NCBI GenBank assembly: GCA_036504095.1 | Contig: DASXVS010000017.1 | Span: 62,001 to 126,000 of the forward strand | Source: Armatimonadota bacterium | GTDB lineage: Bacteria; Armatimonadota; DTGP01; JAKQQT01 | DNA: 64,000 bases | Direction of reading: 5' to 3' | Shown: piece after piece, positions 1-64,000 of the stretch | How the letters are laid out: the number at the start of each line of letters is the position of its first letter | Numbering within the stretch: the stretch's first letter is position 1 | The notes under the pieces: generated by a model | Told to the model about the DNA's origin: nothing | What the model saw: only the letters and a program-made list of their open reading frames with translations | The model's database searches: none | Made by a program: the position numbers and the translations under genes

Positions 1-440
1 GCGCAGGCGCGCGAACGCCGCGGATTTGTGAGCCGAGTCAACTTTGGCCAACACGGTGCGCAATCGCTCCTGTTCGCGGCGGATGCGGGGATCGCGAGTG
101 AGAACTCGGAGACCGTCCCATCGTCGAGCCGCTTGCTAGACCACTGGTAGCCGAATATGCGCGCGATGTTGCGCTGTAGATCCGCCAAGGGGTATTCCTT
201 CACGAAGACATCTAGTTTCTCGTCGGCGATGTCATAGCCCACCCGAAACCGGACACCGGTCCTTGCCGTGAGGGACTTGGCGAGCGTGCGGAGGTCAGTC
301 CCCTGCATGTCGCAGGTAACCCGTGGGCTGCCGGGACCGGTGGCGTTTTCGCCGTGAACGCCCGATGCGGTCATCAATGCGAACGCCATCACACAGATGG
401 CAATTCGATATGGGATGCCGCTGCGATAGAAAGCGCTCAT
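1..440 (-). pseudogene. Secreted STN-domain-like protein, 3' end outside the window, apparent frameshift
   Basis: Leftward gene beginning at the ATG at 440 and running off the left edge. The first 30 or so residues form a signal peptide (hydrophobic core IAICVMAFALM, likely cut after ASGVHG). Residues about 38-95 read like a secretin/TonB short N-terminal (STN) domain: VTCDMQGTDLRTLAKSLTA, then GVRFRVGYDI, then PLADLQRNIARIFGYQW. After TVSEFS, near positions 95-105, the original frame turns Cys/Pro-rich and unlikely (DCAPCWPKL). Another frame continues without a stop to the window edge as a charged helix (RDPRIRREQERLRTVLAKVD). One missing base there, a true mutation or an assembly error, would explain this. 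The secreted protein at 38760-39524 has a similar layout. The STN assignment is by pattern only. Confidence 0.55.
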
Positions 441-698
441 GTCGCTACCCCGAAATCGAGAGGTCGAAGAAGTTGACGACGTCGACAGATCACCATGGAT
501 TCTATCAAGTGCGACGGTCGCAGGACCATAGGAAATGCGCGGGGCGGCCGCGCTCCGTCCAATCGTCCGCGATAGGAAATCCTCTGCGACACCTCTGCGT
601 TCCTCCGCGTCCTCTGCGTTGAACCTGGATCCGTCGGCGGAGCGCCATAATGTGGATGCGGGACGCTCCTGTCCCCTTTCACTGGCGGGAGTCTCTCG
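441..698. other. Divergent intergenic region with a REP-like palindrome and a word repeat
   Basis: No convincing gene. Must hold promoters for the leftward STN-like gene and the rightward DUF1611 gene, but no clear -35/-10 pair was seen. Positions 537-557 resemble the REP-like GC-rich palindrome found elsewhere in this window. Positions 583-626 hold near-tandem copies of CCTCTGCGTTCCTCCGCG, an oligomer whose complement recurs at 3214-3284. Confidence 0.5.
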
Positions 699-1751
699 AT
701 GGCGGGTCCGTCTTACGTGGTACTGGCCGACGGCGCGTTCGACGTGCATCATGCAAAGACCGCCTGTGTCCTGCTCCGCTACAAACCGGAGCAGATCGCT
801 GCGGTGATCGACAGCCGATACGCCGGTTCCACGGTATCCGATGTTGTGGGCTTCGGCGGCGATGTGCCTGTGGTCGCCGACCTCCAGGCGGCGTTGCGCT
901 ACGGTCCGAACCGCCTGCTCATCGGCATCGCACCTGCGGGCGGTAGATTGCCCGATGCGTGGCGAGCCGTCCTGCTCGATGCCCTCAGCGCAGGCCTCGA
1001 CCTTTACAACGGCCTCCACACGTTCCTTCGCGACGACCCCGAACTCGCCGCGGCGGCCCTGAGCGCCGGGCGCGCATTGGTTGATCTGCGCGCCGTCCCC
1101 GATCACTTGTCCACACCCAATGGAAGCAGGGCGACCGTCCGCGTTCCGGTCATCCTCACGGTGGGGACCGACTGCAACGTGGGCAAAATGACCGTCTGCT
1201 GGGAAATCGTGCGTCGCGCCGCTGCGGCGGGACGATCATATGCGATGGCGGCCACCGGCCAGACCGGCCGCCTTCTTACCGGCGAGGGGTTCGCGATCGA
1301 CCGGGTCATCGCCGACTACGTCGCCGGCGCGGCGGAACGCCTGGTGTGCGAGGCGGCGCCGGGGAAGGAACTGGTTCTCGTGGAGGGGCAGGGAAGCTTG
1401 CTGCACCCAATGTACAGCGGTGTGACCCTTGGCCTGCTCCACGGGTCGCTTCCGGATGCAATGATCCTCTGTCACGTCGCCGGACGCCAGACGATGCGAA
1501 GTTGCGACACGCCGATATGCAGTGATCTGGCCCGGGTGCGTTCGATCTACGAGGAGGCCGCCGCCTGGGTGAAACCGGCGCCTGTTATCGGTATCGCCAT
1601 CGCCACCCGGCACCTGTCCGAGGGAGACGCCCGCGCCATCCTGGAGTCTACCTCGCGGGAGACAGGCCTTCCCGTCGAGGACCCCATCCGATTCCCGTCA
1701 GGCGCGCTCTACGACGCCTGCGAGGCCTGGCGGATGTGCACCACCCTATGA
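699..1751 (+). CDS. DUF1611 family protein, DgcN-like P-loop protein
   Basis: A 350-residue soluble protein of the DUF1611 family. Residues 1-140 form an N-terminal domain with a Rossmann-like look (LLIGIAPAGG). The rest is a P-loop domain with a Walker-A-like stretch GTDCNVGKMT (156-165) and the family motif ATGQTGRLLTGEG then DRVIADYVAGAAE (about 185-213). Characterised relatives include DgcN, a D-glutamate N-acetyltransferase that works with the racemase DgcA. No dgcA-like gene is present here, so the substrate is unknown. The start is ATG 699, with GGCGGGAG just upstream. Its TGA (1749-1751) overlaps the ATG of the following DNA methyltransferase (1748), so the two are probably translationally coupled. 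This is an unusual partner for a metabolic enzyme. Confidence 0.75.
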   Translation: MAGPSYVVLADGAFDVHHAKTACVLLRYKPEQIAAVIDSRYAGSTVSDVVGFGGDVPVVADLQAALRYGPNRLLIGIAPAGGRLPDAWRAVLLDALSAGLDLYNGLHTFLRDDPELAAAALSAGRALVDLRAVPDHLSTPNGSRATVRVPVILTVGTDCNVGKMTVCWEIVRRAAAAGRSYAMAATGQTGRLLTGEGFAIDRVIADYVAGAAERLVCEAAPGKELVLVEGQGSLLHPMYSGVTLGLLHGSLPDAMILCHVAGRQTMRSCDTPICSDLARVRSIYEEAAAWVKPAPVIGIAIATRHLSEGDARAILESTSRETGLPVEDPIRFPSGALYDACEAWRMCTTL

Positions 1752-3148
1752 TTACCGATCGCAGCCACTGGCTCACGGAATCCGAGCGGCGTCGCGCGGG
1801 CGCTTACTACACGCCATCTGAGCTCGTCGATGAACTGGTGGAGTCAGCGCTGGCGCCGGTGATTGAGGATGCCCTGAGGAACGCCGCCGCTCCGGTCCGC
1901 GCGCTCCTCTCGATCCGCGTCGTAGACCCCGCGTGCGGCGCGGGCGCCTTCCTTGTCGCCGCATTGGAAGCGCTCGCCGAAAGGTTGTCAGCAGTGGGTG
2001 GCGTCACGGTTCACGATGCGCGCCGCGAGGTCCTTCGCCGTTGCATCGCCGGCGTAGACAACGATGCCTCGGCGGTCGAATTGTGCCGCGAGCGTCTGGC
2101 GCGTATTGCGGGCGTGCCGGCAGAGGATGTGACCGGCGTTCAACTCGGAGACAGCCTGCTGGCCCCTCCGCCAGTGCTGCTCGCTGGGCCGTTCGACTGC
2201 GTGCTGGGCAACCCTCCGTTTCTGAACGCCATCGAGCGCGCAGGGCGCGTGGAGCGCCGCGCCGCGCTGTCCGGGATCGCGCCGGAATTAGGCGGCACCG
2301 CCGACGAATCGTTCCATTTCCTCGCGCTGGCGATGCGGATCACCAGGCCCGGAGGACGCATCGGGATGGTCCTGCCGCGCACCGTCCTCAACGCTCCCGC
2401 CGCCGAGGCCCTTCGCGACCCCGTACAGACGGCGCGTCATCCGCGGCGCATTCGCGTCCTCTCGCGTTCCGACCACTTCCCCGGCCGCCAGGTCTACGTA
2501 TGCCTGCTCACGCTCGGCCCGCCCGGCCCGTGCGAGGTGTCAGCGGAAGGCCGCTCCGCCACCAGCACTATGGAAGGCGCCAACTGGTGGCGCGGCCTGC
2601 GCGGGCTCCTCGATGGGGCGCCTATATTGGACGGGCACGGGCCGGTTATCGGCGAACTGTTCCAGGTGACCGCCGGCATGACCGCCGCGGATGCCTACCA
2701 CGTGAAACCGTACATTGTTGATTCGCGCGCCGGCAACGGACTCAAGCTGGTTACGACCGGCCTCATCGACCCTGATGAGTGCCTGTGGGGGGCGCGAACA
2801 TGCCGGTATCTGGGCGAGGATTACCGCCACCCCCGCGTGCGGGAGGATTCCCGCCTCACACCGGCCCTGCAACGCAGACTGTGTAATGCGCGCCGGCCCA
2901 GCGTCATCGTCGCCGGCCTTTCGTCGCGCATCGAGTGCTTCCTGGACGCCCGCGGCGAGTACATCGGCGCCGTCTCGACGTTCGCCATCAACCACCCCGA
3001 CGACGACCTCGTTGCGCTTCGCGCGGTGGCCGATGCGCTATCGTCACCGGAGGCATCCCGCGTGTACGAAATGGAGCTTGGCGCCAACGCCCTCGGCGGC
3101 GGCAGCATCCGCATGACGAGCGCCTTCCTCCGTGCCTTCCGCATGTAG
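1748..3148 (+). CDS. Adenine-specific DNA methyltransferase, Eco57I/TaqI-like (solo)
   Basis: Predicted N6-adenine DNA methyltransferase of the class found in Type IIG enzymes. Visible motifs, numbered from the ATG at 1748: the N-terminal GAYYTPSELVDELV, SAM-binding motif I DPACGAGAF (60-68), and catalytic motif IV GNPPF (154-158). The C-terminal half (about 290-466) resembles a target-recognition domain, with VTAGMTAADAYHVKPY. At about 466 residues it is far shorter than Type IIG fusions (900 or more), and no PD-(D/E)xK nuclease motif or adjacent restriction gene is visible. It therefore looks like an orphan methylase or the modification subunit of an incomplete system. A GTG at 1736 is an alternative start, but the ATG at 1748 overlaps the upstream TGA. 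A second methylase of similar class lies at 52596-54593. Confidence 0.8.
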   Translation: MITDRSHWLTESERRRAGAYYTPSELVDELVESALAPVIEDALRNAAAPVRALLSIRVVDPACGAGAFLVAALEALAERLSAVGGVTVHDARREVLRRCIAGVDNDASAVELCRERLARIAGVPAEDVTGVQLGDSLLAPPPVLLAGPFDCVLGNPPFLNAIERAGRVERRAALSGIAPELGGTADESFHFLALAMRITRPGGRIGMVLPRTVLNAPAAEALRDPVQTARHPRRIRVLSRSDHFPGRQVYVCLLTLGPPGPCEVSAEGRSATSTMEGANWWRGLRGLLDGAPILDGHGPVIGELFQVTAGMTAADAYHVKPYIVDSRAGNGLKLVTTGLIDPDECLWGARTCRYLGEDYRHPRVREDSRLTPALQRRLCNARRPSVIVAGLSSRIECFLDARGEYIGAVSTFAINHPDDDLVALRAVADALSSPEASRVYEMELGANALGGGSIRMTSAFLRAFRM

Positions 3149-3307
3149 CGCGGGCGCTTCGCCCGGCCTCACTTTGCACTCTTCATTTTCCATTTTGCAT
3201 TGGTCCCGGATTCCAACGCGGAGGACGCGGAGGACCGCAGAGGTTCGCGAAGGGGAGATTACCACGGAGGAAACGGAGGCTTGGATGGAGCGCGGGCGCC
3301 CCGCCCG
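3147..3307. repeat. Repeat cluster: two REP-like palindromes flanking two word-repeat arrays
   Basis: The 220-bp space after the methylase is almost wholly repetitive. REP-like palindromes lie at 3147-3165 (GCGCGGGCGCTTCGCCCGG) and 3287-3307 (core GCGGGCGCCCCGCCCG). Between them are TTTGCACTCTTCATTTTC and CATTTTGCATTGG (3173-3203), followed by a purine-rich array of GCGGAGGACGCGGAGGACCG type units (3214-3284). The last is the complement of the CCTCTGCG family at 583-626. No ORF is supported. Confidence 0.65.
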
Positions 3308-3369
3308 TACCCGGTCGGCGCGGCGCCGGGCTGGCGGGCAGGCTATAATCAGCTGCGGAGGTGAAGTGA

Positions 3370-3972
3370 ATGAGATTCCTCGTCCGGGTGTTCGCTCTCA
3401 TCGCGTGCGCCCTTGCGATATTCCTGTTGCTCACCCTTGGTCTCACGAAGCTCCAAATGAAGAACTTCAACCGCAACGCCGTTGGCCCGGCGCCGCCTGC
3501 CTCGATGCCTCTGTTGGTTGTGGACCGCGACAGAGAGGGCCGGCCCGTGGATGCGCGGATAATTCCCTATCGCTACCTGGCCTCCATTCCACCACCCAAA
3601 CTCACGCGCACATTTGAGGCAAACGTCGGTGAAGAACGGATAATCAACGACCTGATCGCCTCCAGTTACGACCACAGACCCGACGCCAGCCCGGGCATAT
3701 CACTTCGTCGGCCAGGGACGGTTCGACGTGAAGACAGCCCAACCGGACCCGTCATGCGTGTTGAGGACACCCTCGATAGCGACTATATGAGGGTCGGATG
3801 GTACCAGGTGGTCGGAAACCACGTGGTTGCGACCTCCTACCAGCACTACTTCGGACCCGGCCTGGCGCTGATGTCCGCGGCACTAAGCGCCGTCCTTACG
3901 TGTTTCGCTCTCGTGGCTGGTGGCGTGGTGATCGCCGCACGCCGCCGGTCTTCACGGCGAGTCGCCGAGTGA
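3370..3972 (+). CDS. Membrane-anchored protein of unknown function
   Basis: A 200-residue protein I do not recognise. It has an N-terminal hydrophobic helix (VFALIACALAIFLLLTLGL, about 6-25) and a second near the C terminus (LALMSAALSAVLTCFALVAG, about 160-180, extending to VVIAA), then a basic tail RRRSSRR. The roughly 130 residues between are polar and probably extracytoplasmic. The start at ATG 3370 is well supported by GGAGGTGA eight bases upstream. It stands alone between the repeat cluster and the hemolysin III-like gene, so context gives no function. Confidence 0.6.
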   Translation: MRFLVRVFALIACALAIFLLLTLGLTKLQMKNFNRNAVGPAPPASMPLLVVDRDREGRPVDARIIPYRYLASIPPPKLTRTFEANVGEERIINDLIASSYDHRPDASPGISLRRPGTVRREDSPTGPVMRVEDTLDSDYMRVGWYQVVGNHVVATSYQHYFGPGLALMSAALSAVLTCFALVAGGVVIAARRRSSRRVAE

Positions 3973-4055
3973 TTCGCCCCAGCACCATGTTTCAAATGCT
4001 GCGCGCGGTCACATAATAATACCGTGCGCGCCGCACCGGCGTGCGAGGAGTACCA

Positions 4056-4712
4056 TTGGATTCGAAACGAAGTTGGCTTCGCGAGCCGTTCTGCGGCATA
4101 TCGCATATGCTCGGTGTTGGCTTGTCCATCGCGGGCCTTGTCGCCCTGCTCTTTGTCGCGCACGGCCGCCCCTGGCACGTGGTTGCCTATTCGATCTACG
4201 GGGCAACGCTCATCGCGCTGTACACCGCCAGCACGCTCTATCACTCCATTCAAACCCATGAGCACGGTATTAAGCGTTTGCAGCGTCTCGACTACATTGG
4301 GATTTTTCTCCTGATTGCCGGAACGTATACGCCGGTCTGCCTGGTGGCGCTGCGGGGCACGCTGGGCTGGACGATGTTCGGGATCGAGTGGGGGATAGCC
4401 GCCCTCGGCATCATCGCCACGTTCGCCTGGAAAGGCGCGCCGGAGTGGGTGCGTGTGGTGCTTTACGTTCTGATGGGTTGGCTAACCGTGATCGCCTTGC
4501 CCGCGATGCGCGCCGTTTTGCCTCCCGCGGCACTTGGGTGGCTCATCGGCGGCGGCATCTCGTACACCGTCGGGATGATTGTGTACGCTACCGACTGGCC
4601 GCACCTCTACCCGGGCAAATTCTCGGCGCACGACCTGTGGCACATCTTCGTCATCGGCGGCAGCGCGTGCCATTTTGTTATGGTCCTTTGCTTCGTTTCG
4701 CGGCTGGTATAG
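4056..4712 (+). CDS. Hemolysin III / YqfA-type seven-helix membrane protein
   Basis: A 218-residue integral membrane protein of the hemolysin III/PAQR (progestin-adipoQ receptor) family. Seven hydrophobic segments run from GVGLSIAGLVALLFVAHG to HFVMVLCFVSRLV. The conserved polar and histidine motifs of the family are present: S-x3-H in the segment TASTLYHS, DYIGIFLLIAGTYTP, and the C-terminal HDLWHIFVIGGSACH with three candidate metal-ligand histidines. Despite the name, most members are not proven cytolysins; family members are proposed zinc-dependent hydrolase-like or membrane-fluidity proteins. I prefer the TTG start at 4056, preceded by GAGGAG with a five-base gap, over the in-frame GTG at 4041. 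Confidence 0.82.
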   Translation: MDSKRSWLREPFCGISHMLGVGLSIAGLVALLFVAHGRPWHVVAYSIYGATLIALYTASTLYHSIQTHEHGIKRLQRLDYIGIFLLIAGTYTPVCLVALRGTLGWTMFGIEWGIAALGIIATFAWKGAPEWVRVVLYVLMGWLTVIALPAMRAVLPPAALGWLIGGGISYTVGMIVYATDWPHLYPGKFSAHDLWHIFVIGGSACHFVMVLCFVSRLV

Positions 4713-4718
4713 CGTCCG

Positions 4719-5060
4719 GTGCACGAGGTCAGCATTATGCAGAGCGCCCTGGAGGCCGCCGAGCGCCACGCGCTTGAGCAGGGCGCCACGCGGATCCACA
4801 GGATCGTCTTGCGAATTGGCGCGGAGTCCGGTGTCGTGCCGGACGCGCTCGAGTTCGCGTTCGGCCCGGTAACGGAGGGCACGATGGCGGACGGCGCCGC
4901 CCTGGAAATCCTCCGAGTTCCGGCCGTCTGTTTCTGCCGCACGTGTGAATCCGAGTTCCAGCCGGATGATATCATCCATTTCTGCCCCGACTGCGGCGCC
5001 CCGGCACTGGAAATGCTTCAAGGCACGGAGATGGAACTGGCCTCACTGGAAGTCTCATAA
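4719..5060 (+). CDS. hypA: Hydrogenase/urease nickel incorporation protein HypA
   Basis: A 113-residue HypA. The N-terminal Met-His-Glu (His2 is the conserved nickel ligand) and MHEVSIMQSALEAAE are canonical. The zinc site is CRTC (73-76) and CPDC (89-92). HypA delivers Ni(II) to the hydrogenase large-subunit precursor together with HypB, and sometimes to urease. The GTG start at 4719 is fixed by the requirement for His2 and leaves only six bases after the upstream stop. The HypB gene follows after six bases, so the pair forms an operon. No hydrogenase or urease structural gene and no hypCDEF is in the window, so the client lies elsewhere. Confidence 0.93.
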   Translation: MHEVSIMQSALEAAERHALEQGATRIHRIVLRIGAESGVVPDALEFAFGPVTEGTMADGAALEILRVPAVCFCRTCESEFQPDDIIHFCPDCGAPALEMLQGTEMELASLEVS

Positions 5061-5066
5061 TCGATT

Positions 5067-5753
5067 ATGCCTGAACCACCCACTCGTCTCATCGAAGTCA
5101 CGGAAGCCCTTTTGGGCAAGAATGAGGACATCGCCGCCCGCAATCGCGCGCTCTTTGGTAAGCGCGGAATGCTTGTGCTGAACGTCCTGTCTTCGCCCGG
5201 GTCCGGTAAAACCACGCTCATCCATCGCGCCATCGCGGAGCTCTCACCGGAACTCGCGCTCGGCGTCATCGTTGGCGACCTGGCGACGGACAACGACGCC
5301 AAACGTCTTCGCGAAGCCGGTGGCCCCGTCATCCAGATCACCACCGGGACTGTGTGCCACCTCGAAGCCGAAATGGTCGCCCGCGCCGCGAACGACATGG
5401 GACTCGACGGCCTGGACATCCTTGTCATCGAAAACGTCGGCAACCTCGTCTGCCCGTCGGCCTATGACCTGGGGGAAGATATTCGAATCGTTCTCCTCGC
5501 CACAACCGAGGGTGAAGACAAGCCCCTCAAATACCCGACAATGTTCCGGACGGCGGACGCTGTGATCCTGAATAAGAGCGACATCTCCGAGGTGCTGGGA
5601 TTCGACCGCGAGGCGGCCCTGGCGGCCATCAGGGCGGTTTCCCCCGCCGCGCCCATCTTTGAGGTCTCCGCCCGCACCGGGGCAGGCATGGATGCCTTCT
5701 ATCGCTATCTGAGAGATCGGCTCGCGGCCAAGAGAAGCGCTTCGGCGGGGTGA
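5067..5753 (+). CDS. hypB: Hydrogenase nickel incorporation GTPase HypB
   Basis: A 228-residue HypB, a SIMIBI-class GTPase that supplies nickel during [NiFe]-hydrogenase maturation. Visible: P-loop SSPGSGKTT (42-50), VGDLATDNDAKR switch region (69-80), the dimer-interface metal-binding pair in TGTVCHLEA (Cys97, His98), ENVGNLVCP (122-130, with Cys129) and NKSD for guanine specificity. It lacks both the N-terminal CxxCGC nickel site of E. coli HypB and the His-rich stretch of nickel-storing versions, so it is of the short type. It lies six bases after hypA, and a malic-enzyme gene follows on the same strand after a roughly 70-base gap. Confidence 0.93.
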   Translation: MPEPPTRLIEVTEALLGKNEDIAARNRALFGKRGMLVLNVLSSPGSGKTTLIHRAIAELSPELALGVIVGDLATDNDAKRLREAGGPVIQITTGTVCHLEAEMVARAANDMGLDGLDILVIENVGNLVCPSAYDLGEDIRIVLLATTEGEDKPLKYPTMFRTADAVILNKSDISEVLGFDREAALAAIRAVSPAAPIFEVSARTGAGMDAFYRYLRDRLAAKRSASAG

Positions 5754-5822
5754 TCCGCACGAAAGCAGCTTCACGCCGCTCCGACCGAAACCCAAAAAAC
5801 AACCTGGCGATGATGCCGGAAA

Positions 5823-8093
5823 GTGAGCCTGCACATGGGGCTTAACGAAGAAGCACTGGAATACCACAGCCGGAAACCTGCCGGCAAACTCGAAATCACA
5901 CCCACCAAACCCTGTTCCACCCAGCACGACCTTGCCCTGGCCTATACGCCGGGCGTCGCGGAACCCTGCCGCCGCATCGCTGCCAACCCGGACGACGCGT
6001 TCCTCTATACGTCGCGCGGCAACCTCGTCGCCGTCATCACCAACGGAACGGCGGTGCTCGGCCTCGGCAACATCGGCCCGCTGGCCGCCAAGCCCGTGAT
6101 GGAAGGCAAAGCGCTGCTGTTCAAGCGATTCGCGGACCTCGACGCCGTGGACCTCGAACTGGACACGGAGGATCCGGAGGCGTTCATCGCCGCGGTGAAG
6201 CTGCTCGAGCCCTCGTTTGGCGGGATCAACCTCGAAGACATCAAGGCGCCTGAGTGCTTCCTGATCGAGGAGCGTCTGCGCGCGGAGATGAACATCCCGG
6301 TTTTCCACGACGATCAGCACGGAACGGCCATCATCTCCGGCGCAGGGCTGCTCAATGCGCTGGACCTGGTGGGGAAGCGGTTCGAGGACGTGAAAATTGT
6401 CTTCAGCGGCGCCGGCGCGGCGGCCATCGCTTGCGCCCGGTTCTACAAAATCCTCGGCGCCAAGGCCGAGAACATTCTCTTCGTCGACAGCAAGGGGGTG
6501 TTGCACAAGGGCCGCACCGAGGGCATGAATTCGGTGAAAGCGGAATTCGCCGCCGAGACGGATGCCCGCACTTTGGCCGATGCGCTCGTGGGCGCCGACG
6601 TGTTCGTCGGCCTCTCCGGCGCCGGAATCGTTTCGCCGGCGATGCTCTGTTCAATGGCGGACAAGCCCATCGTTTTCGCGCTCGCCAATCCCGAGCCCGA
6701 AATCTCGTACGAAGACGCGCTGGCAGCGCGCCCGGACGTCATCGTAGCCACCGGCCGTTCGGACAAGCCGAACCAGGTCAACAACGTGCTGGGATTTCCC
6801 TTCATCTTCCGGGGCGCCCTGGATGTTCGCGCCACCGGCGTGAACGGTGCGATGGAGATCGCCGCCGCCCGCGCCCTGGCGGAACTCGCGCGCGCGGACG
6901 TGCCGGACTCCGTCGCCAAGGCGTACGGCGTGAATGTGCTTCACTTCGGCCCGGATTACCTTATCCCCAAACCACTGGACCCCCGCGTGCTGCTCTGGGT
7001 CGCCCCGGCCGTGGCCAAAGCCGCGATGGACACCGGTGTCGCGCGCGTGACCCTCGACATCGATAAGTACCGCGAACAACTGGAAGCGCGACTCGGCGCC
7101 TCTCGCGAACTGATGCGCATCATCATCAACAAAGCCCGCGCTCACCCCAAACGTATCGTGCTCGCCGAGGGCGACAACGAGAAAACCATTCGCGCGGCCG
7201 TGCGTATGAAGCAGGACGGCATCGCCCTGCCCGTGCTGTTGGGCAGCGAATCCGTCGTATGCCGGGTGGCCTCCGATCTGCAGGCAGACCTCACCGGTAT
7301 CCAGATTCTGGACCCCGAAGACCCGAAGACCCGCGCCGCGTGCGCGCAGCGGATCCACGAATTGCGCTGCCGGAAGGGGATCACCAGCACCGAGGCCTGG
7401 GAAATGGCCGGCAACCCGAACTATCTCGCTGCCGTGATGGTGGAGACCGGCCAGGCGGACGGTATGGTCACCGGTGTCACGTTCCACTACGCCGACGCCC
7501 TCCGACCGCCGCTCCAGATCATCCGCGCCGCCGAGGGCTGCCGAACCGCCGCGGGCGTATACGTTTTGACCACGCGAAACCGTGTCCTTTTCTGCGCCGA
7601 CACCACGGTCAATATCAGCCCGGACTCTGCCACGCTTGCCGAGGTCGCCATACTCACCGCCCGGCTTGCCCGCGATTTTGACATCACGCCGCGCGTCGCG
7701 CTCCTCAGTTTCTCCAACTTCGGCAGCACGCGCCACCCGCGGTCGGACATTGTTCGCCGCGCCGTCGAGATCATACGCGAGCGGGAGCCGGACCTGATCG
7801 TGGACGGCGAGATGCAGGCGACCACTGCGTTGTCCGCCGATTTCCTGCACTCGATCTACCCGTTCAGCCGCCTGAAGCAGGACGCCAATGTGCTGATCTT
7901 CCCGAACCTGGAAGCCGGCAACATAGGCTACAAACTGGTGCAGCGGACCGCCAACGCCGAGTGCATCGGCCCGATCCTCGTCGGGATGAGTAAACCGGTC
8001 TACGTCGTACAGCGCGGCGACGAGGTGAAGGACATCGTCAACGCGGCCGCCGTGGCCGTGGTGGAAGCCCAGAAACTGGCCGCCCGCACATAG
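5823..8093 (+). CDS. maeB: NADP-dependent malic enzyme with C-terminal phosphotransacetylase-like domain
   Basis: A 756-residue MaeB-type enzyme. The N-terminal malic-enzyme half (about 1-420) shows [10 protein letters not shown] (41-50), [11 protein letters not shown] (136-146), the metal/substrate motif [10 protein letters not shown] (161-170) and a dinucleotide-binding [14 protein letters not shown] (194-207). The C-terminal half (about 430-756) matches the phosphate acetyl/butyryltransferase fold ([15 protein letters not shown], then [15 protein letters not shown]). In studied MaeB proteins this half is regulatory (acetyl-CoA sensing) rather than catalytic. The reaction is oxidative decarboxylation of malate to pyruvate with NADPH. 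The start is GTG 5823 or ATG 5835; GGAAAGTGAG upstream of the ATG makes the latter equally likely. A long hairpin terminator follows at 8116-8168. Confidence 0.92.
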
Positions 8094-8115
8094 GGGGCAG
8101 AGGCCGGGATTCGGT

Positions 8116-8168
8116 AAGCCGCCATTCGGGATTCAGCCTCCGCGGGCTGATTCCCCGAATGGCGGCTT
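8116..8168 (+). terminator. Long hairpin after the malic-enzyme gene
   Basis: Perfect 15-base arms AAGCCGCCATTCGGG and CCCGAATGGCGGCTT, continued inward by near-complementary GATTCAGCC and GGCTGATT around a CGCG-containing loop. It lies 23 bases after the stop codon. There is no U-tract of note, so it may act as a transcript-end or processing hairpin. The inner GATTCAG word recurs at 12246-12320 and 24178-24200. Confidence 0.7.
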
Positions 8169-8305
8169 GTCGGTTGCGCCATCCGCTCCAACCTCCCACG
8201 TAAATCTCGCAATTCCAGCCTCTCCGGTGTTTGCTCCGGCCGATTTTGGGTATAGCGATGCGTACGGCCCAAACGGCCGGAACGAGATCAAAGGAGGTCG
8301 GTACA

Positions 8306-8596
8306 ATGTACCTGGTGATATCGCATTGGGAGCCTTTGCCCGGTAGGGACATGGACTTCGAGAGGACGGGGCCAAAGGTGAGGGAAGCGCTGCGGTCCAC
8401 CCCCGGCGTGGAGTTCATGGAGGCCATCAAAAGCGACGGCAAGTATACCGCGGTCCACGGCTACAAGGATGAGGCAACGTACCACGCAGTGGTGGACGAT
8501 CCGAACGGGCCGTTCTCGAAGGCGCTGGCGGATTCTCATCTGGAGGACGTCGCACGCTGGGTCGGCTCAGAGCGCGGAGAAACGATACCGCACTGA
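8306..8596 (+). CDS. Small ABM/ferredoxin-like alpha-beta barrel protein
   Basis: A 96-residue cytoplasmic protein with the look of the antibiotic biosynthesis monooxygenase (ABM)/dimeric alpha-beta barrel superfamily: beta strand MYLVISHWEPLPG, a helix with FERTGPKVREAL, strand GVEFMEAIKS, and the ending GPFSKALADSHLEDVARWV. The start at ATG 8306 is clear, since AAAGGAGGT lies nine bases upstream. Such proteins may be quinol- or heme-handling oxygenases or merely ligand-binding, and no catalytic residue can be pointed to here. It is monocistronic and convergent with the sialate O-acetylesterase gene. Confidence 0.6.
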   Translation: MYLVISHWEPLPGRDMDFERTGPKVREALRSTPGVEFMEAIKSDGKYTAVHGYKDEATYHAVVDDPNGPFSKALADSHLEDVARWVGSERGETIPH

Positions 8597-8611
8597 AGGG
8601 CAGACTCTAGT

Positions 8612-8678
8612 ATTGAGACTTGAGAATTGAGGGACGACTTCCGATCCGTCACTCAATTCTCAAGTCTCAGATCTCAAT
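8612..8678. terminator. Bidirectional hairpin between convergent genes, built from a repeated word
   Basis: Inverted arms GAGACTTGAGAATTGAG and CTCAATTCTCAAGTCTC are exact complements over 17 bases, extended by partial matches on both sides (GGGACG with CGTCAC). It fills the gap between the stops of the ABM-like gene (8596) and the leftward SASA gene (8681). The words TTGAG and TCTCAAT repeat within each arm, as in 11322-11370 and near 62262-62325. Confidence 0.75.
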
Positions 8679-8680
8679 GC

Positions 8681-10168
8681 TCACTTCGGTTGCGTGCTCA
8701 ACGGCCAGTTGTCGGTTCGGAACGGGAAGAGCGGCAGGCCATCCCCGTTGAATATGCTGGTCTCGGGGTTGGCGTCCCAGGCGTAGCGGACGGCGACCGG
8801 ATTGGGCACGCCGGCCGCCGAGACGACCAGGGTGTCGCCCTCGACCTTCACGTCAGCCCACACGAACTTGCGGTCTTCACCGGCGACGGCGAAGCCGCCC
8901 GTCTTTCCGTCTCTGGCGACCAGGCCTCCGCCCACATGGTCGAATGTCAGGCGGATTGCTCCTTTTTCGATCTTCATCGAGCGGTACTCCGGTCCGGAAT
9001 ACGCCACCTTCTTGCCGCAGAACCTGGCGAGGGCAACGAGAGCGAGGCGCCGGCCAACTTCCTGCTTGTTCTTCGGGTGGATGTCGCCCGCGTCGCCGAT
9101 ATCGACGGCGGTGGCGATTCCGATATTCTTCCCCGTGGCGGCGGTCAGGTACTGTGCCTCGCGGAGTTCGGCCCAGGCATCGTCGGCGGGCTCCGCTTTG
9201 CGCTGCATGAAGCCGGCAAGCTGGACGATAAGGAACGGGAAGCGCCCTTCGTTCCAGCGATGGCGCCAGTCGCCGATCATAGTCGGCAGCAGCGTGCGGT
9301 ACTGGTACGCCCGCCCCGCGTTGCCTTCACCCTGATACCAGATGGCGCCTTTGATGGCGAAGGGGATAACCGGCGAGATCATCCCGTTGTAGAGCACCGT
9401 TGGAAAGTTGACATTGTCCTTGATCGGACCGGGGGGAGTGGCGCCGGCGGGCGCGGCGTTGTAATCGGCCCTGAGCTTGAGATCGGCGGCGAAATCCGGC
9501 ATCGCGGCGAGGCCTTCGGCGCCGGTCCACGACTCGGCGTTCGTGCCGCCCCAGGCGCTCTGGATAAGGCCGATCGGTACGTTCAGCTGCTTGTTCAGTT
9601 CGCGTCCGAAGAAATATGCGGCTGCGCTGAAGCCCTCCCACGGACCCCGTTTGATGTTATCCGGCGTGCAGAGGAGCCATTCGCCCTTGAGGGTGGATTG
9701 CGGCACGGTGTTGAAGGTCTTGGCAACGTTGAACAGACGGATCTTCGGGTAGTTCGCGGCGGCGATTTCTTTCTGGGCGTCGTTCACAAGGCCGATGCCC
9801 ATTTCCATATTGGACTGGCCGCTGCAGAGCCACACGTCGCCGACCAGCACGTCCTCGAAGGAAACGGAGCGGGGGCCGGTCACGAAGAGCGAGTAAGGGC
9901 CTCCGGCCTTCAGCGGTCCGATGCGCGCTTCCCATTTCCCGTCGGCGCCGGCTTTGGCCTGGGAGACCGATCCGTTCATAATGACGTTCACGCGTGCGCC
10001 GGGCGTGGTCCAGCCCCAGACCGGCACTTTCATGTCGCGCTGCAGGACCATGTGGCTGGAGAACATGGGGCTTACGAAGGGGAGATTCGCGGGGCTGGAT
10101 TCCTGAGCGCCGGCGTGGGGCGTCAGCGCCGCGAGAAGCAGCGCAATCAGTGACATTTTCGTCTGCAT
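8681..10168 (-). CDS. Secreted sialate O-acetylesterase family carbohydrate esterase
   Basis: A 495-residue exported SGNH-type esterase of the SASA family. The signal peptide is MQTKMSLIALLLAALTPHAGA, presumably cut after AGA. It has a beta-sandwich (about 30-105), then the nucleophile motif CSGQSNME (115-122, Ser119) and the later IWYQGEGNAG block that forms the oxyanion/active-site loop, and DIHPKNKQEVGRRLA bearing the candidate catalytic Asp/His. It should remove O-acetyl groups from sialic acid or from plant polysaccharides such as xylan; this family is broad and the substrate cannot be read. The start has GGAGG nine bases upstream. It is the last gene of the leftward sugar cluster 13716-8681. 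Confidence 0.85.
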   Translation of the reverse strand: MQTKMSLIALLLAALTPHAGAQESSPANLPFVSPMFSSHMVLQRDMKVPVWGWTTPGARVNVIMNGSVSQAKAGADGKWEARIGPLKAGGPYSLFVTGPRSVSFEDVLVGDVWLCSGQSNMEMGIGLVNDAQKEIAAANYPKIRLFNVAKTFNTVPQSTLKGEWLLCTPDNIKRGPWEGFSAAAYFFGRELNKQLNVPIGLIQSAWGGTNAESWTGAEGLAAMPDFAADLKLRADYNAAPAGATPPGPIKDNVNFPTVLYNGMISPVIPFAIKGAIWYQGEGNAGRAYQYRTLLPTMIGDWRHRWNEGRFPFLIVQLAGFMQRKAEPADDAWAELREAQYLTAATGKNIGIATAVDIGDAGDIHPKNKQEVGRRLALVALARFCGKKVAYSGPEYRSMKIEKGAIRLTFDHVGGGLVARDGKTGGFAVAGEDRKFVWADVKVEGDTLVVSAAGVPNPVAVRYAWDANPETSIFNGDGLPLFPFRTDNWPLSTQPK

Positions 10169-10248
10169 TTAGAAACCTCCAGATGGCGACACCGGGGCTG
10201 GAGTGCCCCGGTGCGATACTTCGGTGTGTGAAAGCACAGGGAGCGGGG

Positions 10249-11262
10249 CTAGTCTTCCCAGACGCGCAGACCCTGGGCGACCACCTCAAACGGCAACACC
10301 TGTCCCTCGGCGGCCGCGATGGCCTTCTCAACCGGCTCGCGGCTGCCCGGTTCAACAACGGAGATCATGCACCCGCCGCCGCCGGCGCCGCAGATCTTGC
10401 TGGCCAACGCCCCGGCCTCTTTGGCGGAGGACATGATGCGGTCGATTTTCGGCGTGGTGACACCACGAGCGAGGCCCCGGCGGTTGCGCCACTCGTCATC
10501 AACCTGCTGGGCAAAATGGTCCCAGTTTCCGCGCACGATAGCCTCGCGCATGGCGACGGCGGTGTCCTTGATGGAGCGCAGTTTGTCTCGCTCGCCCTCG
10601 GCGTCATCGATGTAGCGGCACATCATGATCCAGTTGCTGGTGCCGCTGAAGCGCGTCTCGCCGGTATAGGAGAGAACCACGCGCTTGTTCAATTCGGCAA
10701 GGGCGGCGTCGCCCAACGATTCCACTTTGTCTTCACCCGGAAGAAACCAGAGCGCGTTCACACCGCCGTAGGCCGCGGCGTAGTAATCCTGATTGCCGGT
10801 CGGAATCTCGATCACCTGGGCTTCCAGGTGGGAGGCTGTGTGCACGATCTGGCTCTTGTCCAGGCCCTTCCCGGCGATTTCGTTCAGGGCGCCGCTGAGT
10901 GTGATGAGCAAACACGAACTGGCGCCCAGGCCACTCCCCTTGGGCGCTCTACTCAGCGTGGTGACGTTAACTCCGCGATCGTAGTCTTTGAGGTAATGCT
11001 TCACCACGCGGGCCAGAAGCGGGAGCTTGCCCTTCACGTCCAGTTCCTGCACGCAGTCAGCGTGTTGTTCGAGATCGATGTCTTCCGCCCTCAGAACGAT
11101 GCGCTTGTCATCACGTTCCTCGATCTTCACCGTGCTGCCGACGTTGATGGCGGCATTGACGGTGAGGCCGAACTCCTCGAAGAGGTAAAGGGGGTAGATA
11201 TCCAGGGTTCCGCCGGCAAGGTCTATCCTCGCGGGCGCCGTGGAGTGGATGGTTCTTTTCAA
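10249..11262 (-). CDS. GHMP-family sugar kinase
   Basis: A 337-residue cytoplasmic GHMP kinase. Motif 1 is SAPARIDLAGGTLD-like (residues 8-21, written STAPARIDLAGGTLD), motif 2 the ATP-binding PKGSGLGASS (107-116), and motif 3 KICGAGGGGCMI near the C terminus. It resembles the D-glycero-D-manno-heptose 7-phosphate kinase and fucokinase branch more than galactokinase, but the sugar is not determined. The start appears to be the TTG at 11262. No good Shine-Dalgarno is visible, and a GCACGGAG/CTCCGTGC hairpin sits 15 bases upstream (11277-11298), which could restrict initiation. It lies between a PIG-L deacetylase and a sialate esterase. Confidence 0.85.
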   Translation of the reverse strand: MKRTIHSTAPARIDLAGGTLDIYPLYLFEEFGLTVNAAINVGSTVKIEERDDKRIVLRAEDIDLEQHADCVQELDVKGKLPLLARVVKHYLKDYDRGVNVTTLSRAPKGSGLGASSCLLITLSGALNEIAGKGLDKSQIVHTASHLEAQVIEIPTGNQDYYAAAYGGVNALWFLPGEDKVESLGDAALAELNKRVVLSYTGETRFSGTSNWIMMCRYIDDAEGERDKLRSIKDTAVAMREAIVRGNWDHFAQQVDDEWRNRRGLARGVTTPKIDRIMSSAKEAGALASKICGAGGGGCMISVVEPGSREPVEKAIAAAEGQVLPFEVVAQGLRVWED

Positions 11263-11321
11263 TGTTTATGGGTCCGGCACGGAGAGGCGGCTCCGTGCTT
11301 CCTTTCAAGTTGAGAATCGGG

Positions 11322-11370
11322 ACAACGGAATTGAGACTTGACCTGTTACGACGGGTCCCAATCCCGTTGT
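11322..11370 (-). terminator. Hairpin downstream of the PIG-L gene
   Basis: Left arm ACAACGGAATTGAGAC and right arm GTCCCAATCCCGTTGT pair with two mismatches. It lies ten bases past the leftward PIG-L stop (11381) and ahead of the GHMP kinase gene. A second stem, GCACGGAG with CTCCGTGC (11277-11298), follows before the GHMP start. The left arm contains the word GAATTGAGACTTGA shared with 8612-8678. Confidence 0.6.
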
Positions 11371-11380
11371 ACTCTGTCTT

Positions 11381-12229
11381 CTATGCGAATTTCGCCAGAT
11401 TCGCTTTCACTTCGCCCGTGAACCGCTCGATGTGGGCCAAAACGTGATCCATGGGGCTGAGCGTATCGTCCTCGATGAGGGGCGTCAGGTCCATCGCGAA
11501 ATTGAGAAGGTGGCTGGCGTCAACCGCGTGGCTTTCATGGTAGGTGGCGTGAGCGCGGCGGCGGCCCATGGTGGCCAGATCGTAGCGCTTGCCGCCGACG
11601 ACCTGAGAGTCGAACACGCTCACCAGGGCGGTCTGGATGTTCTCGTGCGCGTCGAGGCGCATCACGTGTTTGTCCGCGTCGATCATCCAGTCCAGGTCTC
11701 GCCACACTTCGCAGCCGAGCAGCGTTTTGGGACGCTTATCCCTGGGAAGCGACCGGATGGCGGCGAGGACCTTCATCGCGGTGCCGATGTGGGTCGGGTG
11801 CTTGTCCGCGAGATTGTGGGTGTACACGATTTCCGGCCGCGCGGCCAGAAGCAGCGCCGCGAGGTCCTCGACCGGGCCGGTCGCGGCGGGGTCCTTGACG
11901 GCGCTGCTGGGGAAATCGAGGAAGACCTGGGCGCCGTATTCGCCGACGAATGCGGCCTTCTTCTGCTCGAGGCGGCGGATTTTCTGCATCTCGGCATCGG
12001 TGTAGTTGGCGTACATATCATCGCGGGCGCTGCCGGCGCCGTTGGTGACGATCACGCCGGCGAACCATTTGTCCGCCAGGCCGAAGCAGTTGATCACACC
12101 CTCCATGGCCATGATCTCGATGTCATCCTGATGGGCCGAGATGCCCATATGGGTTGTCCGGGAGAGGGCTTCGGCCTCAGGCTTTTCATCCGGCACATAT
12201 ACGCCGGCGGTCGGTATTTTGAATTGCAT
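11381..12229 (-). CDS. PIG-L/LmbE-family N-acetylglucosaminyl deacetylase-like protein
   Basis: A 282-residue protein of the PIG-L/LmbE family, zinc-dependent deacetylases of N-acetyl amino sugars. The zinc/catalytic motif reads AHQDDIE (residues 32-38), a variant of the usual AHPDDE; the ligand His33 and the Asp pair are kept. The second motif, HNLADKHPTHIGTA, supplies the other histidine ligand. No signal peptide is seen, so it should be cytoplasmic and act on imported sugars. The ATG at 12229 has AAAGGA eight bases upstream; the GTG at 12235 is less likely. It sits between a ROK-like kinase and a GHMP kinase on the same strand, separated from each by repeat-built hairpins. Confidence 0.82.
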   Translation of the reverse strand: MQFKIPTAGVYVPDEKPEAEALSRTTHMGISAHQDDIEIMAMEGVINCFGLADKWFAGVIVTNGAGSARDDMYANYTDAEMQKIRRLEQKKAAFVGEYGAQVFLDFPSSAVKDPAATGPVEDLAALLLAARPEIVYTHNLADKHPTHIGTAMKVLAAIRSLPRDKRPKTLLGCEVWRDLDWMIDADKHVMRLDAHENIQTALVSVFDSQVVGGKRYDLATMGRRRAHATYHESHAVDASHLLNFAMDLTPLIEDDTLSPMDHVLAHIERFTGEVKANLAKFA

Positions 12230-12245
12230 TGTCACATTCCTTTGG

Positions 12246-12320
12246 AGGATTCAGAGGTCAGGGTTCGGGATTCAGCTTCCGGATCTCGGTCTGAATCCTG
12301 AATCCCGGATACTGAATCCT
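12246..12320 (-). terminator. Repeat-built hairpin between the ROK-like kinase and PIG-L genes
   Basis: An imperfect 30-base inverted pair beginning AGGATTCAG and ending CTGAATCCT, with GGGATTCAG and CTGAATCCC nested inside. Roughly 23 of 30 positions can pair. It starts two bases after the leftward stop at 12322 and uses the same GATTCAGGGTTCGGGATTC word seen at 24178-24200. Confidence 0.6.
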
Positions 12321-12321
12321 A

Positions 12322-13716
12322 TTACTTCAAAGCGGGCAAACTGGCGGCGGCGATGCTCTGCCCCAACCGTTTCATCTTTTCATCGGGCGTTGAGAGCGTC
12401 AGCCTCGCGGCAATTTCGGGGAACTCGACGTTCAGCACTTCCTGCGCTTTCTTCACCACCAGGTTCCCGCCTTCGCCGGAAGTTACTCGGCCCAGAATCA
12501 GGAGGTGTTTCATCTCGTAAAAGTCGGCGAAGTGGGCGATGGCGTAACCGAACTCAATCCCGACGGATTCGTAGACTTTGCGGGCCGTTTCGTTGCCCTG
12601 CTTCATCATACCTTGCAGCGCCACAAGACGCTTCGGCAATTTGCCGCTCCCCAGGTCCAAACCGGCCTGCGCCGCGATCCGCGCCGTACCCTGCTGACAG
12701 AAATACTGCACCGCGCAGCCTTCATCTCCCGACCACTCGTCAGCGGGACCGTTCTCGCGATAGTCCACCGGCACGAAGGCCAGTTCATTCAGCCAGCCGG
12801 TGATGTTGCCTTCGCCGGTGACATAACCCGCGGCTACGGACGTTCCCATGGCGACCCCGAGGACCGGGTTTTCGCCGATGCTCATCGAAGCGGCAAGCGC
12901 GGTCACTTCGCCGTCATTGACAACTTCGATGGGCACGCCCATCTCCCTGCCAATACGGAGGAACATATCGGCGACCTGTGCCTCGAAGATGTCGCGCGGA
13001 ATCCCGCGATAGAGCGAGCCGACGCGGACCCGGTTATTCACATAAATCCCGGCGGCGCTTCCGCCGATAGCATCAACGTGCTCCAGGTGAGCGGCCGCGC
13101 GCTTTATGCTGTCCATCACGCCATCGTAATGATACTGCGGATCCGCCTGATGGTAGGGGTCCCAGACGATCTCCTCGCTGAAGAGGACTTCGCCGTCTTT
13201 GACAGCGGCGGCCTTGCGGTCCGAGCCGCCGAGGTCGAAGCCGATGCGATTGCCGGCGAGGTGGCGGCCCAGAGGCACGGAGGTTTCCCGTTGTGCCGGC
13301 ACGTCTTCGGGCGCGCATGTCACAACGGTAAACGGGTGCTCGTAGACCTTGCCCATGAAGTCAGCGTCGAAGGCGCGGGCGCCGCCTTCGCGGTAGCCGC
13401 CTCGAAGGTAATCACCGACGGCGGCGGGGCCGCCCGCGTACACCTTCCAAGCGCCGCGCTGCCAGAGCAGAAACTTGACGATCCGCTCCGCATACGGCAG
13501 GTTGAGTTCAAACCGTGGATCCCCCGGGGGAAAAACGATCGTCTCGTAGACGGATACCGAACCGTCCGCGCGTTCGAGGCCGAGTTTCAGCGGGATGCCG
13601 CCGCTTTCCGCCGCCGCCTTCCTGAAGGCGCGATTCACGAGAGAGGCTGGCGTAAAGTCCGGATCCAAAGGTGGCGTAAAGGCCGGACGAACGTCAAAGC
13701 CGGATGTCCAATTCAC
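12322..13716 (-). CDS. ROK-like sugar kinase with an N-terminal extension
   Basis: A 464-residue protein. The C-terminal 300 residues are a ROK/hexokinase-type ATPase: phosphate-1 loop GFDLGGSDRKAAAV (159-172), AIGGSAAGIYVNN, VVNDGEVTALAAS (the Asp-containing catalytic segment), GVAMGTSVAAGYV, and a C-terminal LILGRVTSGEGGN. The first 155 residues precede the phosphate-1 loop, which normally begins a ROK kinase, and are unrecognised. The GTG start at 13716 is chosen because AAGGAG lies eight bases upstream; the frame stays open further up but enters a low-complexity stretch. No CxCGxxGC zinc motif typical of canonical ROK proteins is visible, so the family is related but divergent. It is first in the leftward cluster. 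Confidence 0.75.
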   Translation of the reverse strand: MNWTSGFDVRPAFTPPLDPDFTPASLVNRAFRKAAAESGGIPLKLGLERADGSVSVYETIVFPPGDPRFELNLPYAERIVKFLLWQRGAWKVYAGGPAAVGDYLRGGYREGGARAFDADFMGKVYEHPFTVVTCAPEDVPAQRETSVPLGRHLAGNRIGFDLGGSDRKAAAVKDGEVLFSEEIVWDPYHQADPQYHYDGVMDSIKRAAAHLEHVDAIGGSAAGIYVNNRVRVGSLYRGIPRDIFEAQVADMFLRIGREMGVPIEVVNDGEVTALAASMSIGENPVLGVAMGTSVAAGYVTGEGNITGWLNELAFVPVDYRENGPADEWSGDEGCAVQYFCQQGTARIAAQAGLDLGSGKLPKRLVALQGMMKQGNETARKVYESVGIEFGYAIAHFADFYEMKHLLILGRVTSGEGGNLVVKKAQEVLNVEFPEIAARLTLSTPDEKMKRLGQSIAAASLPALK

Positions 13717-13979
13717 AACAGATACTCCTTGCGGGCTCCCCAAAAGCGGGGGGCGGTACTTGGCGGCTACAAAAACTATTGTATGGTGGCCGTGCGCATG
13801 TCTACTCGGATGGGGGTTTGGAAGTCCGGGTGGCGCGTTCGCCGGCGTACAGAACGCCGCGCGTTCGCCGGCGGCCAACCGGGCGAGCGGCCGCCACGGG
13901 GCGCCGGAGGCTTTTCTCGCGGGCGCATCACATAACCTATACTGGATTGTCTACATCGTTCCTAGAAAGGAAAACGCAT
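13717..13979. promoter_or_regulatory. Divergent promoter region between the ROK-like kinase and LTxxQ genes
   Basis: A 263-bp gap serving two outward genes. A leftward TACAAT (complement of 13778-13783) and a rightward TATACT (13938-13943) are -10 candidates. Neither has a convincing -35 at 17 bases. No operator was recognised. Confidence 0.35.
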
Positions 13980-14381
13980 TTGAAACACTGGATATTGGGC
14001 GCGGCCGTCCTCGCGGCAGGTCTGATTTTCGCCAATTCCCCCGCGGGAGCATTCCCGCCCGCCGCTCCGGCAGACCCGCACGCGGTACGGCCCGTCGGCT
14101 CGCCCCATGGCCCCAATCCGCTGAACCTTACCCCCGCGCAGCAGAAGAAGTTTGCGGCGTTGCAGATGAAATACCAGCCGCAGGCCATCAAGGCGATTCG
14201 GGGCGCGAAGACATCCGCGGATGTGCGGAAGAGACTGGCGCCCCTTGAGAAAAAGATGAATACGGAAGTGATGGCGATTCTCACGCCTGCCCAGCAGAAG
14301 AAATTCCGTGCGCTCAGGGCGGAAGCCGCGATGCGGGACAAAGCCGCCGCTGCTCACGCCGGGGTCGCCCCCAGGAAATAG
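13980..14381 (+). CDS. Secreted LTxxQ-motif (Spy/CpxP-like) protein
   Basis: A 133-residue exported protein. The signal peptide is KHWILGAAVLAAGLIFANSP, cut near PAGAF. The mature part has two LTPAQQKKF motifs, NLTPAQQKKFAALQ and, 48 residues later, ILTPAQQKKFRALR. These are the signature of the LTxxQ family that includes the periplasmic chaperones Spy and CpxP. It is highly helical and basic. The TTG start at 13980 fits: AGAAAGG lies eight or nine bases upstream and the signal peptide begins at once. A related gene follows 116 bases later, so this is probably a tandem duplication. Envelope-stress chaperoning or metal sensing is inferred from the family only. Confidence 0.72.
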   Translation: MKHWILGAAVLAAGLIFANSPAGAFPPAAPADPHAVRPVGSPHGPNPLNLTPAQQKKFAALQMKYQPQAIKAIRGAKTSADVRKRLAPLEKKMNTEVMAILTPAQQKKFRALRAEAAMRDKAAAAHAGVAPRK

Positions 14382-14497
14382 CAGGCATCGGTACGCGCCG
14401 GGGAGACCACGGCCAATCGGCTTGAGAAAGCGTGACGCTGTGGTCGTCCCCGCAACGGCCTCCGGATGGGCGGTCGGATCGGAAAAGGGAAATCAAA

Positions 14498-15031
14498 ATG
14501 AAGATACGGTTTGGCACGATGGCGGCGACGGGCATCGCTGTGCTGGCGCTGGCAACGGCGGCGCTGGCCTTTCCGGCGCAACCGGCGAATCCGCTGGGTT
14601 TGACCCCGGCTCAGAAGGAAAAGATCACCGCGATCAACAAGAAGGCGCGCGCAGAGGTCGCTGCGGTTCAGATGGGAACGGGAAAGCGGGAGGAGAAGAC
14701 CGCCAAGATCGCACAGCTCACCCGGAAGTACGATGACGATGCTATGGCGGTGCTCACTCCGACCCAGCGCGCGAAGGTCCAGGCGCGCCGGCAGGCGAGG
14801 TTGAAGCAGATTCAGCAGATCCTGGCGGTCCAGAAAACTCTGACGCCCCAACAGAAGGCCAAGGCGCAGGCCATCAATGCGCGAATCGGGGCCAAGGCGC
14901 GGAAGATCCAGTCCGACCCCAAGCTGTCCGATGCACAGAAGAGGGCGCAATACATGGCGCTGCAGAAAGAGCAGCAGGCCGCTGAGTTGGCCATCCTCAC
15001 CAACAAGCAGCGCGCCGCCCTGCCGAAATAA
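14498..15031 (+). CDS. Secreted LTxxQ-motif protein, second tandem copy
   Basis: A 177-residue exported protein with signal peptide MAATGIAVLALATAALAFPA. It contains four LTxxQ-like motifs (GLTPAQKEKI, VLTPTQRAKV, TLTPQQKAKA, ILTNKQRAAL) spaced along basic helices, twice as many as its upstream neighbour. It is Ala/Lys/Gln-rich and probably all-helical. The ATG at 14498 follows GGAAAAGGGAAA. The stop lies seven bases before the DUF4432 gene, so the two may be co-transcribed. Family relatives act as periplasmic chaperones or metal-stress proteins; function here is inferred. Confidence 0.7.
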   Translation: MKIRFGTMAATGIAVLALATAALAFPAQPANPLGLTPAQKEKITAINKKARAEVAAVQMGTGKREEKTAKIAQLTRKYDDDAMAVLTPTQRAKVQARRQARLKQIQQILAVQKTLTPQQKAKAQAINARIGAKARKIQSDPKLSDAQKRAQYMALQKEQQAAELAILTNKQRAALPK

Positions 15032-15038
15032 CCTCCCA

Positions 15039-16064
15039 ATGGCGAACCTCTTGGGCAGGGCCTTCACGCGGCGTGAGATCGAACAGCGCGTCGGGTGCAT
15101 GGATCAATTAGCGTTCATCAGGCCCATGGCTCTGACCGATGGGCGAGGGCATGGCGTCCGAGGCTTCCAGGTCTCCACCGGGGGAGGGCTCGAGTTCAAC
15201 GTTCTCGCGGACAGGTGCCTGGATATCCTGGATTTCCGGCACAACGGGCGCTCATTGTGCTGGCATTCCGGGGTGGGGCCGGTGTCCCCGGCGTACTATG
15301 AGGCCGAGGGCGACAACTTCCTTCGGTCGTTCTTCGGGGGGATGCTGACAACGGGCGGGCTGACGAACGCCGGCAGCGCTTGCGAGGACGAAGGCAGAGC
15401 CTACCCCTTGCACGGCCGCATCGCCAACACCCCGGCGGAGCGCGTTCGATGGAGCGCCGGCTGGGAAGGCGACGAGTACGTGCTGCGGATCGCCGGCGAG
15501 GTCCGCGAGACGCGCGTTTTCGGTCCGCGCCTGGTCCTCAAACGGCAGATCCGGACGGTACTGGGATCGTCATCCGTGACGATTGAGGACACCGTTGAGA
15601 ACGAGGGGTTCAGCGAAGAGCCGTTCCTGCTCCTCTACCACGTCAACGCCGGGTTCCCCGTGCTGGACGAAGGATCTGAGGTGCGCATCGATTCGCGAGT
15701 CACGCCGCTGGGCGAGTTCGCCGCGTCCGGTCTCGATGCGTGGACGCGGGCGATCGCGCCTGTCCATAACATCGCCGAACAGTGCTACGTTCACGACGTT
15801 GTGCCGGACGCGGAGGGGATGGCGCAGGCGGAGCTCTGGAACGAGCGGATCGGGCTGGGCTTTCGCGTGCGCTATCGCAAGGCGGAGCTGCCGCACCTGT
15901 GGCAGTGGAAAATGATGGCGGAGCGGGACTATGTGATGGGGCTGGAACCCGTGAACTGCGGTCCCGGCGGGCGCGCGGCCGCCCGCGCCGCGAACCAGGT
16001 TGGCATCCTGCCCCCGCGCGGTTCCATCACGCATCGCGTCGTGCTGGAAGCGTTCGAGGGCTGA
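15039..16064 (+). CDS. DUF4432 aldose-1-epimerase-like protein
   Basis: A 341-residue cytoplasmic protein of the DUF4432 family, which has the galactose mutarotase-like beta-sandwich fold. Recognisable blocks are GLEFNVLADRCLDILDF, GMLTTGGLTNAGSAC, the active-site-like PLHGRIANTPAE (His in LHGR), a middle FLLLYHVNAGFPVLDEG (His), and the C-terminal GLEPVNCGPGGR followed by PPRGSITHRV. Family members are presumed sugar-anomer epimerases or carbohydrate-binding proteins. The start at ATG 15039 lies seven bases after the preceding stop, with a weak Shine-Dalgarno in the preceding CDS end. It matches the sugar-catabolism theme of the neighbourhood. Confidence 0.8.
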   Translation: MANLLGRAFTRREIEQRVGCMDQLAFIRPMALTDGRGHGVRGFQVSTGGGLEFNVLADRCLDILDFRHNGRSLCWHSGVGPVSPAYYEAEGDNFLRSFFGGMLTTGGLTNAGSACEDEGRAYPLHGRIANTPAERVRWSAGWEGDEYVLRIAGEVRETRVFGPRLVLKRQIRTVLGSSSVTIEDTVENEGFSEEPFLLLYHVNAGFPVLDEGSEVRIDSRVTPLGEFAASGLDAWTRAIAPVHNIAEQCYVHDVVPDAEGMAQAELWNERIGLGFRVRYRKAELPHLWQWKMMAERDYVMGLEPVNCGPGGRAAARAANQVGILPPRGSITHRVVLEAFEG

Positions 16065-16166
16065 GAGTGCCCGTTGGCCTTGGCTTCAATCCCAGTTCTC
16101 GTGACGCGGGCGCCCCGGTACAGGCGCGCAGTGCGAGACGACTGACCGCCATCTGCCATTGATTTC

Positions 16167-17180
16167 TCACCGTCGGACGGGAATGAGCAGGCCTGAGATC
16201 GGCTTTTTTGTCATATTGTCGTGGCCCCACAGCGCAATGACACCCTCGTTCGATATGGCGACCGGCGTGCCCATCGTGTATCTCGCCAGGGTCTTCGGAG
16301 CAAGCCTGTCGTTTATCTCGAAGGGGGTCTGATCCCTCCGAGGGTCCGGCCAGATCAGCACCGTGTCTGGGTTCAGCTTTTCCGCCACGAGCATCCCAGT
16401 TTCATTCATCTGCATTCCACGGATAACACCACCTGCGAAGAGGCGTGTTTTCGTGCTGAGGATCTTGGTACCAATGTCCGGATCCCAATAGTAGTAAATC
16501 GCATTCATGTTGGGAGTGCGCCCTGTCCCTGCCACCGCGCGGCTCGTGCTAAACGACGTCTGATTCCGGCGATTATCTACTATATCGTTCAAGATGGGAA
16601 TGTGCTCACCCTTCCGGGTGACGATGAACATGCCTGAGACATACCCATCTTCGGCGTAACGCCATAGGCTGTCGCCTCGGTTGTTGATCCGCACGGGTAG
16701 ATACCTCTGATAGGGAAAGATCGTACGGCTTCCATCTATACCAAATACGCCGGGAATAGGCTGACCATCAGCGGTGTATGCGTATCCGACCATCTGTCCC
16801 TTGGTGTTGATGTCGCGAATCGTGGCGCCTTGGAACGTGGCCATTCTCCAGGCGAAACCGGTTCGGTTCGAGATTGAACCGAGTTGGGGAATGGCCAGTG
16901 TTGTGCCGGCCGCCCTGCTCGCCCATCGAATGATCCCAGTGTCGGTGACCTGAGCAGGTGAACCGGTGAATTTGCCGACAATTCGACCAGATTTCAGGAC
17001 GGTACCGTCGCTGGTAGTGATCCACTGTCCATTTGGGCTCATGTGGGTGATCAAGCCGTTGGTACCGGTAAAGGGAATGAAATCATAGCGCGGGAGTGCG
17101 CCCCGATCGGCGGCGTGACAGGATACCTGGCAGGCGGCGATGATTGCCAACAGGATGGCTGGGCGTGATAACCATTTCAT
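16167..17180 (-). CDS. Secreted HAF-repeat-like protein of unknown function
   Basis: A 337-residue exported protein. The signal peptide includes PAILLAIIAACQVSCHAA and could be a lipoprotein signal (VSC), though the box is not ideal. The mature protein contains repeated xINxxGxxVG-type units: DINTKGQMVGYAY, RINNRGDSLW, QMNETGMLVA, AISNEGVIALWG. This is the pattern of the HAF/extracellular-repeat family, which forms beta-propeller-like folds. G+C content looks lower than in its neighbours, which may mean transfer. The ATG at 17180 has GGAGAG upstream. It is flanked by unrelated genes and the role is unknown. Confidence 0.6.
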   Translation of the reverse strand: MKWLSRPAILLAIIAACQVSCHAADRGALPRYDFIPFTGTNGLITHMSPNGQWITTSDGTVLKSGRIVGKFTGSPAQVTDTGIIRWASRAAGTTLAIPQLGSISNRTGFAWRMATFQGATIRDINTKGQMVGYAYTADGQPIPGVFGIDGSRTIFPYQRYLPVRINNRGDSLWRYAEDGYVSGMFIVTRKGEHIPILNDIVDNRRNQTSFSTSRAVAGTGRTPNMNAIYYYWDPDIGTKILSTKTRLFAGGVIRGMQMNETGMLVAEKLNPDTVLIWPDPRRDQTPFEINDRLAPKTLARYTMGTPVAISNEGVIALWGHDNMTKKPISGLLIPVRR

Positions 17181-17389
17181 TGAAGTACTCTCCTCACCGA
17201 GTCGTCCCATGTTCAAATGTTGGGTTGCGGGACGCATCACGGACATAGACTGGCAAGCGAACGAGGCCGTTCCATTGACGGTGTTGTCGTGCGGCCGTCC
17301 GTGTTACCGCAACCCGTGGAGTTTAGCACTCTCGATTGGCCCCGGAACGGCCTAATCTAAGTGTGCGATTTCACACCCGGGGGTGCGGT

Positions 17390-18073
17390 ATGCGGGGCTT
17401 GGGAAAGATGGCGTTGGTGAGCGTGATTCTGCCCGTGGCGGGCGGGATCGCCGCGTTGTCCCCCCGCGTTCACGTTGTCCCGTTCTCCACTTCCCGATTT
17501 GTGCTCCGCATCCACAGGGCAGCCACGCCCACCGGTGAGACGTTCGAGAAATACGTCTCAACCGTCCGGCCAAGGGCAGCGTTCAACGGCACATATTACG
17601 GCGAAGACGGCCAGCCCCTCGGCATCCTCCGCAGCGAGGGGAAATGGGTGTTCCGGGGCGGGCGCATGCAGACCGTATTCGCCGTGGACCGGAGTGGCCG
17701 CCCGCTGCTGCTATCCCGCGACGCCGTCCGCAAGGATCCGTCCCGGTACCCCTTCGCCATCGCGGCCGGCCCTCGACTCCTCAAAGATGGGGCCAACTGC
17801 GTTAACCCCGAATCCGAAGGATTCCGCGCGGCCGCGCGCAAGATACGGGCGAGCCGCGTGGCGCTGGGTGTCCGCAGAGATGGGATGGCGTTGGTGATCG
17901 TGGATGAGGACGCTGTCACGCTGAACGAATTCGCCGCCGTCTGCCGGAAGGCCGGCGCGGTGGATGCCGTGAACCTCGACGGCGGAGGCGCAACGGCCCT
18001 GTACCATCGCGGCAAGACAGTCGTCTCGCCGATGATCCCCATGGCGGACATCGTGACGATCTCGGACAAGTAG
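17390..18073 (+). CDS. Phosphodiester glycosidase (NAGPA) family exported protein
   Basis: A 227-residue protein with an N-terminal signal segment (ALVSVILPVAGGIAALS) and a NAGPA domain, named after the mammalian enzyme that uncovers mannose-6-phosphate. Hallmarks are AAFNGTYYGEDGQPLG (about 64-79), FAIAAGPRLLKDG, VALGVRRDGMALVIV, and the signature NLDGGGATALYH with the Asp-Gly-Gly-Gly loop. Bacterial members include phosphodiester glycosidases acting on cell-wall or exopolysaccharide phosphodiesters. The ATG at 17390 is the first in-frame ATG giving a clean signal peptide. The gene stands alone, followed by an interspersed inverted repeat at 18103-18171. Confidence 0.82.
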   Translation: MRGLGKMALVSVILPVAGGIAALSPRVHVVPFSTSRFVLRIHRAATPTGETFEKYVSTVRPRAAFNGTYYGEDGQPLGILRSEGKWVFRGGRMQTVFAVDRSGRPLLLSRDAVRKDPSRYPFAIAAGPRLLKDGANCVNPESEGFRAAARKIRASRVALGVRRDGMALVIVDEDAVTLNEFAAVCRKAGAVDAVNLDGGGATALYHRGKTVVSPMIPMADIVTISDK

Positions 18074-18102
18074 GCAGGAGTCAGGACCCAGGGGCGCGTG
18101 GG

Positions 18103-18171
18103 TTGTCATTCTGAACGAAGTGAAGAATCTCAACGTGACGTCGAGATGCTTCGCTTCGCTCAATATGACCA
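18103..18171. repeat. Interspersed inverted repeat, CATTCTGAACGAAG family
   Basis: Two 31-base arms (18103-18133 and 18141-18171) that are complementary at 24 positions, separated by seven bases. The left arm includes TCATTCTGAACGAAGTGAAG, and the complement of the right arm includes TATTGAGCGAAGCGAAGC. This matches the generic GTCATTCTGAGCGAAGCGAAG repeats I have seen in genomes of several phyla. A related copy lies at 54668-54717. It occupies the 157-bp gap upstream of the first permease gene. Confidence 0.7.
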
Positions 18172-18230
18172 TCGGGACTCTCACATCCGTCTCTCGGTAG
18201 GTTTGCTCCGGTCGGCGATGCCCCGTCATA

Positions 18231-19145
18231 GTGAAATCGACAATGCAAACGCAAGCGCACACTCGCCGCGGGAAGGGCCATCGCACGGCCTGGCTGGCGC
18301 TTCTCTGTCTCGCCCCGGCGACCACGCTGCTCGCCGTTGTGTTCGTCTACCCCATCCTCTCAACCCTCCTGGACTCCGTTTCGCATGTTTCCGCGCTCGC
18401 CGGCCGTACACACATTGGGACCACGGACAATTGGCGGGCGATCTTCGCGGACGCCGTCTTCGTGCGGGGCGTGCTGCCACGGACGATTTTCTGGACGGTT
18501 GGCGTAGTGACGCTCACCCTGGCCCTCTCTTTGCCCGCCGCGCTGCTGCTGCACGCTCCGTTCCGGGGCCGGAAATGGGCGCGCACCGCGATGCTGCTGC
18601 CTTGGGCCGTACCGCTTCCCATCGCCGCCATCGTGTGGCGTTTCATCCTGGACGGCCAGATCGGGACGCTGAACGCCCTCCTTGCCAAAGCAGGAATTCA
18701 AGGCCCGGTATGGCTGGCCCAGGCGGGAACGGCGTTTCCCATGGTGGTCTGGGTCGGAGTGTGGGCGAGCATACCGTTCACGGTGGTGACGCTTCTCGCG
18801 GGGCTGCAGGGTATCGGCTCCGATGTGATTGAGGCGGGCGCGTTGGACGGCGCTGTCGGCTGGAGCCGGTTCCGGTTCATTACCCTGCCGTTGCTGCGCC
18901 CGGTATTGAACGTGGCGGTGGTCCTGAATACGGTTTACGTGTTCAACTCGTTCCCGATCATCTGGGTGCTGACCCAGGGCGGTCCGGCGGGGAGCACGGA
19001 TACGCTGATCACATACCTCTACAAGACGGCATTCCGGTTCAGCAGGCCGGGGCCGGCGCAGGCGATGGGAGTCGTCTCGTTCTGTGTTCTGCTGGTTTTC
19101 AGTCTGGTCTATTTGCGGGTGACGGAAGGAAATCGTGAGACATGA
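18231..19145 (+). CDS. ABC sugar transporter permease, MalF/UgpA type
   Basis: A 304-residue inner-membrane permease of the carbohydrate-uptake (CUT1) family. About six membrane helices start with WLALLCLAPATTLLAVVFVY. The EAA loop that docks the ATPase reads EAGALDGAVGWSRFRFITLP (about 195-214). It should pair with the MalG-type permease at 21774-22583. The start is GTG 18231 or ATG 18243; neither has a strong Shine-Dalgarno. The TGA overlaps the ATG of the beta-helix gene (19142), implying coupled translation of a permease with a secreted polysaccharide-active protein. No substrate-binding protein or ATPase gene is in the cluster, so those subunits must be encoded elsewhere, perhaps as a shared MsmK-like ATPase. 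Confidence 0.88.
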   Translation: MKSTMQTQAHTRRGKGHRTAWLALLCLAPATTLLAVVFVYPILSTLLDSVSHVSALAGRTHIGTTDNWRAIFADAVFVRGVLPRTIFWTVGVVTLTLALSLPAALLLHAPFRGRKWARTAMLLPWAVPLPIAAIVWRFILDGQIGTLNALLAKAGIQGPVWLAQAGTAFPMVVWVGVWASIPFTVVTLLAGLQGIGSDVIEAGALDGAVGWSRFRFITLPLLRPVLNVAVVLNTVYVFNSFPIIWVLTQGGPAGSTDTLITYLYKTAFRFSRPGPAQAMGVVSFCVLLVFSLVYLRVTEGNRET

Positions 19146-21256
19146 GTGGTGCTAACCGATTTGCGTGGATTGTAACGGCGGTCGCCGGGCTTTGCCTGAT
19201 TGGCAATCCGGCCCTGGCGGCAAAGCAGATCATGCTGACCCTGCAGACAGCGCATATCCGCGCTTCGGTCCGCGTTAAGCCGGGCGTATACACGCTGGCC
19301 GATGCGGGCAAGGGCGCCGTGCAGATCGAGGCCGACGGCGTGACGGTCGATTTCCAGGGCGCAACGCTTCAGTCTCCCGCCACCCCCGGAGGGCGGCAGG
19401 AGATGTACGAGGGCGTCGGGATATCGGTGAACGGGCACAGGAACGTGACGATCCGTAACGCGGTGGTCCACGGCTACCAGTACAACGTCAAGGCGCTGAA
19501 ATGCTCGGGCCTGAAGCTGCTGGACTGCGCGCTCGGGTGGTCGCGGTCGCAGAAGGTGATGGACGGCGGAAGCGTGAACTACATCTGGCTCGTCATCCGC
19601 GATCTGAACGCGTGGAAGAGCTACGGCGCGGGCGCCTGGCTGGAGGACTGCACCGGCTCGACCGTGGAGGGGATGCGGGCCAATCAGTGCCAGAACGGCC
19701 TGATGCTCGTCAACTCGAACCGCAATCGCGTCATCGGGTGCGACTTCTCCTATGAATCCGGCTGGGGGCTGGCGATGTGGAACTCCAGCGACAACCTCAT
19801 CTGCTGGAACCAGGCGGACTTTGTGAACCGGCCGTGGGGCGGCGGCTGGGGAGGCGACTCCTCCGGCTTTGTTCTATGCTCCGGCAGCAACCGGAACGTG
19901 ATCGCGTACAACTCCTTCACGCACGGCGGCGACGGCTACTTCCTGGCGACCCGGGACGGCGGGTTCAACGCACAGGGCAAATGGTTCACCCAGGGATCGT
20001 GCGACAACAACGTGGTGGCGTATAATGACGGCTCGTGGTCGCCCCACAACGCGTTTGAGAGCACGCTCGCTTCCGGCAACAAATATTACCATAACTGGGC
20101 AAACGAGTCGGACTACGGCTTCTGGCTGGGTTATTCGGTAAACAACGTTATTCGCGACAACCAGATCGTGGGAAGCCGTAACGACGGCATCGCGACCGAG
20201 CACGGCGCGGACAACTGGTACGTGAACAACGTCATCGAGCGGACCGGCGGCGCGGCGATCCACCTGTGGGGCGGCGGCGGCGAGCGCTACGCGCAAACGC
20301 CTTCCACGCGGAACCACATCATCGGCAACACGATCACGAAGGCGAGGAGCGCGTTCGACCTGACAAATTCACCGGGCAACTCCGCGTCAGGGAACGTCGT
20401 TCGCACGGCGCCGATTCCGGCAGGGTTCAAGCTCCCCTCGGGACCGAACGCGCCGGCCGACTACCGGATCGCACGGATGCTGGAGATAATGGCTGTGAAG
20501 CCAAAGGGATTCGCACTGTACCGGGACACAAATGGCCCAAAGGGCTGGGATTGGCTGGCGGCGACGGAGTACGGGATGCGGGACTACCGCGGAATGGCCG
20601 TTCCGTGGATGATGCAGGATGCAAAGACGCTGCGTCTTCTCGTCAGCCCGAAACTGGTCAAGAAGATCGCATTGCCGGACTGGATGACTATGAAGCCGGG
20701 GATGGCGCCGAACGAGCGGTTCGCCACCATCAAGGTGGGAGTGCGCGCGACCGGCGAGTACCGTCCGTTCAAGATCCAGGTCACCGGAAAGCGCGGCGAG
20801 CGGCAGACGATACAGGGGAAACTGCTGGACGCGGACTGGCAGGTCAAATGGTTCAAGTGGTTCCGGAACGACCCGGACGCCTACACGGATACCGCTGCGT
20901 GGGAAGCGCTGTTCGCCGGGAAGCCTCTCAAGGAAGAAGTCCTGCCGGCATTGCCCAACATCCCAGGCTACGGCTCACCCGGCCCCGGACTCCCGTCCGC
21001 GTACTTTGCACTCGTGGCGACCACGCATATAAAGTTCGAGGCCGGGAAGTACCGGTTCGACACGTTGTCCGACGACGGCATCCGCGTGCTGGTTGATGGC
21101 AAGCCGGTGGTGGACAACTGGACGCACCACGGCGGGATGAATGACTCGGGCACCGTCGCGCTTTCTGCGGGAGTACATTCGATTGAGGTGAGATACTGCC
21201 AGGAAAACGGAGCGTCGGCGCTGAGCGTGAATTGGCGGCGCAGCGACGGGTCGTAA
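19142..21256 (+). CDS. Secreted right-handed beta-helix protein with C-terminal PA14 domain
   Basis: A 704-residue exported protein. The signal peptide ends at LIGNPALAA. Residues about 35-430 show beta-helix coils with short N-rich turns (NVTIRNAVVHGY, SNRNRVIGCDFSYES, NRNVIAYNSFTHGG, NNVIRDNQIVGSRNDGI, RNHIIGNTITKA), the NosD/pectate-lyase-like PbH1 pattern. Residues about 600-700 form a PA14-type domain: KFEAGKYRFDTLSDDGIRVL, VDNWTHHGG, HSIEVRYCQENGASALSVNW. PA14 domains bind carbohydrate, so the pairing suggests a polysaccharide lyase, epimerase or isomerase, but no catalytic residues can be assigned. It lies between two permease genes, overlapping the first by ATGA. Confidence 0.82.
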   Translation: MSGANRFAWIVTAVAGLCLIGNPALAAKQIMLTLQTAHIRASVRVKPGVYTLADAGKGAVQIEADGVTVDFQGATLQSPATPGGRQEMYEGVGISVNGHRNVTIRNAVVHGYQYNVKALKCSGLKLLDCALGWSRSQKVMDGGSVNYIWLVIRDLNAWKSYGAGAWLEDCTGSTVEGMRANQCQNGLMLVNSNRNRVIGCDFSYESGWGLAMWNSSDNLICWNQADFVNRPWGGGWGGDSSGFVLCSGSNRNVIAYNSFTHGGDGYFLATRDGGFNAQGKWFTQGSCDNNVVAYNDGSWSPHNAFESTLASGNKYYHNWANESDYGFWLGYSVNNVIRDNQIVGSRNDGIATEHGADNWYVNNVIERTGGAAIHLWGGGGERYAQTPSTRNHIIGNTITKARSAFDLTNSPGNSASGNVVRTAPIPAGFKLPSGPNAPADYRIARMLEIMAVKPKGFALYRDTNGPKGWDWLAATEYGMRDYRGMAVPWMMQDAKTLRLLVSPKLVKKIALPDWMTMKPGMAPNERFATIKVGVRATGEYRPFKIQVTGKRGERQTIQGKLLDADWQVKWFKWFRNDPDAYTDTAAWEALFAGKPLKEEVLPALPNIPGYGSPGPGLPSAYFALVATTHIKFEAGKYRFDTLSDDGIRVLVDGKPVVDNWTHHGGMNDSGTVALSAGVHSIEVRYCQENGASALSVNWRRSDGS

Positions 21257-21281
21257 GGGACTGGCAGGGATGGCCAGCGGA

Positions 21282-21320
21282 ATTTGCCATTGAGCATCGG
21301 CCAATTCACATTTGACATTG
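21282..21320 (+). repeat. Left inverted repeat of the four-helix-bundle element
   Basis: A 39-base sequence that begins ATTTGCCATTGAGCATCGG and ends CACATTTGACATTG. It matches the reverse complement of 21744-21782 at 31 of 39 positions without gaps, including a nine-base outer block ATTTGCCAT and a thirteen-base inner block ACATTTGACATTG. It lies 25 bases after the beta-helix stop codon. Confidence 0.85.
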
Positions 21321-21363
21321 TGCGAGTGGGGGCAGGCCTGAGTGATGGTACGGAGGATTACCA

Positions 21364-21774
21364 ATGACGCCGAATGATCTTTCCGAAAGGCTTATGGGTT
21401 TCGCAGCGGACGTTGGGCTTCTTTGTGAGAAGATTCCGGACACGCGACTAGGCCGGCATATCGCCGGCCAGATCGTACGAAGTGCGACCTCGCCGGCGCC
21501 CAACTATGAGGAAGCTCGGGCTGCCGAGAGTCGAGGCGACTTCATTCACAAGATGAGCATCTCTCTGAAGGAGCTCAGGGAGTCCCGTTGTTGGTTGAGA
21601 ATGCTTGACCGGGCCCAACTCGTGCCTCTGGAACTCCTCCGTCCCTCGCTCGACGAGTGCGATCAGCTCTGCAATATTCTCGGCCAATCGATCAACACCG
21701 CCCGCGAAAATGACAGGCGTCGAGAGAAGGGGGCTGCTCCCGCCAATGTCAAATGTCAAATGGATGATGACTGA
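21364..21774 (+). CDS. Four-helix-bundle protein, S23/bIVP family
   Basis: A 136-residue helical protein of the family named after proteins encoded in 23S rRNA intervening sequences (S23/bIVP), related in fold to the retroelement accessory protein Avd. Typical blocks are LSERLMGFAADVGLLCEKI, TRLGRHIAGQIVRSATSPAP, NYEEARAAESRGDFIHKM, and SLKELRESRCWLRML. It has no signal peptide or membrane segment. Family function is unclear, possibly nucleic-acid or ribosome related. The ATG at 21364 has GGAGGATTACC upstream. The last nine codons (tail NVKCQMDDD) and the stop are written by the right inverted repeat, and the TGA overlaps the ATG of the next permease. It is foreign to the sugar-transport operon it interrupts. 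Confidence 0.85.
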   Translation: MTPNDLSERLMGFAADVGLLCEKIPDTRLGRHIAGQIVRSATSPAPNYEEARAAESRGDFIHKMSISLKELRESRCWLRMLDRAQLVPLELLRPSLDECDQLCNILGQSINTARENDRRREKGAAPANVKCQMDDD

Positions 21775-21782
21775 TGGCAAAT
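21744..21782 (-). repeat. Right inverted repeat of the four-helix-bundle element
   Basis: Pairs with 21282-21320 (31 of 39). It contains two tandem copies of the word ATGTCAAATG. Coding load is heavy: it encodes the last codons and stop of the four-helix-bundle gene and supplies the ATG (21774) of the MalG-type permease. Confidence 0.85.
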
Positions 21783-22583
21783 GCCCGTCTCATCCGCCCT
21801 CTCGCTCTCGCCGCCTACCTCGCCCTCGCTCTGGCTCCTTTCCTCGTCATGCTTCTCACCGCCTTGAAGCCGGACGGCGAGGTTGCCACTCATCCTCTCC
21901 TTCCAAACCACTGGATGTGGAGCAACCTCATTTCTGCGTGGAACGGACCGCTGTCCGGATACTTCCGCAACAGCCTGATTCTGGCGACGGAAAGCACGCT
22001 GCTGAACCTCTCTCTCGCCTTGCCGGCGGCCTATGCGTTGGCGCGCCTTCCGGTGCCCGGCGCGCGGCTGTGGCGGCACGCGCTGCTGGCGACCCAGATG
22101 TTCTCGCCCATCGTGGTCGTGGTCTCGCTCTACCGCCTGGCGGCGACCGTGGGGCTGACGGACAAGCTGGGCGCGCTGGTCCTGGTCAACGCGGCCTATT
22201 CGCTGGCGTTCGCGGTCTGGCTGCTAACCGCGTATCTGGCGGCTGTCCCCGAGGAGATGGAAGAGGCCGCGAGGATCGACGGGTGTTCCCGCATGGGCGC
22301 GTTCTGGCGCGTGATTCTGCCCGTGGCGGGACCCGGAGTGGTGACGACGGTCGTGTTCGTCTTCATCGCCGCCTGGAACGAGTTCGTGGTGGCGTTCACG
22401 TTCCTCTCCTCACCCCAGAACAAGCCGCTGACGGTCGGTATCTACGATTTCGCCAGCGCCTACGCCCCACAGTGGCCGCTGCTGATGGCGGCCTCGCTCT
22501 GGGCCATCCTCCCGGTAGTGCTGCTGTTCGCGGCCATCGAAGGTCGGTTGGCGGAGGGCCTGACGGCCGGCGCGGTGAAGTGA
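21774..22583 (+). CDS. ABC sugar transporter permease, MalG/UgpE type
   Basis: A 269-residue permease with six predicted membrane helices, starting LALAAYLALALAPFLVMLL. The EAA loop is EEAARIDGCSRMGAFWRVIL (about 160-179), and AAWNEFVVAFTFLSSPQNKP is a typical MalG-type C-terminal segment. It should form the transmembrane dimer with the permease at 18231-19145. Its ATG lies inside the right inverted repeat of the preceding element and overlaps the upstream TGA by ATGA. No separate Shine-Dalgarno is evident, so translation probably depends on coupling to the four-helix-bundle gene. If the element is an insertion, the native start context has been replaced. Confidence 0.88.
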   Translation: MANARLIRPLALAAYLALALAPFLVMLLTALKPDGEVATHPLLPNHWMWSNLISAWNGPLSGYFRNSLILATESTLLNLSLALPAAYALARLPVPGARLWRHALLATQMFSPIVVVVSLYRLAATVGLTDKLGALVLVNAAYSLAFAVWLLTAYLAAVPEEMEEAARIDGCSRMGAFWRVILPVAGPGVVTTVVFVFIAAWNEFVVAFTFLSSPQNKPLTVGIYDFASAYAPQWPLLMAASLWAILPVVLLFAAIEGRLAEGLTAGAVK

Positions 22584-22700
22584 TGCCTGGGAATTGAGGG
22601 CAGAGGGGAAAGAGCCGCGGGTTCAGCCACTCTCCTGTAACTTGCCCGGGCATCTTCGTGTTTCCCGCTCGGAACACCTCACTGAAAGGAGACACGAAAA

Positions 22701-23354
22701 ATGCCGTCAACAGAAGATCTGATTGCCGCGATTCACCTGGGGGACACCGAGACCGTGGAGTCTCTGCTGCTCATTGATCCGACTCTCGCCGAGTCGCGGA
22801 ACGGGCTGTCGCCCATCCTGGCGGCCTTGTACGACCGGCAGGATGACATCCTCGAGATGCTTCTGAATGAACTGCCGCTGCTCACCGTATCCGAGGCGGC
22901 CGCGCTGGGGCAGGTCGACGCGCTGAAGGCGCTGCTGCAGGGGCACGCCGCCGACGCAAACCTCCTCTCCGGTGACGGATGGACGCCGCTACACCTGGCG
23001 TGCTTCTTCAATGAACCTCTTGTCGTAGAAGTGCTCCTCGAGATGGGCGCGGACACCGAAATCGTATCCGCCAACCCCACCGCCGTCACGCCGCTTCAGA
23101 GTGCGCTGGCTGCGGGGGCGGAAGGGATCGCGCGGAACCTCATCGAACACGGCGCGAATATCCACCTTTCCGGCTGGTCGCCCCTGCACTACGCGGCCGC
23201 CAACAACCTGCCGGATACCGCGGAATATCTCATTGCCCGAGGGGCGGACATCAACGCCCTCAATCCGGACAACGAAACCCCGCTCGCGCTGGCTCAGCGT
23301 TCCGGCAACTTGGAAACGGCCGCAATTCTTTCCATGCACGGCGCGCGGGCGTGA
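22701..23354 (+). CDS. Ankyrin-repeat protein
   Basis: A 217-residue cytoplasmic protein built of about six ankyrin repeats. The clearest are GDGWTPLHLACFFNEPLVVE with LLEMGADTEI, SGWSPLHYAAANNLPDTAEY with LIARGADINAL, and NETPLALAQRSGNLETAAIL with SMHGARA; the first two repeats are degenerate. Ankyrin repeats mediate protein binding and no catalytic domain is attached. The ATG at 22701 has AAAGGAGACACG upstream. The gene is separated from the ABC permease by 117 bp and is probably its own unit. Confidence 0.85.
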   Translation: MPSTEDLIAAIHLGDTETVESLLLIDPTLAESRNGLSPILAALYDRQDDILEMLLNELPLLTVSEAAALGQVDALKALLQGHAADANLLSGDGWTPLHLACFFNEPLVVEVLLEMGADTEIVSANPTAVTPLQSALAAGAEGIARNLIEHGANIHLSGWSPLHYAAANNLPDTAEYLIARGADINALNPDNETPLALAQRSGNLETAAILSMHGARA

Positions 23355-23481
23355 TCATTCGCGTTCCGTCAACTGTCCTGTTAACCTCGTCGACCCGTTC
23401 GCCGACATGGGATTCAAAGCCCTCCGGGCGCCCAACAAATAAGCGGGGAGACATAATAAGCACAGTATAAGGACAGAAAGT

Positions 23482-23509
23482 TTGACCGGTGGGCTCATGG
23501 TGATATTAT
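23482..23509 (+). promoter_or_regulatory. Predicted sigma-70-type promoter for the MerR-like gene
   Basis: TTGACC and TATTAT separated by 16 bases, ending 60 bases before the ATG at 23569. Upstream is a 23355-23480 gap with nothing recognisable. Confidence 0.5.
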
Positions 23510-23568
23510 CATGGTGGTAGACGCTGTCCGGAATCTCGCGGCCAACCGCGAACAACCTGTAGACCGAG

Positions 23569-24168
23569 ATGGAACGACCAACGTCACCAGAGCCACCGTC
23601 GGGCGATGCTTATGCGCCCCTCTCCTTCAGCCTGAATCAGGCTGCAGCGCTCTGTGGCGTGTCTGCCCACGAACTCTGGGAGTGGACAACGTGCGGCTAT
23701 GTGCGCACGACCGGGATGGCCGAAGGCGGACGGTATGACCGCGAGTCCCTTCGACAGATCCTGGCGTTGCGGGAGGCGGTCCGCTCCGAGCATAACCCTG
23801 CTCCGCCATCCGAATCCGGCGCCGATGACCGGAACGGCTTTGACGGGGATTCGACCAGGGCATGCGAATTCTCCCTTCCAGTCTCAGCTATGGACGACAC
23901 GCATCTAACGATTCAAACAGATCTTTACTTCGCTCTGAACGCGGGCGCGGCAGCCGGCGCGGAGGATCTGGCCGACCATTTTGAAGTGGATATGGAGCAA
24001 ATGAGCTGTGTTCTGGACCGGATGGTTCAGAGCCGTCAACTGGTGCGGATTCGCCAGGGCTCCGTGATCGTCTTCCGCTCCGCCCGCACTCAACTTCACG
24101 GTCCCAGCGTTCGGGAACAACGCATCCACGCGACGCGCCGGCCCCGCGTGCCCACCCGTCCCGTCTGA
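23569..24168 (+). CDS. MerR-like helix-turn-helix regulator
   Basis: A 199-residue putative DNA-binding protein. Residues about 18-65 are MerR-like (FSLNQAAALCGVSAHELWEW, then GRYDRESLRQILALRE). An acidic linker is followed by a second helical region (about 110-165, DLYFALNAGAAAGAEDLADH then LDRMVQSRQLVRIRQGSVIV) that looks like a winged-helix or dimerisation module. No metal-binding Cys pattern of metal-sensing MerR proteins is present. The C terminus is basic (RIHATRRPRVPTRP). Upstream is a likely promoter (23482-23509). The small Cys/Met protein gene follows 200 bp later, but co-regulation is only a guess. Confidence 0.6.
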   Translation: MERPTSPEPPSGDAYAPLSFSLNQAAALCGVSAHELWEWTTCGYVRTTGMAEGGRYDRESLRQILALREAVRSEHNPAPPSESGADDRNGFDGDSTRACEFSLPVSAMDDTHLTIQTDLYFALNAGAAAGAEDLADHFEVDMEQMSCVLDRMVQSRQLVRIRQGSVIVFRSARTQLHGPSVREQRIHATRRPRVPTRPV

Positions 24169-24177
24169 GCCCCCACC

Positions 24178-24200
24178 CGGGGATTCAGGGTTCGGGATTC
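24178..24200 (+). repeat. Word repeat GATTCAGGGTTCGGGATTC
   Basis: A single short copy of the word found in inverted pairs at 12246-12320 and in part at 8139-8150. It starts ten bases after the stop of the MerR-like gene. Confidence 0.6.
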
Positions 24201-24368
24201 CACCGTGCCACCCCCTTCGCTGCGTCCGCCTCCCTCCGTCGCCAAATTGCGCCGGAACGCGAGGGGGCGTTCAGTCGTTCTAATGTAGTGGATGCTATTC
24301 GCGATCTCGATAGCGAAGGCTCACGGTCCCAGTGCACCCGCCCCAACGGGTAGAAAGGATTCCAACCT

Positions 24369-24614
24369 ATGCGACAGATTACAGCACTTGTTGTGCTTCT
24401 AGGAATGACCGCCGGCGCGTTCGCCGCCCCGAAGATGCCCGCCAAGGGCACCAAGATGACGGCGGCCCAGTGCTCGGCGGCTTGCACGCAGCACATGAAG
24501 GCCAAGGGCATGAAGGGTTCATGCTCAATCGCGGCCTGCAAGAGCGGCGCCTGCCCGATGATGGGCAAGATGGGCAAGACCGCGCCGAAGGCGCACCCCA
24601 AGGCCAAGAAGTAA
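24369..24614 (+). CDS. Small secreted Cys/Met/Lys-rich protein
   Basis: An 81-residue exported peptide. The signal sequence is ITALVVLLGMTAGAFAA, and the mature part is about 60 residues. It has five cysteines in the pattern C-x3-C-x13-C-x4-C-x4-C, many Met-Lys pairs (MKAKGMKG, MMGKMGK) and a basic tail. I do not recognise the family. Cys plus Met clusters suggest soft-metal (Cu) binding, but that is a guess. AGAAAGG lies about ten bases before the ATG at 24369. A hairpin at 24639-24674 follows as a likely terminator. Confidence 0.65.
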   Translation: MRQITALVVLLGMTAGAFAAPKMPAKGTKMTAAQCSAACTQHMKAKGMKGSCSIAACKSGACPMMGKMGKTAPKAHPKAKK

Positions 24615-24638
24615 CAACGGCTTCGGAAATACAGATTC

Positions 24639-24674
24639 AACGGGGAGGCAGCCATCACCGGCAGCCTTCCCGTT
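24639..24674 (+). terminator. Hairpin after the small Cys/Met gene
   Basis: Arms AACGGGGAGGCAGCC and GGCAGCCTTCCCGTT pair at 13 of 15 positions with a six-base loop, 25 bases after the stop. Confidence 0.65.
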
Positions 24675-25160
24675 GTCCTGTGTGGACCGGGATTGAGGGT
24701 TTGTAGTTCGGGGCGGGGGAGAGACGGCCGGATGTCGAAGATAGGCCCTGGGGGCAAATACGAAGAAGGCCGCCTGTCATGGCGGCTACGGTCTTCGCCC
24801 GGTCGTGTGCCTGGTCCCTGGCTCCTGACACACGACCGGGGAAGTCATCCCACGCGGCAATAACCGCTATGAGAGCGGCGGTTGATCTTAGGCGCTCTTT
24901 GCGTGCCGGCTCAGCCAACATCCCACTGGGCCTGGTCTATTGATGGATCCGGCACAAGCGCTTCGATTTCCCGTCGGGAGTGCCTTTCGGCGCCCAAACT
25001 GAAGAATGGCAAGAACCGCGCCACAAGCGGACGGACGGTAAAAAAGATTGCATCCGTGCTGAACCATTGGACCCATGGCGGGTTAGTTCCGATAGATGAT
25101 GCCGCTTCCACCGCTGGTTGTATGCCGGTTGGGTCAAAAAACGTCAGTTGGCGCCGGGAT
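24675..25160. other. Gene-poor region with hairpins upstream of the RNase E/G promoter
   Basis: No ORF here has convincing composition or start signals. It contains a strong inverted pair CCCGGTCGTGTG (24798-24809) and CACACGACCGGG (24829-24840). I looked for RNase P RNA, 6S, tmRNA, SRP RNA and tRNA signatures and recognised none. An unannotated structured RNA remains possible. Confidence 0.4.
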
Positions 25161-25189
25161 TTGACACGGCGAGCCATGCGTGGTAGACT
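25161..25189 (+). promoter_or_regulatory. Strong sigma-70-type promoter for the RNase E/G gene
   Basis: A perfect TTGACA (25161-25166), a 17-base spacer and TAGACT (25184-25189) preceded by TGG as an extended -10. Transcription from about 25196 would give a 5' leader of roughly 312 bases ahead of the TTG start at 25508. Confidence 0.75.
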
Positions 25190-25331
25190 GGCATTGGGAC
25201 TGTAAGGTCCAGGATTTTTATGTTTGCACGGTGCGTGCGTTCGGCGAAGTGATCGCCGTACTTCTGTCATACACCTGGTCATAGGCTGTGTTGGGCGCTG
25301 AGATGGGCTGCAAACCCGTCCCGCCCGCGAC

Positions 25332-25451
25332 AGACTGAGGAGTCTGCCCTAACCGGCCAACTGAAACTTGACATACCTCGCCGTTGGGGAAAACCAGCGC
25401 AGCGAGATAGATAGCGTCCCGATCGGGACGCACTCGGGCCTTTCGGCCCGC
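25332..25451 (+). promoter_or_regulatory. Structured 5' leader of the RNase E/G mRNA
   Basis: Three local stems lie in the leader: CAGACT-GAGG-AGTCTG (25331-25346), the perfect palindrome GCGTCCCGATCGGGACGC (25413-25430) and CGGGCCTTTCGGCCCG (25435-25450). Long structured leaders allow RNase E to cleave its own mRNA in enterobacteria, so autoregulation is a reasonable inference here. There is no sequence similarity to the E. coli leader that I can claim. Confidence 0.5.
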
Positions 25452-25507
25452 AAGCCAGGAGTTCCAGAAACCGGAACGCGCGCCCCGCGCCTGAAAGAGG
25501 CAAAGGG

Positions 25508-27745
25508 TTGCAGAAAGAAATTTTCGTAAACGTCGACCTGCGCGAGACTCGCGTGGCGGTCGTCGAAAGCGGACAACTGGTTGAACTCCACATCGAGCGC
25601 GAAGAGCGCGTGGTGGGGAGCATTTACAAAGCGAAGGTCAGCAACGTGCTGCCAGGCATGGACGCCGCCTTCGTTGACATCGGTCTCGAGAAAAACGCGT
25701 TCCTTTACGTGGGCGATATTCTCGCAGACGAAGCACTTCCCCCCGTAACCACCGAGGAAAAGTCCAAGGCCCGCTCTTCGCGCCGCCGGACGGATCCGAA
25801 CGCCAAGATTCGCGATCTGGTCAAAACCGGCCAGGAAATCCTGGTGCAGGTCGTCAAGGCCCCCCGCGGAACAAAGGGCGCCCGCGTTTCCACCCGCGTG
25901 TCCATCGCGGGGCGCTACCTCGTATTCATGCCGGATGCCGGCAATATCGGCATCTCCCGCAAAATCGAGGAAGGCAAGGAGCGCGACCGGCTCAAACGGA
26001 TCGGCGAGAAAATCCGCACGGAAGGCGGGATCATTATCCGCACCGAAGCGGAAGGTCGCTCTGAGGCCGACCTGCAGGACGATTACGATTACCTCCTGCG
26101 GACCTGGAAGCAGATTCTGGAGCGCGCCCGCACCGCCCCTCCCGCCAGCATCATCCATCAGGAACTGGGCCTTCTCTTCCGCGTGATCCGCGATATGCTC
26201 AGCTCCGACGTGTATGCGGTGGTCATCGACGATAAGACCGACTACCAGAAAGCCCTGGAACTGGCGCAGGCGATGTCTCCCCGCCTCGCGGAAAAGGTCC
26301 AGCACTACGAGGAGAAGGTCCCCATTTTCGATGCGTTCGGCATTGAGAAAGAAGTCGACCGCCTCCTGAAGCCCAAGATCTGGATGAAGTCGGGCGGATA
26401 CCTGCTGATCGACGAAACGGAGGCGCTCACATCCATCGACGTCAATACCGGCAAATTCGTCGGCAGCACAAGCCTGAATGAGACCATCCTGCGGACCAAC
26501 CTCGAGGCGGTGACCGAGATCGTCCGGCAGCTCAGGTTCCGGGACCTCGGCGGCATGATCGTGCTCGACTTCATCGACATGTCCAGCGCCTCCGACCGCC
26601 AACTGGTGATGCGCGCCATGGATACCGCCCTCAAGGACGACCGGACGCGGACGAAGGTCGCCAGCATTTCGCCGCTGGGCCTCATCGAAATGACGCGCAA
26701 GCGAACCGGGGAGAACCTCACAGAATTCCTGCGCGATAAGTGCCCCTATTGCGAGGGCCGCGCAACGATTCAGGACACCGTAACGACCGCCGTGGGCATC
26801 GACCGGCAGGTGCGGGATCGCTCCGCCAAGGACAATTCCTTCGCCTACCTGGTGGCGATGCACCCGGATGTGGCGGTGGTTTTCGTCGGTGAACACGGCA
26901 GCGCGGTGGATAAGCTGGAAAAGGAGATGGGGAAGGCTATCTATGTGCGGCCTGACCCAACGGCGCACCGCGAGAAGTTCGCCATCGCACCGGCGGACAT
27001 ACCCTCCATGGACCGGCTGATGAAGGGCCTGAAGCCTGGCAAGACGCTGGACCTGGCCATCGAAATGCACGGGACCGGCGACGACGCGCGGCCAATCGCC
27101 TGGTATAACGGCGTCCTCGTGGATGTGCCGAACGGCGCCGCCCACGTCGGGCAGACTCACGCGGTGAAACTCACCCACGTATCCCGCTCCTACATGGTCG
27201 GTGACCTTGTGGGTGTGCCGCCTATCGCGAACCTGCAACTTGCGCCGGAACCCGATATCGAGGAGATTTACACCAAGGCGGCGATCAAGGAAGAGCGCGA
27301 TCTAGTGCCCTCAACCGCTCTGGAGCGCGAGTTCTCCGCCGAGAGCAGGGGCCGTGACCGCTACCGCCGTCACGAAAAGCCGCGCGATGCCGAAAAGCCG
27401 GAAGAAGTGGTGGCTGCGCCTGTGGTCCCCGTTGAGGCCGCACCGGTGGCCGAAGCGCCTGAGACGCAGGCGAAACCGGAACGCGATGGAGGGCGCCGTC
27501 GCCGTCGCCGCCGTGGCCGCCGGGACGACACGGAAATGAGCCCGGAGACCCGGGTCACGGTGGCGCCGTCCAGCGAAGCCATCCACAGCCTCGGGATCAC
27601 CGTTCTTGAGCCGTTCCCGCGGGTATCTATCCCGGTTTTGATGGCCCAGGATGGGGCCACGGAACACACGCTCACCGTTACGGAATCGGCTCCTCGCCCG
27701 CGGAGGCGCTGGCAGTGGCGCAAACGCCGCAAAGGCGGCGAGTAG
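25508..27745 (+). CDS. Ribonuclease E/G family endoribonuclease
   Basis: A 745-residue single-strand-specific endoribonuclease for mRNA decay and rRNA/tRNA processing. It has an S1 domain (about 34-125, with GSIYKAKVSNVLPGMDAAFV), 5' sensor and RNase H-like regions, catalytic aspartates in TSIDVNTGKF (Asp311) and VLDFIDM (Asp354), and the Zn-link CPYC (412-415). All are spaced as in E. coli RNase E (Asp303, Asp346, Cys404/407). Past residue 520 is a tail with a VP/AP-rich stretch and an Arg patch (GRRRRRRRGRRDD, about 658-670) that could bind RNA or partners. The tail is shorter than the E. coli degradosome scaffold. Start TTG 25508 follows GAGGCAAAGGG. L21 and L27 genes follow, as in many genomes. 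Confidence 0.93.
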   Translation: MQKEIFVNVDLRETRVAVVESGQLVELHIEREERVVGSIYKAKVSNVLPGMDAAFVDIGLEKNAFLYVGDILADEALPPVTTEEKSKARSSRRRTDPNAKIRDLVKTGQEILVQVVKAPRGTKGARVSTRVSIAGRYLVFMPDAGNIGISRKIEEGKERDRLKRIGEKIRTEGGIIIRTEAEGRSEADLQDDYDYLLRTWKQILERARTAPPASIIHQELGLLFRVIRDMLSSDVYAVVIDDKTDYQKALELAQAMSPRLAEKVQHYEEKVPIFDAFGIEKEVDRLLKPKIWMKSGGYLLIDETEALTSIDVNTGKFVGSTSLNETILRTNLEAVTEIVRQLRFRDLGGMIVLDFIDMSSASDRQLVMRAMDTALKDDRTRTKVASISPLGLIEMTRKRTGENLTEFLRDKCPYCEGRATIQDTVTTAVGIDRQVRDRSAKDNSFAYLVAMHPDVAVVFVGEHGSAVDKLEKEMGKAIYVRPDPTAHREKFAIAPADIPSMDRLMKGLKPGKTLDLAIEMHGTGDDARPIAWYNGVLVDVPNGAAHVGQTHAVKLTHVSRSYMVGDLVGVPPIANLQLAPEPDIEEIYTKAAIKEERDLVPSTALEREFSAESRGRDRYRRHEKPRDAEKPEEVVAAPVVPVEAAPVAEAPETQAKPERDGGRRRRRRRGRRDDTEMSPETRVTVAPSSEAIHSLGITVLEPFPRVSIPVLMAQDGATEHTLTVTESAPRPRRRWQWRKRRKGGE

Positions 27746-27775
27746 CGCTTCTGACGCGGCGCCGGAGCGCGTCGT

Positions 27776-27805
27776 TTGACGGGCCGCTTTCAGGTGGTTT
27801 ATAAT
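27776..27805 (+). promoter_or_regulatory. Sigma-70-type promoter for the L21-L27 genes
   Basis: TTGACG (27776-27781), an 18-base spacer and consensus TATAAT (27800-27805), about 67 bases before the rplU ATG. One of the best promoter matches in the window. Confidence 0.8.
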
Positions 27806-27872
27806 AGAGGGCGCTTTGTGCCCCAATTTTCGGCGTGCCGACGAGCCGCCGGTGGAAGAGAGAACAGCGATC

Positions 27873-28181
27873 ATGTACGCAGTGGTCAAGACCGGCGGCA
27901 AGCAGTATTCTGTCAAAGTCGGAGACACATTGAAGGTTGAGAAACTCGACGGCGGAGTGGGTGATACGTTAACACTCGGCGAGGTCCTCTATGTGGGTGG
28001 TGATTCGCCGAAGACCGGTTCGCCGGTTGTGGATGGCGCCAGCGTGAAGGCCGAAGTCGTCGCGCACGGTAAGGGCGAACACATCCGCGGTTTCGTGTAC
28101 AAGGCGAAGAAGCGGTTCAGCCGCACCTTCGGGCATCGCCAGATGTACACACAGATAAAGATTACGGATATTACAGCGTAG
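27873..28181 (+). CDS. rplU: 50S ribosomal protein L21
   Basis: A 102-residue L21 that binds domain I of 23S rRNA. Canonical features are [20 protein letters not shown] at the N terminus, a basic C-terminal segment [20 protein letters not shown], and ITDITA at the end. The ATG at 27873 is preceded by GGAAGAGAGAA. Promoter at 27776-27805. It is followed by L27 after a 99-bp gap filled by a word-repeat hairpin, in the usual rplU-rpmA-obg order. Confidence 0.97.
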
Positions 28182-28205
28182 CGACGAGTCTCTCTTCTTC
28201 CGCGG

Positions 28206-28275
28206 TCCGGGTTCCGAGTTACGGGACCCGAAACCCGGAACAAGGAACTCGGAACCAGGAACTCGGAACGAGGAA
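28206..28275 (+). repeat. GTTCCGAG/GGAACTCGG word-repeat hairpin between rplU and rpmA
   Basis: An inverted array: GGTTCCGAGTTACGG on the left, then CCGGAACAAGGAACTCGG, ACCAGGAACTCGGAAC and GAGGAACAG on the right. The arms pair through GGTTCCGAGTT with AACTCGGAACC. The final unit provides AGGA six bases before the rpmA ATG, so the repeat doubles as the Shine-Dalgarno. Same family as 29980-30078, 39632-39760 and 53831-53900. Confidence 0.7.
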
Positions 28276-28280
28276 CAGAT

Positions 28281-28583
28281 ATGGCACACAAAAAGGGCGT
28301 AGGCTCATCGCGGAACCTTCGCGACAGCAACCCGCAGATGCTGGGTGTTAAATTGTACGGCGGCCAGTTGGCCAAAGCCGGCTCGATCATCGTCCGCCAG
28401 CGCGGCACCAAATTCGCGCCCGGCACCGGTGTGGGCAAGGGCAAGGACGATACGTTGTTCGCTCTCAAGGCGGGCTACGTGACCTTTTATGGCCATCAGA
28501 AGGGCCGCCGCAAGGTGAGCATCTCCGATGTGAACCCGAACACGCCTCGCCAGGAAGAGCCGGCCGTCGAAGCCGCCGCCTGA
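28281..28583 (+). CDS. rpmA: 50S ribosomal protein L27
   Basis: A 100-residue L27 near the peptidyl-transferase centre. It starts [20 protein letters not shown] and contains [20 protein letters not shown] and [20 protein letters not shown]. The second glycine of the usual KKGGGS is a valine (KKGVGS). There is no cleavable Firmicute-type N-terminal extension. The C terminus carries a short acidic/Ala tail (EEPAVEAAA). The ribosome binding site is AGGA from the upstream repeat. Followed by a strong terminator at 28606-28629. Confidence 0.97.
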
Positions 28584-28605
28584 GCGTACTGAAATAGCGG
28601 AATGC

Positions 28606-28629
28606 GGGGGCACGGCTTGCCGTGCCCCC
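28606..28629 (+). terminator. Terminator after rpmA
   Basis: Near-perfect stem GGGGGCACGG-CTTG-CCGTGCCCCC followed by TTCATTT, 23 bases after the L27 stop. Confidence 0.8.
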
Positions 28630-28703
28630 TTCATTTGGGGGATGGGGTTTGGGGGTTGGGGTTAGGGTTCGGACCCGAAATCCTCCCCGAGACCCTTCGT
28701 AAC

Positions 28704-29978
28704 ATGGTCTTTCTGGACGAAGTCAATATACACGTGAAATCGGGCCGCGGCGGAGACGGCTCCGCGTCGTTTCGGCGCGAGAAATACGTGCCGCGCGGCG
28801 GGCCCGATGGCGGCGACGGCGGCCGAGGCGGAAGCGTCATCCTCGAAGCGGATGAGAGCATCAACACGCTGGTTGAATTCCGCTCCCGCCGCTCGTACAA
28901 GGCGCCCTCGGGAACGCAGGGCCTTGGCGTCCAGAAGTCCGGCAAAAACGGCGGGGATGTTGTACTCAAGGTGCCGGTCGGAACCCTCGTTTTCGAAGAG
29001 GGGCACGATGCGCCTATTTTCGATCTCGTTCTCCACGGGCAGCGCGCCGTCGTGGCGAAAGGTGGCCGCGGCGGACGGGGCAACATGCATTTCACCAGTC
29101 CCACCCGTCAGGCGCCGGCGTTCGCGGAGATGGGTGAGCCGGGCGAAGAGCGTGGCCTGCGCCTCGAATTGAAGCTGCTGGCAGACGTTGGCCTGCTGGG
29201 CTTTCCCAACGTGGGCAAGTCCACGTTGATCAGCCAGATCTCGGCGGCGCGGCCCAAAATCGGCGATTACCCGTTCACAACGCTGATCCCAAACCTGGGC
29301 GTGGTGAAGGTAGAGGAAGACAGTTTCGTTGTGGCGGATATCCCGGGCATCATCGAGGGCGCCAGCGAAGGGGCGGGACTGGGACATCAGTTCCTTCGAC
29401 ACGTGGAACGCACACGCCTGCTGGTCCACATCCTGGACGTCAGCGGAGGCACCGGCCGGGATCCCGCCGTCGATTACGTTTCTTTGAACAACGAACTGGC
29501 CGCCTACAGCGAACGCCTCGCTGGGCTTCCCCAGATCGTGGTTCTCAATAAAATGGACGTCACCGGCGCCAGGGAGATTGCGGACGCGGTCCGCCCGACG
29601 CTCCCCGAGGATGCCGTTGTGTTCGAGATGTCCGCGGCCACCGGGAAGGGAGTGCGCGATGTGGTGTACCACCTTGCGCAGCGCCTCCGCGAGATTCCCA
29701 AGCCGCTGGTCTCGCCGGACGCTGTAGACACGGTGCTGATCTCCGCACCGGAACGCGAAACGTGGGAAGTCATCCGCGAGGACGACGGCACGTGGGTGGT
29801 GAGCGGCACGCCGGTGGAGAAACTGGTGGCCATGACGGACCTGGGCCGTGAGGAAGCCGTTCGGAAACTGCACCGCCAATTGAAATCGCGCGGCGTGCTG
29901 GACAAACTGGCCGAGATGGGCGCGGAAGACGGAGACAGCGTTCGGATCGGCGACGTCGAGTTCGACTACGTGAATTAG
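28704..29978 (+). CDS. obg: GTPase Obg/CgtA
   Basis: A 424-residue Obg GTPase, essential for 50S assembly and stress control. The N-terminal glycine-rich Obg fold (1-158) has FLDEVNIHVKSGRGGDGSAS and GGKGGRGN-like AKGGRGGRGNMHF. The G domain (about 159-330) has P-loop GFPNVGKST, switch TTLIPNLG, DIPGIIEGASEG and NKMD. The C-terminal OCT domain (about 345-424) is the Obg-specific module. The ATG at 28704 gives the expected N terminus; the region upstream in frame is repeat-like and not coding. It heads the obg-nadD-LCP-rsfS cluster. Confidence 0.96.
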   Translation: MVFLDEVNIHVKSGRGGDGSASFRREKYVPRGGPDGGDGGRGGSVILEADESINTLVEFRSRRSYKAPSGTQGLGVQKSGKNGGDVVLKVPVGTLVFEEGHDAPIFDLVLHGQRAVVAKGGRGGRGNMHFTSPTRQAPAFAEMGEPGEERGLRLELKLLADVGLLGFPNVGKSTLISQISAARPKIGDYPFTTLIPNLGVVKVEEDSFVVADIPGIIEGASEGAGLGHQFLRHVERTRLLVHILDVSGGTGRDPAVDYVSLNNELAAYSERLAGLPQIVVLNKMDVTGAREIADAVRPTLPEDAVVFEMSAATGKGVRDVVYHLAQRLREIPKPLVSPDAVDTVLISAPERETWEVIREDDGTWVVSGTPVEKLVAMTDLGREEAVRKLHRQLKSRGVLDKLAEMGAEDGDSVRIGDVEFDYVN

Positions 29979-29979
29979 G

Positions 29980-30078
29980 GTTCCTAGTTCCTAGTTCCGA
30001 GTTCCGAGCTCGAAACCAGGAACTAGGAACCCGGAACTCGGAACCCGAAACCCGAAACCCGGAACTCGGAACTCGCAC
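29980..30078 (+). repeat. GTTCCGAG/GGAACTCGG word-repeat array between obg and nadD
   Basis: Starts two bases after the obg stop. The left half repeats AGTTCCTAGTTCCGAGTTCC; the right half has GGAACTAGGAACCCGGAACT, AACCCGAAACCCG and GGAACTCGGAACTCG. The halves are mutually complementary, so a long imperfect hairpin can form between two co-oriented genes. Confidence 0.7.
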
Positions 30079-30090
30079 CATAATGACGCT

Positions 30091-30684
30091 ATGAGACTGG
30101 GTGTTTTTGGCGGCACATTCGATCCGATACACTACGGCCATCTCCGCATCGCGGAGGCGGCGCGGGAGGCGCTCAGCCTTGACAGCGTGATGTTCGTTCC
30201 GGTGGGAGTTCCGGTACACAGGCAGGTTGCCCCGCACGGCTCGGCCGAAGCGCGCTACCAGATGTGTCGCCTCGCCACCGAGGACAATCCGGCCTTTGAA
30301 GTGAGTCGAATCGAAACGGATGCGCAGTCGCCTTGCTTTACCGTGGACACGCTTGCCCGGTTGCGCATGGAACGCCCGGACGCGGAAATACGTCTCATCA
30401 TCGGCGCCGATGAAGCCGCCATCTACCCAACTTGGCGCGAGCCGCGCACCATCGTGAAGCAGGCCCGACTGGCCGTTGCGATGAGGCCGGGCATCGATGC
30501 CGCGGAATTGCAGGCCGCGCTGCCGCGCTGGGTCATCGATGCGATGGACGTTCTGCCGCCGATCTTTATAGGTATCAGTTCCACCGACATCCGGGCCCGT
30601 CTGACAGCCGGAAAATCGGTGCGTTATCTCCTGCCTGCCCCAGTGGAAATGTACATTGAGAAGAACCGACTCTACCGCCCTTAA
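30091..30684 (+). CDS. nadD: Nicotinate-nucleotide adenylyltransferase
   Basis: A 197-residue NadD that adenylates nicotinate mononucleotide in NAD synthesis. It shows the nucleotidyltransferase motif GVFGGTFDPIHYGHL (residues 4-18, HxGH as HYGH), the central RLIIGADEAA with TWREP, and the C-terminal GISSTDIRARLTAGKSVRYL (ISSTxIR motif). It ends with the expected YIEKNRLY. The end overlaps the longest reading of the LCP gene. A typical obg-nadD neighbourhood. Confidence 0.95.
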   Translation: MRLGVFGGTFDPIHYGHLRIAEAAREALSLDSVMFVPVGVPVHRQVAPHGSAEARYQMCRLATEDNPAFEVSRIETDAQSPCFTVDTLARLRMERPDAEIRLIIGADEAAIYPTWREPRTIVKQARLAVAMRPGIDAAELQAALPRWVIDAMDVLPPIFIGISSTDIRARLTAGKSVRYLLPAPVEMYIEKNRLYRP

Positions 30685-31636
30685 GACGCGGCGCCGTGGC
30701 CGCGTGCCGATGTGGATCAAGTACCCTTTGCTGGGTGCGCTGCTTGCGCTCCTCTGGCTCGGGGGCGCGCCCGCGTTGCGGGTGCTCACACACGGGAGGC
30801 TATTCGGATTTCAGGTCACGCGTCCGCCTCTGGGTGGAAGAACAGAGTTCAACGTGCTGATTCTGGGCCTGGATCAGCCGGACAAGCTGAACCCGAAACT
30901 GGGCCGTCGAACGGATTCCATGCTTCTCGCGCACGTTGATCTGCCCACCAGGATGGTTACTGGCTTCAGCATCCCCCGCGACACGCGGGTTCGGTTCCCG
31001 GAAGCCAAGCGCTGGATCAAGGTAAACGCGGCCTATTCGGAAGGTGGATATCAGGCATCGATGGACATCGTCCGGGCCATCACGGGGGTTCGGCCGGACT
31101 ACTACGTGGTGGTCGATACGTCATCCACAAGGAATCTGGTTGACCTGGTTGGCGGCGTGGACGTCACGGTGGATCACAAGATGGACTACGACGACAATTG
31201 GCAGGATCTGCACATCCACCTCGATCCAGGAGAGCAGCGCCTGGACGGGGCGCACGCGATCCAATTCCTGCGGTTCCGGCATGACCGCACAGGCGACATC
31301 GCGAGAATGCACCGGCAGCAGCAATTCGTTTCCGCGCTGGCGAAGCAGATCTCCGCTCCGGGGAACCTGCCCAAGCTGCCGTGGATTGCGAAGGAGTTGC
31401 GCAAGCAGGTTCAGACGGATATGGAAGACACCGACCTGCTGTTTCTGGCGAGGGAGCTTCGCGGAGTGCAGTCGTCGCACCTGATGTTTGATACACTGGA
31501 AGGTGAAAGCCGGACGATCGGCGGGGCGGATTATTTCCTGCCGTACGGCTATAAGATGAAGCAGACGATTTTGAAGTCATTTCCCGGCACCCTTGTGCCG
31601 GACGATAATACGGTTGATATCGTGGACGGATCGTGA
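30656..31636 (+). CDS. LytR-CpsA-Psr (LCP) family wall/glycopolymer transferase
   Basis: Up to 326 residues. It has a short basic cytoplasmic N terminus, one membrane helix (PLLGALLALLWLGGAPALRV, about 25-44) and an extracytoplasmic LCP domain: FNVLILGLDQ, GRRTDSMLLAHVD, SIPRDTRVRFPE (conserved PRDT), INAAYSEGG-like VNAAYSEGGYQASMD, DLVGGVDVTVDHKMDYDDNW, and the Arg-rich FLRFRHDRTGDIARMHRQQ. LCP enzymes attach polymers such as teichoic acid or capsule to peptidoglycan via polyprenyl-phosphate substrates. The start is uncertain: TTG 30656 overlaps nadD by 29 bases, while GTG 30704 or ATG 30710 also precede the helix. It lies between nadD and rsfS, a frequent arrangement. Confidence 0.9.
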   Translation: MRRTDSTALKTRRRGRVPMWIKYPLLGALLALLWLGGAPALRVLTHGRLFGFQVTRPPLGGRTEFNVLILGLDQPDKLNPKLGRRTDSMLLAHVDLPTRMVTGFSIPRDTRVRFPEAKRWIKVNAAYSEGGYQASMDIVRAITGVRPDYYVVVDTSSTRNLVDLVGGVDVTVDHKMDYDDNWQDLHIHLDPGEQRLDGAHAIQFLRFRHDRTGDIARMHRQQQFVSALAKQISAPGNLPKLPWIAKELRKQVQTDMEDTDLLFLARELRGVQSSHLMFDTLEGESRTIGGADYFLPYGYKMKQTILKSFPGTLVPDDNTVDIVDGS

Positions 31637-31685
31637 ACGCCGCAGGCCGAACGAGGGATCGGCGCGGGCAAGAGAACAGGAAAAT

Positions 31686-32036
31686 ATGACCAAATCGGAA
31701 CAGACCGAGCGGAAAGTGGCCGTGATGAAGGCCGCAATGGAAGACAGGAAGGCCCTCGACGTGGTGGTGGTTGACTTGCGGGGGAAGACGCTGATGGCGG
31801 ATTACTTCGTTATTTGCACAGCCACCTCGCGTCCACAGATCAACGCCGTGATCGACAGCGTGCGCGAGAAATTCCGCGAATCCGACCTCCGCAAACCCGG
31901 AGTTGAAGGCCAGGACCAGTCCAAGTGGGTGCTTCTGGACTCGGGGGACGTGGTAGGGCACGTATTTGCGCCGGACGAGCGCGCGTTCTACAACCTTGAA
32001 GCCTTCTGGCAGAACGCGAAGCTGCTCGGCACATGA
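31686..32036 (+). CDS. rsfS: Ribosome silencing factor RsfS
   Basis: A 116-residue RsfS (Iojap/DUF143) that binds L14 and blocks subunit joining. Blocks are DRKALDVVVVDLRGKTLMAD, YFVICTATSRPQINAVID, and WVLLDSGDVVGHVF followed by RAFYNLEAFW. The ATG at 31686 follows ACAGGAAA. Its TGA overlaps the ATG of the next gene (32033), so that unknown protein is probably co-expressed. It completes the obg-nadD-LCP-rsfS cluster. Confidence 0.95.
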   Translation: MTKSEQTERKVAVMKAAMEDRKALDVVVVDLRGKTLMADYFVICTATSRPQINAVIDSVREKFRESDLRKPGVEGQDQSKWVLLDSGDVVGHVFAPDERAFYNLEAFWQNAKLLGT

Positions 32037-32734
32037 GATCGACATCGGACACACGGCGCCCGGCGCGATTTGCCCCCGTTCTGATCGCCCTTTCGCTGAT
32101 TGCGGGTGCCTGCGGAGCGGCGGCCGCCGCCAATACGGACGTGGTCAGCGTGGCCGCGCTGCCGTACGGTGGCGGCACATACCGCGTTTCGGTCCTGTTT
32201 CCAACACTGCTGCGGGACGGGAGCGGCAAAGCGGCCGTCGAGGACCTGTGGCGACGCTCCGGATGGGAACCGGGGGCGGTCAAATGGATTCAGATTCCGG
32301 CGGTGAAACTGTTTCCGGCCGAAACCTCCGTCGAATTCAGCGTGAACACGCTGTACCCGCGCGGCGAGTTCCCGATCGAAGCGTTGGCGATGGCGTTCAA
32401 GCAATGGGGCGGCGTGTACGTTACCGTTGCGCACGACGGCCGGTTCCGCTACACCGGGGAGCCGCACTATGAGAACGCCGATGCCACGATGGACGTCTCG
32501 TCCCATTCGAACGCGTTGAACGTCTTCGTGCGCATCAAGAATCCCGGGATCCAGAGCCTGAAGTTTGCCACTATGAGCGCTCCGCCAACGCCGGCTGCCC
32601 CCGGTACGGCGCCCGCCCGGCGGCCGGCGCGGCGCGTTCCGGCCTGGATCGTTATGCTCATCGCCCTGCCGCTGGCGGGCCTCTCCGGCGTGTTCGTCTA
32701 TCTCTATCTGGACGCGAAGCGGAACAAAGCCTAG
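32033..32734 (+). CDS. Exported single-helix-anchored protein of unknown function
   Basis: A 233-residue protein that I do not recognise. It has a signal peptide (APVLIALSLIAGACGAAAAA), a mostly beta-strand extracytoplasmic domain of about 130 residues (TYRVSVLFPTLLRD, WIQIPAVKLFPAETSVEFSV), a Pro/Ala linker (TPAAPGTAPARRPARR), a membrane helix (WIVMLIALPLAGLSGVFVYL) and a short basic tail. The C-terminal anchor with a periplasmic globule resembles envelope-tethered accessory proteins. It overlaps rsfS by ATGA and ends opposite a convergent gene. Confidence 0.6.
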   Translation: MRSTSDTRRPARFAPVLIALSLIAGACGAAAAANTDVVSVAALPYGGGTYRVSVLFPTLLRDGSGKAAVEDLWRRSGWEPGAVKWIQIPAVKLFPAETSVEFSVNTLYPRGEFPIEALAMAFKQWGGVYVTVAHDGRFRYTGEPHYENADATMDVSSHSNALNVFVRIKNPGIQSLKFATMSAPPTPAAPGTAPARRPARRVPAWIVMLIALPLAGLSGVFVYLYLDAKRNKA

Positions 32735-32742
32735 CGCGGCAA

Positions 32743-32819
32743 CCAATGGACGAGTCAATGAATCAACATTCGAAGCGCTTCATTGCACCCGTTGACTCAT
32801 TCACCCATTGACTCGGTGG
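32743..32819. terminator. Bidirectional repeat-built hairpin between convergent genes
   Basis: The left arm CAATGGACGAGTCAATGAAT and right arm GACTCATTCACCCATTG pair with one offset, around a perfect inner GAAGCGCTTC. It fills the gap between the stops at 32734 and 32836. The words GTTGACTCATT and CATTGACTC repeat within it. Confidence 0.6.
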
Positions 32820-32835
32820 ATCACAATCGGTTGCA

Positions 32836-33750
32836 TCACGCGTCCGGCGTGCCCTGCAATCCGCGCAGGTGGCGGTAAATGACGACATCGCCGGCAATCG
32901 CCATTGGCGCAGTGAGAATGATGCCGAAGCAACAGAGAACCACCCCGCTCAGGCCAATCAGCATCAGGAGCACGCGCGTTGCCAGCAAAGCGGCATAGTG
33001 CCCGCGCGTCGCTTCGAGGCTCGCATTGACGGCCTCCACAACCCCACAGCCCCGGTCGATGACTTCCATCATCACGAGGCTGACCGGAATCATGATGAGT
33101 GCGATCAAGAGTACGACCACCGCAAGCCTCGGCCATTCCATCGCCCACCAGCCGGACATCGCCGTGTAGCTCGGTTCACCGCTGTGCGTTGTTGGTGGAA
33201 GTGGTACTGAGGCATAGACCATAATCCACGGAATCCCAACCAGCAGAGTCGCGGTCATCAGCGGGCCGGCGTGACGAAAGCCCTGAAACATATGGCGAAA
33301 CTGGGCGGCGCGTCCGCTCGCGGCCCTCGCGCAAACGTACCATGGTCCTGTCGCCAAAGGAGCCAGGAGAATGGTGGCGAACCCATCGACCAATAGAGTG
33401 GGGCGGCTCAGCGATCCCCAGCCAAGGTGTCCCACAACTTGGCCGACTATGTACTGCGCCAGGTTGGCTAACAACATGGTCACAATCAGCAAGCCTGAGT
33501 TGGCGCTGTACACTCTCCAGGCCTCGGAAACGATGTCGAAGGGCTTGATGCGGCCCGTGGGCCGGATGATGTCCGCGTGGGCGAATTGCGCATTATGAGG
33601 TGCAAGGGGAACAAGCGTAGCCGATGCGTCCGGACCGTTTGGCGAAATAACCTTGGCGCCGCAGAATCGGCAGGATCCTTCGACGTTGTACGCATCTTCG
33701 GTAGCTTCCAGATCTCGACCACACGCCGGACAGCGAAAGACAATGGACAT
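32836..33750 (-). CDS. Zinc-ribbon membrane protein, paralogue 1
   Basis: A 304-residue protein. It opens with a zinc ribbon FRCPACGRDLEATEDAYNVE then SCRFCGA (two CxxC pairs, residues about 7-35), a short linker, then about five or six membrane helices (SGLLIVTMLLANLAQYIVG, LAVVVLLIALIMIPVSLVM, LLMLIGLSGVVLCCFGIIL). It ends VIYRHLRGLQGTPDA. The start at ATG 33750 places the ribbon at the N terminus. The membrane part resembles bacterial DUF4013/DUF975-like helical proteins, but I cannot name the family with certainty. It is a tandem paralogue of 33827-34741, to which it is equal in length. Confidence 0.7.
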   Translation of the reverse strand: MSIVFRCPACGRDLEATEDAYNVEGSCRFCGAKVISPNGPDASATLVPLAPHNAQFAHADIIRPTGRIKPFDIVSEAWRVYSANSGLLIVTMLLANLAQYIVGQVVGHLGWGSLSRPTLLVDGFATILLAPLATGPWYVCARAASGRAAQFRHMFQGFRHAGPLMTATLLVGIPWIMVYASVPLPPTTHSGEPSYTAMSGWWAMEWPRLAVVVLLIALIMIPVSLVMMEVIDRGCGVVEAVNASLEATRGHYAALLATRVLLMLIGLSGVVLCCFGIILTAPMAIAGDVVIYRHLRGLQGTPDA

Positions 33751-33826
33751 AGGGCACCTCGGCAATGGAATTGGCTCGGTCGTTACTGATACCCTATGTT
33801 GTTTGCGGCAGGTGCGGCAAACAGGC

Positions 33827-34741
33827 TCAGTCCGGCGTGCCCTGCAGCCCGCGCAGGTGGCGGTAGACGAGCACCTGGCCAAGCGGGATGAACCCCATCG
33901 TGAAGAGTGCCCCGATACAGCACGCAAACAGCCCGGCGAGATAGCAGAGTGTCAGCAGCAGCCCGGTAACCAGGATCATCAGCCGATGGCCTTTGGTGAA
34001 CTCCCAGCTTGCCTTCAGCGCGCTGATCCCATCAACACCGCGGTCGATGACCTCCATCTGACCGGCCATGAGAGTAACGATCATGAAGATCATGACGAGC
34101 CAGTACGCAATCATGAACGGCGTGTATAGTCTTGGAGCGCGCGTCGCCGCCGCGGACTGCGCTATCTGCAGTGCGTACAGCGGCAGGTTGTAGACCACCG
34201 CAAATTGCACCAGCGGACCATAGTGCCGCAACCCGGCGAAGATCGCACCCATGCTGTCATCGCCGCGGGCGATGATCCGATCGACCAGGTACAACGGGCC
34301 GGCCAGCAAAGGCGCGAAGAGGATGCTGAGCACCATGATTCCGAGGGTCGTCGAGACCGGCATAACCGTCGGCGTTCCGGGGGCCGGCGGATGCCGCATA
34401 GTCTCGCGAAAGAACGGCACGAACCACGGCGCCATGGCGGCAACCGTGATCAGGCCGACGATCAGGTATGCCGCAAGGATGATCGCCCAGTGGACCTTGA
34501 GGAGCGCCCAGGCTTCCGACAGAATGCCGCCGGGATCTATCTCTCCCGTGGGCTGGCTGACATCGCCCGGCGCGGCTTGCATGCTCGCGGGCCCGGCGGC
34601 GACTAGCGTGGCCGGCCCGTCCGGCTCGCTGGGGGATACAATCTGGGCGCCGCAGAAGCGGCAGGAACCGGCGACGCCGAATGCGGCGTCGGGAGCCTCG
34701 AGATCCCGGCCGCAGGCCGGACAGCGAAATACAATCGGCAT
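33827..34741 (-). CDS. Zinc-ribbon membrane protein, paralogue 2
   Basis: 304 residues with the same layout as the downstream copy: N-terminal MPIVFRCPACGRDLEAPDAA and SCRFCGAQIVSPSEPDG, a linker ending GEIDPGGILSEAWALLKVHW, then membrane helices (AIILAAYLIVGLITVAAMAP, MIAYWLVMIFMIVTLMAG, LVTGLLLTLCYLAGLFACCI) and the identical ending YRHLRGLQGTPD. The identical ends but diverged middles indicate an old duplication with constrained termini. It is transcribed first of the two and is divergent from hrcA. Function unknown. Confidence 0.7.
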   Translation of the reverse strand: MPIVFRCPACGRDLEAPDAAFGVAGSCRFCGAQIVSPSEPDGPATLVAAGPASMQAAPGDVSQPTGEIDPGGILSEAWALLKVHWAIILAAYLIVGLITVAAMAPWFVPFFRETMRHPPAPGTPTVMPVSTTLGIMVLSILFAPLLAGPLYLVDRIIARGDDSMGAIFAGLRHYGPLVQFAVVYNLPLYALQIAQSAAATRAPRLYTPFMIAYWLVMIFMIVTLMAGQMEVIDRGVDGISALKASWEFTKGHRLMILVTGLLLTLCYLAGLFACCIGALFTMGFIPLGQVLVYRHLRGLQGTPD

Positions 34742-34880
34742 GGGTTACCTCGTTATGAGTATGAGAGCGGATGCTGCACCAACGGTAGACTGTTTGCGCG
34801 GCAATTGAAAAGTGAAACGAGAACGGATGGATGATACGGCCGCCGCCGCGCGCCCGGCCGTTGGCACTCCCGCCTCCAGA

Positions 34881-34909
34881 TTGACAAGGGGGGCCATCCG
34901 TGGTACCAT
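34881..34909 (+). promoter_or_regulatory. Sigma-70-type promoter for hrcA
   Basis: TTGACA (34881-34886), a 17-base spacer and TACCAT (34904-34909) preceded by TGG. The design is the same as the RNase E/G promoter. Its start site near 34916 makes the ATG at 34921 almost leaderless, favouring ATG 34963 as the hrcA start. No complete CIRCE operator (TTAGCACTC-N9-GAGTGCTAA) is visible. Confidence 0.65.
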
Positions 34910-34962
34910 TTGCGTAAGGAATGGCGTTGGGTTCGAAGGCCTCAACACCCGGTAAAATCGGC

Positions 34963-35970
34963 ATGGAACTGGATATTCGCAAACAACTCGTGCTTGAGGC
35001 AATCGTCAACGAGTACGTCCGCACGGCTGAGCCTGTCGGCTCCGAGAGGCTGGCCGAATCAACCGCGTTTTCAGCGAAATCCGCCACCATCCGTAATGAG
35101 ATGGCCGTCCTCTCCAGCCTCGGTTACCTTCTCCAGCCGCACACATCGGCCGGACGCATCCCGTCGGACAAAGGTTACCGGTTCTATGTGGACCGCCTGA
35201 TGCAGCCGGACCCCGCCCCGCGCCCACCGCGGGCGCGGTTCGACTCGGAACTGGACGAGGTGCTGCGCCAGACCTGTCGCATCCTGGCCGGCCTCACCCG
35301 CTGTGCCGCGGTGGCGGCGCCTCCGCAGCGGGAAAGCGTCACCGTTCAGCAGGTTCACACCACGCCGGTAACGATGACCCGGGTGCTGGTGGTCGTGATT
35401 TTCAGCAGTGGGGACGTGCAGCACCGAATCGCGGAGGTGGGGCAAAGCATCCCGGCCGCCAAACTCTCGCGCCTGGAGCGGATCCTGAACGAGGAGTTGT
35501 CCGGCCTCACGCTCCCGCAAGCGCGATCCGCCAAGCCGCTATTGCCCGAGGATCTTGCGGGCATCGCCGTTCCCGCCGCGCGAATGATGGACGCCATCGG
35601 GCAGATGGTCGCGCGGGACGAGGACGACACCGCGTTTGTGGAAGGCACCACCCAGGTGCTCCGGCAGCCCGAATTCCAGCACGATGACAGGCGGGAACGC
35701 CTGTTGAGCGCCCTGGAAGATCGCCGAGCCCTCCTCGAAAGCCTCCGGGCGATGGACGAAGGCGTGGACGTGGTCATCGGCAGCGAGAACCCGCTGCCCG
35801 GCCTGCAGGAACTCAGTTTCGTGTCCACCCGGTATTACGTGGGGATGAGCATGTCCGGAGTGATCGGCGTTTTCGGCCCCACCCGCATGGCGTATTCGCA
35901 CACGGTGCCCGCGGTGCGGTCGATCGCGCGGGTCCTCAGCGGCGTTCTCACACGCATGAGCCTGGAATAA
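34963..35970 (+). CDS. hrcA: Heat-inducible transcription repressor HrcA
   Basis: A 335-residue HrcA, the repressor of groESL/dnaK operons through CIRCE. The N terminus MELDIRKQLVLEAIVNEYVR and the winged-helix segment SAKSATIRNEMAVLSSLGYL followed by QPHTSAGRIPSDKGYRFYVD are canonical. The effector domain has FVEGTTQVLRQPEF and a C-terminal GVIGVFGPTRMAYSHTVPAV. It stands alone, with no grpE-dnaK-dnaJ next to it, which is less common. Followed by a terminator hairpin at 35997-36033. Confidence 0.93.
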   Translation: MELDIRKQLVLEAIVNEYVRTAEPVGSERLAESTAFSAKSATIRNEMAVLSSLGYLLQPHTSAGRIPSDKGYRFYVDRLMQPDPAPRPPRARFDSELDEVLRQTCRILAGLTRCAAVAAPPQRESVTVQQVHTTPVTMTRVLVVVIFSSGDVQHRIAEVGQSIPAAKLSRLERILNEELSGLTLPQARSAKPLLPEDLAGIAVPAARMMDAIGQMVARDEDDTAFVEGTTQVLRQPEFQHDDRRERLLSALEDRRALLESLRAMDEGVDVVIGSENPLPGLQELSFVSTRYYVGMSMSGVIGVFGPTRMAYSHTVPAVRSIARVLSGVLTRMSLE

Positions 35971-35996
35971 GCACCCCAATACCTTCAATGACGGCG

Positions 35997-36033
35997 GAAG
36001 GCCGGCGGCGCTCTCGGCGACCGACCGGCCTTC
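35997..36033. terminator. Hairpin between convergent hrcA and BON-like genes
   Basis: Perfect nine-base arms GAAGGCCGG and CCGGCCTTC with a 19-base loop, between stops at 35970 and 36059. It can serve both strands. Confidence 0.7.
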
Positions 36034-36058
36034 AACCTTGCGATGGACCTCGTGAGGT

Positions 36059-36307
36059 CTACACCGCGCGCGACCTCAGGAATGCCTCGTTGATCACTTC
36101 ACGGATCCCGGGCTTTCCTCGAATCACCTGATGGAGAATGTCCATCTCCTTGCGCAGATCTTCCGCTCCACCGCGGAGCTCACGAACCTCCCCGGACAGG
36201 TAGACAATACCGTGACAAACGCGAACTTCAAGGCGCGATGAATCTATCGCGCGCTTCACGATTTCGTGCCGGATGGCACTACTCATTCGGGCATCCTCCA
36301 CCGACAT
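36059..36307 (-). CDS. Small BON-domain-like protein
   Basis: An 82-residue protein without a signal peptide. After MSVEDARMSSAIRHEIVKRA comes a BON-like alpha/beta core: LEVRVCHGIVYLSGEVREL, EDLRKEMDILHQVIRGKPG, IREVINEAFL. The pattern 'short strand, G-x-V-x-L-x-G-x-V, helix, G-V-x-x-V-x-N' is the BON signature. BON domains usually bind phospholipid or sit in secretins and osmotic proteins, and this one is cytoplasmic as read. The ATG at 36307 has an excellent AAGGAGGAGG. It lies upstream of hrcA's terminator, in its own unit. Confidence 0.65.
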   Translation of the reverse strand: MSVEDARMSSAIRHEIVKRAIDSSRLEVRVCHGIVYLSGEVRELRGGAEDLRKEMDILHQVIRGKPGIREVINEAFLRSRAV

Positions 36308-36670
36308 GGGCCTCCTCCTTCCAGCGTGGCAGGCCCCGTCCTTACGGACGGGTGGTGGCGTCTCAACGTGCCCCCGGCAGGGCCATGGGCACGATGGCTT
36401 CGAATTCAGCACGGACACAGTTGTCGCGTTCGCGTTCAATAGGCGCTTGTTGCTGTGTCTTATGCGTTATGACGAACCCGCACTCGAAAAGGTTTCCGCG
36501 GGCCTCATGAGGATTACTACCACATAATCCGCGCGGTTACACGCATATGAAACGAAGTAACGTGCCTGCGACCGGTGGGCACGGCGTCAACGGCGACCCC
36601 GTCCCATCGCGAACCGGCGGGACGCCGGCCGTTCCGTGAAACGCGTAAACCGGCGGACGGGGCGAACGGG
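36308..36670. other. Intergenic region upstream of the BON-like gene
   Basis: No supported gene in about 360 bp. It holds a stem CCCGTCCTTACGGACGGG (36335-36352) in the leader of the BON-like mRNA. The rest shows nothing I can interpret; it separates two leftward units. Confidence 0.4.
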
Positions 36671-38125
36671 CTATTGCACGCGGTCGCGGATTAGGCCCAC
36701 CACGCGGCCCTGGATCTGGAAGTCGTCCGTTGCGCCCACGGGGATGTCGCCGAATTCCGGGTTCTCGGGGTGGAGGATGACGCCGTCGTCCGAGCGGTGC
36801 AGGCGCTTCACCGTCACTTCGCCGTTCAGAAGCGCGGCGATGATTTCGCCCTCGCGCGGCTCGCCTTCGAGGGGGCGGATGCGCAGTAGGTCCCCATCGA
36901 GGACGTGGGCGTCGCGCATGCTGTCTCCGGTGACCTTCAGTAGGAAGTCTCCCGCGTCTCCCCGGGCGTCGATCGGCATCGCGAAGTAGCCGTTCACGTG
37001 TTCCTGCGCGCTGATGGGGATGCCGGCGGCAATGCTGCCGAGGATGGGAAGCGCGGCCATTTCGGGCAGGGATTCATCGCTGGAGAGGCCGCCGGCGACG
37101 ATGCGCAGCACGGGCCGTCCGGTCTCTTCGTCGTCGTCCAGCGTCCAGTGCGACGGGGTGGCGCCATCGCCGCCGGTCAGCTCGATCTCGCCAACGTACA
37201 CTCGATTCTCGATTCCGCGCGCACGGCTGAACAGGGAATCGCCCACCGCCTGGCCTTTCGCGGACGCGAACTCATCCATTTTGGCGCTCACGTTATCGCA
37301 AGCGTGCAGCACGACGGCCTCCGGAATCGCCGGGAGCATCGGCGCGCCCCACTCGCGGGTGCCCTGGTGCGTGAGGATAAGGTGCAGGACCGCGGCTCGC
37401 AGGTTCGGCGGGAAGTCCGGGATGCCTTCGATGACGCGCTGAACCATCGCCGCGCCCATCACTACGTGCCCGACGAGGCCGCCTTCAACGGTGGTGCCGA
37501 AGTCCGCGCGCCCGATGTCCATTTCCCCCGTCTTGCCGATGTCGTGCAGGATCGCACCCGTGAGGAGCAGGTCCCGTCGAAGGCCCGGGGCGCGTTCACA
37601 GACGGCCATACAGAGGTCGCACACTTCCAGCGTGTGCGCCAGCAGGCCGCCGACGCCTACGTGGTGCATCTTCTGTGCCGCCGTTGCCTGGCGGAACGCG
37701 GCGGTGAAACCGGGCAGCTTGAAGACGCGGCGCAACAGCTCCACCAGGTTCGGGTCCTTCACTGTGTGGGCGAGGCCGCAGAAAGCCTTCCACATCGCTT
37801 CGCGATCTCCCGGGAACTCCGGGATGAAGCCGTCGGTGCGATTGGGGTCGGCGCCGGGCCGTATCCAGTCCGCAATGATACCCAGCTTTCCATTGTACAG
37901 CTGGACGTGTCCCCTGATGTGCACGCAGTTTGCGCTGGCGATACGGTTCCACTCCGTGTCGCCCACCTTCCACTGCTTCGCGCTAATGCTCCCCGTGGCG
38001 TCCCGGATTTCAAGTAGAGCGTATGGTTCGCCGTTCTTGCCCGTTGGACGCGAGCGTTCCACCACGCCGAACTCGTCGTCCACCATGTCCCCGTCCACCA
38101 GATCAATCACGCGGATCCCGGCCAT
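36671..38125 (-). CDS. YhaM-like HD-domain exonuclease fused to a LexA-type S24 self-cleaving peptidase
   Basis: A 484-residue protein in one uninterrupted frame. Residues 1-95 form an OB-fold nucleic-acid-binding domain (VVERSRPTGKNGEPYALLEI, then GSISAKQWKVGD). Residues about 110-310 form a YhaM-type HD domain: HHVGVGGLLAHTLEV (154-168), AILHDIGKTGE (191-201), VGHVV (His220), LILTHQGTREWGAP (249-262) and LHACDNVSAKM (273-283). YhaM enzymes are 3'-5' exonucleases. Residues about 358-484 are a complete LexA C-terminal domain: scissile Ala-Gly in ILGSIAAGIP (Ala367-Gly368), nucleophile in VTGDSMRDA (Ser402), and catalytic Lys in EVTVKRLH (Lys440). LexA's helix-turn-helix is absent. GGAGG supports ATG 38125. 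A LexA-box-like site lies at 38160-38173. RecA-triggered self-cleavage separating nuclease from peptidase is inferred. Confidence 0.9.
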   Translation of the reverse strand: MAGIRVIDLVDGDMVDDEFGVVERSRPTGKNGEPYALLEIRDATGSISAKQWKVGDTEWNRIASANCVHIRGHVQLYNGKLGIIADWIRPGADPNRTDGFIPEFPGDREAMWKAFCGLAHTVKDPNLVELLRRVFKLPGFTAAFRQATAAQKMHHVGVGGLLAHTLEVCDLCMAVCERAPGLRRDLLLTGAILHDIGKTGEMDIGRADFGTTVEGGLVGHVVMGAAMVQRVIEGIPDFPPNLRAAVLHLILTHQGTREWGAPMLPAIPEAVVLHACDNVSAKMDEFASAKGQAVGDSLFSRARGIENRVYVGEIELTGGDGATPSHWTLDDDEETGRPVLRIVAGGLSSDESLPEMAALPILGSIAAGIPISAQEHVNGYFAMPIDARGDAGDFLLKVTGDSMRDAHVLDGDLLRIRPLEGEPREGEIIAALLNGEVTVKRLHRSDDGVILHPENPEFGDIPVGATDDFQIQGRVVGLIRDRVQ

Positions 38126-38159
38126 CGGTACCTCCCCAGCCGCCCTCCCCTGTGAGGGG

Positions 38160-38173
38160 CGAACAAATGTCCT
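38160..38173 (-). promoter_or_regulatory. Possible LexA (SOS) box upstream of the HD/LexA-peptidase fusion
   Basis: CGAACAAATGTCCT compares with the CGAAC-N4-GTTCG type box used by LexA/DinR of Gram-positive and several other phyla: left half exact, right half GTCCT (3 of 5). It is 35 bases upstream of the fusion's ATG. Weak as a single site. Confidence 0.35.
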
Positions 38174-38228
38174 ATTTCACAGTTTATCATGCTCCGCCAA
38201 TCCTTTCAACTCGCACGATTTCACCGTC

Positions 38229-38259
38229 TTGACTTGACTCACGACTCCGCGTGTATATT
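38229..38259 (+). promoter_or_regulatory. Promoter candidate for the ferredoxin gene
   Basis: TTGACT at 38229-38234 (with a second TTGACT at 38234-38239) and TATATT at 38254-38259 preceded by TG. Spacing is 19 from the first box; the extended -10 may compensate. The ATG follows about 90 bases on. Confidence 0.5.
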
Positions 38260-38348
38260 GACCTGAACGGGGGGAAGAGCGGGTTCCGGGCATCTCGCCT
38301 GCCGCAGCGCCTTGCCAACCGCAAGTTAACGAAAGGAAGGGTCAGCCA

Positions 38349-38600
38349 ATGGCGTTCGTAATCGCCGAGCCGTGCGTGGGTGTTAAGGACCGCGCGTGCG
38401 TTGCGGTGTGTCCGGTAGACTGTATCTACGAGGTAGAGGAGGGCCAGACGCCCGATATGCTCTACATCAACCCCGATGAGTGCATTGACTGTGGACTGTG
38501 CAAGCCCGAATGCCCCGTGGACGCGATTTTCTTCGAAGAAGAAGTTCCCGCGGAGTGGACCGGCTACATTGCCATCAACAAGCAGTTGTCCGGCCTGTAA
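38349..38600 (+). CDS. fdxA: Ferredoxin, 7Fe (3Fe-4S/4Fe-4S) FdxA type
   Basis: An 83-residue soluble electron carrier. N-terminal cysteines are Cys9, Cys17, Cys21 and Cys25 in EPCVGVKDRACVAVCPVDCI, and the second cluster is Cys46-x2-Cys49-x2-Cys52-x3-Cys56 in ECIDCGLCKPECPVDAIF. The CVGVKDRAC spacing (seven residues between the first two Cys) is that of 7Fe ferredoxins, as in mycobacterial FdxA. The ATG at 38349 follows GAAAGGAAGGG. It has its own promoter and a strong terminator. The redox partner is unknown; pyruvate or 2-oxoacid oxidoreductases are frequent ones. Confidence 0.93.
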   Translation: MAFVIAEPCVGVKDRACVAVCPVDCIYEVEEGQTPDMLYINPDECIDCGLCKPECPVDAIFFEEEVPAEWTGYIAINKQLSGL

Positions 38601-38622
38601 GCCACCAACCGGGCTTGAAATC

Positions 38623-38656
38623 AGCGAGGGGTTGCCCATTTGGGCAACCCCTCGCT
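38623..38656 (+). terminator. Intrinsic terminator after the ferredoxin gene
   Basis: Perfect stem AGCGAGGGGTTGCCC with GGGCAACCCCTCGCT around ATTT, followed by CTTTGTG. The strongest classical terminator in the window. Confidence 0.88.
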
Positions 38657-38759
38657 CTTTGTGCCGCTGGGCGTCACGCCCGTGGTACTGCGGTAGACAA
38701 CCAAAAAGAGCAGCGAACGACGAGAACGCCATTCATCGTTCATCGCTCATCGTTTCCGC

Positions 38760-39524
38760 TCAGCCGCCGCGGTTCCCGCGGTTGGCTCGGCCGCTGCGCA
38801 TGTTATTGAACAGCGCCTGGCGGTCCTGCGGCGACATGTTCTGTATGATCTGGCGCTGCACATCGCGCATCGCCTGCATCCGATCCTGCGGAGACATCGC
38901 CTGGAATGCCGTCACGGCATTCTGGATAGCCGTTGCCGGTGCGTTGGCCTGTGCGGCCTTCGCGGCCACGCGCTGTTCCGCGCCCGCCTCTTCCTGGTCC
39001 GGCGTGAGTTTGCCCTGTACGTAGTAGACAACCGGGCCGTCCGGGATCACGCCCCCGAGCGCGCCGTTCACCGTCATGGATCGCTTGGACTTGGCGTCGC
39101 TCACGATGGCGGCGGTCGGCAGCGCCAGCATGCCGGCATATACCTTGGCCGCAGCGGCTTCGGTAAGAACCGGGGCGTCCTGAGGCAGATTGAAGCGCAC
39201 GACCTTGCAGCCGAACGCGGCGGCCACCGTGGACATCGCCGCGTCCGGTTCCACGGCCTCAATGGAGCCGGTGTAGGACCCCGTTACGGAAGGGGAGAAG
39301 TAGACCGTTGCGCCAATCTTCTTGGCGATGTCCCGCATCAGGCCGCGAACGTCGGCGGACGTCGCGCTCACGGTCAGGTACATTGTCGCCTGCGGTCCCT
39401 TTACCGTCAAGGCGACGGTCGAGGTCGGTTCCGCCACTTTTCCGCCCGGTTTGGCCTGCTGGGCATGGGCCCCAACTGCCACAACGGAGAGCGCAAGGGC
39501 AATGGGAATGAACGTAGTTCGCAT
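38760..39524 (-). CDS. Secreted STN-like domain protein with a Gln/Met-rich C terminus
   Basis: A 254-residue exported protein. The signal peptide is TFIPIALALSVVAVGAHAQQ. Residues about 37-120 (VALTVKGPQATMYLTVSATS, ADVRGLMRDIAKKIGATVYF) resemble a secretin/TonB N-terminal (STN) domain. The C terminus has two MSPQDRMQAM/MSPQDRQALF repeats that look like LTxxQ-type helical motifs, and ends in NMRSGRANRGNRGG. The ATG at 39524 has AAAGGAGTTGAGC. It may share ancestry with the broken gene at 1-440. A scaffold role in an outer-membrane or surface complex is possible but unproven; there is no secretin channel domain. Confidence 0.6.
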   Translation of the reverse strand: MRTTFIPIALALSVVAVGAHAQQAKPGGKVAEPTSTVALTVKGPQATMYLTVSATSADVRGLMRDIAKKIGATVYFSPSVTGSYTGSIEAVEPDAAMSTVAAAFGCKVVRFNLPQDAPVLTEAAAAKVYAGMLALPTAAIVSDAKSKRSMTVNGALGGVIPDGPVVYYVQGKLTPDQEEAGAEQRVAAKAAQANAPATAIQNAVTAFQAMSPQDRMQAMRDVQRQIIQNMSPQDRQALFNNMRSGRANRGNRGG

Positions 39525-39631
39525 GCTCAACTCCTTTCGCCACTCGGGCGACAAAGATGATTTCGGGATACTGCTTTCCCTGGTACCCATCTTAGACGCG
39601 AAAGCGGAGGGGCCGGTTGCGAAAGGAGGTT

Positions 39632-39935
39632 CCGGGTCCCGGGTGCCGGGTTTCGAGTTCGGGGTTCCGAGTCCTGAGTTCCGAGTTCCGAGTTCCGGGT
39701 CTCGAGTTCCGGGTTCCGAGTTTCGAGTTCCCGGTTCCGAGTTCCGGGTTCCAGGACTCATGCTTCGGTCGACCGAATTCGGCCTGCCTGCTATTGACTA
39801 CTGTCCACTGCTTACTGCCTACTGCCTACTGCCGACTGTCTACTGACTACTGCCTACCGCCGACTGTCTACTGACTACTGACTACTGACTACTGCCTACC
39901 GTCTCCTGTCTCCTGCCTCCTGCCTACTGCCCGGA
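39632..39935. repeat. About 300 bp of two adjoining word-repeat arrays
   Basis: Positions 39632-39760 are near-tandem copies of GTTCCGAG and GTTCCGGG words with small changes. Positions 39789-39935 are near-tandem copies of GACTACTG, CTACTGCC, CGACTGTC and CTCCTGCC. The first array is the family of 28206-28275, 29980-30078 and 53831-53900; the second recurs in brief at 51907-51932. The second array writes the stop codon (complement of CTA at 39924-39926) of the small membrane protein 39924-40172. With 39525-39631 it forms the roughly 400-bp gene-free stretch upstream of the STN-like gene. Confidence 0.8.
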
Positions 39936-40172
39936 GATGAAGCTCGTCGACGTTGGCGGGTTTCCCAGGTTCCAGTTCTGCAGCGTGTGCTTGCCGATGA
40001 TCGAATACATGATGAGCGTCGTGACAATCACCGCCACGCTGAGCCCCACGATGATGAGCCACGTGCGGAAATCGCCCCAGCCGTGGTCAATCCGGGGCCC
40101 GGCTGCCCCCCCCGCGGGGTGGATGCCATGGTCCCTGTCGTCACCGTTACCGGATAGTTTTCCCTGTTTCAT
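39924..40172 (-). CDS. Small single-helix membrane protein in the oxidase operon
   Basis: 82 residues: a polar, His/Asp-rich N terminus (GDDRDHGIHPAGGAAGPRID), one membrane helix (WLIIVGLSVAVIVTTLIMYS) and a short outer tail. I do not recognise the family. The ATG at 40172 is preceded by GAGGAGCGTCCC. It is the last gene of the leftward ACIII/cbb3 operon, 13 bases after 40186-40473. The position suggests an oxidase accessory subunit or assembly factor in the manner of CcoQ/CcoH. The stop codon lies in the repeat array, so the last residues may not be ancestral. Confidence 0.55.
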   Translation of the reverse strand: MKQGKLSGNGDDRDHGIHPAGGAAGPRIDHGWGDFRTWLIIVGLSVAVIVTTLIMYSIIGKHTLQNWNLGNPPTSTSFISGQ

Positions 40173-40185
40173 GTTGGGACGCTCC

Positions 40186-40473
40186 TCAGTAGCCCAGGCC
40201 ATTGATGGCGATATTCGCGACATAGCCGATCATCCAGATCACCAGGACGATGCTCAGGATGATCACAAAGACCGTGGGCTTCCTGTGGCCGCCCTCGATT
40301 ATCCCCGCGTAGTGATCGATGTGTTCCTTGTCGTCGTCGCGGGCATCGCTTTCCAGCCGTCCCTGACGCATGGCCGCGTAAAGGCCAAGCACGAGGATCA
40401 AGCCGCCCACGATGATCGCAACGATGACATGCCAATCCGTTAACCAGGGATAGAAACCGGTGCCTCGGTTCAA
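40186..40473 (-). CDS. Small two-helix membrane protein in the oxidase operon
   Basis: 95 residues with helices VIVAIIVGGLILVLGLYAAM and VFVIILSIVLVIWMIGYVAN joined by an acidic loop (ESDARDDDKEHIDHYAGIIE). The YAGIIEGGHRKPTVF stretch with a following helix resembles the small hydrophobic subunits often found with bacterial heme-copper oxidases, but I cannot name a family. The ATG at 40473 overlaps the upstream stop (40470) by ATGA. It is placed between the CcoO-like gene and the last small gene of the operon, so a structural role in the cbb3-type oxidase is likely. Confidence 0.6.
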   Translation of the reverse strand: MNRGTGFYPWLTDWHVIVAIIVGGLILVLGLYAAMRQGRLESDARDDDKEHIDHYAGIIEGGHRKPTVFVIILSIVLVIWMIGYVANIAINGLGY

Positions 40474-40769
40474 TGGCGTTCCTCCGCCCCCTTGTGCAGC
40501 GTATCAGTCACCTGGATGTGGGAGCCGATGACCACAGCGGCGATGGGGATACCGATGCCTATTCCGAGCAGAATCGCCATGGCCAGCGCGACAACCGGAA
40601 CGCGCCTTGCCTGGATGGGTACATCGGGCGACCCCGGTATCTCCAGCGGCAGTTCCGCGGCCCGCCTGTTATTCGAGAGCTGGCCCGTGCGCCACATCGC
40701 CCAGATGATGACGATCACCATCCCGATCCCGGGGGCCATATGCAGCAATACATGTCCTAGTGAGTGCAT
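40470..40769 (-). CDS. Small two-helix membrane protein downstream of the CcoO-like gene
   Basis: 99 residues: an N-terminal helix (PGIGMVIVIIWAMWR), a polar loop (LSNNRRAAELPLEIPGSPDV) and a second helix (VVALAMAILLGIGIGIPIAA). The loop position and size recall CcoQ/CcoS-like accessory proteins, but there is no sequence motif that proves this. The ATG at 40769 follows AAGGAG by eight bases, so it has its own ribosome site, 46 bases after the CcoO-like stop. Together with the next two genes it makes a trio of small membrane proteins at the end of the oxidase operon. Confidence 0.6.
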   Translation of the reverse strand: MHSLGHVLLHMAPGIGMVIVIIWAMWRTGQLSNNRRAAELPLEIPGSPDVPIQARRVPVVALAMAILLGIGIGIPIAAVVIGSHIQVTDTLHKGAEERH

Positions 40770-40815
40770 GACAACCACTCCTTCTGAGACGTCAAGGCAT
40801 CCTGCCTGAAGTAAC

Positions 40816-41952
40816 TCATTGAGGGTTCTCCTCCGACGCCGGTCCGTTGTGGTCCGGCCGCGTGAGCCTGGAGCGAGTGCCTGACGGCCGGACGAACGAC
40901 GTGCCGTTCTCCTTATTGCGCTTGTTGGCGGCGTCCTGCTCCGGCTGTAACGCGGGCGAAGTGGGCGGCGGCGCCGTCACCTTGTCTGGGTCCGGCGGTG
41001 TGTTGCTCAGGTCCACCGGCTCCTGAATTTCGTCCTCGCCGCGCGGAGTTGTGTTGCCGTCGTCGTGCCCGATGAATGTCGTGGCGACATAGTTCGAGAC
41101 ATCCCAGATCTTTTCGCTCTCAAGCTCACGTTTGAACGGCATCATGGCCGTGCCGTTGATGCCATTCATGATCTGATAGTAGAGCAGCCCGCCGGAAGCG
41201 CCGAGGCGCCTCAGCGTGCTGAAGTTGGCCGGCTTGGGGTACAGGAACTTCGCGGAAGGCCCGTTGCCGTCGCCGAAATTGCCGTGGCAGCCGATGCATT
41301 CCTGCTCGTAAACGAATTTGCCCCGCGCAAGAGATTCGGCGGTCGCGCCGTACGGATTCGGCATGGTGCGCCATTGCGCCGGGACCAGCGTATGCAAATA
41401 GGCGAAGTTGGCATCCGGGCCGCGCTCATACGCCTTCGCCAGCGCGGCGTGCCATATTTCCATGCGTTTCACGCGCGCGTCGGCCAGCTTGCCGCCGAGG
41501 CACTGGACGTATGCGATGAGGGCGTCGCGCTCGTCTTTCTTCAGGTATTTGAACTCCGGCATGATCGATGCGGGGCGGGTGTAGCGCGGGTTGAAGAAAT
41601 GGGCGATGTGCCAATCATTTGGCCGCATGCCGCCCTCCTGAGAGAGGTCCGGCCCGTTCCGCGAGGAGCCAAGCAGGTGCGGCTTGTCGTAGTAGTAGTC
41701 GCCCGGCTCCGAAATGCGCGTGGCGGTGTTATCCCAGTCCTGCGGCCGCACGTATTGCGAGTGACAATAGATGCACCCGTTCTGGATGTAAATCGCGCGA
41801 CCTCTGGCCTCGAGCGCCGTGTACGGCCTCGCGATATCCGATGGCTTATCCACGTCCTGACGCGTGATCCAGGGCAGAACGGCGACGCTGAACCCCGCCG
41901 CCGCCAGGATCAGGAGGCCGCCGACCGTGATCACCTTCTCCGTCATGCGCAT
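40816..41952 (-). CDS. ccoO: cbb3-type oxidase cytochrome c subunit (CcoO) fused to a second cytochrome c domain
   Basis: 378 residues. An N-terminal membrane helix (VITVGGLLILAAAGFSVAVL) is followed by a CcoO domain with heme-c site CIYCH (60-64), SQYVRPQDWD and the distal region GPDLSQEGGMRPNDWHIAHF. A second cytochrome c domain follows with CIGCH (219-223), then NGINGTAMMPF providing the likely Met ligand. The last 75 residues are a Pro/Asp-rich linker-like tail. Normal CcoO is about 200 residues with one heme, and CcoP is a separate diheme protein. No ccoP is present, so the fused domain may replace it. GGAGGAC precedes ATG 41952. It lies 52 bases after ccoN. Confidence 0.9.
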   Translation of the reverse strand: MRMTEKVITVGGLLILAAAGFSVAVLPWITRQDVDKPSDIARPYTALEARGRAIYIQNGCIYCHSQYVRPQDWDNTATRISEPGDYYYDKPHLLGSSRNGPDLSQEGGMRPNDWHIAHFFNPRYTRPASIMPEFKYLKKDERDALIAYVQCLGGKLADARVKRMEIWHAALAKAYERGPDANFAYLHTLVPAQWRTMPNPYGATAESLARGKFVYEQECIGCHGNFGDGNGPSAKFLYPKPANFSTLRRLGASGGLLYYQIMNGINGTAMMPFKRELESEKIWDVSNYVATTFIGHDDGNTTPRGEDEIQEPVDLSNTPPDPDKVTAPPPTSPALQPEQDAANKRNKENGTSFVRPSGTRSRLTRPDHNGPASEENPQ

Positions 41953-42004
41953 GGCTTCGTCCTCCGATTGCGCATCGGCGGAGCCGCGGCATCATCTCTG
42001 CGGG

Positions 42005-43426
42005 TCATTGGGCGGCCTCCAGTCCTATCGGCTTGAGGTCGACCGGCGCGATGTCGCGCGTGCTCATCAGCGGCGCGTCCTCCTCCACGTCGGGCTTCTT
42101 CGAGTAAAGCGTTCTGAGCACGTTGTACAACAGAATCCAGGCGCCCGCGAAGATGGTGACGCCGTCCAGCGCCCGCAAAGTCATGTAGACGCTCAATTCC
42201 GGCAGCACTCGGTAAACCGCCTCTCCATTCAGCCAGGCCCCTCCCTGGATGAGACCGGCGGTTGTGAGGATAATCATGAATCCGCCCTGGCCGATAAGCA
42301 TCAGCCAGTACTGGAAGTTTGCCAGCCTCACGCTCCAGATCGGTTTGCCGGTCACCTGCGGAAGCACGTCGTAAATGATTCCCACCGCCATGAAGCCGCC
42401 GAATCCGAGCAGCCCGGCGTGCGAGTGGCCGATAACCCAGTTCGTGAAGTGGGTGAGCCGCTGAACCGACATCAGTGACTGGAGACTGCCCTGGGTGGAC
42501 ACGATGAAGTACCAGATGGAGCCGGCGAACATGTACTTCAATGTCATCGACTGCTCGATCCGCCCCATTCGCCCGCGCATCGTCAGCCAGATGTTCGAGA
42601 GGAACACCCAGACCGGAATCAGCAGAAGCATGCTGTGGACCGTCGCCACAACCTTCTCCCAATCCGGGATCGGCGCCTGTAGCAAGTGGTGCGTGCCGGT
42701 GGGCGCGTAGTCCGTCACCAGCAGCCAGAAACCGATGAGCGACAGCGTGTGGCTGTAAAGCGGTTTCCGCACTTCGCGCGGTATCACGTAATACGCGGCG
42801 CCGATCGCCATCGGGGTGATCCACAAGCCGAAGATGTTGTGGCCGTAGAACCAGTGCCACACGGCATCATACAGGCCGCGGTGCACTCCGGTGCTGTTGA
42901 GGAACGCCCACTCCGTCAAGGTCCACACGAGCGCGCCGAGGAAATACCAGACCGACACATAGATAAGCGGCTCCTTGCGGTTCGCAACGGTCTTGAACTG
43001 AACGTAAAGGAGCATGGCCAGCGCGATGATGCTCAGCCAATTGAGCGGGCCTTTGTACTCGGCGTATTCGTGCGACGTGGTGATCCCCACCGCCAGCGAA
43101 CAGATGCCGGCGAGCTGCGAGAAATTCCAGATCCACATCGCCCCATTGGCTATCTTCTCCGACCACAACGTGGTCTTGGAGAGCTGCGGCACAATATGGA
43201 GGCCGGCGCCGATGAGCACCATGGACAGGAATCCGTACCAGACCGTGTTCACGTGCATCGGACGGATCCGCCCGAATACGAGGAACGGGATTCCGCCCAG
43301 GAAATCCGGCGAAGCCATTTCCGTCGCCGCCAGGAGGCCGAACGTGACGCCGACCGCCATCCATATGGCGCCGGAGACCATCCAGTTTCGTGCCGCGCTT
43401 CCCGGCCTATCGTCGAGTAATCGCAT
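42005..43426 (-). CDS. ccoN: cbb3-type cytochrome c oxidase catalytic subunit I
   Basis: A 473-residue heme-copper oxidase subunit with about twelve membrane helices. Ligand segments are FGRIRPMHVNTVWYG (low-spin heme His), FYGHNIFGLWITP (Cu-B His region), TGTHHLLQAPIPDWEK (His-His pair for Cu-B), and TNWVIGHSHAGLLGFGGF (high-spin and low-spin heme histidines). This is the terminal O2-reducing proton-pumping subunit, normally of high O2 affinity. GAGGGA precedes ATG 43426. It follows the ActE-like cytochrome gene by 24 bases, so the ACIII and the oxidase share one transcript. Confidence 0.94.
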   Translation of the reverse strand: MRLLDDRPGSAARNWMVSGAIWMAVGVTFGLLAATEMASPDFLGGIPFLVFGRIRPMHVNTVWYGFLSMVLIGAGLHIVPQLSKTTLWSEKIANGAMWIWNFSQLAGICSLAVGITTSHEYAEYKGPLNWLSIIALAMLLYVQFKTVANRKEPLIYVSVWYFLGALVWTLTEWAFLNSTGVHRGLYDAVWHWFYGHNIFGLWITPMAIGAAYYVIPREVRKPLYSHTLSLIGFWLLVTDYAPTGTHHLLQAPIPDWEKVVATVHSMLLLIPVWVFLSNIWLTMRGRMGRIEQSMTLKYMFAGSIWYFIVSTQGSLQSLMSVQRLTHFTNWVIGHSHAGLLGFGGFMAVGIIYDVLPQVTGKPIWSVRLANFQYWLMLIGQGGFMIILTTAGLIQGGAWLNGEAVYRVLPELSVYMTLRALDGVTIFAGAWILLYNVLRTLYSKKPDVEEDAPLMSTRDIAPVDLKPIGLEAAQ

Positions 43427-43450
43427 ACTTCCCTCAAAATGCCTGCAAAG

Positions 43451-44188
43451 TTAGTTCGTATCCCCCGTTGGCGGCATCGGCGCCGCCGATTCGGCGGGTC
43501 CCGGCGCTTCCGCCGCGCCGCTCAGGCGGAGCGACCTGATGTAGGAAACCACAGCCCATCGATCGCGCTCGCTGATCGTACCCCGGAAGGCGTGCCACTC
43601 GCGCGGCAGGTATTTCCGAGCCTCCGGGATGGGGGTCGACAGGATACCGTTGGTAATCTTGTAGTACATAGTCCCGGCCGACAGCGACTGCGCCTTACGG
43701 TTCGTGAGGTCGGGCGGGCGCGGGATGTAACTCTCGCCCGCGGGCCCATCTCCCAGCCCGTTAACACCGTGACAGAAGGCACAGTTCTCGGCGTAGACCA
43801 CTTTGCCGGTTGTGAGGGCCTTCGGGTCGCCGGCCGGCGGGTTTTTGATGCGGGCGGCCGCCGCAGGGACCGCGCCGTCGGCCTGGTCCGGATACGCGTG
43901 CGGAACGCCTGTCCTCGGCACCGCGCCCGCCACGACAAACTGCTGGGTTGGCGGCGTCTGGTAGCCCGTGGAGTCGGCCGGCTGGTTGTAGCGCATGCTC
44001 CAAGGCGGCAGTTCGTGTCCGAAATAGAGAACGCCCGGAAGGACGAGCGCCACCACGACGATCACGAACACCAACCCCGTGATCAGGCGAAGGTTACGCT
44101 CCTGGAAGCGCCGCTCCCGGATTTCATCGTCCGGCGGAATCGGCGATCCGCCCGCGCTGTAGTCCTGATTGTCGGTTATCTGTGGCAT
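43451..44188 (-). CDS. actE: Monoheme cytochrome c, ActE-like subunit of alternative complex III
   Basis: 245 residues: a polar N terminus, one membrane helix (LITGLVFVIVVVALVLPGVL), then a cytochrome c domain with CAFCH in VVYAENCAFCHGVNGLGDGP, SAGTMYYKITNGILSTPIPE and EWHAFRGTISERDRWAVVSY. ActE is the monoheme cytochrome that hands electrons to the terminal oxidase. Preferred start ATG 44188, overlapping the ActA stop (44176); a GTG at 44197 is possible. The membrane anchor replaces the lipobox of many ActE proteins. It sits directly upstream of ccoN. Confidence 0.87.
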   Translation of the reverse strand: MPQITDNQDYSAGGSPIPPDDEIRERRFQERNLRLITGLVFVIVVVALVLPGVLYFGHELPPWSMRYNQPADSTGYQTPPTQQFVVAGAVPRTGVPHAYPDQADGAVPAAAARIKNPPAGDPKALTTGKVVYAENCAFCHGVNGLGDGPAGESYIPRPPDLTNRKAQSLSAGTMYYKITNGILSTPIPEARKYLPREWHAFRGTISERDRWAVVSYIRSLRLSGAAEAPGPAESAAPMPPTGDTN

Positions 44189-44697
44189 ACGACACAATCC
44201 GTAGGGGCTTTCTTGTATTTATTGGTGCGGTGGCACGTTACGCACCAGCCCATGTTCATCGGGGTTGCCTGGCGCGCGCGGTCCATCTTTCTCATATCAC
44301 CGTGGCAGGTCTCGCACGGCACGCCGGCCGAGATGTGCGCCTTGTGCGTGAAGTAGACGAACCCGGGGAGGCGGTTCACCCGTTCCCATGGGACGCCCTC
44401 GCCCTTTTCCCAGAAGGCCTTGAGCTTCTTGATCTCCGGGTGGTTCGGGATGATGACCCTGTGACAGCGGATGCAGAGCTGGGTGGCGGGCATGCCGGCG
44501 AACGACGACTGCGTCGTCTGGGCGTGGCAGTACTGGCAGGCAATCTGCTTGTCACCCGCGTGGACGCGATGGAAGAAATCCACCGGCTGCTTCGGCGCGT
44601 TCACTCCAAACGCTTTGGATGACCTGACGAACAGCAGCGGGAGCAACGCGATCAGGATGACAAGCCCGAAGATGACGTTTCGCGTCTCCCACCTCAT
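44176..44697 (-). CDS. actA: Pentaheme cytochrome c, ActA subunit of alternative complex III
   Basis: 173 residues with an N-terminal membrane anchor (VIFGLVILIALLPLLFVRS) and five CxxCH heme sites: CQYCH, CIRCH, CETCH, CVTCH and CVVCH. The five-heme count matches ActA of Rhodothermus and Flavobacterium. Additional distal-ligand histidines are present (FHRVHAGD, FTHKAHIS). The ATG at 44697 overlaps the ActF stop by ATGA. In described operons actA comes first; here it follows actF. Confidence 0.92.
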   Translation of the reverse strand: MRWETRNVIFGLVILIALLPLLFVRSSKAFGVNAPKQPVDFFHRVHAGDKQIACQYCHAQTTQSSFAGMPATQLCIRCHRVIIPNHPEIKKLKAFWEKGEGVPWERVNRLPGFVYFTHKAHISAGVPCETCHGDMRKMDRARQATPMNMGWCVTCHRTNKYKKAPTDCVVCHR

Positions 44698-45977
44698 ACT
44701 TCAACCCCCCGTGTGGCAAGCCCGCGCAGGAACAGCGGATCTTCAACCGGATACACCGGCACGCGGCGCATCAGCCACAGGTACGGAAGGGCGACCGCAC
44801 CCATGAAGCCGATCGTAACGGCAACTTCCACCAGCCCGAAATCCGATGGACCGAGCGTGCGCATGCCGGGGAATATGTCCAGGAATCGCTGGATCAGGAT
44901 GCCGGCCAGGGCGAGCGCCCCGATGGCGGCGATGGCGTTTGGCGTTCGCTTCAGCCCTCGCAGGAACAGAAGGGCGAACGGCACGATGAACGAGCAGGCG
45001 AGCATCGTATAGGCGAGCGGCTCCCACGGCTGCGTCCGCCACCGCGCCGCAACGTAGGCAGCCTCCGTGGGAAGGTTGCCCATCCATATCACGAAATACT
45101 GAGACCAGTTCACGTACGCCCAGAAGATGCTTGTGCCCCAGAGCATGTTGCCGAGATCGCGAATGGTCGCCACCGGGAACAGCTCATTCAGGGGCTTCAG
45201 GGAGCGCCAGCTGCAAAGAAGTATCGTCGCGGCGGCAAACGCTCCGAAGTATTCCCCGATCCAGTAGATCACCGGAAACATCGTGCTGCGAAAGCCGGGG
45301 TTCAACGACATCTCAAGGTCGATCGCCAGGATCGACATGCCGAACACGTACACCAGAAGGTAGACCGGCGCCAGCACCTTGAGCGTCAGCATCGACCGCG
45401 CCTTCTCTTCGCCCCGGCCCTTCCATCCCCGCGTCGCCCAACCCGCCAGGCCCGACCGCGAACTGACCCCATCTTCGATCATCGCGCCGAGGTCCGGCCG
45501 GATGCTGCTCCGAAGGCTCCAGATCGCGAGGAACGAGGCGATGGCCAGAATCGCTGCGTCCCGGATGAACAGGGGGCCGATCTGCAGCCACGGGCTCCGG
45601 TCTGCGTCGCCCAGCCACCAGAATATCTCGTGCCGGCCAAACCAAAGGATGCCGAGCGCGATCAGCGAAACCGGCGTGAACGCCGACAATCCGGCCGTGA
45701 TGCGCTGGATCGGCCGCCCCCACCACGCATGGCTGACGTTGAAGGTGGCGGTCATGGCCATCGACGCCATCGACAGGCCGGTCCAGAACAGGAAGTTGGC
45801 GAGGAACGCGCCCCAGGCCCGCCCCGGCGAAAGTGTCAGGCCGGCCGCGAAACCAATGACCCCCACAAGGATGCACACCAGAGCCGCCGCCTGAACCCAG
45901 GTAGCGGGGGAATACAGCGTGGACGCGTAGCGCTCCAGCCGCCGCACATCGCCCGGTTGCAGTTGTTGATCGCTCAT
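44694..45977 (-). CDS. actF: Alternative complex III integral membrane subunit ActF
   Basis: 427 residues with about ten hydrophobic helices, beginning after MSDQQLQPGDVRRLERYAST. Blocks typical of ActF (NrfD-related) are TLSPGRAWGAFLANFLFWTG, SHAWWGRPIQRITAGLSAF, and MLWGTSIFWAYVNWSQYFVI. ActC and ActF form the membrane core and a possible proton path. ATG 45977 overlaps the ActD stop (45974) by ATGA. It lies downstream of actD and upstream of actA. Confidence 0.92.
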   Translation of the reverse strand: MSDQQLQPGDVRRLERYASTLYSPATWVQAAALVCILVGVIGFAAGLTLSPGRAWGAFLANFLFWTGLSMASMAMTATFNVSHAWWGRPIQRITAGLSAFTPVSLIALGILWFGRHEIFWWLGDADRSPWLQIGPLFIRDAAILAIASFLAIWSLRSSIRPDLGAMIEDGVSSRSGLAGWATRGWKGRGEEKARSMLTLKVLAPVYLLVYVFGMSILAIDLEMSLNPGFRSTMFPVIYWIGEYFGAFAAATILLCSWRSLKPLNELFPVATIRDLGNMLWGTSIFWAYVNWSQYFVIWMGNLPTEAAYVAARWRTQPWEPLAYTMLACSFIVPFALLFLRGLKRTPNAIAAIGALALAGILIQRFLDIFPGMRTLGPSDFGLVEVAVTIGFMGAVALPYLWLMRRVPVYPVEDPLFLRGLATRGVEV

Positions 45978-46519
45978 TGGTTCACCTGCAATCGACCGAG
46001 CCCGGCATGGTGGATATCTACGGTTTCCGTGGCGCCCGCTGCCAGCAGCTCCCCGGCCGCCCGGCCGCGTTCGGTCTCGTCGCTGCACGCCAGATACAAT
46101 GCGAACCTGTCCACTCCCATCGGCGGGCGATACGCGTCGCTGGGGGTCAGGTCCGGCAGGCGCGACATAAACAGAAACCCGATGACGGAAGCGATCGACC
46201 CGAACAGAACCATCAATTCGAAAGCGACCACCAGATACGGCGGGAGCGACGTGATCGGCTTGCCGCCGACGATCACCGGGTAGTCCCAGGACATCCAGAT
46301 CGTCATCGCAAGGGCGGCCGCGATGCCGGACAGGCCGCCGACGAGGCTGAACCACCGGACCCCGCTGGTGCTCGGGTTCAGGGCGTAGATCGCCGACATG
46401 TCCGGGATGGGCGTGTACACCTCCGGGCGCATGCCGCGGATGCCGTTGAAGTGGTCGATGCCGGCGCGCAGGGCGTCCGGATCGTCGAAGTAGCCCACGA
46501 CTCCTCGAAGCTCGCTCAT
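45974..46519 (-). CDS. actD: Alternative complex III subunit ActD (DUF3341)
   Basis: 181 residues. A cytoplasmic N-terminal domain (GVVGYFDDPDALRAGIDHFN, EVYTPIPDMSAIYALNPSTS) is followed by two membrane helices (WFSLVGGLSGIAAALAMTIW and LVVAFELMVLFGSIASVIGF) and a C-terminal soluble part. This is the DUF3341/ActD layout. ATG 46519 overlaps the ActC stop by ATGA and the stop overlaps the ActF start. In the complex ActD is a peripheral/membrane subunit without cofactor. Confidence 0.92.
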   Translation of the reverse strand: MSELRGVVGYFDDPDALRAGIDHFNGIRGMRPEVYTPIPDMSAIYALNPSTSGVRWFSLVGGLSGIAAALAMTIWMSWDYPVIVGGKPITSLPPYLVVAFELMVLFGSIASVIGFLFMSRLPDLTPSDAYRPPMGVDRFALYLACSDETERGRAAGELLAAGATETVDIHHAGLGRLQVNQ

Positions 46520-47934
46520 GATTCGGTCGCCTCCGCGGGCTTGACCCCGCCGGGCACCCTCGGATGCTCGTGCGCTTCCTCAATCGCGATGTCCTCGCGA
46601 TGCTCCAGCAGGATATCGCGCTTCAATTCTGCGATCGGCAGCACCGGGAGGAACTTGGTGAACAGCAGGAAGAAGAACATGAACCAGCCGAGACTGCCGA
46701 GCGTGATGCCGACTTCAACCGGGCGGAAGTGATAGAAGGTGGGCGCCCACGCGTAAGGGTTGTAGTCCCGCGCCAGGCTGCCCGCGATGATGTTGAACCG
46801 TTCCAGCCACATGCCGATGTTGATGATGATCGAAACGACGAACAGCGTGGGGATATTCCGTCGCGCCGGGCGCCAGAAGAGGATGAGCGGGGCGATCACG
46901 TTGCAGAAGTTCATGGCCCAGAACGGCGAGGCCCAAGTCCCGCGGACTTTGTTCCACAGGTCGGCAAGGTCGGAGGGTTCCCGCCCGTAGAGCGTCATGA
47001 AATGTTCGCTAAGGTACGAGTATCCCACCACCATCGACATCAGCAGCGTGAGCTTCGCGATCTGCTCCATCCGGTCGATGGTAATGTATTCCTGCAGCGC
47101 CAGGTTCTTGCGTAGCGGGATCAGGAGCGTCAGCACCATGGCTAATCCGGACAGGATGGCGCCGGCCACGAAGTACGGGGCCGAAATCGTGGAGTGCCAC
47201 CCGGGAACGATGGCGGACGCGAAGTCCCAGGATACCACGGAGTGGACCGACACAACCAGCGGCGCCGCAAGGCACGCCAGCACGGAATACGCCATCCAGT
47301 AGTGGCGCCACTGCTTCCCGCGCCCTTCCCAGCCGACCGACAGCAGGCCGTAGATGGTCCGCTTCCACCCCTTCGAACGATCGCGGACGACCGCCACATC
47401 GGGGATCAGCCCGAGCCAGAAGAACAGTGTGGAAACGATGAAGTACGTCGTGACGGCGAAGACGTCCAGAACGAGCGCCGACCGGAAATTGATCCACAAC
47501 ATACGCTCGTTGGGATACGGCATCAGCCAGTACGCCCGCCATGGCCGGCCGAGGTGGATCAGAGGGAACAGGCCGGCCGTCATAACCGCAAACAGGGTCA
47601 TCGCCTCGGAGGCGCGGCTGAACGCGGCGCGGAACGGCGCACGGAACAGGAACAGAAAGGCCGAGATGAGCGTGCCGGAGTGGGCAATTCCGATCCACCA
47701 GACAAAGTTGGTGATATACACCGCCCACATCATCGGGTGCATCAGGCCGCTCATGCCCATGCCGTACTTCAGCTGGTACCCTTCCGATATGGCTCCGACC
47801 AGAATCAGGAAGGCGCAGAACGCGACGCCGGCCATCCAGCCGAGGCTGTACGACTGCATGGGCCGCAGCACATCGTCGGTGACCTTCCTGTATGCCTCGC
47901 CGTTCGGCGCGTTTTGGTGGGTATGCTCGTGCAT
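46516..47934 (-). CDS. actC: Alternative complex III quinol-binding membrane subunit ActC (NrfD family)
   Basis: 472 residues from ATG 47934 (ATG at 47946 also possible). Ten membrane helices of the NrfD/PsrC type with GMGMSGLMHPMMWAVYITNF, VWWIGIAHSGTLISAFLFLF, PLIHLGRPWRAYWLMPYPNE and LWERFNIIAGSLARDYNPYA. His and Asp/Glu residues in the early helices are consistent with quinol binding next to the ActB 3Fe-4S cluster. It follows actB by 23 bases and overlaps actD. Confidence 0.94.
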   Translation of the reverse strand: MHEHTHQNAPNGEAYRKVTDDVLRPMQSYSLGWMAGVAFCAFLILVGAISEGYQLKYGMGMSGLMHPMMWAVYITNFVWWIGIAHSGTLISAFLFLFRAPFRAAFSRASEAMTLFAVMTAGLFPLIHLGRPWRAYWLMPYPNERMLWINFRSALVLDVFAVTTYFIVSTLFFWLGLIPDVAVVRDRSKGWKRTIYGLLSVGWEGRGKQWRHYWMAYSVLACLAAPLVVSVHSVVSWDFASAIVPGWHSTISAPYFVAGAILSGLAMVLTLLIPLRKNLALQEYITIDRMEQIAKLTLLMSMVVGYSYLSEHFMTLYGREPSDLADLWNKVRGTWASPFWAMNFCNVIAPLILFWRPARRNIPTLFVVSIIINIGMWLERFNIIAGSLARDYNPYAWAPTFYHFRPVEVGITLGSLGWFMFFFLLFTKFLPVLPIAELKRDILLEHREDIAIEEAHEHPRVPGGVKPAEATES

Positions 47935-47956
47935 TATCCGTCTCAAAATCCAGAAA

Positions 47957-50833
47957 TCAGTCCGCCCTCACCCGGGACAGGTAAGTGACGTTCGGGAACG
48001 TGTTCAGTTCGGATAGCACGCCGTAACCGCGCGCATCTTTGGACAATTGGGACACCTCGCTGGAGGGGTCATTCAGGTCGCCGAAGGTGATGGCGTTCGC
48101 CGGACAGGATTGCTGGCAGGCGGTCACGATTTCGCCGTCCCGAACAGGGCGCTTGTCCGCCCTCGCGTCAATCACACCGCCGCGGACACGCTGGATGCAG
48201 AAGGTGCACTTCTCCATCACGCCACGCCCGCGCTTGGTGACGTCCGGGTTGAGCATCTGGTCCATCGGTGTCGGCCAAGCGAAATCGTACCAGTTGAAGC
48301 GGCGGACCTTGTAGGGGCAGTTGTTGGAGCAGTACCGCGTGCCTACGCAGCGATTGTAGACCTGCTGGTTCAGGTGGTCGCTGCTGTGAACCGTGGCGTC
48401 CACCGGGCAGACATACTCGCACGGCGCGTTTTCGCACTGCTGGCACAGCATCGGCAGGAACCGCATGTCCACTTTTCGGGAGCCTTCAGCGTCGGGACGC
48501 TTCCCCTGTATCTGCAGGAGCTTGCCGCCCTCCGGCCCGCCCTCATAGTTCTCAATGCGGAGCCAGGCCATCTCGCGGCCGCGCCCGCACTCGGTTTCCC
48601 CTGCGATCGGGACGTTGTTTTCCGAGTAGCACGCCGCGGAGCACGCGTTGCAGCCGATGCAGCGATCGAGGTCAATGGCCATTCCCCAGTGATGCTCGCC
48701 CTTCGCCCGCGTGGCGTAGAGCGAGGCGCTGGCCTTCAGGTCCTCGCCCTCTTTCTCGCCGGAATCGCCTGTTTTCCGTAGCCGGACGAGGCCGGCGAGC
48801 GTCATGCCGCGCGCCATCGCCGAACCGATCTGCCGCGTGGACGTCTGCAGGACTGCCAATGTGCGTCGCACCGGTATCTTCGTGATTTCCACCGGCAACC
48901 CGGACAGCACCAGGGCGCCCGAGGCGTCCTCGGTGTCCGCCGGGACCAGGCTGACGGCGCTGACTCCGGTTCCCTTGGCATATCGCCCAAACTCCGCGTG
49001 GCCCTGCCCCATCTGCACGGCAACCACCTTCGGGTGGACCTTGTCCGTCACCAGGGCAGGAACTTCGATTCTCCCCGCGGAAGTTTTCAGAACGAGAACG
49101 TCATCATTACGCACGCCGAGGCTTCCCGCCAGGTCCGGGTGAATCTCGGCCCAGGAACCCCACACGGCCTTGGCCATGGGGTCGGGGATCTCCTGCGCCC
49201 ACGGCCGGTTCGCCGAGCGGCCGTCGTAGAAGTGGAGCGAGGGGTAAACGTGGAGAAGGATCTCGTCAGCATTGGCGGCCGGCCGGCTGGCGGGGGACGC
49301 CTTACCGCGCGCCGAAACGGGGATTGACGGGATTTCGCCGCCCGCGACGAGGCCCTTCTGAAGCGCCGCGTTCCATGCGTCGTCGTCCAGCTTATGCGCC
49401 TTTCGGACGTAGTCCCTGAATGAAGCGGCGCCCAGTTCGCGGCCCATCTTCGAGGCCGATGCCAGCAGCACGTCGCCGGTGGCGCGCGTGTTGAACACCG
49501 GCGCAACCGCCGGCTGCATCAGGCCGGTCACACCGGCGCGCGGAGTATACTCTCCCCAGGACTCCAGCGGCGTGTGATCGGGCAGAACCAGCGTAGCCGC
49601 TTTGGCGGTGGTGTCATCGAGGTAACTCGCGAAACTGACCACTTCCTTCGCGCCTTCGAAAAGGTGCGCGCCGGTTCCCGGAAGGTCATAGGCCGGATCA
49701 ACGTGGTGCAGGAATACAACGGCGCCGGCGGCGGAGCGCATCGCCTCCAGTGCCTCGGCGTGCGAACTGACCGCGCTGAGCGCGTGGGGTTCGCCCATGA
49801 CCACCGTTCGCCCCACGTTTCCCGCCGCCTTGTTCAATCGGAGCACCGCTTCGTTGGCGTCCGTGGCATCCGCCCCGGAGCCGGCGACCCCGAGGGGCAG
49901 CGCGAGTGACGGACCGCCCATTTTGAATTCGCGGGCGAGCCGGCGAATAACGTCCACATTCACTCCGGCCTGCTCCGCGAGGCTGCCGGGATCGCCGCCG
50001 TTCACCGCGGTTTCCAGGGCGCGCGCCACAAGGCCTTCCGCCCCGGAGCGCACCGGGATCCACTCATCCGCGTTGGCGCCGGTGAGCGAAAGGCGCGGCC
50101 CGATGAAGACGTACCGGCCGGTGTGTTTACCCGCGCGGCGGGCGTCCCGCCAGGCGGCGAAATCGCGGGCGAACTCCACGTTGCTGAGCCAGGTCTCCAG
50201 GAAATCCGCGCCGAAGGAGATCAGCATGCGGGCGTCGGCGATCCGGAATCGGGGGATCTCGGGGCTGCCGAGCACTCGGCCGGCGGCGGCCCGCAGGGGC
50301 TCGTGCGCGAACGGTTCGTAGGTCAGCCGCGTGTGATTGGGCGCGATCGCCGGCAGCCACGCGCCGATCAGGCGATCCATCGACCCGGTTTCGAGCCGGC
50401 CGATCCAAAGCGCCCTCGCGCCGGAGGCGGTGAACAACGCCTTCTGAAGACGCCGCTCGGCGTCTTCCCACGAAATCGGCTGGAGGCGGCCGTGTTCATC
50501 GCGGGCCATCGGGCCCGTGATGCGATCGGGATTATAGAGACCCTGGAGGGCGGCGTGGCCGCGGAGGCAGAGCGCACCGCGATTGACCGGGTGGTCGGGG
50601 TTTCCCTCGACCTTGTGTGCCCGGCCGTCGCGCACGCGGGCGACCATGCCGCACCCCGCGGGACACTCCCGACACACTGTGGCGAAATCCGTGGACTGGC
50701 CCGGCTTGATGCTCTCCACCGGGATGAGATACGGGATGAGTTTGTCATGGCTTGTGCCGGCGCACCCCTCAACGGTTGCGGCTGCGCCGGTGATGCCAAG
50801 CACCTTCAGGAATTGTCGCCGGTTCAGGTCCAC
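47957..50833 (-). CDS. actB: Alternative complex III molybdopterin-like/iron-sulfur subunit ActB
   Basis: 958 residues. A twin-arginine-type signal (NRRQFLKVLGITGAAATVEG) exports it. Residues about 50-680 form the ActB1 molybdopterin-oxidoreductase-like domain with an N-terminal CRECPAGCG plus GALCLRG cysteine set. Residues about 720-958 form ActB2 with ferredoxin-like cysteine sets: RCIGCNACSAACYSENN, LCQQCENAPCEYVCPVDAT, RCVGTRYCSNNCPYKVRRF (a CxG-TxxC set, a candidate 3Fe-4S site) and KCTFCIQRVRGG with ACQQSCPANAI. No molybdenum-ligating residue can be named. ActB carries electrons from ActC to ActA. It heads the operon as read here. Confidence 0.94.
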   Translation of the reverse strand: MDLNRRQFLKVLGITGAAATVEGCAGTSHDKLIPYLIPVESIKPGQSTDFATVCRECPAGCGMVARVRDGRAHKVEGNPDHPVNRGALCLRGHAALQGLYNPDRITGPMARDEHGRLQPISWEDAERRLQKALFTASGARALWIGRLETGSMDRLIGAWLPAIAPNHTRLTYEPFAHEPLRAAAGRVLGSPEIPRFRIADARMLISFGADFLETWLSNVEFARDFAAWRDARRAGKHTGRYVFIGPRLSLTGANADEWIPVRSGAEGLVARALETAVNGGDPGSLAEQAGVNVDVIRRLAREFKMGGPSLALPLGVAGSGADATDANEAVLRLNKAAGNVGRTVVMGEPHALSAVSSHAEALEAMRSAAGAVVFLHHVDPAYDLPGTGAHLFEGAKEVVSFASYLDDTTAKAATLVLPDHTPLESWGEYTPRAGVTGLMQPAVAPVFNTRATGDVLLASASKMGRELGAASFRDYVRKAHKLDDDAWNAALQKGLVAGGEIPSIPVSARGKASPASRPAANADEILLHVYPSLHFYDGRSANRPWAQEIPDPMAKAVWGSWAEIHPDLAGSLGVRNDDVLVLKTSAGRIEVPALVTDKVHPKVVAVQMGQGHAEFGRYAKGTGVSAVSLVPADTEDASGALVLSGLPVEITKIPVRRTLAVLQTSTRQIGSAMARGMTLAGLVRLRKTGDSGEKEGEDLKASASLYATRAKGEHHWGMAIDLDRCIGCNACSAACYSENNVPIAGETECGRGREMAWLRIENYEGGPEGGKLLQIQGKRPDAEGSRKVDMRFLPMLCQQCENAPCEYVCPVDATVHSSDHLNQQVYNRCVGTRYCSNNCPYKVRRFNWYDFAWPTPMDQMLNPDVTKRGRGVMEKCTFCIQRVRGGVIDARADKRPVRDGEIVTACQQSCPANAITFGDLNDPSSEVSQLSKDARGYGVLSELNTFPNVTYLSRVRAD

Positions 50834-51085
50834 GCGTGGTTTCCTCCCGCACTCATCGTTTCCATCCGCCGGCGGTTCTCCCTTTCGGCACAGCCCGTTT
50901 TAAATGCACGCGCTTCGCGCGAACTCCACGGTGTTTGTGCCGGTGTCTGCCCAGTGGGTAAATCAGTTGCTCTGCCCGGGTGTTGAAGGCGGCCGGCCTG
51001 GGCGCCGCCTTCATACTGCCGGTTCAGTAACTGACATACCCTCGATTTGTGGCAACCATTCCTACATATTTCTTAACGGCCAGTT
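50834..51085. promoter_or_regulatory. Gap upstream of actB
   Basis: A 252-bp region between the redoxin stop and the actB start that should hold the operon promoter. AT-richer than the surroundings (ATATTTCTTAACGG near 51065), but no -35/-10 pair at proper spacing could be fixed. Confidence 0.35.
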
Positions 51086-51754
51086 TCACGCTCCCAGACG
51101 GCGCACGGAACAGGCGTAGGCGCGGGTTTCGGGCACCGCGACCGGCCGATTGGCCAGAAGGTCATCGAGCGCGTTTCGAAGGTCGCTGACCTTCACTTTC
51201 TTCGGCTCGAAAATGTTGTCGTCCACGCGGCCGTGGTAGCGCAGAATCCCCTGGCGATCGACGATCCACGCTTCTGTCGTGCACGCCGCGTGAAGCGCGC
51301 CCGCCGCCACGAAGCCACGGTCGTAGGCTACCAGGTATTCGCAATGCTGCCGGCGGGCGAAGGCGCGGGTCTCGGTCTCGGTCTCGTTCTGGTTGGGGTT
51401 GAACGCCCACACCTCAACGCCCCGGGGACGGTAGTCCCGGTTGATCGCGTTGATCCGGGGAACGTACGACTCGCTGCAGGGACACCTGTTTCCCTGAACG
51501 AGCAGGACGACGATCTTGCCGCGCGCATCCTTAAGGGCATGGCGGTCCCCGGTGGTATCGTACAGGGCGAAATTGGGCATGGGGCCGTTGATGATCAAGC
51601 CCGCTGTCCCTTTAGAGGCGGCGGGGGCGTTTGCTTTGAGCTGGGCCGACCAGGAATGGGGTCCCCACCGCCGGATTCGCTGAGACCCGACGGTGACACC
51701 GATGGTCGCCAAAACGACGGCCAGTGCAAAGATCAGGAAGTACTTTGGGTTCAT
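51086..51754 (-). CDS. Membrane-anchored thioredoxin-fold redoxin
   Basis: 222 residues: one N-terminal helix (YFLIFALAVVLATIGVTVGS) and a periplasmic redoxin domain (INGPMPNFALYDTTGDRHAL, KIVVLLVQGNRCPCSESYVP, WAFNPNQNETETE). The active-site-like pair is CPC rather than the CxxC of thioredoxins; the rest is like AhpC/TSA and Sco-type proteins (EAWIVDRQGILRYHGRVDDN). Position immediately upstream of the respiratory operon suggests a role in heme-thiol reduction or copper delivery to the oxidase, which is inference. ATG 51754 is preceded by a weak GGAGGC. A C-terminal Cys (YACSVRR) is additional. Confidence 0.8.
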   Translation of the reverse strand: MNPKYFLIFALAVVLATIGVTVGSQRIRRWGPHSWSAQLKANAPAASKGTAGLIINGPMPNFALYDTTGDRHALKDARGKIVVLLVQGNRCPCSESYVPRINAINRDYRPRGVEVWAFNPNQNETETETRAFARRQHCEYLVAYDRGFVAAGALHAACTTEAWIVDRQGILRYHGRVDDNIFEPKKVKVSDLRNALDDLLANRPVAVPETRAYACSVRRLGA

Positions 51755-51946
51755 CGTTCAGCCTCCATAGGCGCAATCATAGCACGTTAGCTATCCGCCG
51801 GACCCCGGCCGGCGAGGTCGGGAACTGCGCTGCCCTTCCACTTCGTACCGCTCGTTCCCCGCTGCGCACCGCTCAAGATGCCGCCAACTCCCGCCACGCC
51901 GCGCGACTCCTGCCTCCTGCCTCCTGTCTGCTATGATGAATCTGGA
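51755..51946. promoter_or_regulatory. Divergent region with a CTCCTGCC word repeat ahead of udk
   Basis: Between the leftward redoxin and rightward udk genes. Positions 51907-51931 repeat CTCCTGCCTCCTGTCTG, and the run ends in TATGAT (51932-51937), a plausible -10 hexamer just ahead of the udk ATG. The same word family fills 39789-39935. Whether TATGAT is used is unknown. Confidence 0.45.
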
Positions 51947-52585
51947 ATGCAACCCCGCCAAAACATCGTCGTGGGCATCGCCGGCGGCACGGGCTCCGGC
52001 AAGACGACCCTCGCCCGCGCCATCCGGGCACGTCTCGCGCCGCACCAGCCTCTCCTGCTGCACCAGGACTCCTACTACAAGGACACCGGCGCCTGCACCG
52101 AGGAGGAAAAAGAGCGCACGAATTTCGACCATCCGGACGCTTTCGACACCGCGTTGCTGGTGGAGCATCTCGCCGCGCTGAAGGCAGGCCGGGCGGTGCA
52201 CCACCCGGTTTACGATTTCTCGCGGCACGCGCGCAGCGGCTACACCAAGGTGGAACCCGCGCCCATCATCCTGCTGGAGGGCATACTGATCCTCGCGGAA
52301 CCGGCGTTGCGGGCCATCATCGATGTGCCGCTGTTCGTCGATACGCCGGATGACATCCGCTTTATGCGCCGTCTGCGCCGGGACATCCAGTCGCGCGGCC
52401 GGTCGCTGGACAGCGTCTATCGCCAGTACCTCTCCACGGTTCGTCCGATGCACCTTCAGTTCGTCGAACCCAGCAAGCAGTTCGCGCGGTTGATCGTGCC
52501 GGAAGGCGGGCACAACGAGATGGCGGTGGACGTGGTCACTTCCTACATTCAGCGCACCGTCGCGCCGAGGGCGGGGGAGAGGTAA
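51947..52585 (+). CDS. udk: Uridine kinase
   Basis: 212 residues of the Udk/phosphoribulokinase P-loop family: P-loop IAGGTGSGKTT (11-21), LHQDSYYKD with the lid-side Asp, FDHPDAFDTALLVEHL, HPVYDFSRHARS (substrate-binding), LEGILIL, DTPDDIRFMRRLRRDIQSRG and the C-terminal FVEPSKQFARLIVPEGG. It phosphorylates uridine and cytidine in pyrimidine salvage. The ATG at 51947 follows ATCTGGA, weak. The DNA methyltransferase gene starts 10 bases after the stop, so the two may be co-transcribed. Confidence 0.93.
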   Translation: MQPRQNIVVGIAGGTGSGKTTLARAIRARLAPHQPLLLHQDSYYKDTGACTEEEKERTNFDHPDAFDTALLVEHLAALKAGRAVHHPVYDFSRHARSGYTKVEPAPIILLEGILILAEPALRAIIDVPLFVDTPDDIRFMRRLRRDIQSRGRSLDSVYRQYLSTVRPMHLQFVEPSKQFARLIVPEGGHNEMAVDVVTSYIQRTVAPRAGER

Positions 52586-52595
52586 AGCCGCCGCG

Positions 52596-54593
52596 ATGCC
52601 GCCGAGAGCCCCGACCCGACGCGCTCCTTTCCGGGGTGAACTCCCGGCTTCCGACATCGTCCGCCAGTACGCCTCCACGGAGGACGCCGCTCCCATTGCC
52701 GTGGCGCTTTACGAGGAGGCGCTGCGCCGCATCCTGGCGGTCGCCAGGCAGCAGGAGGTTGCCGAGCCGCCACACCCGGCGTATGGACCGTTGGCGCAGA
52801 TTGCCGTAAACGCTCTGGCCCTCTATCCCGTTTCCCTCGATGAGGCTGTGCCCGGTGCGCTCAATCCCGAATGGCTTGAGGAATTCCATCGCCTCTCCAG
52901 GCCCGACGCCGATCATAAGCGCCACGGCCGATGGTACACGCCGCGCCCGATCGCGCGCTATATGGCCCGCCGCGCCCTGGAGATGGCCGCGCTCCGGCGG
53001 CCGATGGACAACATCACCGTCCTTGATCCTGCCTGCGGTTGCGGTGCGCTCCTCGTGCCGGTCTTCGAGGAGGTTGTCGCATTCCATCGCCGTCGGGAAC
53101 CGCGCGCGAAAGCGCCGGATGTCGTGCGCCATTCGCTGGAGCACATCATCGCCGCCGACGTCGATCCGCGGGCGCTCGAAACCGCGCTGATCCGCCTGAA
53201 CATTGCCGCGGAACGCCTCGCCGGTGAGCGCATCCACGCGGCGCCGCAGACCTACTGCGGCGATACGCTCACCGTGCGGCCCGCCGCCATTGCCCCGGAG
53301 GGGGTGGACGTGGTCGTCATGAACCCTCCATACCTTGGCAACCGGTATTTCGCGTCGCTGAAGAACCCCGAGAAGGCGCGCATCGCGCTGCGAAAGGCAT
53401 TCGGCTGGAACGACGACCTCTACGCGCACTTCCTCCATCGCGCGTGGGACTGGCTGCGCCCCGGGGGCTGCGTCTGCGCGATCACATCCGACACGTTCCT
53501 GACCATCGCCTCCAAGGCGCGCACGCGCGATACATTGCGCACGCACGCGCTGCGCGAGATCGTCCGCGTCCCGGCCTCGGCGTTCGCTGCCAGCGTCAAC
53601 ACGTGCATCACCCTGGCGGTCCGCGCCGAGCCCGAGTTGTTCGACACGATCGACTACGTGGACGCCCGCGAAGCCCCGGAAGAAGCGTGGGAAACCCTCG
53701 AAACGGAACCGCCGCCCAAGGGAGTCGAACGCCTGCATGTGCCCGCTCAAGCCTATGCCGACCCCACCATCCCGTTCTTCCGCCCCACACCCCGCGCGGT
53801 GGACCTGTACAACCGGTATTTCGCGGAGACGGGGTCCGAGTCCCGAGTTCCGAGTGACGACCCTTATACCCGACACCCGGCACCCGGTACCCAGCCCCCC
53901 CATCTCTGCCGCCTCGGCGAGGTCGCGCCGGCAAAGGACTGCGGCATCAACAGTGGAAACGTCCGCCACCGCATCTTCTTCATCCAGGAAGCGCCCGGAC
54001 TGCGAAAGCTGATCCAGGGACGCCAGTTGGAGCGCTATATCGTGCGCTGGGACAGCCCCAATGCGCAGTACAAATGGGTGGACATCGACTACCAGCCCGA
54101 CCCCGAGCGGCGCGGGCAGGGGCGCGGGGGCAGGGAATCGCCGCACGCCGAAACGTGGGGGTTCCGCGGCGAACTGGGCCAGTCTCCGCCCGCCGAACGC
54201 CTCTTCCTGCGCCAGACCGAGGACGATCTGTTCGCCGCCTATCTCCGCCAATCCGACGACGACCCGGTCTACACGGACAACACGCTTCACACGCTCTTGC
54301 TGACCGATGCCGGGCGCGCCCTTGGGCTCACTTACCACTATCTGCTGGGCCTCCTCAACAGCGCGTTTCTGAACGAGCTTTACCATCTGCTGAGCCAGGA
54401 AGAGGGCCGTGCGCAGGCTCAGGTGAAGGTGGCCTACGTCAACCGCCTCCCCATCGCCGTACCAACCGCGGAGCAGCGCGAAGAGGTAGAGCACTGGGTG
54501 TACCAGGCCATCGAAGCGCAGGAGATGGGCCAGCCCATCACCGCCATCCAGTGGCAACTGGACACGCTGGTGGCAGGGCTTTATCAGGGCTGA
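52596..54593 (+). CDS. Adenine-specific DNA methyltransferase, Eco57I/TaqI-like, with a repeat-derived insert
   Basis: 665 residues. A helical N terminus (1-108) is followed by GRWYTPRPIARYMARRALEM (111-130), motif I VLDPACGCGALL (142-153), ADVDPRALETA (motif II) and catalytic VMNPPYLGNRYF (241-252). Then come CAITSDTFLTIASKA and a TaqI-like recognition half (residues 440-665, with GINSGNVRHRIFFI and LLGLLNSAFLNELYHLLSQE). No nuclease motif is seen, so it looks like a methylase-only protein or a damaged Type IIG enzyme. Residues about 412-435 (GSESRVPSDDPYTRHPAPGT) are written by a GTTCCGAG-type word repeat and look like an insertion between domains. The stop codon lies in a CAGGGCTGAGGG repeat. 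Confidence 0.85.
   Translation: MPPRAPTRRAPFRGELPASDIVRQYASTEDAAPIAVALYEEALRRILAVARQQEVAEPPHPAYGPLAQIAVNALALYPVSLDEAVPGALNPEWLEEFHRLSRPDADHKRHGRWYTPRPIARYMARRALEMAALRRPMDNITVLDPACGCGALLVPVFEEVVAFHRRREPRAKAPDVVRHSLEHIIAADVDPRALETALIRLNIAAERLAGERIHAAPQTYCGDTLTVRPAAIAPEGVDVVVMNPPYLGNRYFASLKNPEKARIALRKAFGWNDDLYAHFLHRAWDWLRPGGCVCAITSDTFLTIASKARTRDTLRTHALREIVRVPASAFAASVNTCITLAVRAEPELFDTIDYVDAREAPEEAWETLETEPPPKGVERLHVPAQAYADPTIPFFRPTPRAVDLYNRYFAETGSESRVPSDDPYTRHPAPGTQPPHLCRLGEVAPAKDCGINSGNVRHRIFFIQEAPGLRKLIQGRQLERYIVRWDSPNAQYKWVDIDYQPDPERRGQGRGGRESPHAETWGFRGELGQSPPAERLFLRQTEDDLFAAYLRQSDDDPVYTDNTLHTLLLTDAGRALGLTYHYLLGLLNSAFLNELYHLLSQEEGRAQAQVKVAYVNRLPIAVPTAEQREEVEHWVYQAIEAQEMGQPITAIQWQLDTLVAGLYQG
53831..53900 (+). 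repeat. GTTCCGAG/ACCCGGCACCC word repeat inside the methyltransferase gene
   Basis: About 70 bases with GTCCGAGTCCCGAGTTCCGA followed by CCCGACACCCGGCACCCGGT. Composition and wording match the intergenic family at 39632-39760. The reading frame passes through it intact. Confidence 0.75.
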
Positions 54594-54617
54594 GGGCTGT
54601 GGCCCGAGGGCTGAGAA
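54586..54617 (-). repeat. CTCAGCC word repeat, inverted copy, at the methyltransferase stop
   Basis: CAGGGCTGAGGGCTGTGGCC and CGAGGGCTGAG, the complement of the CTCAGCC array at 55151 and 55741. The TGA at 54591-54593 is the methyltransferase stop. Confidence 0.7.
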
Positions 54618-54638
54618 CCGATGCGCCGAGGGAAATGT

Positions 54639-54658
54639 CGCGCGGGCGCCCTCGCCCG
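54639..54658. repeat. REP-like GC palindrome
   Basis: CGCGCGGGCGCCCTCGCCCG, related to 3287-3307, 16103-16118, 55131-55150 and 55711-55732. Capable of a short hairpin. Confidence 0.55.
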
Positions 54659-54667
54659 TTTCGGGGG

Positions 54668-54717
54668 CATCCTGAGCGAAGCGGAGCGATGAACGAACGC
54701 AGCGAAGTCGAAGGACC
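54668..54717. repeat. CATCCTGAGCGAAG interspersed repeat
   Basis: CATCCTGAGCGAAGCGGAGC, then GCAGCGAAGTCGAAGGACC. Same family as the inverted repeat at 18103-18171, in its CATCCTGAGCGAAGTCGAAG form. Confidence 0.65.
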
Positions 54718-54826
54718 GGCTCCCGCCGCTAGACATCACCAACCACTGAACCCCACAGTGCCTCAGCAGGCTGGCATGGCGGCAAGGCGCGGTGATTTAT
54801 CAGACGAATCTACGGAGGGCAGACTG

Positions 54827-54910
54827 ATGGACTGGGGTGCATTCTTGGGTGGTGTCATGACAACAGCTGTCGTCGTGTTGCTGTTACTCGCATATCGACG
54901 ATGGCGATAG
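54827..54910 (+). CDS. Possible 27-residue single-helix membrane microprotein
   Basis: ATG 54827 with CGGAGGGCAGACTG just upstream (GGAGG eight bases away) opens a 27-codon frame MDWGAFLGGVMTTAVVVLLL ending LAYRRWR. The layout is one hydrophobic helix with a basic end, typical of regulatory microproteins or toxins such as TisB-like peptides. G+C is lower than in the flanking repeats. There is no homology I recognise and too little sequence to be sure. It sits between two DNA-interacting loci (methyltransferase and HicBA). Confidence 0.4.
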   Translation: MDWGAFLGGVMTTAVVVLLLLAYRRWR

Positions 54911-55125
54911 CCTGCCGACCAACCTAGGTAATGATGATCGATACTCATTGGAGCGTGGGCGTAGTGTGGTGGCGCCATTTCTCACCTGATACCCCACCGA
55001 TTTCTCTGCGTGATAGGGCAAGTGGCGTTTTTGACGGTCGGTATAGCGCTCGCGGTGTCGGACTACTTGGGCACGCGCGGCAAAACGCAATGCGGGCGAG
55101 TAGGCTGGGGCATCGCTCCGAGGCG

Positions 55126-55213
55126 GATGCGAGCGGGGCGCCCGCGCTCCATTGCCCAGCCTCAGCCCTCAGCCCTTGCCCCTCAGCCCTCAGCCCTCCC
55201 ACCGCGCTACAAT
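55126..55213 (+). repeat. Left direct repeat bracketing hicBA, ending in TACAAT
   Basis: 88 bp: a REP-like palindrome (GAGCGGGGCGCCCGCGCTCC, 55131-55150), TTGCCCAGC, then five or six CTCAGCC-type 7-mers, then CCCACCGCGCTACAAT. TACAAT (55208-55213) can act as a -10 for hicB, whose AGGAGG follows. The partner copy is 55708-55823. Confidence 0.8.
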
Positions 55214-55229
55214 TGGTTTAGGAGGCCCC

Positions 55230-55436
55230 ATGAACGAGCTTGTGTTTCTGGTGGAAGAAGCGCCCGAAGGCGGATTCACGGCCCGCGCACTGGGCGAATC
55301 CATATTCACAGAGGCGGACACACTGGACGAGATTCCAGCGCGTGTTCGTGACGCCGTGCGATGCCATTTCGAACCGGGGGCAGAGCCGCGCGTCCTCCGC
55401 CTTCACCACGTTCGAGACGAGGTTATCGCGGCGTGA
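55230..55436 (+). CDS. hicB: HicB-like antitoxin
   Basis: A 68-residue HicB-type protein with the partial RNase-H-like fold: LVFLVEEAPEGGFTARALGE, SIFTEADTLDEIPARVRDAV. It corresponds to the short HicB form lacking a C-terminal DNA-binding domain, so it may neutralise HicA without strong autorepression. TTTAGGAGGCCCC precedes the ATG at 55230. The stop overlaps the hicA GTG (GTGA at 55433-55436). The antitoxin-first order is the reverse of the classic hicA-hicB. Lies between direct repeats. Confidence 0.8.
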   Translation: MNELVFLVEEAPEGGFTARALGESIFTEADTLDEIPARVRDAVRCHFEPGAEPRVLRLHHVRDEVIAA

Positions 55437-55678
55437 GACTGCCGCGTGACTTGTCCGGCAGCGGCCTGGCCTTCGGGCTGCAGCGCCTTGGTTACACCGC
55501 CACGCGTCAAACCGGCAGCCACCTTCGCCTTACCACACAGAGGAACGGCGAGCACCATGTGACCGTGCCGTTGCATGGAGCGTTGCGCGTTGGAACCATC
55601 GCAGGAATCCTCTCGGATGTAGCCGCCCACTTCGGCCTGACTCGTGACGAGATATCAGAGCGAATATTCGGCAACTAA
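55433..55678 (+). CDS. hicA: HicA-like mRNA interferase toxin
   Basis: 81 residues of the YcfA/HicA family, double-stranded-RNA-binding-like ribonucleases that cut mRNA. The segment GLQRLGYTATRQTGSHLRLT contains the catalytic His (GSHLRL), and HHVTVPLHGALRVGTIAGIL is the usual second strand-helix. The ending DVAAHFGLTRDEISERIFGN is slightly longer than standard. GTG 55433 is set by the GTGA overlap with hicB. A functional pair with HicB is likely. Confidence 0.82.
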   Translation: MRLPRDLSGSGLAFGLQRLGYTATRQTGSHLRLTTQRNGEHHVTVPLHGALRVGTIAGILSDVAAHFGLTRDEISERIFGN

Positions 55679-55707
55679 ACGTCGGACGCTGGCGCTACCG
55701 GATGGTG

Positions 55708-55823
55708 GATGCGGGCGGGGCGCCCGCGCTCCGTTGCCCAGCCTCAGCCCTCAGCCCTCAGCCCTCAGCCCTCGGCTTTCAGCCCTTGCCCCTCAGCCCT
55801 CAGCCCTCCCACCGCGCTACAAT
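55708..55823 (+). repeat. Right direct repeat bracketing hicBA, ending in TACAAT
   Basis: 116 bp: same palindrome (GCGGGCGGGGCGCCCGCGCT), TTGCCCAGC, a longer run of CTCAGCC units (28 bases, i.e. four extra 7-mers), then the identical CCCACCGCGCTACAAT. TACAAT (55818-55823) lies 11 bases before the metallophosphoesterase GTG/ATG region and may be its -10 or a leaderless start. Confidence 0.8.
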
Positions 55824-55834
55824 ACCGATGACCT

Positions 55835-56998
55835 ATGGTACGCATCGTCCTCACCTCGGATAATCACCTCAACGCCTATTACGCCAAGATGGGCCCGGCA
55901 GTGCTGGCGGAGCGCCGCAAGCGCATCCGAGAACGCTGGCGCGAGGCGGTCAACTACGCCCTCAATCACGATTGCCAGCTCTTCCTCCAGGCCGGCGATC
56001 TCTTCGATATGCCGGACCCGCGCACTACGGAACTGGTGGCGGTGGCGCAGGATTTCCGGCGGCTCCACGAAGCCGGCATCCAGGTCTACTGCATAGGCGG
56101 CACGCACGACGTCCACCGGATGAGCACCACGGGCGTGCTGGCCTTGCGCATCTACCACGAGGTCGGCCACGCGCACGTTTTCACGAGCGCCGAAAACCCC
56201 GCGCCGGTCGTGAAGGAAATCGAAGGGGTACGCATCGCCGTCGGCGGCCTCAGCGTGTCACATACCTTCGGCCGCGGCGACGATCCGCTGAAGGACGTCG
56301 TCTACGAGGCGGACGCTGACTTCAAGATCCTGCTCATGCACTACGGCGTGGAGGGCACCATTCATCCGGACGCCACGGAGCCGATCCTGAGCAAGGACTC
56401 CCTCTCGAAGATCGGTGTGGACCTGGTCGGCGTGGGCCACGTGCACGATTTCAACCGGTTCATCCTCGGGAAGACGACGGTCCTCGTCCCCGGCAGTACG
56501 GAGCGCCACACGTTCGGCGAGAAGACCGTGCACCCCGGATTCTACTACCTGGAGGTCGACCGCAAGGGCCTGCAGAAGGTCGAGCACGTGGACATCGTGC
56601 CGCAGCAGATGAAGGAGGAGGTCGTCAAGACCACCGAACTGCCGAACGATGACCCGACTGAAGGGCTGAAGGCCCGCATCCGGGAGGTATCGCACCCGGA
56701 CCAACTGCTGAAGGTGGTGCTTGCCGGCCCCATGTCGGGTGAGTCCTTCCATAAACTCCGCCTGCGCGACGCCTACGCCGTCGGCGCGGACAGCAATTTC
56801 TACTTCGATCTGGATTCGCGTGGCCTTCACGTGTCGGAAGGGCCGCGCCTCGCCCCGGACGACGCGGGCAGCGCCAGCATCAGCCAGCGGCAGGAGATCG
56901 CGGACGTCGCGCACGAATTGATGCGGATCGCGCCGACGGAAGAGGAGAAGGCGCTCTATCAGGAAGCGCGCGACCGCATCCTGGCAACGTATACGTAG
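55835..56998 (+). CDS. SbcD/Mre11-like metallophosphoesterase
   Basis: 387 residues with calcineurin-like phosphoesterase motifs: LTSDNHLNA (a DxH variant as DNH), LQAGDLFDMPD (GDxxD), GTHDVHRM (GNHD variant with Thr), LLMHYG and GVGHVHDFN (GHxH). It resembles DNA-repair exonucleases of the SbcD/Mre11 type in the nuclease half and in length, though no SbcC partner follows. A C-terminal soluble part (about 270-387) is unassigned. The start is ATG 55835, 11 bases after TACAAT, with no clear Shine-Dalgarno. Possible DNA-processing role near the methyltransferase is inference. Confidence 0.82.
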   Translation: MVRIVLTSDNHLNAYYAKMGPAVLAERRKRIRERWREAVNYALNHDCQLFLQAGDLFDMPDPRTTELVAVAQDFRRLHEAGIQVYCIGGTHDVHRMSTTGVLALRIYHEVGHAHVFTSAENPAPVVKEIEGVRIAVGGLSVSHTFGRGDDPLKDVVYEADADFKILLMHYGVEGTIHPDATEPILSKDSLSKIGVDLVGVGHVHDFNRFILGKTTVLVPGSTERHTFGEKTVHPGFYYLEVDRKGLQKVEHVDIVPQQMKEEVVKTTELPNDDPTEGLKARIREVSHPDQLLKVVLAGPMSGESFHKLRLRDAYAVGADSNFYFDLDSRGLHVSEGPRLAPDDAGSASISQRQEIADVAHELMRIAPTEEEKALYQEARDRILATYT

Positions 56999-57044
56999 TG
57001 TCCCGCCGGTTGAGTCCGGCGGTTGCAGCGTGACAGGAGAACCG

Positions 57045-57428
57045 ATGGAAGATTTTGAATTTGAAGCCGACGCGATCTACGCCGACCCCGAAATGGCGGA
57101 CGCGGAGTTCTTCGATTGGGGCGCTCGAAAGACGCTGGTCAATGCGAAGGCGATGGCCGGCGCGGAGCTGACGTTTGCGCTGGTGTGGGTCCTGCCCGGC
57201 CAGGAGGACCCGCTCCACCAGCATCCCAACGCGGAGATGGTGGGCCACGTCGTTGGCGGCGAATGCGAGTTTCAGGTTGGCGACGCGCTTTTCCACCTCA
57301 CCGCGGGCGATACCATCCGTGTCCCACGAGGCGTACCGCATCAGGCCACGTGCACCGGGTGGGAACCGCTGCGGATGATCGTGGCGCAATCGTCCCCAAT
57401 GGTTGAGACGGTTCCGGTAACCGAGTAG
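57045..57428 (+). CDS. Cupin-domain protein
   Basis: 127 residues of a single small beta-barrel cupin. Motif 1 is PLHQHPNAEMVGHVVGGECE (His, His, Glu and His metal ligands) and motif 2 is AGDTIRVPRGVPHQATC (His). It has metal-dependent enzyme or ligand-binding potential; no specific activity can be read. ATG 57045 follows ACAGGAGAACC. It precedes the GH116-like gene by 17 bases with the same strand, so it may sense or modify a sugar product. Confidence 0.82.
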   Translation: MEDFEFEADAIYADPEMADAEFFDWGARKTLVNAKAMAGAELTFALVWVLPGQEDPLHQHPNAEMVGHVVGGECEFQVGDALFHLTAGDTIRVPRGVPHQATCTGWEPLRMIVAQSSPMVETVPVTE

Positions 57429-57445
57429 CGCAGGAGGTGGTAACC

Positions 57446-60397
57446 TTGAAACGCCTTGCCGCTATCACCCTGCTCCTCGGCATCGCGGTGGCCGCGCGCG
57501 CATCCTACGATGCCAATACGGGCTGGATCGTCAATGAACACTGGAATTCCGGCGTGCCGCTGGGCGGCATCGGCGTCGGGAAAGTGGAGATCTACCCGGA
57601 TGGGTGGTTCGGCCGGGCCACAATAAACCACAACTGGGACCGGCCCACCAAAGCCCTCGCGGGCGCCCTCGCGATCGTGTCGGTCACGGATGGCAGGCAG
57701 CGCGTTCAGCGAACCCTGCGAATGGCCGCCGCCGCCAACGCTTACAAAGACCGGATACCCAACGTTTTCAAGGTCTCCTACCGCGGCACATTCCCCTCCG
57801 CTGAACTGATGTTTCGCGATCCCGCCCTGCCCGTGAAGGTGGATCTGCACGCGTGGTCGTCGTTGATTCCGAACAACGCAAAGGACTCCAGCCTGCCGGT
57901 GGCGCATCTGGATTACACGGTCGGTAATCCCACGAGCCGTGCGGTGAAGGTGACATTGGCCCTGGGTTGGCCGAATTACCTGGGCTATGGCGGTCGCCAG
58001 GGCAACGGTGAGTGGGCGAGCCTCGCCGGCAATCACGAGATTCCCGCGGACGCCGGCGCCGCCAGAGGCCTCTTGTTCAAGACGCGGCAGAGCTACAAGA
58101 CGCAGCGCCAGAACGTCGTCGGCGAGTACTTCATGGGCGTCGTCAATCCGGACGAAACGCTCCAGCAGATGCCGACCTTCGACCCCCACGCCTGCCCGAT
58201 TGCCCAGGTGCTTCCCAAACGGATCGTCGTGGCGACCACCTCCAGTGTGCCGGTGGTCGCTGAACCGTGCGGGGCTGTGGCGGTGACCGTTGACCTCAAA
58301 CCCGGCGAAGCGAAGACGGTCCCGTTCATCATCGCCTGGGCGATGCCGACGCACCGCGTTACGCACAGGATTATCGCGGGATACGATCGGCCGGCCCGGG
58401 ACGACACCAATGTCAACCTCATGCTGGACGGCGATCCAGCCACGCGATGGACGACCGCCCGCGCGATGCGTCCCGGCGACGCGGTGGAAATCGATCTGGC
58501 GGAGCCACGCGCCCTGGGGTTCCTGACCCTGGATGCGAAGGCGTCGCCGAACGATTATCCACACGGCTACCGGGTGGAGACCTCCAATGGCGGGGCCTGG
58601 ACACTCGATGCAAGGGCCGGCGCCGCCGCCACAGCGAAATCCGTCAGGGACGGCGTGCTGAAGATCGACCTGCGCGGCATCACGGCGAAGCGCGTCCGCG
58701 TGACCAATACCGGCCTCGATGGATTCTATTACTGGTCGATTCACGAACTGGGCCTGACCGACCTGGACGGCAGACGTGTTCCGCTCACAAACCGAATCGT
58801 CCACGTTTTCCTCAGCAAACCCATCTACAAGGACCAGACCTCGAATCTCGGGCATTACTGGCAGAACTCCTTTCGGAACGTCACCGAGATCGCGTCCTAT
58901 GCCGCCGGCAACGCCGCCCGTCTCTGGCGTGAGACCCGCGAGTGGCAGAAGCTCATTGAGAACTCCAACCTGCCGGTCTGGTTCAAGCGCCAGATGCTCA
59001 ATTCCGCCTTTCCGGCGTTCTCCAATACCGTGTTGACGAAAGACGGGCGGTTTTCCGTTCTCGAAAGCCCGGTCGACATGGGTGGCGCGCTGGGCACGAT
59101 GGACCAGCGCATGGCGGCGCACGCTCTCTGGATCCAGTTCTTCAGCCGGCAGGACCGCAAAGAGCTCGATATGTACGCCCACGCGCAGGGCCTCACGCCG
59201 CAGAACGACGGGCGGATCACCCATTTCGTCGGCAACGTCCACGAGACGCTCGGCGATCCCAACGTCGGCTACGGCGTTACGGACTGGCCGGACCTCAGCG
59301 CCTCGTGGATCATGCAGACGCTGAAGGAATACCGATGGACCGGCGACACGGCGTTCCTCAAGCGCAACCTTCCTCACATCGAGAAAGCCGTCGCCTTTTT
59401 GAAGGCGGCAGACCGCGACGGCGACGGCATCCCGGAAGGCGGCAGCACCTACGACTACGAGCACCTTCCCCCGGGCGCCTTCATCTACACCGCCAGTTGC
59501 ACGCTCGGGGCGCTCCAGGCCGCCATCGCGGCCGAACGCCACGTCGGCAACGCCAGGAAGGCCGCGGCATACGAGAAGCAGTTCAAAGCCGTCCAGGTGG
59601 CGACGATCAAGCGGCTCTGGACCGGCGATCATTTCCGGAAATGGGCGGCGCCGGACGGTCAGAAGGTGGAGAATACGTTCGTTGCCTCCCTCGCGGGCGA
59701 CTGGCTGGCGCAGCTATGCGGATTACCGCGCACGCTTCCGCTCAAGATCGTGAACGCTGAGGTATCAAGCCTGCTGAGCCGCCATCTGTGGGCGTTCCAG
59801 CCTGTTCCACCGATGGAGGTCCAGCCGGACGGCAGCATCTTCAAGAGTACGTGCTTTGTCATCCAGCACCAGGCTTACCTCGGCGACGAAGCGATCTACC
59901 AGGGCTACCCCGACGATGGCATGGAGATGCAGCGTCGCGTCTATGAGATCACCTGGGAGATGAACCGGAGCCCCTGGGACGAATCGCTTATCTACGAGGC
60001 TCCCGGCGGCAAGAAGGGTGGCCTCGTCTGCTATATGACCTGCCCGGCCACCTGGCACACCCTCAACGCGCTCACGGGCGCCTCGCTGGACATACCGAAC
60101 AGGACGCTCTATCTTGCGCCGCACATCCCGAAGGGGATGGGCGAACTCCACCTCCCGGTGTTCTTCCCGACGTTCTGGGGCCGTGTGGACGCCGTGCCGG
60201 AGACCAAGGATCTCACGCTCACCGTTCTAAAGACGTTCGGGGTCACGCCAGACCTCACGACACTCATGGGCGATGTGGACGGCAAGCCGATGACGCTGCG
60301 CCACCCGTTGGCGGTGCGGACCGGCGCCGTATGGAACCTCTCGCCTTGCTGGGCCAAAGTGGTGTCACCGGCCAGGGAAAGCGTGCACGGGAAATGA
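57446..60397 (+). CDS. Secreted GH116-like beta-glycosidase with an inserted discoidin-like domain
   Basis: 983 residues. Signal peptide AITLLLGIAVAARA. The N-terminal domain begins NSGVPLGGIGVGKVEIYPDG, and contains RATINHNWDRP and AHLDYTVGNPTSRAVKVTLA as in GH116 (GBA2/TxGH116). Residues about 308-440 (IIAGYDRPARDDTNVNLMLD to GFYYWSIHELGLTDLD) form an F5/8-type C (discoidin/CBM32-like) domain within it. The catalytic alpha-alpha barrel follows: YRWTGDTAFLKRNLPHIEKA, AADRDGDGIPEGGSTYDYEH with the candidate acid/base Asp, ending in GGLVCYMTCPATWHTLNALT. TTG 57446 has AGGAGG eight bases upstream. It likely hydrolyses beta-glucosides or xylosides outside the cytoplasm. The stop overlaps the next ATG. 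Confidence 0.82.
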   Translation: MKRLAAITLLLGIAVAARASYDANTGWIVNEHWNSGVPLGGIGVGKVEIYPDGWFGRATINHNWDRPTKALAGALAIVSVTDGRQRVQRTLRMAAAANAYKDRIPNVFKVSYRGTFPSAELMFRDPALPVKVDLHAWSSLIPNNAKDSSLPVAHLDYTVGNPTSRAVKVTLALGWPNYLGYGGRQGNGEWASLAGNHEIPADAGAARGLLFKTRQSYKTQRQNVVGEYFMGVVNPDETLQQMPTFDPHACPIAQVLPKRIVVATTSSVPVVAEPCGAVAVTVDLKPGEAKTVPFIIAWAMPTHRVTHRIIAGYDRPARDDTNVNLMLDGDPATRWTTARAMRPGDAVEIDLAEPRALGFLTLDAKASPNDYPHGYRVETSNGGAWTLDARAGAAATAKSVRDGVLKIDLRGITAKRVRVTNTGLDGFYYWSIHELGLTDLDGRRVPLTNRIVHVFLSKPIYKDQTSNLGHYWQNSFRNVTEIASYAAGNAARLWRETREWQKLIENSNLPVWFKRQMLNSAFPAFSNTVLTKDGRFSVLESPVDMGGALGTMDQRMAAHALWIQFFSRQDRKELDMYAHAQGLTPQNDGRITHFVGNVHETLGDPNVGYGVTDWPDLSASWIMQTLKEYRWTGDTAFLKRNLPHIEKAVAFLKAADRDGDGIPEGGSTYDYEHLPPGAFIYTASCTLGALQAAIAAERHVGNARKAAAYEKQFKAVQVATIKRLWTGDHFRKWAAPDGQKVENTFVASLAGDWLAQLCGLPRTLPLKIVNAEVSSLLSRHLWAFQPVPPMEVQPDGSIFKSTCFVIQHQAYLGDEAIYQGYPDDGMEMQRRVYEITWEMNRSPWDESLIYEAPGGKKGGLVCYMTCPATWHTLNALTGASLDIPNRTLYLAPHIPKGMGELHLPVFFPTFWGRVDAVPETKDLTLTVLKTFGVTPDLTTLMGDVDGKPMTLRHPLAVRTGAVWNLSPCWAKVVSPARESVHGK

Positions 60398-61011
60398 CGA
60401 TCCTGTTGGCAACCAGTAATCCGGCGAAACAGCAGGCGCTGCGAACCCTGCTGTGCGGCCTGTCTTTCACCATCGTCACGCCCGCCGAGATCGGATTGGT
60501 CGAACCCGGCGTGAGCGAGGATCGGGCCACGCATCGGGAGAACGCCGAGGACAAGGCGGCGGCCCACGCCCGCGCGGCCGGCATTTTGTCCATTGCCAGC
60601 GACGGCGGGTTGGAAATTCCCGCGTTGGGCGCGCTTTGGGACGGATTGCGGACGCGGCGATTCGCGGGGCCGGCCGATGCGGATCGCATTGCTGCCCTGC
60701 TGGGCATGCTGGATGGTTTACACGGGGAGGCACGCGCCGCGCGGATGCACGAGGCGGTGGCCGTCTCCTCTCCGAGCGGACCGGTGGCGTCGGTCGAACG
60801 CGCCGGACCGTGGGGGAGGCTGGCGGAACAGGCGGACCACAGGGCATCACCGGGGTTCTGGATCCCCGCGCTCTACCTGTATCCACCGCGCTGGCAGTCG
60901 GAATGGGACCTCACGTCGGAAGAACGTGCCGGGCTGAGAACCGCCTGGGATGAAGTGGGCATCGACCTGCGTCCCGCGCTCAGATGTTATCTCAATGGCC
61001 GCGCGTGCTAA
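60394..61011 (+). CDS. RdgB/HAM1-like nucleoside triphosphate pyrophosphatase, divergent
   Basis: 205 residues. The N terminus ILLATSNPAKQQALRTLL corresponds to the ITPase/HAM1 start (ATxNxxKxxE). ATHRENAEDKAAAHARAAGI and SIASDGGLEIPALG correspond to the ENAxxKAxxxA and DDSGLxVxAL blocks. RRFAGPADADR is like the SARYAG strand. It should hydrolyse dITP/XTP to monophosphates. The metal site usually has DDSGL; here it is SDGGL, and a canonical F-G-YDP-motif near the end is not clear. Function may be altered. ATG 60394 overlaps the glycosidase TGA. Followed by a GC hairpin at 61023-61039. Confidence 0.6.
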   Translation: MTILLATSNPAKQQALRTLLCGLSFTIVTPAEIGLVEPGVSEDRATHRENAEDKAAAHARAAGILSIASDGGLEIPALGALWDGLRTRRFAGPADADRIAALLGMLDGLHGEARAARMHEAVAVSSPSGPVASVERAGPWGRLAEQADHRASPGFWIPALYLYPPRWQSEWDLTSEERAGLRTAWDEVGIDLRPALRCYLNGRAC

Positions 61012-61022
61012 CATGGCTCCGT

Positions 61023-61039
61023 AGCCCCGCGCGGGGCTT
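61023..61039 (+). terminator. GC palindrome after the RdgB-like gene
   Basis: AGCCCCGCGCGGGGCTT, a compact stem with a TT end, 12 bases after the stop. Confidence 0.55.
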
Positions 61040-61139
61040 CAAAATGCGCCGCGATGCGGATCGTGGTTCTCGATGCAGCCCGTGGCGATGATTTCGGCGC
61101 GGTATCGGTCTATCCCAACCTTGTTGGAAAGGATACGTT

Positions 61140-61691
61140 ATGCACTCCACTTTCAGGACGGTATCCCTGGCTGCGCTCGCGGCCGTTCTACTGGGCGGCT
61201 GCGGCGGAGGGTCGGTAACCCCTGGGCAGGGCGCCAGCGGAGGTCTCGGAACACCGGGCACCGGAACGGGCAACCCTGACGCCACCCTTGTCTTTCGCCT
61301 GCGCGGATCGTCAATCGGAGATTTTGAGGCGACCGATGTGAAGGCGACGGTCAACGTGCTCGGATTCCAGGTACAGGGCTCCGCTTCGTCTGGACCGGCG
61401 ACAGGCCGCGTTCTCCGCGTCACCACGGTGCGCTTCAACGGGTTGCCGGTCGCCAATCACGATTATGTCGTCGGTGGAACAGACGTAGATGGCGTGGTTA
61501 TGCAGTACAACGAGAAGGACCAGCAGACATCGGTAACCAAGGTCTGGAACGGCTCCTCGGGCACGATCCACGTTTCCCGCGTTTCCAGCGACCACGTGGA
61601 CGCAACGTTCAACGCCACGCTGGATCCGGCGCAGAACGCACAGACGTCGGTGACGGCTTCGGGCGGCGAGATCCACGTCAAGTATCAGTAG
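61140..61691 (+). CDS. Lipoprotein of unknown function
   Basis: 183 residues with a lipoprotein signal (SLAALAAVLLGGCGGG, lipobox LLGGC). A Gly/Thr linker (GQGASGGLGTPGTGTG) leads to a beta-strand-rich domain: LVFRLRGSSIGDFEAT, SGTIHVSRVSSDHVDATFNA, SGGEIHVKYQ. The paired SGTIxV and GGEIxVxY strands also occur in the next gene, so they are paralogues. The fold resembles small beta-barrel lipoproteins (DUF6252-like) but I cannot assign a name. ATG 61140 follows GGAAAGGATACGTT. Confidence 0.65.
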   Translation: MHSTFRTVSLAALAAVLLGGCGGGSVTPGQGASGGLGTPGTGTGNPDATLVFRLRGSSIGDFEATDVKATVNVLGFQVQGSASSGPATGRVLRVTTVRFNGLPVANHDYVVGGTDVDGVVMQYNEKDQQTSVTKVWNGSSGTIHVSRVSSDHVDATFNATLDPAQNAQTSVTASGGEIHVKYQ

Positions 61692-61705
61692 GACCGAGGA
61701 AACCG

Positions 61706-62251
61706 ATGAGGATATTGAGCTATCTGGCGCTCGCCGCGTCTTGTGCGGTGGCGGGGTGCGGTGGTGGAGGGGGCGGCGGCGGAACAACGCCAACGGTTCC
61801 CCTGGGCACCTTCAACGCAACGACCGACCGGACCACGGCCGCGGGCGCTTTTTCCGCCAATGTCTCGGGCGCAAGCGCGGGTGGCACGACGGTGCTGCTC
61901 TACGGCGATGAACGGACCGGGCCGGTGAACGCCTACACGTCCTCGAACCGCCTCACCGTGACCCTCTATGGCCCCGTGAACGCCGGGGCGGCGTATTTCA
62001 TCGCCACCTCCCACGCTGCCGGCACGGCGGTGGCGACGTACCTGGAAACGGCGAACCAGAGCGGCTCTTACGTGACCACCGGGATATGGACCGCAACCAG
62101 CGGAACGATCAACATTGAAGTCGCCAATGGTTCGCACATACAGGGCACATTGACACTCACCACCCGCAACGCCGCAACCGGGGCGGTGATCCACTGGACC
62201 TCCGGCGAGTTCAACGTGGCTTACGAAACGCCGCCGCCACCGCAGGTCTAG
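61706..62251 (+). CDS. Lipoprotein of unknown function, paralogue
   Basis: 181 residues with a signal ending LAASCAVAGC and a long glycine run (GGGGGGGG) after the lipid Cys. The mature domain has FSANVSGASAGGTTVLLYG, SGTINIEVANGSHIQGTLTL and SGEFNVAYE, parallel to its neighbour's strands. It follows the first lipoprotein by 14 bases on the same strand, suggesting an operon of two surface lipoproteins. Function unknown. ATG 61706; AGGACCGAGGAAACCG precedes. Confidence 0.65.
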   Translation: MRILSYLALAASCAVAGCGGGGGGGGTTPTVPLGTFNATTDRTTAAGAFSANVSGASAGGTTVLLYGDERTGPVNAYTSSNRLTVTLYGPVNAGAAYFIATSHAAGTAVATYLETANQSGSYVTTGIWTATSGTINIEVANGSHIQGTLTLTTRNAATGAVIHWTSGEFNVAYETPPPPQV

Positions 62252-62268
62252 TCAGGGACCTGAGTATT

Positions 62269-62298
62269 GAGGCTGGAGGTTCGCGGACCTCCAGCCTC
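62269..62298. terminator. Hairpin between convergent lipoprotein and CFA genes
   Basis: Perfect 12-base arms GAGGCTGGAGGT and ACCTCCAGCCTC around TCGCGG. It lies in the gap 62252-62336 and can stop both strands. Words TTGAGGC and CAAGTCTCAAG nearby repeat the 8612-8678 family. Confidence 0.75.
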
Positions 62299-62336
62299 GA
62301 TTCACAACATCCAAGTCTCAAGCCCTGCGCCTCGCC

Positions 62337-63542
62337 TTAGCCTTGCGAATAGACATCCGCCATGGTCAACGGAACGGCATCCGTAACGCCCTTGGAAACG
62401 AGTATCTGGTGCACTTCGCACGTTCCAACCCGGAACGCGGCGGAGCAGCCCCGCAGATAGAGGCGCCATTTCCGCGCGAACTCATCCCCGAACCGGCCGC
62501 GCACCGTATCGAAATTTGCCTCGTACCTGTCGGACCATCGATCCAGCGTCATCCGATAATGCTCCCGCAGGTTTTCGACGTTTAGAATCCGGAAGCCGTT
62601 CGACACGAGGTGGGTGAGGCTTTCCACCAGCGTGGGGATGTATGTCCCCGGGAAGATGCGCTCCGTGAACCCGTCTTCGCCGGAGCGTGCGGGCGGGTCC
62701 GCCATCGGAGAAGTGATGTGGTGAAGCAGGGCGATGCCGCCCGGTGCCAGAAGGCGCTCCACCGACGCGGCGAATTCGGCGAGGTGCGCCTGGCCAACGT
62801 GCTCAATCATGCCGACGCTCAGGATCTTGTCGAACGTGCGCCCCTCTTTGGCCAGCTCCGAGTAGTTCTGGAGGGCGACGCTCACCCTTCCTTCGAGCCC
62901 CCGTTCCTTGACGAACGCCCGGCTGCCGGCAAGCTGTTCCTCGCTGAGGGTGATGCCGAACGCCGAAGCGCCGCACTTCTCCGCCGCCCGGATGATAGCC
63001 GAGCCCCAGCCGCTGCCGATATCCAGCAGCGTTTCGCCGGGCTTCAGGCGCAGCTTTCTCAGGCACAGGTCGACCTTTCGACGTTGAGCATCTTCCAGTG
63101 AGTCGCCCGGGCCGCTGAAGTAGGCGCAGGAATAGGTCATCGAAGGATCCAGGTACAGTCTGAAGAAGTCATTCCCGAGGTCATAGTGGCTGGCGACGTC
63201 CTTTTTCTGTCTGTCAAGCGACCGCCGCCTCTGGAGCTTGACGGCGGTGTTGATGAACTTGCCCAGCAGGCCTCCGCGGGCAGCGTCCACGTTCAGCATC
63301 GCCGTCGCCACCACATCGGCGACGTCTCCTTCCACTTCTATCCGTCCCTGAATGTAGCCGTCGCTGAAGCCGTTCTCTATCCCTCCCGCGAGAAGGTCCA
63401 GCGCGCCCGCATCCCGGAAATGAATTGTGAACTGGGGCTCGCCCGTGCCGAAGCACTCGGTCACGCCGTCCCAGTACCTGACTTTGAAGCACCCTTCCGT
63501 CACACGGGACAGGGCAGCGTTCAGCACTTGTCTTGGGAGCAT
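62337..63542 (-). CDS. cfa: Cyclopropane-fatty-acyl-phospholipid synthase
   Basis: 401 residues, SAM-dependent methyltransferase that cyclopropanates unsaturated acyl chains of phospholipids. N-terminal lipid-binding domain (about 1-100), then ASHYDLGNDFFRLYLDPSMT, YSCAYFSGPGDSLEDAQ, SAM motif LLDIGSGWGSAIIRAAEKCG, GITLSEEQLAGSRA, MIEHVGQ and GIALLHHI. Near the C terminus are EHYRMTLDRWSDRYEANFD and WRLYLRGCSAAFRVG typical of the family. GGAGGATTGTG precedes the ATG at 63542 (GTG 63545 also possible). The product stabilises membranes under acid, drying or osmotic stress. Confidence 0.93.
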   Translation of the reverse strand: MLPRQVLNAALSRVTEGCFKVRYWDGVTECFGTGEPQFTIHFRDAGALDLLAGGIENGFSDGYIQGRIEVEGDVADVVATAMLNVDAARGGLLGKFINTAVKLQRRRSLDRQKKDVASHYDLGNDFFRLYLDPSMTYSCAYFSGPGDSLEDAQRRKVDLCLRKLRLKPGETLLDIGSGWGSAIIRAAEKCGASAFGITLSEEQLAGSRAFVKERGLEGRVSVALQNYSELAKEGRTFDKILSVGMIEHVGQAHLAEFAASVERLLAPGGIALLHHITSPMADPPARSGEDGFTERIFPGTYIPTLVESLTHLVSNGFRILNVENLREHYRMTLDRWSDRYEANFDTVRGRFGDEFARKWRLYLRGCSAAFRVGTCEVHQILVSKGVTDAVPLTMADVYSQG

Positions 63543-63796
63543 CACAATCCTCCTTCGTATGGTTTGAGAATCCGTGGCGGCTCCCGCCAGCGCCGGGGAT
63601 AAGCTGTTCTACCGGCCGCCGGCAGGCGCGGACACGGAACGTTCGATTGCTCTAAATAATCTTATCACTACCGCCCGCTGGATGTCCCCTCAGCAACCCG
63701 GGCTGGGCCGGTCTGTCGCGTTCAGGGGCGGGGAGACCGATCCACCATACGGCCGGCCTCCCCTTGCGATGCGTACAGCGAGTGCCGGCCGCAGGA
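63543..63796. other. Intergenic region between cfa and the arsenite transporter
   Basis: About 250 bp without a gene. Contains CCGGCCGCCGGCAGGCGCGG near 63611 and an AT-rich stretch around 63655-63675 (AATAATCTTATCACTAC) that could serve as the cfa promoter; no hexamers at proper spacing were seen. Confidence 0.35.
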
Positions 63797-64000
63797 TTAC
63801 GCGCCCGAAGCCCCGTAGATACCCCACCATCGTCGGCGAAGCGCGAGAGACACGTTCACGAGGCCGATCAGCGCCGGCACCTCCACCAGAGGGCCGATCA
63901 CCGCCGCGAACGCCGCGCCGGAGTGGATGCCGAACACAGCAACAGCAACGGCGATGGCCAACTCGAAGTTATTGCTGGCCGCGGTGAACGAGAGTGTCGC
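63797..64000 (-). CDS. ACR3-type arsenite efflux transporter, 3' end only
   Basis: The C-terminal 67 residues of a membrane protein, 5' part beyond the window. [20 protein letters not shown] (Asn-Asn-Phe-Glu is typical of ACR3), then [37 protein letters not shown]. The order and motifs match the last two helices of the ACR3 family of arsenite permeases of the BART superfamily. ACR3 extrudes As(III). Whether arsR or arsC is adjacent cannot be seen. Confidence 0.88.

Follow-up and report, generated by a model that had tools for sequence, protein, structure and literature searches.

RecA filament binding triggers the self-cleavage of LexA, UmuD and phage repressors, and to our knowledge cleavage of the LexA type is known almost solely in repressors and in UmuD. 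The C-terminal domains of LexA dimerise, and its N-terminal fragment carries an ssrA-like end that directs it to ClpXP. UmuD, an S24 protein under SOS regulation, lacks a DNA-binding domain and has its function altered by RecA-triggered cleavage. Self-cleavage without RecA was described for IrvR of S. mutans, a LexA-like S24 transcription regulator (PMC7101444). In S. aureus, YhaM was described as an exonuclease that depends on Mn, is active as a hexamer and also forms dimers (PMC11347170). Here, a gene is described in which a nuclease of the YhaM type and a self-cleaving peptidase of the LexA type are encoded in a single reading frame.

A YhaM-type nuclease joined to a LexA C-terminal domain

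The gene was found in a window of 64,000 nucleotides, the whole stretch of DNA analysed, from the genome here called G000 (Table 1). Its ORF, on the minus strand, which the initial annotation did not specify, begins with the ATG at 38125, ends with the stop at 36671 and is intact, requiring neither a stop nor a frameshift. The claim of that annotation that a YhaM-type OB fold and HD domain are joined in one frame to a LexA peptidase was borne out by concordant Pfam, NCBIfam and PDB matches. The NCBIfam model for YhaM (PRK13480) matched residues 6-310 with E 2e-43, and since the score of 148.8 bits is under the equivalog cut-off of 460, the protein is referred to as YhaM-type and not as an equivalog. 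The closest solved sequence to this N-terminal half was that of YhaM 9h3f (residues 12-310, E 3e-39). At the C-terminal end, the NCBIfam model for LexA (TIGR00498) matched residues 355-481 with 114.2 against its own cut-off of 110.95, and the closest solved sequences were LexA 7b5g, 1jhh and 8trg (residues 338-481, E about 1e-23). The NCBIfam model for UmuD (PRK10276) gave 62.5 against a cut-off of 110. The Pfam LexA_DNA_bind domain, present in the LexA of G000 itself, had no match in the fusion, in agreement with the initial annotation, which had reported the DNA-binding domain missing.

The two halves were modelled apart with AlphaFold, as monomers, the S24 part of the full-length model being unusable, and the structure predictions left out the fusions from the whole-genome sets. 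The OB-HD half was modelled with a pLDDT mostly >90, the beta strands of the OB fold being predicted with high confidence, and YhaM 9h3f was clearly its best PDB match (TM 0.88 by target length). The S24 half was closest to the RecA filament-bound LexA 8gms (TM 0.85 by target length, 2.1 A). In alignment with E. coli LexA, residues A367-G368, S402 and K440 matched its Ala-Gly, Ser and Lys, and the scissile bond, nucleophile and catalytic lysine previously assigned were thus present and correctly numbered.

Table 1. Positions in the window of the fusion gene, its domains, its predicted cleavage residues and its upstream elements.
Feature	Position	Strand	Evidence or remark
Fusion gene, 484 aa: OB fold and HD domain (YhaM-type nuclease) with LexA C-terminal self-cleaving peptidase	36671..38125	-	ORF, Pfam, NCBIfam and PDB matches
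OB fold, residues 20-86	37868..38068	-	Pfam tRNA_anti-codon, 24.9 bits, slightly below cut-off 27
HD domain, residues 162-281	37283..37642	-	Pfam E 4e-14; model pLDDT mostly >90
Peptidase_S24 (LexA C-terminal) domain, residues 360-476	36698..37048	-	Pfam E 3.5e-28; TIGR00498
Predicted scissile Ala367-Gly368	37022..37027	-	Kept in 9/10 fusions
Nucleophile Ser402	36920..36922	-	Kept in 10/10 fusions
General base Lys440	36806..36808	-	Kept in 9/10 fusions; Arg in G073
Promoter-like TTGAAA-N17-TAAACT, TG ahead of -10	38181..38209	-	1 found vs 0.1 expected in shuffles
LexA operator-like site GAACAAATGTCC	38161..38172		8 nt past -10, 35 nt ahead of ATG

Distribution of the fusion and conservation of its catalytic residues

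When 291 genomes of the host phylum were searched with a profile, the fusion was recovered in ten of them: the source genome G000 and G001, G051, G070, G071, G072, G073, G074, G075 and G077. These contained ten complete copies and one cut by a contig end, the latter being a second copy in G075 that leaves the contig directly before the cleavage site. The carriers span three families (f1, f14 and f22). A smaller search, of 61 genomes, gave full-length fusions in G001, which belongs to the same family as the source genome (43% identical), and in G051 of another family. In a second phylum (392 genomes; the phylum of the Planctomycetes MAG L135), all of the matches listed ended by model position 338, and no fusion was among them. 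A pattern-limited search of other phyla gave 80 loci, none labelled as the host phylum, and the S24 domain was present on the nuclease ORF in none of these. Two long ORFs with S24 domains, L329 and L330, were shown to be plain LexA inside long open frames. Neither the 50,697 phage records nor the 72,556 plasmid records had a match spanning both halves, and none of the eight YhaM relatives on viral contigs carried S24; an origin of the fusion in phages or plasmids was rejected for want of a copy in these phage, plasmid and viral records. The phage defence role suggested in the initial annotation was not supported either, given that lack of mobile copies, the absence of a shared defence neighbourhood, and a PADLOC search that returned no known anti-phage system at the fusion and only a weak Cas3-HD match (16 bits).

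In the tree based on the nuclease half, all fusions grouped in a single clade (97/99), which also contained a few unfused rows, and when more rows were included, three unfused sequences from one genus of f14 were also located inside the fusion clade. Because fusions and unfused members share this clade, their history would be that of a single old fusion followed by several losses, or of a few gains. One origin of the S24 halves was not rejected in the S24 tree (AU p 0.32). The tail PLVGRFW of the unfused sequences L322-L324 was considered as a remnant of LexA and rejected, since it fits the usual C-terminus of YhaM better.

The HD residues H154, H164, H194-D195, H220, H253 and D277 were invariant in all ten fusions and are common to unfused YhaM sequences; H154 sits slightly outside the Pfam HD span. 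The complete Ala-Gly/Ser/Lys set, on the retention of which in relatives the initial annotation had made its reading depend, was found in nine of the ten complete copies. Among these nine, just 17 of 130 S24 columns were invariant, and these include Ala366, Ala367, Gly368, Ser402 and Lys440. In the remaining copy, that of G073 (L197 4227-5573, minus strand), the cleavage loop is missing and the Lys is replaced by Arg, while the Ser and the remainder of the S24 domain are kept. Judged by these residues it is a natural non-cleavable version of the fusion, from which it appears that an S24 domain can be maintained when cleavage is lost.

Promoter, candidate SOS genes and gene neighbourhood

Ahead of the fusion gene, a promoter-like element and a LexA operator-like site were identified (Table 1). 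The LexA-box matrix was trained on three sites only, one from the G000 lexA gene and two from an imuB-like gene, which avoids circularity. With this matrix the fusion site ranked first of the 63,989 positions in the window, with a score of 13.9, the runner-up having 11.8. In a 12-kb stretch of G001 (about 12,100 positions), the sites of rank 1 and rank 2 were located at -89 and -47 from the fusion start. The box of imuB likewise lies closely behind a -10-like element, in a layout like that of the fusion promoter. The plain motif GAAC-N4-GTTC showed no enrichment in the window (31 found against 26 expected), and the operator assignment therefore depends on the trained matrix together with the recurrence in G001. 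As top-ranked sites of the LexA type lie upstream of the gene in both genomes, the fusion gene of f1 probably combines induction in the SOS response with self-cleavage of its product, as umuD and lexA do. The connection to DNA damage inferred in the initial annotation thus gained independent support from a promoter site in G000 and G001. Upstream of the fusions outside f1 no strong LexA box was seen, and SOS control of the fusion gene may therefore be local.

The genome of G000 encodes a separate canonical LexA (L001) with a DNA-binding domain and one RecA, and separate LexA-type proteins were encoded in all the fusion genomes checked except G001. In the latter, a MAG of about 92% completeness, LexA-type boxes lie ahead of the fusion although no separate LexA was seen, and the fusion was the only full-length S24 protein found.

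Other LexA-type boxes were noticed in G000 and in further loci. Two lie at 1534-1591 of L241, on contig C48 of G000, upstream of the imuB-like gene (at 1586). This gene belongs to the IMS family and is followed downstream by a dnaE2-type polymerase gene, and the two genes are the predicted SOS mutagenesis set of G000. In L053, a perfect GAACAGATGTTC box at 1501-1512 is located beside a -10-like TATAAT and ahead of a gene at 1609-2082, the 157-aa product of which has no Pfam match; the gene is a candidate SOS gene, and its designation as DinB-like was dropped for want of Pfam support. L052 has intergenic LexA-type boxes at 1501-1512 and about 1563-1580, before the gene of a small helix-turn-helix protein (1653-2045), also an SOS candidate.

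The gene order hrcA, small BON-like gene, fusion and divergent ferredoxin gene was shared by G000 and G001. The neighbours differed in the other families, and no repair or defence gene recurred around the fusions. No polymerase gene that might encode a UmuC-like partner adjoined the fusion. Elsewhere in the window, positions 39924-46583 encode membrane and haem-binding (CxxCH) proteins with the appearance of an operon for a cbb3-type oxidase and an alternative-complex-III-like complex, unrelated to the fusion.

Proposed control of the nuclease by DNA damage and comparison with known systems

The reading that we favour, with modest confidence, is that of a YhaM-type 3'-5' exonuclease under two levels of control by DNA damage, a LexA-repressed promoter and a RecA-triggered self-cleavage that changes the nuclease activity. 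In f1, LexA would repress the fusion promoter and the fusion would be made during the SOS response. RecA filaments would trigger self-cleavage of its LexA C-terminal domain at Ala367-Gly368, parting the nuclease half (residues 1-367) from the S24 half (residues 368-484), and the activity of the nuclease would change. As the relatives of the enzyme are active as hexamers, the likeliest mechanical explanation would be a restraint or re-tethering imposed by the S24 dimer. The protein would operate in the manner of UmuD with a nuclease as the effector, and activation, by release from the S24-imposed assembly and in line with the release of the nuclease half foreseen in the initial annotation, is only slightly favoured over destruction as the effect of cleavage.

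The architecture, the conservation of the catalytic residues and the operator-like site are the observed basis of this two-level model. It is supported by the S24 half scoring above the LexA cut-off with a model closest to RecA-bound LexA 8gms, by the cleavage set being kept in nine of ten copies in a domain with so few invariant columns, and by the presence in G000 of RecA and of a LexA with its own DNA-binding domain. It is weakened by G001, which has the best boxes and shows no separate LexA, by an operator matrix built from three sites, by the want of strong boxes ahead of the fusions outside f1, by the non-cleavable copy of G073, and by the known S24 self-cleavage without RecA in IrvR (PMC7101444).

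Cleavage might instead dispose of the enzyme. The nuclease half would end in Ile-Ala-Ala, which is ssrA-like, and its degradation would continue for as long as RecA filaments persist, the pool being refilled through the SOS promoter; the enzyme would then act in undamaged cells and during recovery, as LexA does. We consider this somewhat less likely, although a serious alternative; lexA itself has both an SOS box and a self-cleaving product. The nine cleavable copies all have Ala366-Ala367, but Ala-Ala-Gly is the LexA cleavage consensus anyway, and its conservation is therefore no argument for a degron.

A dimerising or structural role of the S24 domain, with a cleavage that is incidental or too slow to matter, is distinctly improbable. 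The dimerisation of LexA C-terminal domains would suit such a role, and in G073 the domain is retained although the scissile loop is gone and the Lys is an Arg, but the nine other copies keep every cleavage-only residue at pairwise identities of about 35-45% or less. Self-cleavage independent of RecA, upon another stress, has a precedent in IrvR (PMC7101444) and would accord with f14 and f22, where the stretch past the cleavage site is unlike LexA and no LexA box was seen; in the family of G000, however, the S24 half is above the LexA cut-off and the promoter has a LexA box, and we hold this explanation to be as doubtful as the preceding one. That two genes were joined by a sequencing or assembly error, an objection which the initial annotation had itself raised, is practically impossible and was rejected, since the same in-frame, intact ORF in independent assemblies of ten genomes from three families excludes chance joining.

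Returning to the two-level model, we tentatively propose that the fusion may belong to a new class of effectors of DNA damage, in which LexA controls the promoter of a nuclease gene and RecA triggers the self-cleavage of the nuclease polypeptide. If true, SOS signalling would act directly on the decay of RNA or single-stranded DNA, beyond transcription and the choice of polymerase. With an enzyme cut from its own regulatory domain, the degradation of RNA or DNA would be coupled directly to DNA damage; the fusion would be a natural damage-switched nuclease and would link YhaM to the SOS response.

The initial annotation knew of no described protein with this architecture, and likewise no description of a YhaM and LexA combination was found in the open full-text literature, outside which most subscription journals lie. 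The parts are known, and their combination and the double SOS control are, as far as found, new. With YhaM/Cbf1, the Mn-dependent 3'-5' exoribonuclease of B. subtilis and S. aureus, the fusion shares the OB and HD architecture, the HD residues and the fold, but YhaM stops after the HD part whereas the fusion continues for about 165 further residues of linker and LexA peptidase. IrvR is comparable as a self-cleaving LexA-like S24 protein and differs in having no nuclease. With LexA, the fusion has in common the complete C-terminal self-cleaving domain with its Ala-Ala-Gly site, Ser and Lys, as well as an SOS-box-like operator in its own promoter, and the DNA-binding domain of LexA is replaced by the nuclease. 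Like the SOS-regulated UmuD, the fusion is an S24 protein that lacks a DNA-binding domain, is probably under SOS control and would change its function on RecA-triggered cleavage; UmuD, however, works via a polymerase as its partner and has a short N-terminal arm removed, whereas the fusion would lose a whole nuclease.
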